From: a virus
Virus record (IMG/VR): IMGVR_UViG_3300030389_003518
Coordinates: 1 to 28,034 of that record
Reading direction: 5' to 3' (one strand)
DNA: 28,034 nt
In this document: piece after piece, positions 1 through 28,034 of the stretch
Layout: every line of letters starts with the position of its first letter
Position numbering within the stretch: the stretch's first letter is position 1
Translations under genes and position numbers: made by a program
Notes under the pieces: generated by a model
Told to the model about the DNA's origin: nothing
What the model saw: the letters and a program-made list of their open reading frames with translations, nothing else
Database searches by the model: none

Positions 1-61
1 TTCTGCTAGTTTAGATTACGTTGATTGGTCATTACCTGTAGCTTGTATTCCTAGCCCTTAA
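1..61 (+). CDS. 3' end of an unidentified gene (partial)
   Basis: A reading frame is open from the left edge and ends in TAA at 59-61. It gives the last 19 residues of a protein, ending DYVDWSLPVACIPSP. The piece is too short for me to assign a family. It precedes the PsbN-like gene on the same strand by 57 bases, so the two may share a transcript. Confidence 0.45.
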   Translation, partial: SASLDYVDWSLPVACIPSP

Positions 62-118
62 ATTTGACAGTTGCAGCTGTTAAAACAACTTAGTAATATT
101 AAATAAAGCACTAATTAA

Positions 119-343
119 ATGCTAAGTTACTTTATTTCCAAACCATCCGTGTATACACTTCCAGGTACATGGGAGAAGCAGCCATTGATAGGTCACGGTA
201 ACTACTCAGGTTTGCCACCGCAAGGACAATTAGTCGCTATTATATTGATACTATTATTTTTTATTACTGGTTACGGAGTATATATGGCTTTCGGTCCACC
301 AAATAAAAACTTAACTGATCCATGGGATGAACATGATGACTAA
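119..343 (+). CDS. psbN: PsbN-like photosystem II assembly protein, N-terminally extended
   Basis: The C-terminal half has the PsbN pattern: one hydrophobic helix (about residues 38-55, LVAIILILLFFITGYGVYMA) followed by AFGPPNKNLTDPWDEHDD, matching the family's AFGPPS-L-DPFE-HED tail. PsbN is known as a thylakoid protein needed for photosystem II assembly and repair rather than a core subunit. The ATG at 119 gives 74 residues, but cyanobacterial PsbN is about 43-46. A TTG at 212 would give 43 residues, the normal size, but has no well-spaced ribosome binding site. The extra 31 residues (containing YTLPGTWEKQPLIGHGNYSG) resemble nothing I recognise. Family assignment is fairly firm; the start is not. 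Confidence 0.8.
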   Translation: MLSYFISKPSVYTLPGTWEKQPLIGHGNYSGLPPQGQLVAIILILLFFITGYGVYMAFGPPNKNLTDPWDEHDD

Positions 344-413
344 AATTTTGAAATTTATTGTGGTGCTATCTGGCATGGTGTCTATACTAGAATTACTGTC
401 CGTAAATAAATGA
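336..413 (+). CDS. 25-aa putative membrane peptide
   Basis: A small frame (MTKILKFIVVLSGMVSILEL...) starts inside the last codons of the PsbN-like gene. Its TGA overlaps the next gene's ATG as ATGA at 410-413. An ATG at 333 would add one residue. The product would be a short basic N-terminus, one hydrophobic segment and a hydrophilic tail. The double overlap argues for translational coupling. I do not recognise the sequence as any known small photosystem subunit, and an ORF this short could arise by chance. Confidence 0.4.
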   Translation: MTKILKFIVVLSGMVSILELLSVNK

Positions 414-724
414 CTGAACAAGAAAAAAAAGAACTAAGAGAACATCTTATTGAACAAGATAAGAGAACTGCATTCATGAGACATTTATATCATGCATATG
501 GTCGTAACAATAAAGATCATCCGATGCATGGCTTCTATACAGGTCTATGGCAAGAATTTAAAGAAGAAGCTGCTTACATAGTTCGTGAACAGTTTTTCGA
601 TAGGCTAGAAGCAGTTAGACTATATGAAGAGAACAAGGCAAAAGAACAAGCTAATGTTTACACCAGCACCCCTCCAGAATCAAATTCCAACGCCGTTGCC
701 ACAGGAGAATCAGCAACAACCTGA
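410..724 (+). CDS. Hypothetical protein, 104 aa, charged and helical
   Basis: Not recognised. The protein is strongly hydrophilic, with Glu/Lys-rich, probably helical segments (TEQEKKELREHLIEQDKR; FKEEAAYIVREQFFDRLEAV) and a Ser/Thr/Pro/Asn-rich tail from about residue 85. It has no membrane segment. Its start overlaps the stop of the 25-aa frame as ATGA, and its last 71 bases overlap the likely start of the next gene. The low-complexity tail is coded in this overlap, so the tail may be a by-product of it. Confidence 0.65.
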   Translation: MTEQEKKELREHLIEQDKRTAFMRHLYHAYGRNNKDHPMHGFYTGLWQEFKEEAAYIVREQFFDRLEAVRLYEENKAKEQANVYTSTPPESNSNAVATGESATT

Positions 725-1211
725 GGCGAAAAAAGAACCTGTTAAGAAAGAAGTTACGCCTAAAGATAACGTAGGTTCCTTTGTTAAGAGTCTTACGGGT
801 CTTGCTGCTTACATTCATGAGTTACAAATACAATCACACTTAATTCATCTTAATTACGAAGCAAATAATTTCCTGGCTGTTCACAAATTTTTAAAGAAAC
901 AGTACGAATTACACCTTAAGGAGTTCGATGATGTAAGTGAGTATGTACGTTCAATGGATTATCTGCTACCCATGTGTCGTAAAGGTTTGCTCGGTTCAAA
1001 TAAAAAGTTTGATCACGTAAAAAGCTATGCACCAGAAGAGATGTTGATTACATATTATAAAAATCTAGAAAACTTAGGAATGATGTCTAAGAAGATACAA
1101 GAGGCTGCACGTAAAATAAAGGCGATAGATATAGAAAATTATATGGCTGAATTGTGTGGAAATGCTTTTAAATCTGCTTGGATGATTAAAGCTACATTAC
1201 GGAAAGGATGA
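654..1211 (+). CDS. Hypothetical protein with Pro/Gln-rich N-terminus and helical body
   Basis: Not recognised. The frame opens at ATG 624, but I prefer the ATG at 654 (MFTPAPLQNQ...), which shortens the overlap with the upstream gene and gives 185 residues. The first 45 or so residues are rich in Pro, Gln, Lys and Glu; the rest looks alpha-helical, with many charged and leucine residues and a Cys at CRKG. It has no signal peptide or membrane segment. Its TGA overlaps the following ATG as ATGA at 1208-1211, so the two are probably co-translated. Confidence 0.65.
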   Translation: MFTPAPLQNQIPTPLPQENQQQPEAKKEPVKKEVTPKDNVGSFVKSLTGLAAYIHELQIQSHLIHLNYEANNFLAVHKFLKKQYELHLKEFDDVSEYVRSMDYLLPMCRKGLLGSNKKFDHVKSYAPEEMLITYYKNLENLGMMSKKIQEAARKIKAIDIENYMAELCGNAFKSAWMIKATLRKG

Positions 1212-1468
1212 AAACTATTTTATTAATGGTAATAGCTTCAGTTCTTTGGGTTCAAGTACCTCAATGGAGTGATGACTGGTCTAAATGTGCAGTAGATGTA
1301 CCTGACGCTGCTTGTCACTGGTATGTATCTGCTCCTGATAATACTTTTGGTAAAGGTTTTAGTTGGAAAAATGCTCCTTGGTTTGATGCTAACGGACTAA
1401 AAGATGTAGCTGGCATAAAAAAGAATACTGTATTACAAACACTAAATGAATCAGACCAAACAATATAA
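1208..1468 (+). CDS. Small secreted or membrane-anchored protein, 86 aa
   Basis: It starts MKTILLMVIASVLWVQVPQW, a signal-peptide-like N-terminus (Lys, then about 14 hydrophobic residues). The mature part is rich in Trp and Asp and holds two Cys (SKCAVDV, AACHWYV) about nine residues apart that could form a disulfide outside the cytoplasm. The family is not recognised. It starts on an ATGA overlap with the upstream gene and its end overlaps a further small frame beginning at 1446. Confidence 0.65.
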   Translation: MKTILLMVIASVLWVQVPQWSDDWSKCAVDVPDAACHWYVSAPDNTFGKGFSWKNAPWFDANGLKDVAGIKKNTVLQTLNESDQTI

Positions 1469-1580
1469 AAAATTAAACAAATTAAATCTTAAAGCAGAAC
1501 TATGTATTGATAGAGATATAGCTAAAGAAATTATTTTGAAGGCAAATAAGGTACAAAATAAATTTAAGCAGCTTCCTTGA
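1446..1580 (+). CDS. 44-aa basic hypothetical protein
   Basis: An ATG at 1446, inside the end of the previous gene, opens a 44-codon frame (MNQTKQYKKLNKLNLKAELC...NKFKQLP). It is lysine-rich and probably helical. It runs 17 bases into the 3' end of the convergent HNH gene. It is supported only by uninterrupted packing with its neighbours; it explains 1469-1563, which would otherwise be empty. Confidence 0.4.
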   Translation: MNQTKQYKKLNKLNLKAELCIDRDIAKEIILKANKVQNKFKQLP

Positions 1581-1824
1581 AGTGATGTATTCGGTGACAA
1601 TTGCTACATAGAGGAATGCACTTATCTATTTCTTCTTTTACTCTTTTCCAGCTGTATCCTTGATATATAAATGAAGATACCAGCCCATCTTTATCTTTAA
1701 CATGATGAAAGTCGATAACTCTATGATCTCGAACACCACAATGATCACACCTTATCTTTTTTTTATATTCAACTAACTTCTTATAATTAGCTTTTATTCT
1801 GTCCTTATCTTTTGCCCAAGGCAT
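1564..1824 (-). CDS. HNH endonuclease, 86 aa
   Basis: The HNH/Zn signature is clear: CDHCG at about residues 26-30, VIDFHHV holding the catalytic histidine pair at about 37-43, then CIPLCSNCHRIHH near the C-terminus with the second Cys-x2-Cys and the final histidines. This is a free-standing small HNH nuclease of the kind common in phage genomes, often acting as a selfish homing enzyme. It is the last gene of the leftward group and converges on the small rightward genes. All expected metal ligands appear present, so it is probably active. Confidence 0.85.
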   Translation of the reverse strand: MPWAKDKDRIKANYKKLVEYKKKIRCDHCGVRDHRVIDFHHVKDKDGLVSSFIYQGYSWKRVKEEIDKCIPLCSNCHRIHHFKEAA

Positions 1825-1825
1825 A

Positions 1826-2644
1826 TTAAGTTGTTAATCCTATACCTTTAAAGTTTTCCCAGTCTTCATCATCAGTGTCATCCTCTACCTCTATCTCCGT
1901 TTCTTGAACAACAGCGTTATAAATATTCTGATCCATTTCAGGCATAGTAATTGTTAACGTAGAACTTTCTTCTGCCGAAATCTCATTAGGAGTCTTCCAG
2001 AAATAATCATCAACTTCCCCTAGTCTTCCCCATTTGGGTACATGTTCTACATTAAAATATCGAGTAGATACTTTAAAGTCAGGAGTTTTTAAATCGTGAT
2101 TACTTAATGAAGGATCGGTCATACGGCAGCGATTATTTGGAAAAGCTCCTATCTGACCATTGTCCAGCTCAATGATATTATGAGACTTATGTTCATCAGG
2201 AGATTCTGCAAAATAGAAGTCTGGCTCATTTCTATGTGGATGATAGTTATCAATAGTAAATAGATAAGTACCTTTCATAGTCCCACCACTTCTAAGCATG
2301 ACCTCGAAATCCATATTGAATATTAGATTCTTTTCTACAACAGTAAGACCAGTATCAAATCCATTCCAAAACTGTAGATCAGTTAAAGGCAGATCAGGAG
2401 TAGGAGCTTCAGGTTTATGAGGACTATCAGGACACCAGGAAAGAAAGGCACTGATAGGTAATTTGTCATATAAGGCACCATACTCAGTGAGATATGTCTC
2501 AAAATACAATGCTCTTCCTGAGATAGATTTACATGTTACCCAATAACCTAGAGTATATTCTCCATGTCCATCACGTAAATCCCGAAGATATTCACGTCTA
2601 ACCCAGACTTTTGTAGGAGGTAAATTAGCAACTAATGTAGTCAT
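1826..2644 (-). CDS. Conserved-looking phage protein of unknown function, 272 aa
   Basis: Function not recognised. The ATG at 2642-2644 (MTTLVANLPPTKVWVRREYL) is chosen over one six codons upstream because it overlaps the methyltransferase stop as ATGA. The protein is soluble, rich in aromatic residues and Asp/Asn (GEYTLGYWVTCKSISGRALY; LTDLQFWNGFDTGL), with an acidic C-terminal stretch (EIEVEDDTDDEDWENF). It resembles, from memory, an unnamed protein seen in other marine phages; this needs a search. It is translated with the methyltransferase upstream. Confidence 0.75.
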   Translation of the reverse strand: MTTLVANLPPTKVWVRREYLRDLRDGHGEYTLGYWVTCKSISGRALYFETYLTEYGALYDKLPISAFLSWCPDSPHKPEAPTPDLPLTDLQFWNGFDTGLTVVEKNLIFNMDFEVMLRSGGTMKGTYLFTIDNYHPHRNEPDFYFAESPDEHKSHNIIELDNGQIGAFPNNRCRMTDPSLSNHDLKTPDFKVSTRYFNVEHVPKWGRLGEVDDYFWKTPNEISAEESSTLTITMPEMDQNIYNAVVQETEIEVEDDTDDEDWENFKGIGLTT

Positions 2645-3300
2645 TCTTTCGCCTCCTCCCAAATCCAGCCTATGTGATAACCATCAACAAAAGTTGGTAT
2701 TCCTATAGATTTCATTAGCTCCTGAATAATTCTTCCTTTACCTAGCTTTTTGTTATCACTATTTTCAGATTCTGGCACATATAAATTATCATCAACTACG
2801 ATTAATGTTCCTTCTTTAATAACATTTTTCGCAGCAAATATCTCTTTTAAATGATGTGCAGATGCCTTCCAATCATCTAGCCAATTGTATATATTAAATG
2901 AGTCTAAATACAATAGATCAACTTTACCATCTAAGGTCGATAGGAACTCGATAGAATCGGATTCAACTACCTCTGCATACGTTGTTAATCTTTCTGCAGT
3001 TTTGCATGCTACAGGGTCAATATCTACCGTGATTAATGTACCTCCTTGTGTGCCAACAAAGTGATCAAATAAAACTGTAGAACAACCATCACCCTCAAAA
3101 TTGTTTTCCTCACGAACCGTTCCTGTCTCTACGATTACGGGATTTTCTATTGTTTTTAAATACTCAAATATCTTGGTAAAACCTAACTCTCTAAGTCCTA
3201 ATAAATGTTTAACACCCGCATAGTAATCTGACCAATCTGGCATTGATAAAGTACAGTCCTTATTTATTTCTTTTTTGGGTGTATTTTCCTTTAATTTCAT
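2641..3300 (-). CDS. Class I SAM-dependent methyltransferase, 219 aa
   Basis: The Rossmann-type methyltransferase motifs occur in order: VIVETGTVR (motif I, about residues 54-62), LITVDIDPVAC (motif II with the acidic residue that holds the SAM ribose, about 88-98), DSIEFL (motif III) and DLLYLDSFN (motif IV, about 128-136), followed by TLIVVDDN. The pattern is like the Methyltransf_24 group that often modifies sugars or small molecules; the substrate is unknown. It overlaps the 50-aa gene upstream and the 272-aa gene downstream by ATGA junctions. Its neighbours do not identify its target. Confidence 0.8.
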   Translation of the reverse strand: MKLKENTPKKEINKDCTLSMPDWSDYYAGVKHLLGLRELGFTKIFEYLKTIENPVIVETGTVREENNFEGDGCSTVLFDHFVGTQGGTLITVDIDPVACKTAERLTTYAEVVESDSIEFLSTLDGKVDLLYLDSFNIYNWLDDWKASAHHLKEIFAAKNVIKEGTLIVVDDNLYVPESENSDNKKLGKGRIIQELMKSIGIPTFVDGYHIGWIWEEAKE

Positions 3301-3449
3301 AACTCTATCCTTACATAATCTATTTGATGTTGTTTTAAATCTTCTTCGTGTTGATCTGCTTTTTGAATAGGATAATCATCATATGCAAAACCTTTAAATC
3401 TCTCTCCTATCTTTTCTCCGTAATAGAAACGAGCTTTATTTAAAGACAT
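3297..3449 (-). CDS. 50-aa hypothetical protein, first gene of the leftward group
   Basis: A 50-codon frame (MSLNKARFYYGEKIGERFKG... IDYVRIEL) lies between the divergent promoter region and the methyltransferase; its stop overlaps the methyltransferase ATG as ATGA. The product is soluble and charged, with a tyrosine-rich start and a helical Asp/Glu/Gln-rich second half. Family unknown. The position directly downstream of a promoter-like sequence and the tight overlap support it as a real gene. Confidence 0.6.
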   Translation of the reverse strand: MSLNKARFYYGEKIGERFKGFAYDDYPIQKADQHEEDLKQHQIDYVRIEL

Positions 3450-3470
3450 AAATTTATTTCACTTATTAAG

Positions 3471-3499
3471 AGCATAACAAAAACTATAATTACGGGCAA
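3471..3499 (-). promoter_or_regulatory. Sigma70-like promoter for the leftward group
   Basis: On the minus strand TTGCCC (3494-3499) is followed after exactly 17 bases by TATGCT (3471-3476), about 20 bases before the start of the 50-aa gene. The -10 box has two mismatches to consensus. It sits in the only divergent gap of this region. Confidence 0.4.
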
Positions 3500-3517
3500 A
3501 AAATAATTAGTTATTTT

Positions 3518-3541
3518 GTAATTTCTCTGATAAATTATAAT
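3518..3541 (+). promoter_or_regulatory. Possible promoter for the exonuclease and rightward genes
   Basis: A consensus TATAAT lies at 3536-3541, 19 bases before the first ATG of the split exonuclease. A good -35 at normal spacing is not visible (TTGTAA just upstream leaves only 14 bases). The local sequence is very AT-rich, so this is a weak call. Confidence 0.25.
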
Positions 3542-3559
3542 TAAGAGCTAAATGTTTTA

Positions 3560-3787
3560 ATGTTAATTAACAATTTAGGTGTGAAAAGACTGGATAAAAT
3601 TAATAAGAATCCAGCACGAATTACCCTAAATGGTAAAAGACATTACACCACTCCTTTAGTTACAGGACCAGCTCCTTCAGTAACTACAATGATTTCAGAA
3701 ACTGCATCTGAAAAGAATAAAAGAAAGTTAGAGATGTGGGCTAAGAAGAATATAAAGACTTCTGGGCTGGTATGCCAAAGATATTAG
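3560..3787 (+). CDS. RecB-like exonuclease, N-terminal fragment
   Basis: This frame encodes the N-terminal part of a phage PD-(D/E)XK exonuclease: VTTMISETASEKNKRKLEMW is the family's usual lead-in. After WAKKN it continues for only 12 unrelated residues to a stop at 3785-3787. The homologous continuation (YKDFWAGMPKILDQF) is in another frame, beginning around 3751. As I recall the family, about 25-30 residues including the G-x-x-x-H motif I should lie between these points, so a deletion plus frameshift has probably split the gene. The two halves may be separate products, a pseudogene or an assembly artefact. Confidence 0.6.
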   Translation: MLINNLGVKRLDKINKNPARITLNGKRHYTTPLVTGPAPSVTTMISETASEKNKRKLEMWAKKNIKTSGLVCQRY

Positions 3788-4281
3788 ATCAGTTTAGTCA
3801 GGTGATATGGGCAGAGTCTCCAATACTGGATAAATATAAATTTACTCTAGGTTCTGATGATGTTGCTCGTGTCTGGGGTTATGACGATGAAGGAAGAGCG
3901 TGGGCTGGTGCTCCTGACATAATAGGAATTGCAAATAATAAAATTACATTAGCAGACTTAAAAACAAGTGTTAAACCTTACAGTCGTTTTTGGCCGAAGG
4001 ATTTTGAAAAGGGTTCTCAACCATGGAAAGATTTGATTGGTGGAAATATGAAATTCAAAAAAACTTGTAAACAATTAGCAGCCTATGATATAGCTATAGA
4101 GCAGACTTTGGGTATAAAAGTACAACAGGCAGCGATACTAGTTTCAACACCAAAAAGAACACAAATATTTAAAATATCAAGACGATGGTTAGATACTTTC
4201 CGTGACGATTGGTATAAAATTGTAGAAGAATATTATGCTCAAATAGAAAATTGTAATGTATACGATGCGGATGCTATTTAA
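3772..4281 (+). CDS. RecB-like (PD-(D/E)XK) exonuclease, C-terminal catalytic fragment
   Basis: The nuclease core is here: APDIIG supplies the catalytic Asp and ITLADLKTS the (D/E)-x-K pair (about residues 48-69), followed by a helix with QLAAYDIAIEQTLGI, the Q-x3-Y motif of RecB/Cas4-type nucleases. Such phage enzymes act in recombination or host DNA breakdown. The ATG at 3772 gives 169 residues, but homology extends upstream to about 3751 in the same frame, where a TAA at 3742 blocks it. The fragment lacks motif I, so activity alone is doubtful. It is placed directly before the replication genes. Confidence 0.7.
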   Translation: MPKILDQFSQVIWAESPILDKYKFTLGSDDVARVWGYDDEGRAWAGAPDIIGIANNKITLADLKTSVKPYSRFWPKDFEKGSQPWKDLIGGNMKFKKTCKQLAAYDIAIEQTLGIKVQQAAILVSTPKRTQIFKISRRWLDTFRDDWYKIVEEYYAQIENCNVYDADAI

Positions 4282-4516
4282 CGAACTAATAACAGAGCTA
4301 ATTAAGTGGTTAAAAAAGATATGGTTTGACGCTAAATTAAAAGCTAGATTAGACAGAATCGAGAGAGATTATAAAATAAAATTTGAAAAAGATTTAAAGG
4401 ATTCCTTTACGCCAATCTTTGAACAAAAGGAACATAAAAAAACAACAATAAAGGCGAGAAAGCTAGTCAGGGAAATGAGTTTAAGAGCTAAATGGTTAAA
4501 GAAATTTAAAGATTAA
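4256..4516 (+). CDS. Basic helical hypothetical protein, 86 aa
   Basis: Not recognised. The protein is very rich in Lys, Arg and Leu (LITELIKWLKKIWFDAKLKARLDRIERDY), suggesting an amphipathic, nucleic-acid- or membrane-binding helix. Three in-frame ATGs (4256, 4265, 4271) fall within the last codons of the exonuclease gene and any could be the start; the last gives the shortest overlap. Confidence 0.55.
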   Translation: MYTMRMLFNELITELIKWLKKIWFDAKLKARLDRIERDYKIKFEKDLKDSFTPIFEQKEHKKTTIKARKLVREMSLRAKWLKKFKD

Positions 4517-4720
4517 TTCTTAATAATTTGCAAAGAAATTACATTGTTTTATTGAATAGGAAGAGATAGGATAATGAATACACAGAGAAATAACTTCCGA
4601 TGCCCACTAGGACACTGAAGATAAATGAAAATATTATTCAGGGGAGAAGTCATGGAATCGCTGTTGAATCTTATTGTCGTAAACCCTCTCCTTTAATTCA
4701 GATATTTTTAAAGAAAATCA
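4517..4720 (+). other. 204-base gap before the primase/helicase gene
   Basis: No convincing gene. It holds a 14-codon frame (MNTQRNNFRCPLGH, from 4574) and a 23-codon frame at 4625-4696 (MKILFRGEVMESLLNLIVVN...), both too short to trust. I see no clear terminator hairpin or repeat array. As one of the longest non-coding stretches here, and directly before the replication enzyme, it could hold a promoter or an origin; the sequence alone does not show either. Confidence 0.3.
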
Positions 4721-7306
4721 ATGACTGAACAGAAAAGAAAACCAATAAAACCAGGACAGTTTAATCTCTCTTATATCCCAATGGATTGGCCGTTAACACC
4801 TCTGGGTAGTAACAAAGATCCTTATATAAGAGGATGGCAAAATAATCCACTCAGCAAGAGTGAGATAGAGCAAGAAATGTCTGAAGGTAACTGTAAGGCT
4901 ATTGGTTTACTTGGTGGTCCTGTTTATAATCATCCTTATGGTTTAGTCTGGGTAGATATAGATGGTCCTACTGTATATAAAGCAATACAGGATATCTGTG
5001 AGTTAGCACTCGATGAAGCTTTACCTGATACTCTAACTATTTGTAGTGGTAAAGAAGGTCGAGAAAGAAAACTATATAAACTTAAAAGAGATGACCATAA
5101 ACATTTCATACGTAATAAATACACTTGGCATGCGGATGCACCTAAAGAAAAACTAGAAATACTTTGGAGTAAACACCAAGGGGTTTTGATGGGTTTGCAT
5201 CCAGAAACTGAAGGGTATTACACTGCTGAGAATCAAGGCTTTGAATATGTAGATAGGCTGCCAGAATTACCACAATGGTTATTAAACGCAATTATAAATA
5301 AAAATGTCAGGCAAGGAAAACCAGCTGGTCAAACTACACGAATCGTGGGTCCTGGTTTTGCAGTTAACGCTAAAATAGGATTAGAGCGAGATATGCAGTT
5401 AGCAAAAGAAGCTATGTGGGCTTTGCCTCCAGAAGCTACTGATGACTACGATATCTGGATAACGATTGGTCAGTCACTTCATGCTTTAGATGAATCTCTA
5501 CTGGATGAATGGGACACATGGTCGAAGCAATCTGATAAATACCGTAGTGGAGAATGTCAAAAAAGATGGTTAGGATTTGATAAAGGTGGGGCTAGAACCC
5601 TAGGGTCTCTATTACATATTGCAAAAGAACATGGCTGGAAACCCTCTCAGGATTGGCGACAAGAAGGAATACCAGAAGCAGAGCTAGATAGACAAACAAA
5701 CGAATTGAAATCTTCATACGAAACACCTATGCCTACTCATAATAAGAAAAAATTAAGAGCAAAGCCATCACTTACTATGGCTGATGCACCTTTATCTATA
5801 CCAAGGGGAAGAGATCAAAAACCAAAAAACCCATCCTCAGATATAATTTCTCAAATACTTTTACAGACATACAAAGGAAATCTCAGATACAGTCAGAACC
5901 AAGATTGCTTCTTTATCTATCAATACAGAAGTGATGGACTTTGGTCAGGTGTCTCCGATACGGAAATGAAAGGAGAGGTTAAAAGAAGATTAGATTTAGT
6001 TAAAGATACATTATTACCCAGTGGGTACAGTATGAATCTAGTTAATGATATCGTAGAACAATTAAGGATATCAGTTATATTTGACGAATGGTATGAAGGA
6101 AATGACCATCTATTATTTACAAACGGAGTACTAAATGTCCACACAAAAGAACTGCTGCCATTCAACAAAGGGATGCACTTCACCCAACAATTGCCATACG
6201 ACTACAAACCAGAGTCAGAATGTGAGCCAATCATCAAATGGCTTAAGCGAACCCAAGACGGAAACTGGGACAGAGTGCAAGTGCTCAGAGCATGGCTGCG
6301 AGCAGTACTCCTAAGTCATTCTGATATACAGAAATTTGTAGAGATAGTAGGTCCAGGTAAATCAGGTAAGTCTACTTACGCTAACTTGGCTCATGCACTG
6401 GTAGGAGATGATAACGCAATGATCTCCTCATTAGAGCATTTGGAGAAAAATCGTTTTGAAACAGCTAACTTATATAAGAAAAAACTATTACTATTCAATG
6501 ATGTAGAAAGATATGGTGGTTCTGTATCTGTACTAAAAGCTATTACTGGTAGAGACTTAATACGTAATGAAAGAAAGTTTCAATCTGGTTCCCAAAAACC
6601 ATTTAAGTTTAATGGCTTAGTAATGATCACGGCTAATGAACCTATACAGACCACTGATCCAACCTCTGGATTAGCTAGAAGAAGATTAACTATACCTTTC
6701 GATAAACCATTTCTTGGGAAGTCCGCCGATCAAAGGACATTAATAGATATGGATGATAAAGGTAAACCCTTTGGAGACTTTGCTAATCTACTGCCCGGTT
6801 TAGTTAACTGGCTATTGGATATGTCTGGCGATGATATGAGAGAGTATCTAATGGAGACAACTCAAAAAGTTAACTTCTTTGCAAAACATCATAGAGAACA
6901 AATACTTAAATCTAACCAGATTATGGATTGGATGGAGCATTGTTTAGTGTTTGATGAGAATGCTTCAGCTCCAATAGGATTAGCGAAGGGTGCACCAGCT
7001 GGATCATCTAGTGTTTATATGGCATCTGAGAAATGGCTATATGCTAGTTACTGTGAATTCTCTAGGGCATCTAATAGCAATATCTTAGGTAGAAGCAGGT
7101 TTGAAACCCTTCTAATAGATGTATGTGTTCATCAATTAGGACTTAAAGTTTACAAGATGAAGGATAGAAGAGGAGTTAGAGTTGTGAACATAGCGTGTCG
7201 TATGTCCGACCAGAGATATCTTACATATCCTTCAATTATTGAAGTAGGGCTAAACAAAGAGGAATGGGTAGATACATATGGTAGTATACTGAACCCTCCT
7301 ACTTAA
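4721..7306 (+). CDS. Prim-pol / D5-type primase-helicase, 861 aa
   Basis: A multidomain replication enzyme. The N-terminal part (about residues 15-210) resembles the bifunctional primase-polymerase domain, with VWVDIDG giving an Asp-x-Asp pair at 79 and 81. Residues about 230-320 look like a PriCT-2 primase C-terminal domain (ALPPEATDDYDIWITIGQSL... GGARTLGSLLHIA). A D5/SF3-like helicase follows: D5_N-like region from about 380, Walker A GPGKSGKST at 544-552, Walker B-like LLLFNDVE around 590, and sensor region VMITANEP. It would make primers and unwind phage DNA. Length and domain order suit plasmid/phage P4-type primase-helicases. The speD gene follows after two bases. Confidence 0.88.
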   Translation: MTEQKRKPIKPGQFNLSYIPMDWPLTPLGSNKDPYIRGWQNNPLSKSEIEQEMSEGNCKAIGLLGGPVYNHPYGLVWVDIDGPTVYKAIQDICELALDEALPDTLTICSGKEGRERKLYKLKRDDHKHFIRNKYTWHADAPKEKLEILWSKHQGVLMGLHPETEGYYTAENQGFEYVDRLPELPQWLLNAIINKNVRQGKPAGQTTRIVGPGFAVNAKIGLERDMQLAKEAMWALPPEATDDYDIWITIGQSLHALDESLLDEWDTWSKQSDKYRSGECQKRWLGFDKGGARTLGSLLHIAKEHGWKPSQDWRQEGIPEAELDRQTNELKSSYETPMPTHNKKKLRAKPSLTMADAPLSIPRGRDQKPKNPSSDIISQILLQTYKGNLRYSQNQDCFFIYQYRSDGLWSGVSDTEMKGEVKRRLDLVKDTLLPSGYSMNLVNDIVEQLRISVIFDEWYEGNDHLLFTNGVLNVHTKELLPFNKGMHFTQQLPYDYKPESECEPIIKWLKRTQDGNWDRVQVLRAWLRAVLLSHSDIQKFVEIVGPGKSGKSTYANLAHALVGDDNAMISSLEHLEKNRFETANLYKKKLLLFNDVERYGGSVSVLKAITGRDLIRNERKFQSGSQKPFKFNGLVMITANEPIQTTDPTSGLARRRLTIPFDKPFLGKSADQRTLIDMDDKGKPFGDFANLLPGLVNWLLDMSGDDMREYLMETTQKVNFFAKHHREQILKSNQIMDWMEHCLVFDENASAPIGLAKGAPAGSSSVYMASEKWLYASYCEFSRASNSNILGRSRFETLLIDVCVHQLGLKVYKMKDRRGVRVVNIACRMSDQRYLTYPSIIEVGLNKEEWVDTYGSILNPPT

Positions 7307-7308
7307 AA

Positions 7309-7674
7309 ATGCACATTGGTAAACATCTGATTCTCGATTTCTATGAATGTAATGAAACATTATTAGATGATTACAACGGTCTACTAAATATCTTTGAAGA
7401 GTCCCTAATACTATGCAATGCAACTGTTTTAAATATAAGTGGTAATAAATTTGAACCTCAGGGTGTAACTTTATTAGCTTTACTAGCAGAATCACATGCT
7501 TCACTACATACCTGGCCAGAGAATAAGTATTGTGCAATGGATTTTTATACCTGTGGACCCACTGCAAGACCTGAAGAAATAATCGAATATTTATATTTAA
7601 AATTAGGTGCTAATTCTCGTTCAATAAGAACCTTTGATCGTTCTCCAAAATTGTGTATATTTAAGGAAGAATAG
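7309..7674 (+). CDS. speD: S-adenosylmethionine decarboxylase proenzyme
   Basis: The 121-aa protein matches the bacterial class 1B SAM decarboxylase in size. ESHASLHTWPE (residues 61-71) is the self-processing site: cleavage between Glu61 and Ser62 would turn Ser62 into the pyruvoyl cofactor. His66 and Cys82 (in DFYTCG) are the expected proton-transfer residues. The enzyme makes decarboxylated SAM for spermidine synthesis; speD is a known auxiliary gene of marine cyanophages. It starts two bases after the primase/helicase stop and is followed nine bases on by a glycosyltransferase, so it is probably transcribed with replication genes. All catalytic residues are present. Confidence 0.93.
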   Translation: MHIGKHLILDFYECNETLLDDYNGLLNIFEESLILCNATVLNISGNKFEPQGVTLLALLAESHASLHTWPENKYCAMDFYTCGPTARPEEIIEYLYLKLGANSRSIRTFDRSPKLCIFKEE

Positions 7675-7683
7675 AACTCTTAA

Positions 7684-8952
7684 ATGACAAGAAAACCAAA
7701 GCTTTTATGGATTGGAGATATAGTTGCAAAGACAGGATTCGCAAGAGTTACAGAAAACGTATTACCGTTTCTTAAAGATGATTTTGATATAACAGTTTTA
7801 GGAAACAATTGGTGGGGAGATCCCTCTCCATTACAGGAAACTTATACAATGTATCCTTCTTCTAATCGTTTCCAGACGGCTCCCTTTGGAGAAGACCGTA
7901 TTAGAGAAATAGTAGCGAAAGTTAAACCAGATATTATATTCACAATTAATGATATGTGGATTGTCAATGCTCAATATAAACAGATAGAAGAATTTCATAA
8001 AGATAAGCAATTTAAATTTATAGGATATATTCCTATGGATTCTTACAATTGGGTTGGTTGTTTAACAGATACTGCTAACGATTGGGATGGAATTATCTCA
8101 TATACCGAATTTGGAGCTAGAGAGTTCATTAAAGCTGGAATTACACAGCCAATAGCAGTAATCCCTCATGGAGTTACCGAGGGTCAGTTCTATCCAATGG
8201 ACAAGAAAGAAGCAAGGAAAAAATTAAAATTAGATGAAGATTTATTTATCGTATTTAATGGAAATAGAAATCAATTCCGTAAAAGGTTGGACATAACTTG
8301 TGAGGCATTTGCCAAGTTCGCAGTTGGAAAGCCAGAGACTAGGCTGTATCTTCATATGGGAATGAAGGATCAAGGTTGGGATATCATGCCTCTATTTAGT
8401 AGGGAAATGCGTAAACAAGGATTGGATCCTAATGGGAGAATAATAATGACCACAAATACTCAAGATCCTCCAAATGTAGAGGTGGATATGCTCAACACTA
8501 TATACAACGTATGTGATGTTGGAGTAAACACTTGTAAGGGCGAAGGATGGGGCTTAGTTAACTTTGAACACGCTGCATGTAAGATTGCACAGGTGGTACC
8601 CAATCACACCTCTTGTAAGGAGATATTTGAGGGTTATGGACAACTTATAGATTGTAATCATGTTGATGTCGACACCACTTTTGCTAGGGAAATGCCTTGC
8701 CCAGATGCTGATCACCTTACAAGTATCCTTAACGAACTGTATGAAGATAGAGGAAAACTCGAAGCGACAGCGGAACTCTGCCACATAAGAGCTACGGATG
8801 AACAGTTTCATTGGAAAAATATTGCATCACAATTTGGAGGAGTCTTCCAAGATACCCTTAATGGGGTAAGTCATTCAGTAATTGAGGAAGAATTAAAAAC
8901 TGAAACTAAAAGAAGAAAAAATAAAAAAAGGACTATTGGAGCTGTTAAATGA
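7684..8952 (+). CDS. GT4-like glycosyltransferase, 422 aa
   Basis: Features of the GT-B fold, GT4 clan: an N-terminal LLWIGDIVAKTGFARVTENV, where a glycine-rich loop binds the acceptor side, a linker IAVIPHGV typical of the domain junction, then FNGNRNQFRKRLD opening the nucleotide-sugar domain, and CKGEGWGLVNFEHAAC carrying the E-x7-E motif (Glu287 and Glu295). The tail is Lys/Arg-rich. The donor and acceptor are unknown. It overlaps the mannose-isomerase-like cupin gene by ATGA, which suggests mannose-type sugar transfer, perhaps to virion or cell-surface material. Cyanophage genomes often carry such enzymes. Confidence 0.85.
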   Translation: MTRKPKLLWIGDIVAKTGFARVTENVLPFLKDDFDITVLGNNWWGDPSPLQETYTMYPSSNRFQTAPFGEDRIREIVAKVKPDIIFTINDMWIVNAQYKQIEEFHKDKQFKFIGYIPMDSYNWVGCLTDTANDWDGIISYTEFGAREFIKAGITQPIAVIPHGVTEGQFYPMDKKEARKKLKLDEDLFIVFNGNRNQFRKRLDITCEAFAKFAVGKPETRLYLHMGMKDQGWDIMPLFSREMRKQGLDPNGRIIMTTNTQDPPNVEVDMLNTIYNVCDVGVNTCKGEGWGLVNFEHAACKIAQVVPNHTSCKEIFEGYGQLIDCNHVDVDTTFAREMPCPDADHLTSILNELYEDRGKLEATAELCHIRATDEQFHWKNIASQFGGVFQDTLNGVSHSVIEEELKTETKRRKNKKRTIGAVK

Positions 8953-9521
8953 AGTTAACTCTCCAGGAATTGAACATGATGAAGCACCAGTTGGAGCTGA
9001 CACGTGCTTATCGAGGTCATGTATCTTTAGGTATGGAAGTTCATGAACCATGGCATGACAAGCTATATGATAAGGTTTTAGGGGAAATTAAGATACTTGA
9101 AGAGGGGAAAGATGCCGCAGAATGTGAATGTAATTGGTGTCGGAATAAGCAACAGATTGAATATGATTTAAAAGAAGAATATCTAAAAGTACATAAACCT
9201 TGGGGCTGGTACAAAGATTTGTATGTAGGTCCTAAATTTAAAGCAAAAATGTTATGTATTTATGAGGGAAAACGTTTAAGTTTACAACGACATCATTGGA
9301 GATCTGAAGTATGGACTATTGCAGCTGGATCTGGTGCAGTTTTTCTTAATGATGAATGGCATTTAGCACATCCAAAAATGACATTTGAGATTCCTGATTA
9401 TTCATTACACCGTGCAAAAGCATTAAAAAGTGACCTATATATTATGGAATTACAACATGGCGATGAATTATATGAGGAAGACATAGAAAGAGTTGAAGAT
9501 GACTATGGAAGAGCAGTATAA
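8949..9521 (+). CDS. Phosphomannose-isomerase type II-like cupin, 190 aa
   Basis: Residues about 83-182 form the cupin of mannose-6-phosphate isomerase/GDP-mannose pyrophosphorylase type II: KPWGWYKD, then KRLSLQRHHWRSEVWTI with metal ligands His115, His116 and Glu120, a GSGAVFLN turn, and PDYSLHRAKAL with His154. The pyrophosphorylase domain of the bifunctional enzyme is absent. Instead the first 80 residues are helical with a Cys-x-Cys-x2-Cys cluster (CECNWC, 59-64). The family interconverts mannose-6-P and fructose-6-P. The ATGA overlap with the glycosyltransferase suggests one sugar pathway. A strong terminator follows. Confidence 0.82.
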   Translation: MKLTLQELNMMKHQLELTRAYRGHVSLGMEVHEPWHDKLYDKVLGEIKILEEGKDAAECECNWCRNKQQIEYDLKEEYLKVHKPWGWYKDLYVGPKFKAKMLCIYEGKRLSLQRHHWRSEVWTIAAGSGAVFLNDEWHLAHPKMTFEIPDYSLHRAKALKSDLYIMELQHGDELYEEDIERVEDDYGRAV

Positions 9522-9528
9522 TTAGACT

Positions 9529-9547
9529 GAGGGTTTAGGTACCCCTC
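9529..9547 (+). terminator. Small GAGGG/CCCTC hairpin after the cupin gene
   Basis: GAGGG (9529-9533) pairs with CCCTC (9543-9547) and is followed by TTTTGTC, eight bases after the stop of the cupin gene. The stem is weak. It overlaps one arm of another possible stem, TTTAGGT/ACCTAAA (9534-9540 with 9563-9569). Confidence 0.35.
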
Positions 9548-9576
9548 TTTTGTCATAGGTTCACCTAAAAAAGTTG

Positions 9577-9615
9577 TTCTCCCCTTACTATCACTGGTTG
9601 GGGGAGAATTTTTTT
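9577..9615 (+). terminator. Strong rho-independent terminator
   Basis: TTCTCCCC (9577-9584) and GGGGAGAA (9601-9608) form a perfect 8-bp stem with a 16-base loop, followed at once by seven T (9609-9615). It ends the block of replication, polyamine and sugar genes. Confidence 0.88.
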
Positions 9616-9640
9616 GTTATATTTTTTACTAAAACATAGA

Positions 9641-9724
9641 ATGAAATCTTTTTACTTTCGTCATGAACTAAATTACATATTAGAGCAAAATGTACGTTCT
9701 ATTAATAGACTCATAAGACAGTAA
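9641..9724 (+). CDS. Possible 27-aa peptide
   Basis: An ATG at 9641 opens a 27-codon frame (MKSFYFRHELNYILEQNVRS...) ending in TAA at 9722-9724, between the terminator and the next promoter. It is basic and helical-looking. Support is weak: short, no clear ribosome binding site and no overlap with neighbours. Otherwise 9616-9749 is empty. Confidence 0.2.
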   Translation: MKSFYFRHELNYILEQNVRSINRLIRQ

Positions 9725-9749
9725 AAAACAGCGAATAAACATTACACTA

Positions 9750-9776
9750 TTGACAAAATGTTATTTAAGTTAAAAT
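9750..9776 (+). promoter_or_regulatory. Sigma70-like promoter
   Basis: A perfect TTGACA (9750-9755) is followed after 15 bases by TAAAAT (9771-9776). The spacing is two bases short of optimal. It lies 30 bases before the next gene and just after the strong terminator, as expected for a new transcription unit. Confidence 0.55.
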
Positions 9777-9806
9777 CAAAAAGAAATTTATCTCATTCTT
9801 AGTTTT

Positions 9807-10151
9807 ATGTCACGTAATTATAAACCAATGCCTCCAATATGGCGGCTTAATGAACTATTTGAACTGTCAGATAACTGTCCTAATGGTTTAATTTGGAGGG
9901 TAAATAAGGCAAAAAGCAAACCAGGAGATCCAGTTGGTAAATTAAATAAAGCTACGGGATATTATATGGTCTCCGTTGACAATGAAATGTATATGGTTCA
10001 TCGTATTGTTTATTATTTAAGAACCTATAGGTGCCCAGACACCCACAGTGTTCAGCATATAGGAGATACAAAAGATAATCGAACACCTTTAATTGAGACT
10101 TATAAGATACCTCCTACCAAAAAACTGTTAGCTTCTGGGTTTAAAATTTGA
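9807..10151 (+). CDS. HNH-type endonuclease-like protein, 114 aa
   Basis: The layout fits the phage HNH family in which a short beta domain precedes the nuclease motif: GLIWRVNKAKSKPGDPVG, GYYMVSVDNEMYMVHRIVYY, then HSVQHIGDTKDNR, which corresponds to the usual VDHINGDKTDNR. The first histidine position is degenerate (Gln-His where Asp-His is normal) and no asparagine-rich NLR segment follows, so it may be a decayed or altered nuclease. Its TGA overlaps the next ATG by one base. Confidence 0.65.
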   Translation: MSRNYKPMPPIWRLNELFELSDNCPNGLIWRVNKAKSKPGDPVGKLNKATGYYMVSVDNEMYMVHRIVYYLRTYRCPDTHSVQHIGDTKDNRTPLIETYKIPPTKKLLASGFKI

Positions 10152-10822
10152 TGGCTAATATAATAAATAACCTCGAAAGCATTAATTTTAAATATATAAA
10201 AAATGCTGATAGTGCATCTGATGAAGAACTAAATGAACAAGGATATTATCGTGGTTATCCTTGCCCCCATGGACACGAAATCAGGGAAAAAAATAATCAT
10301 TGGTGCTATCACTGTGCAATAAAAATAAAAAGCAATATATGTGGCTTCGATTTAAATTATTTACACAACGATTATAAAAATAAATATTATAAATTATGGC
10401 AGAAAATAGATGTACAAGGGATTCATAACTGCTGGGAAATGGATTTAAAAGGTTTAAACACTCCAAAAAGAGTATGTTTTCCCTCTTACAGAACCTTTTA
10501 TAGTAAACAAAAGTCAGAAAATGTTAATGCCCATAAAGCTATTTACCAATGTGCTTGGGGAGATGTTGGATCATTGAGTGTAACTAGAGTATGTGGCAAC
10601 CCTTTCTGTGGTAATCCCTTACATATGGTCTCTAGTTGGAACAAAGGACACCCTCCCAACGATATGCAGCCTTTTCATATTGAATTCGATGCTGAAAAAC
10701 TAATGAGAATACATGCAGCTCGAACTATGAATAGAGAACAAGAAGTAATACAAGAAAAATATAAGGCAACCATAACTCATCCATCTCTAGTAAAGGCTGC
10801 TCCAGATTATGATGAAGGGTAG
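10151..10822 (+). CDS. Zinc-finger / HNH-like protein, 223 aa
   Basis: I choose ATG 10151, which overlaps the upstream stop as TGATG. Near residues 38-55 CPHGH and CYHC, nine residues apart, look like a zinc-binding treble-clef or knuckle. Near residue 150 VCGNPFCGNPLHM matches the Cys-x-Asn-Pro-x-Cys-x-Asn-Pro-x-His zinc site of HNH-related homing nucleases. The protein probably binds DNA and may cut it. The function is otherwise unknown. Together with the preceding gene it makes an HNH-like pair at the head of a structural gene run. Confidence 0.6.
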   Translation: MANIINNLESINFKYIKNADSASDEELNEQGYYRGYPCPHGHEIREKNNHWCYHCAIKIKSNICGFDLNYLHNDYKNKYYKLWQKIDVQGIHNCWEMDLKGLNTPKRVCFPSYRTFYSKQKSENVNAHKAIYQCAWGDVGSLSVTRVCGNPFCGNPLHMVSSWNKGHPPNDMQPFHIEFDAEKLMRIHAARTMNREQEVIQEKYKATITHPSLVKAAPDYDEG

Positions 10823-10837
10823 GTATATCAGCAAATA

Positions 10838-11575
10838 GTGGCACGTAATCAATTAGTACAAAGACAAAGAACTGTTAAAGACCCTTTACCAATAGGTTCT
10901 TTTGTACAAACATCTATCCGATATTTGAGAGGTAAGCTAGGTCCTACACATAAAGTAAATGCTGGAGGATACGGAGGAGGTACATTTAATCATTGGTTCA
11001 AAGTAAAATTAGAAACGGCTGGATGGATAATAATTGCTAATGGGTCAGTAAAACCTAAATTTATAAAAGTATCTGCTTACGATTTAAATAAAAATCCTAT
11101 AGAAGGAAGATCAATATTTCAGGCAGACAGTATTGATCAATTCAGCACAATTGATGGATCTAGACAATATCCTTATTTAGGTACCATACAAGGAGCACAA
11201 TCGGATACATACAATACCTTTGATACAAGGAGATTAGATAAAGGAGATGATAGATATTTCGCTCTACCTGTAGGGGAATATTTAATCTGTATTTCTAGTG
11301 TCAGAAATGAACCAGTGGACTATGCTGTGGGTGTAGTAATAGAAATTTCAGATCCCTTCCCTGTAATACTTACGGAAGACTTCTCTCGACTTATCTATGA
11401 AGATGAGCCTGACGATGATGGAGATGATGCAATCATATGTGATACAACTCCAAACTTCACTGGAGATGACACACATGATCACTCATTATCTGAATGGAAG
11501 ACAGCATGGGCTAGGGAAAGACAGCCTGGAGAACCCTTCCCAGCATTTTTAGCAGAATACACTACCACAGAGTAA
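10838..11575 (+). CDS. Probable virion-associated protein, 245 aa, GTG start
   Basis: It starts with GTG at 10838 (MARNQLVQRQRTVKD...). The body is beta-rich, with glycine patches (NAGGYGGGTFNHWFKVKLE), SVKPKFIKVSAYDLNKN and a repeated Asp/Tyr pattern around DTYNTFDTRRLDKGDDRY, followed by PVGEYLICISSVRNEP and a very acidic segment (EDEPDDDGDDA). It reads like a carbohydrate-binding or jelly-roll virion protein. I believe related unnamed proteins occur in other cyanophages, but this is from memory. No nuclease or polymerase motif is visible. Confidence 0.65.
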   Translation: MARNQLVQRQRTVKDPLPIGSFVQTSIRYLRGKLGPTHKVNAGGYGGGTFNHWFKVKLETAGWIIIANGSVKPKFIKVSAYDLNKNPIEGRSIFQADSIDQFSTIDGSRQYPYLGTIQGAQSDTYNTFDTRRLDKGDDRYFALPVGEYLICISSVRNEPVDYAVGVVIEISDPFPVILTEDFSRLIYEDEPDDDGDDAIICDTTPNFTGDDTHDHSLSEWKTAWARERQPGEPFPAFLAEYTTTE

Positions 11576-11578
11576 AAA

Positions 11579-11728
11579 ATGAACACTCGAAAACTCTATA
11601 ACTTGTTTTTAGATGATAAAGCTAAAGCTTTTTCTAAATGTAAAGCAAAAAGTAACTTAACAACAAAGTTTAAAGACACCTGCGAAGAGTTCCCTTATCT
11701 AACACAATGTAAAGTTTATGACCTCTAA
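11579..11728 (+). CDS. 49-aa cysteine-containing hypothetical protein
   Basis: An ATG three bases after the previous stop opens a 49-codon frame (MNTRKLYNLFLDDKAKAFSK...CKVYDL). It is basic with three cysteines (Cys21, Cys35, Cys44) and no membrane segment. It overlaps the next gene by 11 bases. Tight spacing on both sides is the main support. Confidence 0.5.
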   Translation: MNTRKLYNLFLDDKAKAFSKCKAKSNLTTKFKDTCEEFPYLTQCKVYDL

Positions 11729-12149
11729 GCTAAAAAGGAAGACGAAAATTGTAACTACTAAGTTACAAACCGGTGATATCTTCAAATTAGTAGGCATTCC
11801 ACATAAATTTAATAACGGATACATATGGATAACAGGTATGGCTGTTTCTAAAAGTACTAGGGCTCTAAATGACTGGATGAAACGTAGAAACAAGAGAAAG
11901 AATGTTATTAGACTGAATACCTTACCTCCAAAGAAAAGGAATTACAAAACCTTTTGGATAGCGGTCAATGTGATTAAAGAATGGATAAATGAAATACCTG
12001 AGGGGGACTCTCTAACTCTTAGGTGTGAAGGCGTAAATTCAGAACAGTTATTCAGAATATATACAAAGTGGTTTGAAAAACATGAGAATATCCCATGGGT
12101 AGTATCCGAAAAGCACAGATCCTTTTTCTTTTACAAGAAAAGGAATTAG
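11718..12149 (+). CDS. Basic hypothetical protein, 143 aa
   Basis: Not recognised. A Lys/Arg-rich soluble protein (MTSKLKRKTKIVTTKLQTGD; NDWMKRRNKRKNVIRLN) with alternating beta-like segments (YIWITGMAVS; TFWIAVNVIKEWI) and aromatic residues near the end (PWVVSEKHRSFFFYKKR). The charge suggests nucleic-acid binding, but no named motif is visible. It starts inside the 49-aa gene. Confidence 0.6.
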   Translation: MTSKLKRKTKIVTTKLQTGDIFKLVGIPHKFNNGYIWITGMAVSKSTRALNDWMKRRNKRKNVIRLNTLPPKKRNYKTFWIAVNVIKEWINEIPEGDSLTLRCEGVNSEQLFRIYTKWFEKHENIPWVVSEKHRSFFFYKKRN

Positions 12150-12176
12150 AATAAAGGATATCAACCACATAAAACA

Positions 12177-12347
12177 ATGATTTTTTTAATCAAACCAATA
12201 TTAATAAAATTCGCCACTTCAGAACCAGTGAAGAAATTAATAATAGAATTACTAGAAAAGTTAGTTGAGTCCACCGATACAGAGCTTGATAATGCAGCTC
12301 TAAACATAGTCAAAAAAGGACTAGGTTATACGGTTACAAAGAAGTAA
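12177..12347 (+). CDS. 56-aa hypothetical phage protein
   Basis: MIFLIKPILIKFATSEPVKK opens a 56-residue protein with a hydrophobic N-terminus followed by a charged helical part (LIIELLEKLVESTDTELDNA) and a basic end. It sits 33 bases before the holin-like gene. It could be a small membrane-associated partner in lysis, judged only by place and hydrophobicity. Confidence 0.5.
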   Translation: MIFLIKPILIKFATSEPVKKLIIELLEKLVESTDTELDNAALNIVKKGLGYTVTKK

Positions 12348-12380
12348 TAGCTTAGACTTAGGGAAGAATTATGTCAGTAA

Positions 12381-12821
12381 ATGGAAGCAGACAAAAAGAA
12401 AGAAGACCCAAAAAAGAAGGGAGTTCTCGGAAAACTTAAAGACAATTTAGATGACAAGGAAGAGCAATTAGCTTTTATCTCAGTCATAGTAAGGCTTGTG
12501 GTAGTTGGATGGTCCGGATTTATCGTCAGCCTAAACTACATATCTATACCTGGTTATGCGAATGAGCCCAAGGATATCACGTTCCCGGCTTCGATTCTGA
12601 CGGGGGTCCTTAGTTCTTTCGGCGTGGAGGCGGCACGTAAAAGAGGAGATGGCACTATGAAAATGGATAAAAATCAGACTTCAGGTTTTAATAAGGCGGA
12701 TTTTGAAAAGCTGATAGAAAAAGCAGCTCAGACTGCTCCTACTCAGATCTTGCGTATCGAACAAGCTCCTATTAAGATTGTTACAGAGGTCTCTGACAAA
12801 GATAATGTATCGAAGGCATGA
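12381..12821 (+). CDS. Holin-like membrane protein, 146 aa
   Basis: A Lys/Asp-rich cytoplasmic N-terminus (residues 1-30) is followed by a hydrophobic helix, FISVIVRLVVVGWSGFIVSL (about 32-51), and a second weaker one, FPASILTGVLSSFGVEAA (about 68-85), then a charged tail with GFNKADFEKLIEKAA. Two membrane segments and a charged tail suit a small phage holin that would open the inner membrane for the lysozyme coded at 21816-22490. The assignment is by topology, not by a diagnostic motif. Its end overlaps the next gene by 17 bases. Confidence 0.55.
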   Translation: MEADKKKEDPKKKGVLGKLKDNLDDKEEQLAFISVIVRLVVVGWSGFIVSLNYISIPGYANEPKDITFPASILTGVLSSFGVEAARKRGDGTMKMDKNQTSGFNKADFEKLIEKAAQTAPTQILRIEQAPIKIVTEVSDKDNVSKA

Positions 12822-13341
12822 ACGTAAGTGGGGAACTATTATATTAGTCTCCCTATTAGGTTTATCAAATGTGGGTTTAGCAACAAATTTAATAACGAAA
12901 AGTAAGTTCCCAACAATGAACATACCCGTGGGTCCTTACACTTCTTATCGTGTAGTTGCAAGCAAAGACGGATATACTATTTCTTATAGAGCAAACGATC
13001 CAAAGAAATTTAAAGCTCACAAAAGAAGTTCCACTCCCAAAGGGGTATTTGGTGGTAAGACAGAGGAAATAGATTTATATGAAGAGCATACTTTTCTTGA
13101 TACACCTTCTTCCAAAAATGGAGAAGGAATAACCGATGAAATGATTGCTTGTATAAAAACTCAGGGAGCTGGAGAATCCACAGGTAGGTTAATTGGCACA
13201 TCTATTGGGACTCAAGCTGCACCGGCTGTATCCCAAATACCTATAGTAGGCTGGCTTGCCACTGGCTGGATAGCGATGTTCGGAGGAAATAAAGGAGCCG
13301 AAGTCGGCGGAGAGATAGCTACGTCCTTTAATGATTGTTGA
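12805..13341 (+). CDS. Membrane-anchored phage protein, 178 aa
   Basis: I choose ATG 12805 (MYRRHERKWGTIILVSLLGL), ten codons into the open frame. A basic start and one hydrophobic segment (about residues 9-27) act as signal or anchor. The outer part has a beta-like region (VPVGPYTSY-type, YRVVASKDGYTISYRANDP) and a glycine-rich C-terminal membrane-active region (GRLIGTSIGTQAAPA; IVGWLATGWIAMFGG) ending GEIATSFNDC. Two Cys could pair. I recall similar unnamed proteins in cyanophages. The function is unknown; the context is lysis or envelope. Confidence 0.65.
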   Translation: MYRRHERKWGTIILVSLLGLSNVGLATNLITKSKFPTMNIPVGPYTSYRVVASKDGYTISYRANDPKKFKAHKRSSTPKGVFGGKTEEIDLYEEHTFLDTPSSKNGEGITDEMIACIKTQGAGESTGRLIGTSIGTQAAPAVSQIPIVGWLATGWIAMFGGNKGAEVGGEIATSFNDC

Positions 13342-13343
13342 TT

Positions 13344-13802
13344 ATGTTTGTTAAAGAACTCACTCTAGTAACAGGAGGCTTTGACCCTATACACAGTGGT
13401 CATATTGAGTATTTCAAAGAAGCAAGTAAGTTATCTCAGTGTTTAGTTATAGGATTGAACAGTGATACATGGCTTATAGATAAGAAAAAACAAGCTTTCC
13501 AGGATTGGGATGAAAGGTGCAACATCATTAAACATTTAAATATGGTATCAATGGTTATTGATTGGGATGATTCTGATAAAACAGCATGCGGGGCTATAGA
13601 GAAATGTTTAACAATTGCAGATAGGGTTATATTTGCAAACGGAGGAGACAGAATAAATGGTAACACCCCAGAACTAGATGCTTACGCAAACAATAACAGA
13701 GTTACTTTTAGATGGGGAGTAGGTGGAGACTATAAAATAAACAGTAGTTCTTGGCTTTTAAATAACTATTACAAAGATCGAGCGATGATAGACTTTAAGT
13801 AA
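13344..13802 (+). CDS. Cytidylyltransferase-like nucleotidyltransferase, 152 aa
   Basis: GGFDPIHSGH at residues 11-20 is the HxGH-type signature of the nucleotidyltransferase alpha/beta-phosphodiesterase superfamily (RfaE/glycerol-3-phosphate cytidylyltransferase group). It is followed by AFQDWDERCNIIKHL, where D-E-R is the usual contact, and VIFANGGDRINGNTPE. Members activate sugar phosphates or polyols with CTP or ATP. The ATG at 13344 is preferred to the upstream TTG. The missing kinase domain suggests a stand-alone transferase. The substrate is unknown; it may feed glycan or lipid modification during infection. Confidence 0.8.
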   Translation: MFVKELTLVTGGFDPIHSGHIEYFKEASKLSQCLVIGLNSDTWLIDKKKQAFQDWDERCNIIKHLNMVSMVIDWDDSDKTACGAIEKCLTIADRVIFANGGDRINGNTPELDAYANNNRVTFRWGVGGDYKINSSSWLLNNYYKDRAMIDFK

Positions 13803-13821
13803 TACTTGTTTATAAAATAAA

Positions 13822-14310
13822 ATGTTGAAGTACTTATCACTATTAATATTACTTCTTTTCCCTACGTCAATTAGAGCTAATATTTATCACACTATCAGCA
13901 GCTCAGTACAGCTAGATGTGCATGCGGCTGGAACTCATGCGGACCGGATCGGAAATTCATATAGTATTTCTGGAACAGGGGTCAATACTACAGATGGCAC
14001 AACAGCGGGCTCGGTGGGAGGACTAGGAGCAGCCACTAACGGCGTGAATGCTTATACAGCAATTACAGGTTCTCAGCTTACTGCCGGAGATGCCTTCAGT
14101 TTCAGTTCTAGCTATACCGCTGGTGATACTGTAGCTACAACTTTAACGGTGGGCGAGGTCAGCCCATTTGGAGACCTTACAAGTAACACAGCCGGGGTAG
14201 CAGGGGCACTTGCAGGCACAATCGATACGAAAAACGATCTAACAATAGTTGCGGGGGGAGCTGGTACTAGCGTAACTGGTCAATTTGTAGTGGGACTTAC
14301 TCTAGACTAG
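13822..14310 (+). CDS. Secreted Gly/Thr/Ser-rich protein, 162 aa (first of three)
   Basis: MLKYLSLLILLLFPTSIRAN is a typical signal peptide with a likely cut after ANI/RA around residue 19. The mature part is nearly free of charge, with repeats of Gly, Thr, Ala and Ser (NSYSISGTGVNTTDGTTAGS; GGAGTSVTGQFVVGLTLD), suggesting an extended beta structure such as a surface or filament protein. Its stop overlaps the GTG start of the next gene at 14308-14312. I recall similar unnamed proteins in cyanophages. The function is unknown. Confidence 0.65.
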   Translation: MLKYLSLLILLLFPTSIRANIYHTISSSVQLDVHAAGTHADRIGNSYSISGTGVNTTDGTTAGSVGGLGAATNGVNAYTAITGSQLTAGDAFSFSSSYTAGDTVATTLTVGEVSPFGDLTSNTAGVAGALAGTIDTKNDLTIVAGGAGTSVTGQFVVGLTLD

Positions 14311-14738
14311 TGAAACGGCTCTTATTGCTGTTCTTATTAATACCCTTTCCGCTGAAATCCCAGCCTATTACTGGTGCCTTCTCTACTGGCACTATGAATT
14401 CCACTACTACGACAGTTACAAAAATAGTCGAGCAGGTGGTGTCAAAGGATTATAATTCAGGCTATAGTTACAGTATAGCCGGTACGGGAATCGAAATGAC
14501 CGAGTCCGGAGGTATAGTTCCAAACTCAAAAGAAACTACAGGAACAGCAGATGGGGTTAGTTACAGATGGACGGGATTAGATTTCTCTACCAAAGCTTCG
14601 TGGAGGCAGTCGGAAAACGGTGCCGCCTTTCAGCTAACAGAGAGCTATACTCCTCCAGGTCTTTCCAACGTGACCACCATAAACAGAGAAATGACCGTGG
14701 AAAGCGTGACTGTCACTCAATCCATATTTCAAAAATAG
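14310..14738 (+). CDS. Secreted Ser/Thr-rich protein, 142 aa, GTG start (second of three)
   Basis: A GTG start overlapping the previous TAG by one base begins MKRLLLLFLLIPFPLKS, a clear signal peptide. The mature protein is Ser/Thr/Gly-rich with the motif YSYSIAGTGIEMT, similar to NSYSISGTGVNTT in the preceding protein, so the two are probable paralogues or partners. It ends VTVTQSIFQK. The next gene starts within its last codons. Confidence 0.65.
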   Translation: MKRLLLLFLLIPFPLKSQPITGAFSTGTMNSTTTTVTKIVEQVVSKDYNSGYSYSIAGTGIEMTESGGIVPNSKETTGTADGVSYRWTGLDFSTKASWRQSENGAAFQLTESYTPPGLSNVTTINREMTVESVTVTQSIFQK

Positions 14739-15388
14739 CCTTAGTCCTATTACTATCCCCTACATCAGTACTAGCTAATGCTGTCAGTCAATCAAATTCC
14801 GGAAGTATCACGAATCAAAATTATAATGTCAACAACGGAAATTTTCATACCAACCAGTACGGCGGAAATATAGTCTGTCAGGGACCAATGATGAACATTA
14901 CTCCCTACACCTCTTTCAATGTGAACTACGCCAAACCATTTGAACATTTTTATGAAACACCTTTCTATGATCCGACGGATAATGTAGGTGCTTTTGATGC
15001 AGATGGTAATGCTATAGGGGATGGGACACCTGACAATCCCGGTAGAATACTCTTCTACCAAAAGAACTATTCCGGTACTAATAAAGATTCTTATGGAATT
15101 GGAACAGGCATAACTTTAAACATATCCATTCCATTGGATAGATCATTTCAGAAAAGATGTAAGTCAGCTGTAGATACACAAATAGGTATTCAAAATCAGA
15201 AACTTAAGAACCTTGAGCTTGAGTGGCATGTCGCTCGGATAAAGCACTGCGGGGAATTGAAGCAACAGGGCATCCAAGTAACTAGGGACTCTGTTTTCTT
15301 TTCCGTTTGTCAAGACGTCTATTTAACTCCACGTCCTAATCAGATTGAGAAGCATTATCATTCTCTTTCTTCTTCCGAGAAGAAGTAA
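14726..15388 (+). CDS. Secreted protein with helical C-terminus, about 220 aa (third of three); start uncertain
   Basis: The frame has a signal-peptide-like segment, SKIALVLLLSPTSVLA, with its cut site near ANA, but no ATG, GTG or TTG next to it. The only ATG lies 159 bases upstream at 14567, giving a basic 53-residue leader that looks non-genic. The best local candidates are ATT at 14726 or ATA at 14735. The mature part has Gly/Asn-rich repeats (GSITNQNYNVNNGNFHTNQY), GIGTGITLNISIPLD and a helical C-terminal domain with four Cys (RFQKRC, KHCGEL, FSVCQD). Similar sequences, as I recall, occur in cyanophages with a normal start. It overlaps the convergent gene by 53 bases. Confidence 0.6.
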   Translation: MSKIALVLLLSPTSVLANAVSQSNSGSITNQNYNVNNGNFHTNQYGGNIVCQGPMMNITPYTSFNVNYAKPFEHFYETPFYDPTDNVGAFDADGNAIGDGTPDNPGRILFYQKNYSGTNKDSYGIGTGITLNISIPLDRSFQKRCKSAVDTQIGIQNQKLKNLELEWHVARIKHCGELKQQGIQVTRDSVFFSVCQDVYLTPRPNQIEKHYHSLSSSEKK

Positions 15389-16019
15389 TTTTCTTTACAA
15401 TATTTTTCGTAATTCCTTTTATTAAATTAATTATTGCAGGTGACCCTGCGGCTATGCTTGCTATCACTACTGTATTTAAGATCAAGGTAGGTTCTGGAAG
15501 CCACTGATCACGATATACTACATCCTCCCAAACCACTAAGCATTCACTCTTGTCCTCGTTATATACAAACGATTTAACTCGTTCCATACGCTTCTCATTA
15601 GCCCACGAGCCTACTCTTAATTTTGAATTAGGATCAGGACAAGGAGGGAAGAAGGTTTTCTCTTCTTTCTTTGGAGGAAGATTTGATCTTATATCTTCTC
15701 TTAGTATTGGCTGTTCTTCTTTCTCCTTCTCTTTTTTTGGTGTATCATAAATTACACGAGCAGGGTCATATTCGATATCGTCTATCTCTGCTACCTCTCC
15801 CCATGGGCAGCTCCAAAAACTTCCGTTAGGATCTACATTTACAAGATTAGAATTTTCATTGGCATCCCGATGCGTTTTATAACATCCTGGTAACAATAAA
15901 GAAGGTGTATCAAAAGAAGGATTATTAACAAAACCATTAAATACACTAACAGGAGGTATTATCTCTACAGGAATATTAGGTACGGATATATCCGGAATAG
16001 ATATATCTGGGATACTCAT
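15336..16019 (-). CDS. Proline-rich protein with C-terminal membrane anchor, 227 aa
   Basis: Not recognised. The N-terminus is a Pro/Ile/Ser repeat (IPDISIPDISVPNIPVEII), then a region with Cys (GCYKTH, SCPWGE, FFPPCPDPN) and charged low-complexity KKEKEKEEQP. A single hydrophobic segment near residues 178-200 (TLILNTVVIASIAAGSPAII) is followed by a basic tail (KKITSSRKKKEND). This topology suits a membrane-anchored virion or lysis protein. It starts on a TAATG overlap with the upstream 70-aa gene and its 3' end overlaps the convergent secreted-protein gene. Confidence 0.6.
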   Translation of the reverse strand: MSIPDISIPDISVPNIPVEIIPPVSVFNGFVNNPSFDTPSLLLPGCYKTHRDANENSNLVNVDPNGSFWSCPWGEVAEIDDIEYDPARVIYDTPKKEKEKEEQPILREDIRSNLPPKKEEKTFFPPCPDPNSKLRVGSWANEKRMERVKSFVYNEDKSECLVVWEDVVYRDQWLPEPTLILNTVVIASIAAGSPAIINLIKGITKNIVKKITSSRKKKENDNASQSD

Positions 16020-16231
16020 TAGAAAGGAATGGAAACTCCTGTCTTACTAGGAAGCTTATCTTCTATAGCGTTTGGAAGAACTTGCTGAATATCTCCCATC
16101 AATTTATTTTTTATAAGTCTTTCCAGATTACCACTGGTTGCATATTTATAAGCATAGAAACCTCCGCCAAGAATTCCTAATAAACCAAGGGTGTTAAGAA
16201 AAACTAGTGCTGTAATTATTTTCTTGATCAT
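16019..16231 (-). CDS. Small single-helix membrane protein, 70 aa
   Basis: MIKKIITALVFLNTLGLLGI and GGGFYAYKYATSG form a basic start plus one transmembrane helix of about 25 residues. A short soluble tail (NLERLIKNKLMGDIQQVLPN... KTGVSIPF) follows. I recall related small proteins in other cyanophages. The stop overlaps the next start as TAATG, so the two are coupled. The function is unknown. Confidence 0.65.
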   Translation of the reverse strand: MIKKIITALVFLNTLGLLGILGGGFYAYKYATSGNLERLIKNKLMGDIQQVLPNAIEDKLPSKTGVSIPF

Positions 16232-16274
16232 TATGTATTAATAACTTTTGTTCTAATTATAGGTTTTACATATC

Positions 16275-16484
16275 CTAATGCAAGTCCAAGTCAGTCTTGT
16301 CTTCCTTTACTCTAAACACTAACAACTCATCTCCCTCTTTTATATCTTTAATTTCTGGATGTATAGTGCGTTTGGGCTTATCTAGGTCTTTAAAAACTAA
16401 GTCCATAGATTTATACATGAAAGCAAAAGCAGTCCCAGCTAGAAGAGAAAAACAAAAGAAATAAATCAGTTCTACAAAGTTCAT
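16275..16484 (-). CDS. Small membrane protein, 69 aa
   Basis: MNFVELIYFFCFSLLAGTAF gives one transmembrane helix at the N-terminus. The soluble part has HPEIKDIKEGDELLVFRVKE and ends Asp-rich. Not recognised by name; it resembles small proteins placed near virion genes in cyanophages. The start overlaps the previous gene's stop by one base. Confidence 0.6.
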   Translation of the reverse strand: MNFVELIYFFCFSLLAGTAFAFMYKSMDLVFKDLDKPKRTIHPEIKDIKEGDELLVFRVKEDKTDLDLH

Positions 16485-16879
16485 TAAGTTATAGTGGTAT
16501 CTTGATTATTTAACATATATGATACCGTGATGTCTATAACAGCACTAGTACTTCCATAAGCTTTTATTACATCGTCAGGTTCAATTATTAATTTATTACC
16601 ACTCATAAATTCTACGGAAGATTGTGCTGGTACTACGCCAGAAGTTACTAAAGATGTGGGTAGACCACCCTGAGACAGATCGACTCCTCCCTTAAATAAG
16701 GTAACAGTTACGTTCTGTGTACTAGCATGAGTATTAGAAGCTAAGATACTTAAAACAACTCCATAAGTAGACGCAGGTATACCACTAGAGTTTGTAGAGC
16801 CTGTAATTATCGCCTGTTGTAAATTAGCGTTGGAATTATCTGTAATATTTGCTCTACAGACTGAAATAAAACGAGCCAT
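16484..16879 (-). CDS. Probable small virion protein, 131 aa
   Basis: MARFISVCRANITDNSNANL followed by a beta-rich, Ser/Thr/Val/Gly body (STYGVVLSILASNTHASTQN; VTVTLFKGGVDLSQGG; VIKAYGSTSAVIDITVSYML) with no signal peptide. The composition resembles head-decoration or tail-surface proteins. The product follows the repeat-rich fibre-like protein in the same direction. A TATAAATA sequence ends two bases before the ATG. Confidence 0.6.
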   Translation of the reverse strand: MARFISVCRANITDNSNANLQQAIITGSTNSSGIPASTYGVVLSILASNTHASTQNVTVTLFKGGVDLSQGGLPTSLVTSGVVPAQSSVEFMSGNKLIIEPDDVIKAYGSTSAVIDITVSYMLNNQDTTIT

Positions 16880-16923
16880 CTATTTATAAAACCTAATCAA
16901 TATTTATTCTATTTTATGAGGAG

Positions 16924-17592
16924 TTAACCTAGAGCAATTGCAAAAACCATTGCACTGTTATCAGTGAAGGTCTGAGTAGCAACTGTGTCTCCACTCATTT
17001 TAATGGTTCCACCAGTGATTGTGGTGCCTGTAATATTTGTCGCTGTTGCATTAGTAAATAGAGCGTGAGTTCCTGTGACCGTCACTCCTGACACAATACC
17101 TTTACCTTCTACAGTTCCAGTAACTGTTAAATCCCCACCTACTCCTAAATCGTCAGTTATATCTAAATCGTCAGTAACAGTAAGATCTACAGCATTAATA
17201 TTAGTAAAGTTTGCGACTGTACCAGTTACTGTGGTTCCTGTAATGTTTGTAGCAGTTACGTTTGTAAATAAGGCACTGGTTCCTGTAACTGTAGTACCAG
17301 TGATATTAGTAACAGTCGCATTCGTAAATAATGCATGAGTACCTGTGACAGTTACTCCAGATATAGTCCCTTTACCTTCTATAGTTCCTGTAACTGTGGT
17401 ATCTCCACTAACAGTGCCACCTGTTCTAGGTAAGTAATAAACATTTAAATATGCTTTTGTACCTGATATTGTTAACTTTTTATTTTTTAACCCAGGATCA
17501 GGCTCAGATACATTAACAACCGTCAATAGATCATCTTCTGCTAATAAGAGACCTGCTTGTTCCTGTAATTCACTAATTCTACGATTTGCCAC
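16924..17592 (-). CDS. Repeat-containing fibre-like virion protein, 222 aa
   Basis: A short N-terminal domain (MANRRISELQEQAGLLLAED ... LKNKKLTISGTKAYL) leads into a Thr/Gly/Val/Asn-rich region with a 20-residue repeat (TVTGTHALFTNATVTNITGT) at residues 81-100, 101-120 and 171-190, plus part at 121-132. A larger unit starting GTIEGKG or GTVEGKG occurs at about 69 and 159. This is the look of a beta-helical phage fibre or baseplate spike, probably trimeric. It ends FTDNSAMVFAIALG. Host-receptor contact is an inference. The N-terminus resembles structural proteins I recall from cyanophages. Confidence 0.75.
   Translation of the reverse strand: MANRRISELQEQAGLLLAEDDLLTVVNVSEPDPGLKNKKLTISGTKAYLNVYYLPRTGGTVSGDTTVTGTIEGKGTISGVTVTGTHALFTNATVTNITGTTVTGTSALFTNVTATNITGTTVTGTVANFTNINAVDLTVTDDLDITDDLGVGGDLTVTGTVEGKGIVSGVTVTGTHALFTNATATNITGTTITGGTIKMSGDTVATQTFTDNSAMVFAIALG
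17023..17082 (-). repeat. Third 60-base coding repeat, separated from the tandem pair
   Basis: It encodes residues 171-190 (TVTGTHALFTNATATNITGT), nearly identical in protein to the first unit at 81-100. It lies after a 50-residue insert and the second GTVEGKG segment, so the larger GT-EGKG-SGV-TVTGTHALF block (about 35 residues) is itself duplicated. Confidence 0.7.
17233..17352 (-). repeat. Tandem 60-base coding repeats in the fibre-like gene (two units)
   Basis: Two adjacent 60-base units encode residues 81-100 and 101-120 of the fibre-like protein, each reading TVTGT-ALFTN-T-TNITGT. A third partial unit follows (residues 121-132, TVTGTVANFTNI). The bases differ at third positions, so these are old protein-level repeats rather than a recent DNA duplication. 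Confidence 0.7.
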
Positions 17593-17648
17593 GACCTAAT
17601 TCTTAGTTAACACTTTATTAACTAATTATAGATCTAGTATTCTGACGA

Positions 17649-17957
17649 TTACTGTACTTTAATTTCTACTCTAGGTAGGAAATCTGTTACTACCTTCCAT
17701 CCAAATTGCACCCCAGTTACTAACAAACAAGAAACTACTAATAGTAAAACAATCTCTGCAATCGTTAGGTTTCTTTTAACATAAACTACCTTCTGATTAG
17801 GAGGATTAAATGTTAATTGTTCTCTATTTATTGGCGGCATTTGTGCTAAAGTTTGTTGTATAGCCAGCTCTTTGGCACGAGCTTTCATTCCAGCTAATTG
17901 TTCAGGAGTTATCTGTGGAATTCCTGGTTGTTGACTTGGTGGTACCTGCTCTTCCAT
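17649..17957 (-). CDS. Single-span membrane protein, 102 aa
   Basis: The N-terminal 55 residues are Pro/Gln/Ala-rich and cytoplasmic-looking (EEQVPPSQQPGIPQITPEQL; MKARAKELAIQQTLAQMPPI). They are followed by KVVYVKRNLTIAEIVLLLVV and SCLLVTGVQFGWKVV, one transmembrane helix, and a short end FLPRVEIKVQ. I recall a similar C-terminal half in other cyanophage proteins. It is the first gene of the leftward group here, separated by 52 bases from the divergent HTH gene. Confidence 0.65.
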   Translation of the reverse strand: MEEQVPPSQQPGIPQITPEQLAGMKARAKELAIQQTLAQMPPINREQLTFNPPNQKVVYVKRNLTIAEIVLLLVVSCLLVTGVQFGWKVVTDFLPRVEIKVQ

Positions 17958-18009
17958 TGATGCAAATTGTTTACTTTTACATTAGCATTTAATTAAGAGT
18001 AATGAAACT

Positions 18010-18426
18010 ATGAATACAGGATTACGCAAAGGTTTAGAAGATATAGCGTGGGAATTAAAAGGAATAAAAAACATTTTATCTTCCATGTGGCACAGTCGTT
18101 ATGAGGACGGAATTACGGATTCCTTAAATCCTCAGGCTTTTGCTGATGAATATATTAGTACCGAAGAATGCTCTCGTAGACTAGGAGTTTCAGATCAGAC
18201 TCTTCGTAATTGGATGGCTTTAGGCAGAAAACATCCAGATAAAGGATGGGTAGAAGGAATACATTACGTTAATGCGTCCCCAGATCCGGGCAGAAAGGCT
18301 TTAATTAGGATACCTTGGAATAAATTAGTACAATCATTCGTAAAAAATAAGAAGTTTACATCTCAGGATTACAGGAAAAAAGCTTCACCTATGTATGTAA
18401 CAACTAGCACTGGAAAGTTAACATGA
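18010..18426 (+). CDS. Helix-turn-helix DNA-binding protein, 138 aa
   Basis: Residues about 49-73 (ISTEECSRRLGVSDQTLRNW) form a MerR/excisionase-type helix-turn-helix, and GIHYVNASPDPGRKALIRIP looks like the wing. The 48 residues before it and a Lys-rich tail (VKNKKFTSQDYRKK) are of unknown role. A DNA-binding regulator or terminase-small-subunit-like job is possible. It is first in a chain of genes that overlap by four bases each. It shares its upstream region with the divergent membrane-protein gene and could control it. Confidence 0.65.
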   Translation: MNTGLRKGLEDIAWELKGIKNILSSMWHSRYEDGITDSLNPQAFADEYISTEECSRRLGVSDQTLRNWMALGRKHPDKGWVEGIHYVNASPDPGRKALIRIPWNKLVQSFVKNKKFTSQDYRKKASPMYVTTSTGKLT

Positions 18427-18884
18427 TTGCTCATAGATTCATTAATATCGATATATCAAAAGTTACTATACAAAATTATAAAGAAACATTATCAGAATCA
18501 CTAAGCTTACAGGTAGAAATATTTATTCCTCCAGAAGGTTCTTTTGATGATGATTGTTTAAAAAGGTATTTGGAAAATGTAAAAAATTACGAGCAAGAAG
18601 ATGCTAACTCTAATATGACATTAGCGAACAGATTACGTATTGCTTTTAAAGACATGAATGCAGATACTATATGTGGTAAATTTCCAAAAGCTGAACTCCC
18701 TTTAAAAAGACGATTACGTTGTGTAGCTGAATATTTAATTAGGTCAGGAGAGTTCAATAAAGTAAGAGATAAGGATGGCAAACTAGTAAAAAAGCGTGGT
18801 ATTTTAGGAAAAATGGTTGTGCTTTATCAACCAATGCCTAAATTACTTGAATCTTTATCTAAACAAGGACTATTAAAGAAATGA
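18423..18884 (+). CDS. Hypothetical protein, 153 aa
   Basis: Not recognised. Overlaps its neighbours by ATGA at both ends. Mostly helical with charged clusters (LPLKRRLRCVAEYLIRSGEF, FNKVRDKDGKLVKKRGILG) that could resemble a winged-helix segment: a recognition-like helix followed by a Lys/Gly hairpin and VVLYQP. That would make it a DNA-binding protein, but this is only an impression. Confidence 0.6.
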   Translation: MIAHRFINIDISKVTIQNYKETLSESLSLQVEIFIPPEGSFDDDCLKRYLENVKNYEQEDANSNMTLANRLRIAFKDMNADTICGKFPKAELPLKRRLRCVAEYLIRSGEFNKVRDKDGKLVKKRGILGKMVVLYQPMPKLLESLSKQGLLKK

Positions 18885-19285
18885 ACAGAAGAGAACGATT
18901 AATTGCCTCTGTGATTGGGGAAGACATGGATCCACAAAAGGCTGCCTTTTTAGATACAACTATTAAATTTATACTGGCTGATCAAGGACAACAATATTTA
19001 AAATTCTGGGATCTTAAAGGTCCTGGAGTTATGCGTTTAAATGCCACACAAGAAACAGACTCTTGGTGCACATTACAGGATTTACAAGATGATATACGTC
19101 TATGTGAATCCGTAAATAATGACGACTTGAGTGAAAGTTTGAAAAGGATCCTGAATAGAGCACAGAAAATTGATCCTAAAAAGATGGCGGGTTATATGAT
19201 TCTAGACAAAGCTGGGATTAGATATATAGAAATAGATTATGAAAACATGGAAACAGTAGATGCTTCTCCCTGTTCTCTTAACTAA
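18881..19285 (+). CDS. Hypothetical protein, 134 aa
   Basis: Not recognised. Soluble, starting MNRRERLIASVIGEDMDPQK, with WCTLQDLQDDIRLCESVNND in the middle and an acidic end. Overlaps the upstream gene as ATGA and the Dam-like gene by one base (TAATG), so all belong to one coupled set. Confidence 0.6.
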   Translation: MNRRERLIASVIGEDMDPQKAAFLDTTIKFILADQGQQYLKFWDLKGPGVMRLNATQETDSWCTLQDLQDDIRLCESVNNDDLSESLKRILNRAQKIDPKKMAGYMILDKAGIRYIEIDYENMETVDASPCSLN

Positions 19286-19872
19286 TGGCTATACATGATG
19301 TTAAAAAACATAATGAAGATTTAGAATTAATTACTAATTATGATTTAGTATCTGCTGCACATGCATTATTAGAGGGTATCGATCTAGATGTGGCTAGTTC
19401 CCGTGTAGCAAACGATTATGTAGAAGCTAATAATTTCTTTACTCCCAGTGATGATGGCTTGAATTGTCAGCAATGGTTTGGAAGTGTTTATTTATTTCCT
19501 CCTAGTGGAGCATATTTCTGGGATAAAAAAAATGAGAAATGGAAAATGACTCGTGCCTCTTCACCTTCATTAACATCTTCTCATGCTGTATGGTTTCGTA
19601 AATTATATAAAGCATGGTTAGCTAAAGAAATAAAACAAGGATTATATTTTACTAACTGTCCCGACATGATTAGATACGAACAAAAGATATTTGACTTCCC
19701 TATTTGTATATTAAAAACTGCACCTTCGTTAATAAAAAATACAAGTAAAGGTATTGGTACACATAAAACTTGCACGTCTTTATTGGTATATTTACCTCCG
19801 ATACAAAACTCTACAAAAATGATAGAAAAGTTTATAGATATTTATGATGAAAAAGGTAGACTCCTTTGTTAG
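19285..19872 (+). CDS. Dam-like DNA adenine methyltransferase relative with altered catalytic motif, 195 aa
   Basis: The order of motifs follows the phage DNA N6-adenine methyltransferase (Dam-like) family: IDLDVASSRVAN (residues 32-43), EANNFFTPSDDGLN (48-60), then W-x-G-x-VYLFPPSG (64-75) where active family members have a (D/N)PP(Y/W) tetrad. Phe-Pro-Pro-Ser has lost both the first acidic/amide residue and the aromatic. The rest (SSHAVWFRKLYKAWL; YFTNCPDMIRYEQKIFDFPI; HKTCTSLLVYLPP) keeps the fold. It may be inactive or have another substrate. It overlaps the 5' part of the deaminase frame but not its chosen start. Confidence 0.65.
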   Translation: MAIHDVKKHNEDLELITNYDLVSAAHALLEGIDLDVASSRVANDYVEANNFFTPSDDGLNCQQWFGSVYLFPPSGAYFWDKKNEKWKMTRASSPSLTSSHAVWFRKLYKAWLAKEIKQGLYFTNCPDMIRYEQKIFDFPICILKTAPSLIKNTSKGIGTHKTCTSLLVYLPPIQNSTKMIEKFIDIYDEKGRLLC

Positions 19873-19906
19873 ATTAGATATACTCGAAGAACACAAAAGA
19901 AGCATT

Positions 19907-20485
19907 ATGAGTATCTTATCTGATTGGGAAATTAAGCATCTTGTTGAAAAAGAAAACATGATAGAACCCTTTGTAGCAAAGGAAGTTAAGGAAATTAATG
20001 GTAAGAGAACTCTGAGTTATGGTTTAAGTTCTTATGGATATGATATAAGACTATCTGAAGAGAAATGTTCACTGTTTGGAGGTACACAAACAGGTATGTG
20101 TGACCCTAAAGATTTTGATTTCGAGATATTGAAATCTACCACACTAAATGAAGATGAAAGAGGTAAATACTTCTTATTACCACCTTTTGGATATTGCTTA
20201 TGTAGAGCAGAAGAAAAGATAAAACTACCAAAAGATATAACAGTCGTTGCTGTCGGTAAATCTAGTTATGCAAGATCAGGAATATTATGTAATATCACAC
20301 CGGCTGAAAGTGGATGGGAAGGTTATTTAACATTACAAATAACCAATTGTACTTCCTTATTTAATAGAATTTATGCAAATGAAGGAATTACGCAGTTACA
20401 ATTTTATAGAGGAAATCCCTGTGATATTGACTATCCTCAAAGAAAAAGCAGTAGAAAAATAAAAAAAGAGATTGCTAAAGTCTAA
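19907..20485 (+). CDS. dcd: dCTP deaminase-like protein, 192 aa, catalytic Glu replaced
   Basis: MSILSDWEIKHLV is the family N-terminus, so I choose ATG 19907 rather than 19844. YGLSSYGYDIRLS (38-50), VGKSSYARSGIL (116-127), TPAESGWEGYLTLQITN (131-147) and YANEGITQLQF (156-166) are family blocks. Ser119, Ser120 and Arg123 match the nucleotide site. The catalytic Glu (VTLE-type, E. coli Glu138) corresponds to Gln144 (CAA at 20336-20338). The usual C-terminal G-x-YQGQ-x-G lid is absent. Family membership is strong; deamination of dCTP to dUTP is doubtful. It could bind nucleotide, act like a dUTPase relative or use another residue. Confidence 0.82.
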   Translation: MSILSDWEIKHLVEKENMIEPFVAKEVKEINGKRTLSYGLSSYGYDIRLSEEKCSLFGGTQTGMCDPKDFDFEILKSTTLNEDERGKYFLLPPFGYCLCRAEEKIKLPKDITVVAVGKSSYARSGILCNITPAESGWEGYLTLQITNCTSLFNRIYANEGITQLQFYRGNPCDIDYPQRKSSRKIKKEIAKV

Positions 20486-20872
20486 TTACATATAGAAAGG
20501 CTTACCAAATTGAGGTTGTGGTTTACCTGCATATTTAGTAGAGCCAGCTCCTGGACCTCCGAAATTACGTCCTCTGAGACTTGGTAATTCGGTTCCCTCT
20601 AAATCTGCTTTACCTATAGGTGTTCTACCTCCTACACTTGGTTCTGCAAACCCTCTCTCTTGTCTATATTTACCAGCGGCACGGGAAGCTTTGAAAAATC
20701 TGCTTATACGCTTTTGCTGTTTATTACTACCTGCCACATCCCCTCTCTCATCCATCTCTAAACGACGTAGATCGACGTCATATGCTTGTTCAGGGTTTAT
20801 ATCAGATATATCGGCTCCAGACGTTCCTGAGTCTTGTCTAGGGTCGTATGTAGTGTCGTAGAATCTTGCCAT
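20486..20872 (-). CDS. Gly/Arg-rich probable virion protein, 128 aa
   Basis: I choose the ATG at 20872 (MARFYDTTYDPRQDSGTSGA) over one 13 codons upstream, since MARFYD reads as a natural start. The protein is hydrophilic, with charge clusters (DLRRLEMDERGDVAGSNKQQ; KRISRFFKASRAAGKYRQER) and a Gly/Pro-rich end (GRNFGGPGAGSTKYAGKPQP). There are no membrane segments. The function is unknown; disordered composition suggests a virion or scaffold component. It is divergent from the 20911 gene. Confidence 0.6.
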   Translation of the reverse strand: MARFYDTTYDPRQDSGTSGADISDINPEQAYDVDLRRLEMDERGDVAGSNKQQKRISRFFKASRAAGKYRQERGFAEPSVGGRTPIGKADLEGTELPSLRGRNFGGPGAGSTKYAGKPQPQFGKPFYM

Positions 20873-20879
20873 GATAATA

Positions 20880-20906
20880 TTGTAGGAGAAAGAAATCATC
20901 CTACAA
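20880..20906. promoter_or_regulatory. Perfect inverted repeat between divergent genes
   Basis: TTGTAGGA (20880-20887) and TCCTACAA (20899-20906) are perfect 8-bp inverted repeats with an 11-base spacer. They fill the 38-base gap between a leftward and a rightward gene. It could be an operator dimer site or an RNA hairpin in both leaders (the TAGGAG can also act as a ribosome binding site). Confidence 0.4.
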
Positions 20907-20910
20907 AACA

Positions 20911-21213
20911 ATGCTTGGTGCTAATAATTTCTTAGGAGACTTTGTTAAAGACGAATTGAAGTGTAGAGGTTTGTCTATAGAGGATTTTGGTGCTCCAATA
21001 AATAATGAAAATAATGACGTTCCTTTGTATGATATGTATAACAGAGGATTAGCAGCATGTGGACAAGGAATGAACAGAACAAACCTAGGACAGAGACCGG
21101 GACTGACAGGTTATATACCATCGATGGAAGAGGGGATGAGACAGGGAGCCTCTGTGAAACCGAAAACCCTCTTAATGGTATTAGACTCTCCGAATTCCAA
21201 GACGAAAAAATAG
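20911..21213 (+). CDS. Hypothetical protein, 100 aa
   Basis: Not recognised. MLGANNFLGDFVKDELKCRG begins a soluble protein with Gly/Asn-rich stretches (GLAACGQGMNRTNLGQRPGL) and a Lys/Thr end. It lies eight bases before the DUF3310-type gene, probably in one transcript. Confidence 0.55.
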   Translation: MLGANNFLGDFVKDELKCRGLSIEDFGAPINNENNDVPLYDMYNRGLAACGQGMNRTNLGQRPGLTGYIPSMEEGMRQGASVKPKTLLMVLDSPNSKTKK

Positions 21214-21221
21214 ATAAAACA

Positions 21222-21491
21222 ATGGAAGAATGTACTGATGGATTTTGTCCTATGCCATCTACTGGTCAACCTTTACATTTTTTTGATCCTGTAGATAAAC
21301 CAATTCACTACGCAGCAGGTTCTGTAGAGTGTATAGCTGCAATAGAAGCTCAACTTACGCCAGAAGAGTTCCGTGGTTATTTAAAGGGTAATGTAGCTAA
21401 ATATATGTGGCGTGAACGAAAAAAAGGTGGCAAAGAATCCCTGAAGAAAGCCAGATGGTATTTGAATAAACTGATTGAATTAGAGAGCTAA
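21222..21491 (+). CDS. DUF3310-type protein, 89 aa
   Basis: Start at ATG 21222 (MEECTDGFCPMPSTGQPLHF). The conserved block DKPIHYAAGSVECIAAIEAQ, then EEFRGYLKGNVAKYMWRERK and SLKKARWYLNKLIEL, is the DUF3310 pattern, found in T7-like and other phages and related to the nucleotide kinase family of T7 gp1.7. It probably takes part in phage nucleotide metabolism, consistent with the deaminase-like gene nearby. It runs 12 bases into the convergent NblA-like gene. The earlier in-frame ATG at 21057 would overlap the upstream gene and add unrelated sequence. Confidence 0.8.
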   Translation: MEECTDGFCPMPSTGQPLHFFDPVDKPIHYAAGSVECIAAIEAQLTPEEFRGYLKGNVAKYMWRERKKGGKESLKKARWYLNKLIELES

Positions 21492-21782
21492 AGGCTCATC
21501 CCCATCATCTTCATCAAACTCTTCATTCATAGCTTCTTGAGCTTTAGTAGCTAAATCAAGCAATTCAACATCTGTAGGAACATCAAAATTAATGTCCACA
21601 TTCTCTTCCGCCATCATAGATTTGAGTGCATATATTTCCATCAGACGCTGATGAAACAAAGATAACAACGCAACATAAAGTTGATCCCATGTCATGTCTT
21701 TTGCTCTCATCTCAGCTTTCCTCATAGAAAACTGATGCTCTAACGGCAGTTGGAATGCTTTAGGTTCAACTGAATTTTCCAT
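21480..21782 (-). CDS. NblA-like candidate phycobilisome-degradation adaptor, 100 aa
   Basis: Residues 11-57 line up by eye with the whole NblA helical hairpin: QLPLEHQFSMR matches the ELSLEQQFSIR signature of cyanobacterial NblA, then M-x-x-DQ and an L-x-L-x-x-Q-R second helix (VALLSLFHQRLMEIYALK). NblA binds phycobiliproteins and recruits Clp protease, dismantling the phycobilisome; it is known in freshwater cyanophages and has been reported in marine ones. This protein adds an acidic 40-residue C-terminus (MNEEFDEDDGDEPLAL) that ordinary NblA (about 55-65 aa) lacks. The match is short, so an unrelated helical protein is possible. Confidence 0.55.
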   Translation of the reverse strand: MENSVEPKAFQLPLEHQFSMRKAEMRAKDMTWDQLYVALLSLFHQRLMEIYALKSMMAEENVDINFDVPTDVELLDLATKAQEAMNEEFDEDDGDEPLAL

Positions 21783-21815
21783 TAGTTGTTACTATTTTAT
21801 AATCCTATTCTACGA

Positions 21816-22490
21816 CTATCTATCAAAATCACCATAGGTTCTCTCATAATATGTATCTAATTTCACTTCTGGAGAGACTCTTTTTGAATGATCTATATAG
21901 TCATTCATGAATTCAGTTAGAATATAAGGATTTATTTTCTTCTCTAGTTTTATCAAAGCCTCTATCTGACAAGGAAAAGCCTGATAACTATTCGCCGCTA
22001 ATAATAAAACCCCTGGAAAGGGAACTTCAGTTACATCTATTTCTCCCACAAATAAATTTGTTTCTTCTTTCCTTCTTTCCAATAAATGTCCTAATGCTCT
22101 ATGTTTTTCGTTATAAATCCATCTATTCATTTCTTCCGCCGCAGAGTGATACCGTTGTCCTTCTATATGATCAATGATGGTGCTGTATAGAAATGGTTTC
22201 CATCCTATTGAGTGTATGAAAGATATCAAAGCATTTTTCATTGATTGGTCTATTTTCAAATTCTGTTTATCCAGCTCTTCCTCAATTAGATGTATTTCAT
22301 ATAATAAATATTCCAAAGCTTTCTGCTTCGTTACACAGTGTCCTGATTTTACTGGAGAACCATCAGGGTAGAACTGCGTTCCATAACCAAGAGTATAAGG
22401 ATGCTTTCCAGTGACTGGATCCTCGACGGCTTTTTCTTTATATCCTTCGTATCGACAAATAATGTTAATTGCTTTAGTAAAATCTGCCAT
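21816..22490 (-). CDS. GH24 phage lysozyme (endolysin), 224 aa
   Basis: The GH24 site is near the N-terminus: Glu15 in ICRYEGYKEKA, Asp24 in VEDPVTG and Thr33 in YTLGYGT give the Glu-x8-Asp-x8-Thr triad of T4-type lysozymes, which cut the peptidoglycan glycan chain. The core continues with KQKALEYLLYEI and the SFIHSIGW helix, ending near LGHLLERRKEE at about residue 145. A C-terminal extension of roughly 75 residues (VPFPGVLLLAANSYQAFPCQ...) is unusual and not recognised. There is no signal peptide, so export needs a holin such as the one proposed at 12381-12821. Confidence 0.85.
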   Translation of the reverse strand: MADFTKAINIICRYEGYKEKAVEDPVTGKHPYTLGYGTQFYPDGSPVKSGHCVTKQKALEYLLYEIHLIEEELDKQNLKIDQSMKNALISFIHSIGWKPFLYSTIIDHIEGQRYHSAAEEMNRWIYNEKHRALGHLLERRKEETNLFVGEIDVTEVPFPGVLLLAANSYQAFPCQIEALIKLEKKINPYILTEFMNDYIDHSKRVSPEVKLDTYYERTYGDFDR

Positions 22491-22531
22491 ACAAAGTAAT
22501 AACTATCTACTATTAATCATACCTAACTTTA

Positions 22532-22831
22532 TTACCATTTCACCTTATGAGACCAATATCTAGCAGAGAATATATCGGGTTTTGCATCCTGAGCATTATG
22601 TCTAGCGTAGTAAGATTTCTTACGAGCTTTATCTTTAGCTGTTTTAGGATTTTTACCTGCTCCTTTAACCCCTTGTTGTCCAAATCTTATGATCTTTTCT
22701 TTTCCATCTTTACATGCTTTTACTACATGCGATTTAGTGGGATGCTTAGGTGTTTTTTTAGGTTTATTACACGCCATCTTATCTTTCGCAAGTTTTGCGG
22801 CTGATGCTGCTTTTTTATACTTACTAGACAT
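22532..22831 (-). CDS. Small very basic protein, 99 aa
   Basis: Lysine makes up a very large fraction (MSSKYKKAASAAKLAKDKMA; CNKPKKTPKHPTKSHVVKAC; KNPKTAKDKARKKSYYARHN). The C-terminal 65 residues (KDGKEKIIRFGQQGVKGAGK ... FSARYWSHKVKW) look like a DUF-type domain I recall from marine phages. Two Cys flank the middle. It likely binds nucleic acid; a virion DNA-packing role is possible. It lies just downstream of the giant gene, seven bases away. Confidence 0.7.
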   Translation of the reverse strand: MSSKYKKAASAAKLAKDKMACNKPKKTPKHPTKSHVVKACKDGKEKIIRFGQQGVKGAGKNPKTAKDKARKKSYYARHNAQDAKPDIFSARYWSHKVKW

Positions 22832-22838
22832 TACTTAG

Positions 22839-25800
22839 TTAAAAGAAACCTGAAAAACCTGGAATACTCATTGATTGATAAGAATCTAGAAAACTACTTC
22901 CTTTTTTCTTGACATCCTCTTCCTCATCATAATCTAGGTTATTTGGTAGGTTAAACGAGAAAATACTATCCTCTTTTTCTTCTTCATCTTCATCATCTTC
23001 TTTCTTCTCTCCAAATAAACTAGCAGTGTTACCTTCAAATCTACTTATAGCTTCAAAAGCACCTAAAGGATTCTTTAAATCCTCATTCGATAAACCGAAG
23101 ACCTCTCCTATCGGTTTATTACTACTTAAATCGGATAATAGTTTCTGTTGTTCTGGATCAATATCTGGAAATACCTCTTCATAAAATTCTTCTTCAGTAC
23201 CCTCATATCCAGCATTTTGAAATGTTTTGAATAATTGTGTATCTGATTTAAGTTTAGCGTCTGTCTTATAATCCTCCTCTCTTTGTATATATGTAACTCC
23301 AAGTAATTCTTGAGTAGGTTTTTCACGTTTTTCATTCAAATATTTTATTTGTGCTCTCATGTCTGCTGCACTGCCAGTTCTAAAAGTCTCTGCTATGTAG
23401 TCTTTTAACTCATCTACACTACCTTTAAAATCTTCTAACCCGATTTCTTTTAATGCATATTCCCATTCATCTGCATTTTTTAAAGGGTCTAACCCTGCTA
23501 ATATGTCATCCGCATATTCATCAGGTTTGATAAATTCACCGAAAACATCCGATAAACGCACAGATTCATCTTCCAGTTTTGGAATTATATTTTCGTATAT
23601 ATGTTGTTTGACTAAACCTGGATTAATAATATCTTCGGCACCATCGAATTTTTTATCATTTCCATTAGCATCTTTATTGAATTGTCCTTTTACTTGATAA
23701 TGAAATCTAGCAAACTGATCTTTTTCACTAATATTAGCTCCATATTCATAAATTTTTTCTGCCCATGTTCCTAAAGCTGGGTTATTTGGATCAACTAACT
23801 GGTTGGGATTGTTTTTTGCAGCTTCCCAATCAGCACTAACTGTTTGCTTTTGTTTTGCATAATGTGCTTCTAAAGCTTTATCTCTTCCAGCCCCTCGAGG
23901 ATTGAAATAGAAATCACTATCAAAGGGTCTGTCTTGACTTATTTTCTGAATGTCTTCTAGATATTTTTTAGCTTGTGCTGATCCCAAGGATTGAACAGCA
24001 TTCAACATGGTCTGTGTTTGGAAAGGGTTCTGCTCTGTTGTACGTACATCTAAATATTCTACAAATTCATTCATAGATCTAGACTCATCAAATCTTGGTT
24101 TCAAATAATCATTAATATATTTTTCTGCAAAAGAACGTTGTATTTCAATTTCTTGTTCTGCCGCCTCCTCTGCCTCTCCCACTTCAAAACCTATAGTTAT
24201 GTAATTATCTTTAGATTCTGTATAGGCTTTTGAAAGAGAATCATCAAACCATTTCTGCCAGTTATAGACTACGTTATTAGATACGCCTGTTACTCCGCTT
24301 AATTGTTTTTCCAGAGTTTTTTTATCAAACCCAGAATCTTTTCCTAAGAAAGGTAAATATCCTCCTATACCTGAATCTCCTAGTAAGCTATCTGCAAGAC
24401 TACTGTTAACATCCATTATTTCCCCAAAAGTTCCAAACTCTCCCATTAAAGCTAATTCTTGTTCTTTAGCCTTTGCTTTTTTTAATTCATTAATAGTATC
24501 TTTTAAAACGTTCTGAGTTAATGCTCCAAATTTCTTTGTCTGTAAAATAGCTTCTTCACCAACGACTCCTGTTATGACATCTTCTAATTCTGTGATATAT
24601 GCACCCTCTTCTTTTAGCAGATTAAAAGCAGCTTTATCATCTTCATTCTGAGATTGTTGGAATATTAATAAAAATTCATCTGGATTGTCAATATTAAAAG
24701 TCGTACCAGCACTCTCGACAAATCTGTTAGCTGTTCCATCAGCCTTAGCTTTTTTAGCTTCTTCATATGCATCTTTTATATATTTAACACTATTTATCAT
24801 TTCTTCTGGATTATCGGGCTCTTCATCATCTATACCTGAAATATTCAACATCTTGTCTCTATAAAATTGAATTTCTGCTTCAGTAGGAGCTTCCTCATTA
24901 TATTTATCTGCTAAATCTGCTATCTTGGCTGCATTACCTCTTATGTTCCCACCAGGTTCTTTTGCTTGTCCATATCTCCATAGATAATATCCTCTTTCAG
25001 CATCTACCCCTGGTGTGCCATATCTTTCAGTAATGTCTATATCATCATCAGCTACAGCCTGATTCCAGTTCTCTTCTTCCGTAGGACCCTGATATTTTAA
25101 TTGTTGCGTTTTATAGTATTCAGGATCAAAGTCTCCTACTGGAGGTTTACCTTTTGTATTTGCATATCCTAATTCTTGACCATATCCAAAATCAAACTTT
25201 TCTAATTTCTCACCTCTGTAAAAATCTTTAAATACAGACTCTACATCTCCTAATATCTTATTAGCGTTTTCTTCACTAATCCCCTGATTAATAACCATTC
25301 TGTCTTTCATGGCTCTAATCTTATCTCTTTGATCGGTATAATCAGCTCCCCTAGTTTGAGTGGCAATATCTATTGCGTCTTTATATGCTGTCTCTTTAAC
25401 CCTTAAATTACGGTTATATTGCTTGTTAAAGTCATTTATTTTTTTTGCATACTCATTAAATATTGGATTAAATTCATTATATAATTGAACATTATTATTA
25501 TTATCATTGACTGTATTCATATTGTTTATCATTGCCTCTTTTGTCCCAGAAGGCACACCACGTTTTGCAAAGAAATAACCCCCTTTGTTGTAATTTTTAT
25601 TTCCTTTATTATTTAAATGTCTTGTATCAGCCCAGTCTTGAAGAACGTACGCATCGTCCTCATCAAGTGTGAAAAGAAAATCACCTTCTCTAGCAAGGAC
25701 ATCATTGATTCTCGCATTTATCATAGTTGATCTGTCCTTAACGTCGTGTTGACTCATATCCCGTGGATTCTTATGTCCGCTTTTAAATCCCGATCCGCCT

Positions 25801-26294
25801 TCTTTACTAATAATATCCGTAACATCTATAACCCAAGTAAAAGTTTCTTTTTTACCTAGGCGAGTGTCTCCATCATCATTTATCTCGTACTCTACATTTA
25901 CAGTACTTGATGGAATACCTTTAGGACTGGTAGCTAGATCATCTGAAGATGTTATGAAACCGTGAACTTTATCTCCAAAATTATACTGCCTACCGTCACT
26001 TGCTATCCCGGCCTCCCGATTTCCATTAATATATCTATAAATGCGATCACCAGTGTCAATTCTAGACATCTCGTATTTAACAAAAACACGGGCATTGGCA
26101 GCATTTTCTGGTAAGTTCTCATTAAATTGATTTTCATTCAAATCATCAGGCATGTCATATTCCATTTCCCCAGTAGAAGGATTATATTTAATATTATTCT
26201 CAACAAAAGAATTAGGTAAACTCTTAGATGCTTCTAAGGAATTCTTATAATTTTGTAAACTTTGTTCTAACTGTGCTCTAGATATTCGAGCCAT
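22839..26294 (-). CDS. Giant probable virion protein, 1151 aa
   Basis: Not recognised by motif. Very hydrophilic, rich in Asp, Glu, Asn, Lys and Tyr, with long helical and coiled-coil-like stretches (EEAAEQEIEIQRSFAEKYIN; VLKDTINELKKAKAKEQELA). A more beta-like N-terminal part (residues about 1-200, e.g. DTGDRIYRYINGNREAG) precedes them, and the end is highly acidic (GEKKEDDEDEEEKEDSIFSF). No membrane segment, Walker or transglycosylase motif is evident. Length, composition and position among virion genes suggest an internal virion or tail-associated protein. It is the largest gene of the window. Function unknown. Confidence 0.75.
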   Translation of the reverse strand: MARISRAQLEQSLQNYKNSLEASKSLPNSFVENNIKYNPSTGEMEYDMPDDLNENQFNENLPENAANARVFVKYEMSRIDTGDRIYRYINGNREAGIASDGRQYNFGDKVHGFITSSDDLATSPKGIPSSTVNVEYEINDDGDTRLGKKETFTWVIDVTDIISKEGGSGFKSGHKNPRDMSQHDVKDRSTMINARINDVLAREGDFLFTLDEDDAYVLQDWADTRHLNNKGNKNYNKGGYFFAKRGVPSGTKEAMINNMNTVNDNNNNVQLYNEFNPIFNEYAKKINDFNKQYNRNLRVKETAYKDAIDIATQTRGADYTDQRDKIRAMKDRMVINQGISEENANKILGDVESVFKDFYRGEKLEKFDFGYGQELGYANTKGKPPVGDFDPEYYKTQQLKYQGPTEEENWNQAVADDDIDITERYGTPGVDAERGYYLWRYGQAKEPGGNIRGNAAKIADLADKYNEEAPTEAEIQFYRDKMLNISGIDDEEPDNPEEMINSVKYIKDAYEEAKKAKADGTANRFVESAGTTFNIDNPDEFLLIFQQSQNEDDKAAFNLLKEEGAYITELEDVITGVVGEEAILQTKKFGALTQNVLKDTINELKKAKAKEQELALMGEFGTFGEIMDVNSSLADSLLGDSGIGGYLPFLGKDSGFDKKTLEKQLSGVTGVSNNVVYNWQKWFDDSLSKAYTESKDNYITIGFEVGEAEEAAEQEIEIQRSFAEKYINDYLKPRFDESRSMNEFVEYLDVRTTEQNPFQTQTMLNAVQSLGSAQAKKYLEDIQKISQDRPFDSDFYFNPRGAGRDKALEAHYAKQKQTVSADWEAAKNNPNQLVDPNNPALGTWAEKIYEYGANISEKDQFARFHYQVKGQFNKDANGNDKKFDGAEDIINPGLVKQHIYENIIPKLEDESVRLSDVFGEFIKPDEYADDILAGLDPLKNADEWEYALKEIGLEDFKGSVDELKDYIAETFRTGSAADMRAQIKYLNEKREKPTQELLGVTYIQREEDYKTDAKLKSDTQLFKTFQNAGYEGTEEEFYEEVFPDIDPEQQKLLSDLSSNKPIGEVFGLSNEDLKNPLGAFEAISRFEGNTASLFGEKKEDDEDEEEKEDSIFSFNLPNNLDYDEEEDVKKKGSSFLDSYQSMSIPGFSGFF

Positions 26295-26307
26295 TCTAAT
26301 TACTTAC

Positions 26308-26646
26308 CTACGTATATATTATTATATCTTTTACATCATCAGTCATCCATGCTTTTATAGCTTCTAGTTTAGAAGAACAAAAATACTCTTTAGTTCTAAA
26401 CCAATCTTCCATGTTCTGGCTTCCTTTATCTGCATTACATCTTCTACATGCAGGTACTAAGTTGTATCGATTATTAGATCCGGATTTAAATTTTGGAACT
26501 ATGTGGTCAAGAGATGTAGCCGTTTCCTCACAATAGCCACATTTGTGGTTCCAGGCTTCGTATATTGATTGTCTATATCGTCGTTTTGCTAGTCGTGGAG
26601 AGAGTTCTAAGAGCAGGGTTAAGGGTTCCTGTTCATCTCTAAACAT
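26308..26646 (-). CDS. HNH endonuclease, 112 aa
   Basis: CGYCEETATSLDHIVPKFKS (about residues 36-55) gives the Cys-x2-Cys and Asp-His of the HNH site, and NNRYNLVPACRRCNADKGSQ (about 57-76) the asparagine and second Cys-x2-Cys. This is the complete HNH_5/Zn-type domain. The length is normal for a free-standing phage homing endonuclease. It sits 13 bases upstream of the giant gene and is the first gene of this leftward group, so it probably inserted between promoter and structural gene. Confidence 0.87.
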   Translation of the reverse strand: MFRDEQEPLTLLLELSPRLAKRRYRQSIYEAWNHKCGYCEETATSLDHIVPKFKSGSNNRYNLVPACRRCNADKGSQNMEDWFRTKEYFCSSKLEAIKAWMTDDVKDIIIYT

Positions 26647-26675
26647 ACTAATTATTGTCGTTATCTTAGTCTAAT

Positions 26676-26736
26676 ACCACCTATTCTGAAGGAGATGATT
26701 AAGAAAACCTTAACTAAATTGGACACCATAGGTGGT
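26676..26736. promoter_or_regulatory. Inverted repeat upstream of the HTH gene
   Basis: ACCACCTAT (26676-26684) and ATAGGTGGT (26728-26736) are perfect 9-bp inverted repeats, 43 bases apart, in the gap between the divergent HNH and HTH genes. Could be paired operator half-sites. An alternative 44-codon frame (26695-26829, MIKKTLTKLDTIGGGVTVWE...) overlaps here but has an ill-spaced ribosome site. Confidence 0.3.
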
Positions 26737-26771
26737 GGCGTTACCGTGTGGGAGTACTACATACAGTGTCC

Positions 26772-27008
26772 ATGTCAAACAATTCAGAGTGGGTTACCGC
26801 CCGCAAAGCAATTCAAATTCTTGGAATAGATAGGAAAACTTTATTCAAATATAGAGATGATGGAACTCTAAGATTAGGTCCACATTATTTAGCTTTTGAA
26901 AATTGTTTCTCTCGTGACGACTACAAATACAATATTGAAAAAGTAAAAGAAGAATTAGAAAAGAAAAATCTACTTCCTCTTAAATTCATTGATTCACTTG
27001 CATCTTGA
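26772..27008 (+). CDS. Small helix-turn-helix DNA-binding protein, 78 aa
   Basis: Start at ATG 26772 (MSNNSEWVTARKAIQILGID), rather than the GTG at 26748. WVTARKAIQILGIDRKTLFK is a MerR/excisionase-like helix-turn-helix and YRDDGTLRLGPHYLAF the following wing. A charged helix (NIEKVKEELEKKN) may dimerise. It lies alone between leftward gene groups and ends at a bidirectional terminator, an arrangement typical of a regulatory gene. It could repress its neighbours through the inverted repeat upstream. Confidence 0.65.
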   Translation: MSNNSEWVTARKAIQILGIDRKTLFKYRDDGTLRLGPHYLAFENCFSRDDYKYNIEKVKEELEKKNLLPLKFIDSLAS

Positions 27009-27028
27009 AAGTTCAATTCAAAGTAAAA

Positions 27029-27056
27029 AGCCCAGTAAAACTACTGGGCTATTTTT
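27029..27056. terminator. Bidirectional rho-independent terminator
   Basis: AGCCCAGTA (27029-27037) pairs perfectly with TACTGGGCT (27042-27050) over a 4-base loop AAAC. T-rich ATTTTT follows on the plus strand and CTTTTTAC on the minus strand, so it can end both the HTH gene and the convergent small membrane-protein genes. Confidence 0.9.
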
Positions 27057-27192
27057 ATGCCATTTGATATAAACCAACCGCAAAAGTTAGGATAGAACCC
27101 CATCCAATAATCTTAGGTATGTATCTAATTGATATTGGGCGTTTATATACTTCCATGACATCGTGGTAGGACTGTGACATGGCATCGCTCAT
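27055..27192 (-). CDS. 45-aa single-span membrane protein
   Basis: MSDAMSQSYHDVMEVYKRPI leads to a transmembrane segment near IIGWGSILTFAVGLY, ending QMA. Its ATG overlaps the stop of the first Hli gene as TAATG, and its own stop lies against the bidirectional terminator. A short membrane protein in a photosynthesis cluster suggests a thylakoid location, but I recognise no known subunit. Confidence 0.6.
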   Translation of the reverse strand: MSDAMSQSYHDVMEVYKRPISIRYIPKIIGWGSILTFAVGLYQMA

Positions 27193-27323
27193 TAGAAGAT
27201 ACCGAAGAACATATGTCCTGTAAGAAGGTCACTTGTTGCTGCTGCAACTAGACCGAGCATGGCTAATCTGCCATTCCATTTTTCAGCCCAGACTTTCTGA
27301 GACTCTAAATTTTTGTTTTTCAT
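27192..27323 (-). CDS. hli: High-light-inducible protein (Hli), 43 aa
   Basis: The chlorophyll-binding motif is complete: WAEKWNGRLAMLG holds the Glu and Arg of E-x2-NGR-x-AM, the ion pair that binds chlorophyll in the LHC/ELIP superfamily. One helix (about residues 20-36) is followed by LLTGHMFFGIF, a variant of the usual TGQIIPGIF end. Hli proteins sit in the thylakoid, bind chlorophyll and dissipate excess light energy near photosystem II. The start MKNKNLE is preferred over the longer frame, since its ATG overlaps the next gene's stop as TAATG. Confidence 0.88.
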   Translation of the reverse strand: MKNKNLESQKVWAEKWNGRLAMLGLVAAATSDLLTGHMFFGIF

Positions 27324-27514
27324 TAGAATATACCGGGAATAATTTGACCTGTAGTTACGTATGCACCGAGAAGAGCAATAAAACCTATCATTGCCCATCT
27401 TCCGTTTACTTTTTCTGCATCTTCTGGATAGCTAGTATAATTAGTATCCACAAGTACTGCTGGTTCAGTAGGAAAAATATTTTGCCTACCACCGCTTTCT
27501 GTGATTTGAGTCAT
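27323..27514 (-). CDS. hli: High-light-inducible protein (Hli), 63 aa
   Basis: MTQITESGGRQNIFPTEPAV begins an N-terminal stroma-facing arm of about 35 residues. EKVNGRWAMIG gives the E-x2-NGR-x-AM chlorophyll site, and AYVTTGQIIPGIF the family's C-terminal end. It is the longest of the three Hli genes, and the arm (up to DTNYTSYPED) is not present in the other two. It is 20 bases downstream of the third Hli gene and overlaps the first by one base. The whole trio is transcribed towards the terminator at 27029. Confidence 0.9.
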   Translation of the reverse strand: MTQITESGGRQNIFPTEPAVLVDTNYTSYPEDAEKVNGRWAMIGFIALLGAYVTTGQIIPGIF

Positions 27515-27534
27515 TTTAAAATTAAAGTTACAAA

Positions 27535-27642
27535 TTAAAATATACCTGGAATGATCTGTCCAGTTGTTGCATATGCACCGAGAGCTGCGACAAAACCTAG
27601 CATTGCTGCCCATCCATTAAATCTTTCTGCTTCAGGAGTCAT
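27535..27642 (-). CDS. hli: Minimal high-light-inducible protein (Hli), 35 aa
   Basis: MTPEAERFNGWAAMLGFVAA then LGAYATTGQIIPGIF: a whole Hli protein of only 35 residues, missed by a minimum-length cutoff of about 60 residues. The E-x2-NG motif is kept but the Arg normally following NG is Trp, so the Glu-Arg ion pair of classical Hli proteins cannot form the same way; similar phage forms exist as far as I recall. It shares the TTGQIIPGIF end with the second Hli gene, so recent duplication is likely. The upstream gap holds an imperfect inverted repeat AAGTAA/TTACTT (27647-27652 and 27660-27665). Confidence 0.88.
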   Translation of the reverse strand: MTPEAERFNGWAAMLGFVAALGAYATTGQIIPGIF

Positions 27643-27703
27643 TGTTAAGTAATATTAAGTTACTTTAATAAACTACCATATATACACCGTATTTATGCCT
27701 AGT

Positions 27704-27919
27704 TTAAGCATTCCAATACTTTGCAATTTCAGGAATAATATTTACGTCTAATCCCATAAACGGAGGAACAATTCCTAACACTCTAAAAAGTCCATCTACA
27801 AATGCACCCATAAAGACGAATCCTAAAGACATGCTGACCATAGTTGCATTTCTATTGTGCTGATTTATTGCAACAGCAATAGATTCATCAATTAAAGCTT
27901 GTACTTCTTCAGGAGTCAT
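27704..27919 (-). CDS. Cyanophage-type membrane protein, 71 aa
   Basis: MTPEEVQALIDESIAVAINQ is a helical charged N-terminus, followed by HNRNATMVSMSLGFVFMGAF and VDGLFRVLGIVPPF, one or two membrane segments, and an end INIIPEIAKYWNA-like tail. The start residues MTPEE resemble those of the neighbouring Hli. It is not an Hli: no E-x2-NGR motif. I recall similar proteins next to photosynthesis genes in cyanophages. It is the first gene after the psbA terminator. Confidence 0.7.
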   Translation of the reverse strand: MTPEEVQALIDESIAVAINQHNRNATMVSMSLGFVFMGAFVDGLFRVLGIVPPFMGLDVNIIPEIAKYWNA

Positions 27920-27961
27920 GGTTCTAAAAGGTTTTAATTATTGTATAGAAGGTAAATAAAA

Positions 27962-27988
27962 AGAAAAGCCCCTCGTCAGGAGAGGGGC
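27962..27988 (-). terminator. Rho-independent terminator behind psbA
   Basis: GCCCCTC (27968-27974) pairs perfectly with GAGGGGC (27982-27988) over a 7-base loop. On the minus strand the stem is followed by TTTTCTTTTT, so it ends leftward transcription from the gene entering at the right edge, 31 bases after its stop. Confidence 0.85.
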
Positions 27989-28018
27989 ACATTTTAAATT
28001 AAATTAAGGTAATTGTAC

Positions 28019-28034
28019 TTAACCAATAGCTGGA
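28019..28034 (-). CDS. psbA: Probable psbA (photosystem II D1), last codons only
   Basis: On the minus strand the window edge reads ..Pro-Ala-Ile-Gly followed by TAA (28019-28021). APAIG is the usual C-terminal end of D1 from marine picocyanobacteria and their phages as I recall it. The position before a strong terminator and beside hli genes is the common cyanophage arrangement. Only four residues are seen, so this is context-based. Confidence 0.5.

Follow-up and report, generated by a model that had tools for sequence, protein, structure and literature searches.

Phage-encoded NblA proteins

NblA is an adaptor of the ClpC protease that acts on the rods and the core of phycobilisomes (PMC7966870). 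The cyanobacterial protein (PF04485; 1OJH, Anabaena PCC 7120) comprises about 60 amino acids, consists of a helical hairpin alone and terminates in a K53-H-x-W-G-L end. Phages also carry NblA homologues, and expression of a phage NblA causes phycobilin loss (PMC9602691); hitherto, such genes have been treated as auxiliary genes of some cyanophages. The freshwater phages Ma-LMM01, MaMV-DC and PaV-LD, which belong to phage groups other than the one considered here, encode NblA proteins that reach 45–52 bits with the Pfam NblA model and lack the C-terminal extension described below (L262, L263). The NblA proteins of the marine phages S-TIP37, S-TIM5 and S-SCSM1 diverge from the Pfam model to a similar or greater degree than the protein described here and are devoid of the extension and the acidic tail that follows it; in S-SCSM1 the protein has only 54 residues and its gene is located among virion genes, and in S-TIP37 the match lies in the DNA-replication region. 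A survey from 2017 (PMC5332604) listed nblA for the PaV-LD, Ma-LMM01 and MIS-PhV1B groups and credited the S-EIV1 group with hli and ptoX alone, and an S-EIV1-like prophage was reported in S. elongatus UTEX 3055 (PMC9239245). In these two papers, the ones most relevant to both S-EIV1 and NblA within this comparison, NblA is not reported for the S-EIV1 lineage; priority is not certain. Phage NblA as such is already known, and what appears new here is the version of the S-EIV1 lineage with its changed end and its extension, which was overlooked because its scores fall under annotation cut-offs.

An NblA-related gene in an S-EIV1-type phage

The window, that is the whole stretch of 28,034 nucleotides analysed here (IMG/VR record IMGVR_UViG_3300030389_003518; GC content 35.6%), contains on the minus strand an open reading frame of 100 amino acids with an ATG start (21480..21782). 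Pfam NblA (PF04485) matches residues 11–57 of the encoded protein with profile positions 1–47 of 50 and without gaps (E 0.0015), the 19.4 bits staying below the curated cut-off of 25 bits, and in a search of the whole record this reading frame is the single place recovered by the NblA model (E 3.9e-5). The profile match reproduces exactly the alignment by eye of residues 11–57 with the NblA hairpin from which the first-pass annotation had proposed an NblA-like adaptor. Comparison of profiles and prediction of the fold, which had been put forward as the checks that could overturn this proposal, yielded an NblA match and a two-helix hairpin.

How should a score below the cut-off be read? With the same Pfam model the accepted phage proteins of Ma-LMM01, PaV-LD and S-TIP37 obtain 52, 45 and 28 bits, respectively, and those of S-SCSM1, S-TIM5 and Syn5 are not matched, so that a low score is usual for divergent phage NblA. 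With a hidden Markov model of collected NblA sequences the relatives of the window protein reach 23.5–29.3 bits, as compared to 15.8 bits for S-TIP37 and 16.2 bits for a host gene (in genome G184). The NblA of S-TIP37 reportedly acts during infection, as described in a paper of 2025. The NblA of S-SCSM1 and its relatives was itself detected only by a distant-homology search (PMC9602691). As a side observation, the S-TIP37 match (MH540083.1, 12521–12661) lies between the exonuclease gene and STIP37_19 at a place where no gene is annotated, and three small cyanobacterial genomes (G150, G186 and G271; loci L271–L273) contain NblA matches interrupted by several stop codons, which are possibly decayed nblA copies.

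A first set of homologues from IMG/VR comprised 42 close ones; a broader set that took in divergent ones comprised 119, and 80 of these were retained. Among 22 diverse relatives in the alignment 19 match Pfam NblA (best E 2.3e-5), and when the profile of the 22 members was compared with all solved chains, Anabaena NblA (1ojh) came out on top with an E value of 0.00033, followed by the next chain at 0.51. In the reverse direction, a search of 292 cyanobacterial genomes with the family profile yielded eight places at E <= 0.001, where about 0.3 false positives are expected, and all eight overlap with PF04485 places in the same genomes, which means that only NblA genes were recovered. Alignment of the phage family with the collected NblA sequences by HHalign, a comparison of two profiles, gave a probability of 96.3% and a score of 50.4 over 57 gapless columns (residues 3–59), as opposed to at most 19.6 in 100 column-shuffled versions and 14.9 for the reversed alignment. 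Taken from the sequences, residues 11–57 are very probably homologous to NblA.

This breadth of matching also bears on the proposal that the protein is a tail assembly chaperone or another helical virion-assembly protein that resembles NblA by chance. The gene does lie within a presumably late gene block, and three divergent members match PHROG 2992, a family of tail assembly chaperones (E 0.0045–0.034). Only 3 of the 22 relatives do so, however, and the aligned span includes part of the acidic tail. With 19 of the 22 matching NblA, and NblA as the sole family recovered in the reverse search, a chance likeness is improbable. The matches to PHROG 2992, DUF4030 and HRD1 were set aside as weak, confined to few members or arising from acidic or helical composition.

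Several searches remained negative within their scope. A tblastn search of phages with a 48-residue fragment of Anabaena NblA gave no matches; the fragment is considered an under-powered query because full-length Microcystis NblA recovered Ma-LMM01 and others. NblA chains were absent from the Foldseek and VIA-align results, whether the query was the full model or only the hairpin, a two-helix model of 56 residues being too small to discriminate. Scanning GTDB genome contigs with the family pattern revealed no relative and hence no prophage copy.

Hairpin, conserved extension and acidic tail

For structure prediction the alignment was made from IMG/VR loci, with the S-EIV1 row left out. AlphaFold2 predicts for the full protein three helices (residues 14–28, 32–59 and 71–88; mean pLDDT 72), of which the first two form in the monomer the helix-loop-helix hairpin expected of NblA, and residues 8–63 modelled alone also give a hairpin with a mean pLDDT of 85 and values above 90 for most of the core. 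The NblA-homologous hairpin as delimited by Pfam, HHalign and the predicted helices corresponds to residues 11–58 (21609..21752, minus strand).

The first-pass annotation had described everything behind the hairpin as an acidic tail of 40 residues. According to the pN/pS values and the invariant positions this region has two parts: about residues 59–78 are conserved and contain no acidic run, and the description holds for about residues 79–100, which are acidic and change fast. This extension (residues 59–78; 21549..21608, minus strand) replaces the C-terminal end of NblA in the alignment. It includes six (E60, D67, P69, E73, L74 and L77) of the 26 positions that are invariant among 48 distinct sequences, its pN/pS of 0.13 equals that of the hairpin (0.13), and the third predicted helix begins inside it. 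The variable tail (residues 79–100; 21483..21548, minus strand) has a pN/pS of 0.38, and the pLDDT drops below 50 at the C-terminal end of the protein. The gene is under purifying selection, and with 95–106 residues the family proteins are longer than NblA with its about 60 residues and its hairpin alone.

In the clade of the window the tail ends with EPLAL, EPLAI or EPLSI, elsewhere mostly with xxPF; in many relatives the last residues are DDDDLQPF, EEYIPF or similar, and in one clade PFFI or PFFG. The single-stranded DNA-binding proteins (SSBs) of S-EIV1 (KJ410740.1, 29657–30466) and of three relatives (L281–L283) end with DEPF, DEIPF, EPPF and KEPF. The similar look of SSB tips and NblA-related tails in the same phages is a weak lead. 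It could be imagined that the acidic tail acts as an SSB-like tip and that the hairpin serves merely for dimerisation, as many relatives share the terminal PF with the SSBs of S-EIV1 and its relatives. The terminal phenylalanine is not conserved, though, the tail evolves fast and acidic tails are common; since the clade of the window is devoid of a terminal phenylalanine, this idea is kept as a minor rival that we regard as very improbable.

An altered docking end

The phage family retains L7, L9, E10, Q12, F13, R16, M25, Q29, L34, L37, Y38 and Q40 of NblA (Anabaena numbering), which constitute the N-terminal half of the hairpin plus the turn. At the other end, K53, W56, G57 and L58 are missing in all 48 variants. 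K53-H54-x-W56-G57-L58 is nearly invariant in the NblA rows of the alignment, which are weighted to Nostocales and Microcystis, and opposite these positions the phage proteins contain A/Q/E, D/E/N/A, E, N, I/V and E/D, respectively. The charge of the docking end is thereby reversed, positions 53 and 54 being acidic or neutral in 48/48 variants. L51 and K53 are said to be implicated in phycobilisome binding in Anabaena. It is mainly on account of the charge reversal that phycobilisome binding is not asserted here and that the protein is not filed as NblA proper. WGL is also missing in PaV-LD, S-TIP37 and some host paralogues, several of which still have a basic residue at position 53 or next to it.

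These changes may indicate that an NblA-derived hairpin has been re-used, as an adaptor or scaffold that would have left the phycobilisome for another target, be it a virion, lysis or replication protein or a different host protein. For such a re-use speak the docking end, altered and charge-reversed in every variant (48/48), and the newly acquired conserved extension, on which purifying selection is as strong as on the hairpin. Conversely, the N-terminal half of the hairpin has kept the NblA pattern, with 12 shared residues from L7 to Q40, and the NblA of PaV-LD, which is reported to be active (PMC9602691), is likewise without WGL. We consider a re-use possible but not likely. That the hairpin has become a phage-made Clp adaptor, retargeted and produced late from a core gene, which would deliver some other protein, of the host or of the phage, to ClpC, appears unlikely.

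A core gene next to lysozyme

Directly upstream of the NblA-related gene, on the same strand, a phage lysozyme is encoded (21816..22490, minus strand; PF00959, E 5e-19), preceded in the same block by a small basic protein (22532..22831, minus strand), a large protein of 1151 residues (22839..26294, minus strand), both syntenic in S-EIV1 and other relatives, and at the head of the block an HNH endonuclease (26308..26646, minus strand; PF01844, E 7e-9), which occupies the same place in S-EIV1. From the other side a convergent DUF3310 gene (21057..21491, plus strand; PF11753, E 3.5e-18) overlaps the 3' end of the NblA-related gene by 12 bases. The lysozyme gene precedes the NblA-related gene on the same strand in 76/76 testable related loci and the DUF3310 gene is convergent with it in 66/66, not counting the copy in the window, where the order is the same. 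Using lysozymes of the lineage as bait, the NblA-related gene was found immediately downstream in all 75 loci with enough flank, the set being the best 80 lysozyme matches. Both sets of loci overlap and include near-identical phages, and the counts are therefore counts of loci and not of independent events.

HNH endonuclease, large protein, small basic protein, lysozyme, NblA-related protein, DUF3310 protein and dCTP deaminase form a block common to the window and S-EIV1, and the window belongs to the S-EIV1-like cyanophage lineage. The direct orthologue in the isolate, Synechococcus phage S-EIV1, is AHV82245.1, annotated as hypothetical; it has the same neighbours and 55% identity over residues 1–78, and its tail ends with ELAPF instead of EPLAL. 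In this lineage, which is widespread in fresh water and in the sea, the NblA-related gene behaves as a core gene and not as a sporadic auxiliary gene, being present in every testable member among the best 80 lysozyme matches. A universal core gene adjoining lysozyme in a late block, unlike a sporadic auxiliary gene, would also suit the re-use of the hairpin discussed above; against this it can be held that the nblA of S-SCSM1 is also located among virion genes.

A possible role in antenna breakdown

On balance, the analysis somewhat favours an NblA-related adaptor with an NblA-like role in dismantling the antenna, encoded by a core gene of the S-EIV1-type lineage. Since the gene sits beside the lysozyme gene, the adaptor would be produced late in infection. 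It may dimerise through the hairpin, as NblA does, grip a component of the phycobilisome and carry it to the ClpC protease of the host. Breakdown of the antenna would free amino acids and reduce light input while the products of the phage psbN and hli genes might support the photosystems. Standing in place of the C-terminal end of NblA, the extension and the acidic tail could provide another partner face or a different affinity.

In favour of the adaptor role count the homology to NblA, the predicted hairpin, the known action of NblA and of expressed phage NblA on the antenna pigments, and the scores of the family, which equal or exceed those of other phage NblA proteins such as S-TIP37 on the same models. 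Against it count the Pfam score of the window protein below the cut-off, the loss of the docking end and the length of 95–106 residues, and a universal gene in a late block fits a role in the virion or in lysis as well. Moreover, the phage is marine, and a Prochlorococcus host, if it had one, would offer no phycobilisome for degradation; the S-EIV1 isolate infects Synechococcus. Should the adaptor be active on the antenna, infection by the S-EIV1-type lineage would regularly include dismantling of the antenna; should it not be, the family would exemplify the natural retargeting of a proteolysis adaptor. The S-EIV1 isolate and the prophage reported in UTEX 3055 make the role directly testable.

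Photosynthesis genes and a repeat protein in the window

In addition to the NblA-like gene, psbA, hli and psbN had been claimed for this phage. Profile searches of the 28-kb record, which is a fragment, did not find psbA; psbN was confirmed (236–340, plus strand; PF02468, E 2.3e-17) and is an unusual photosynthesis gene for a phage of the S-EIV1-type lineage. As to hli, three adjacent and partly overlapping hli-like reading frames are present on the minus strand (27192–27398, 27323–27613 and 27535–27642), all scoring below the Pfam cut-off and all containing a helix with an NGR-AM-like or NGWAAM motif (27192–27642); they may form a small tandem array of high-light-inducible genes. The window also encodes a protein of 222 residues made for the most part of TGT-rich repeats (NITGTTVTGT...; 16924–17592, minus strand) that resembles phage fibre or virion repeat proteins.
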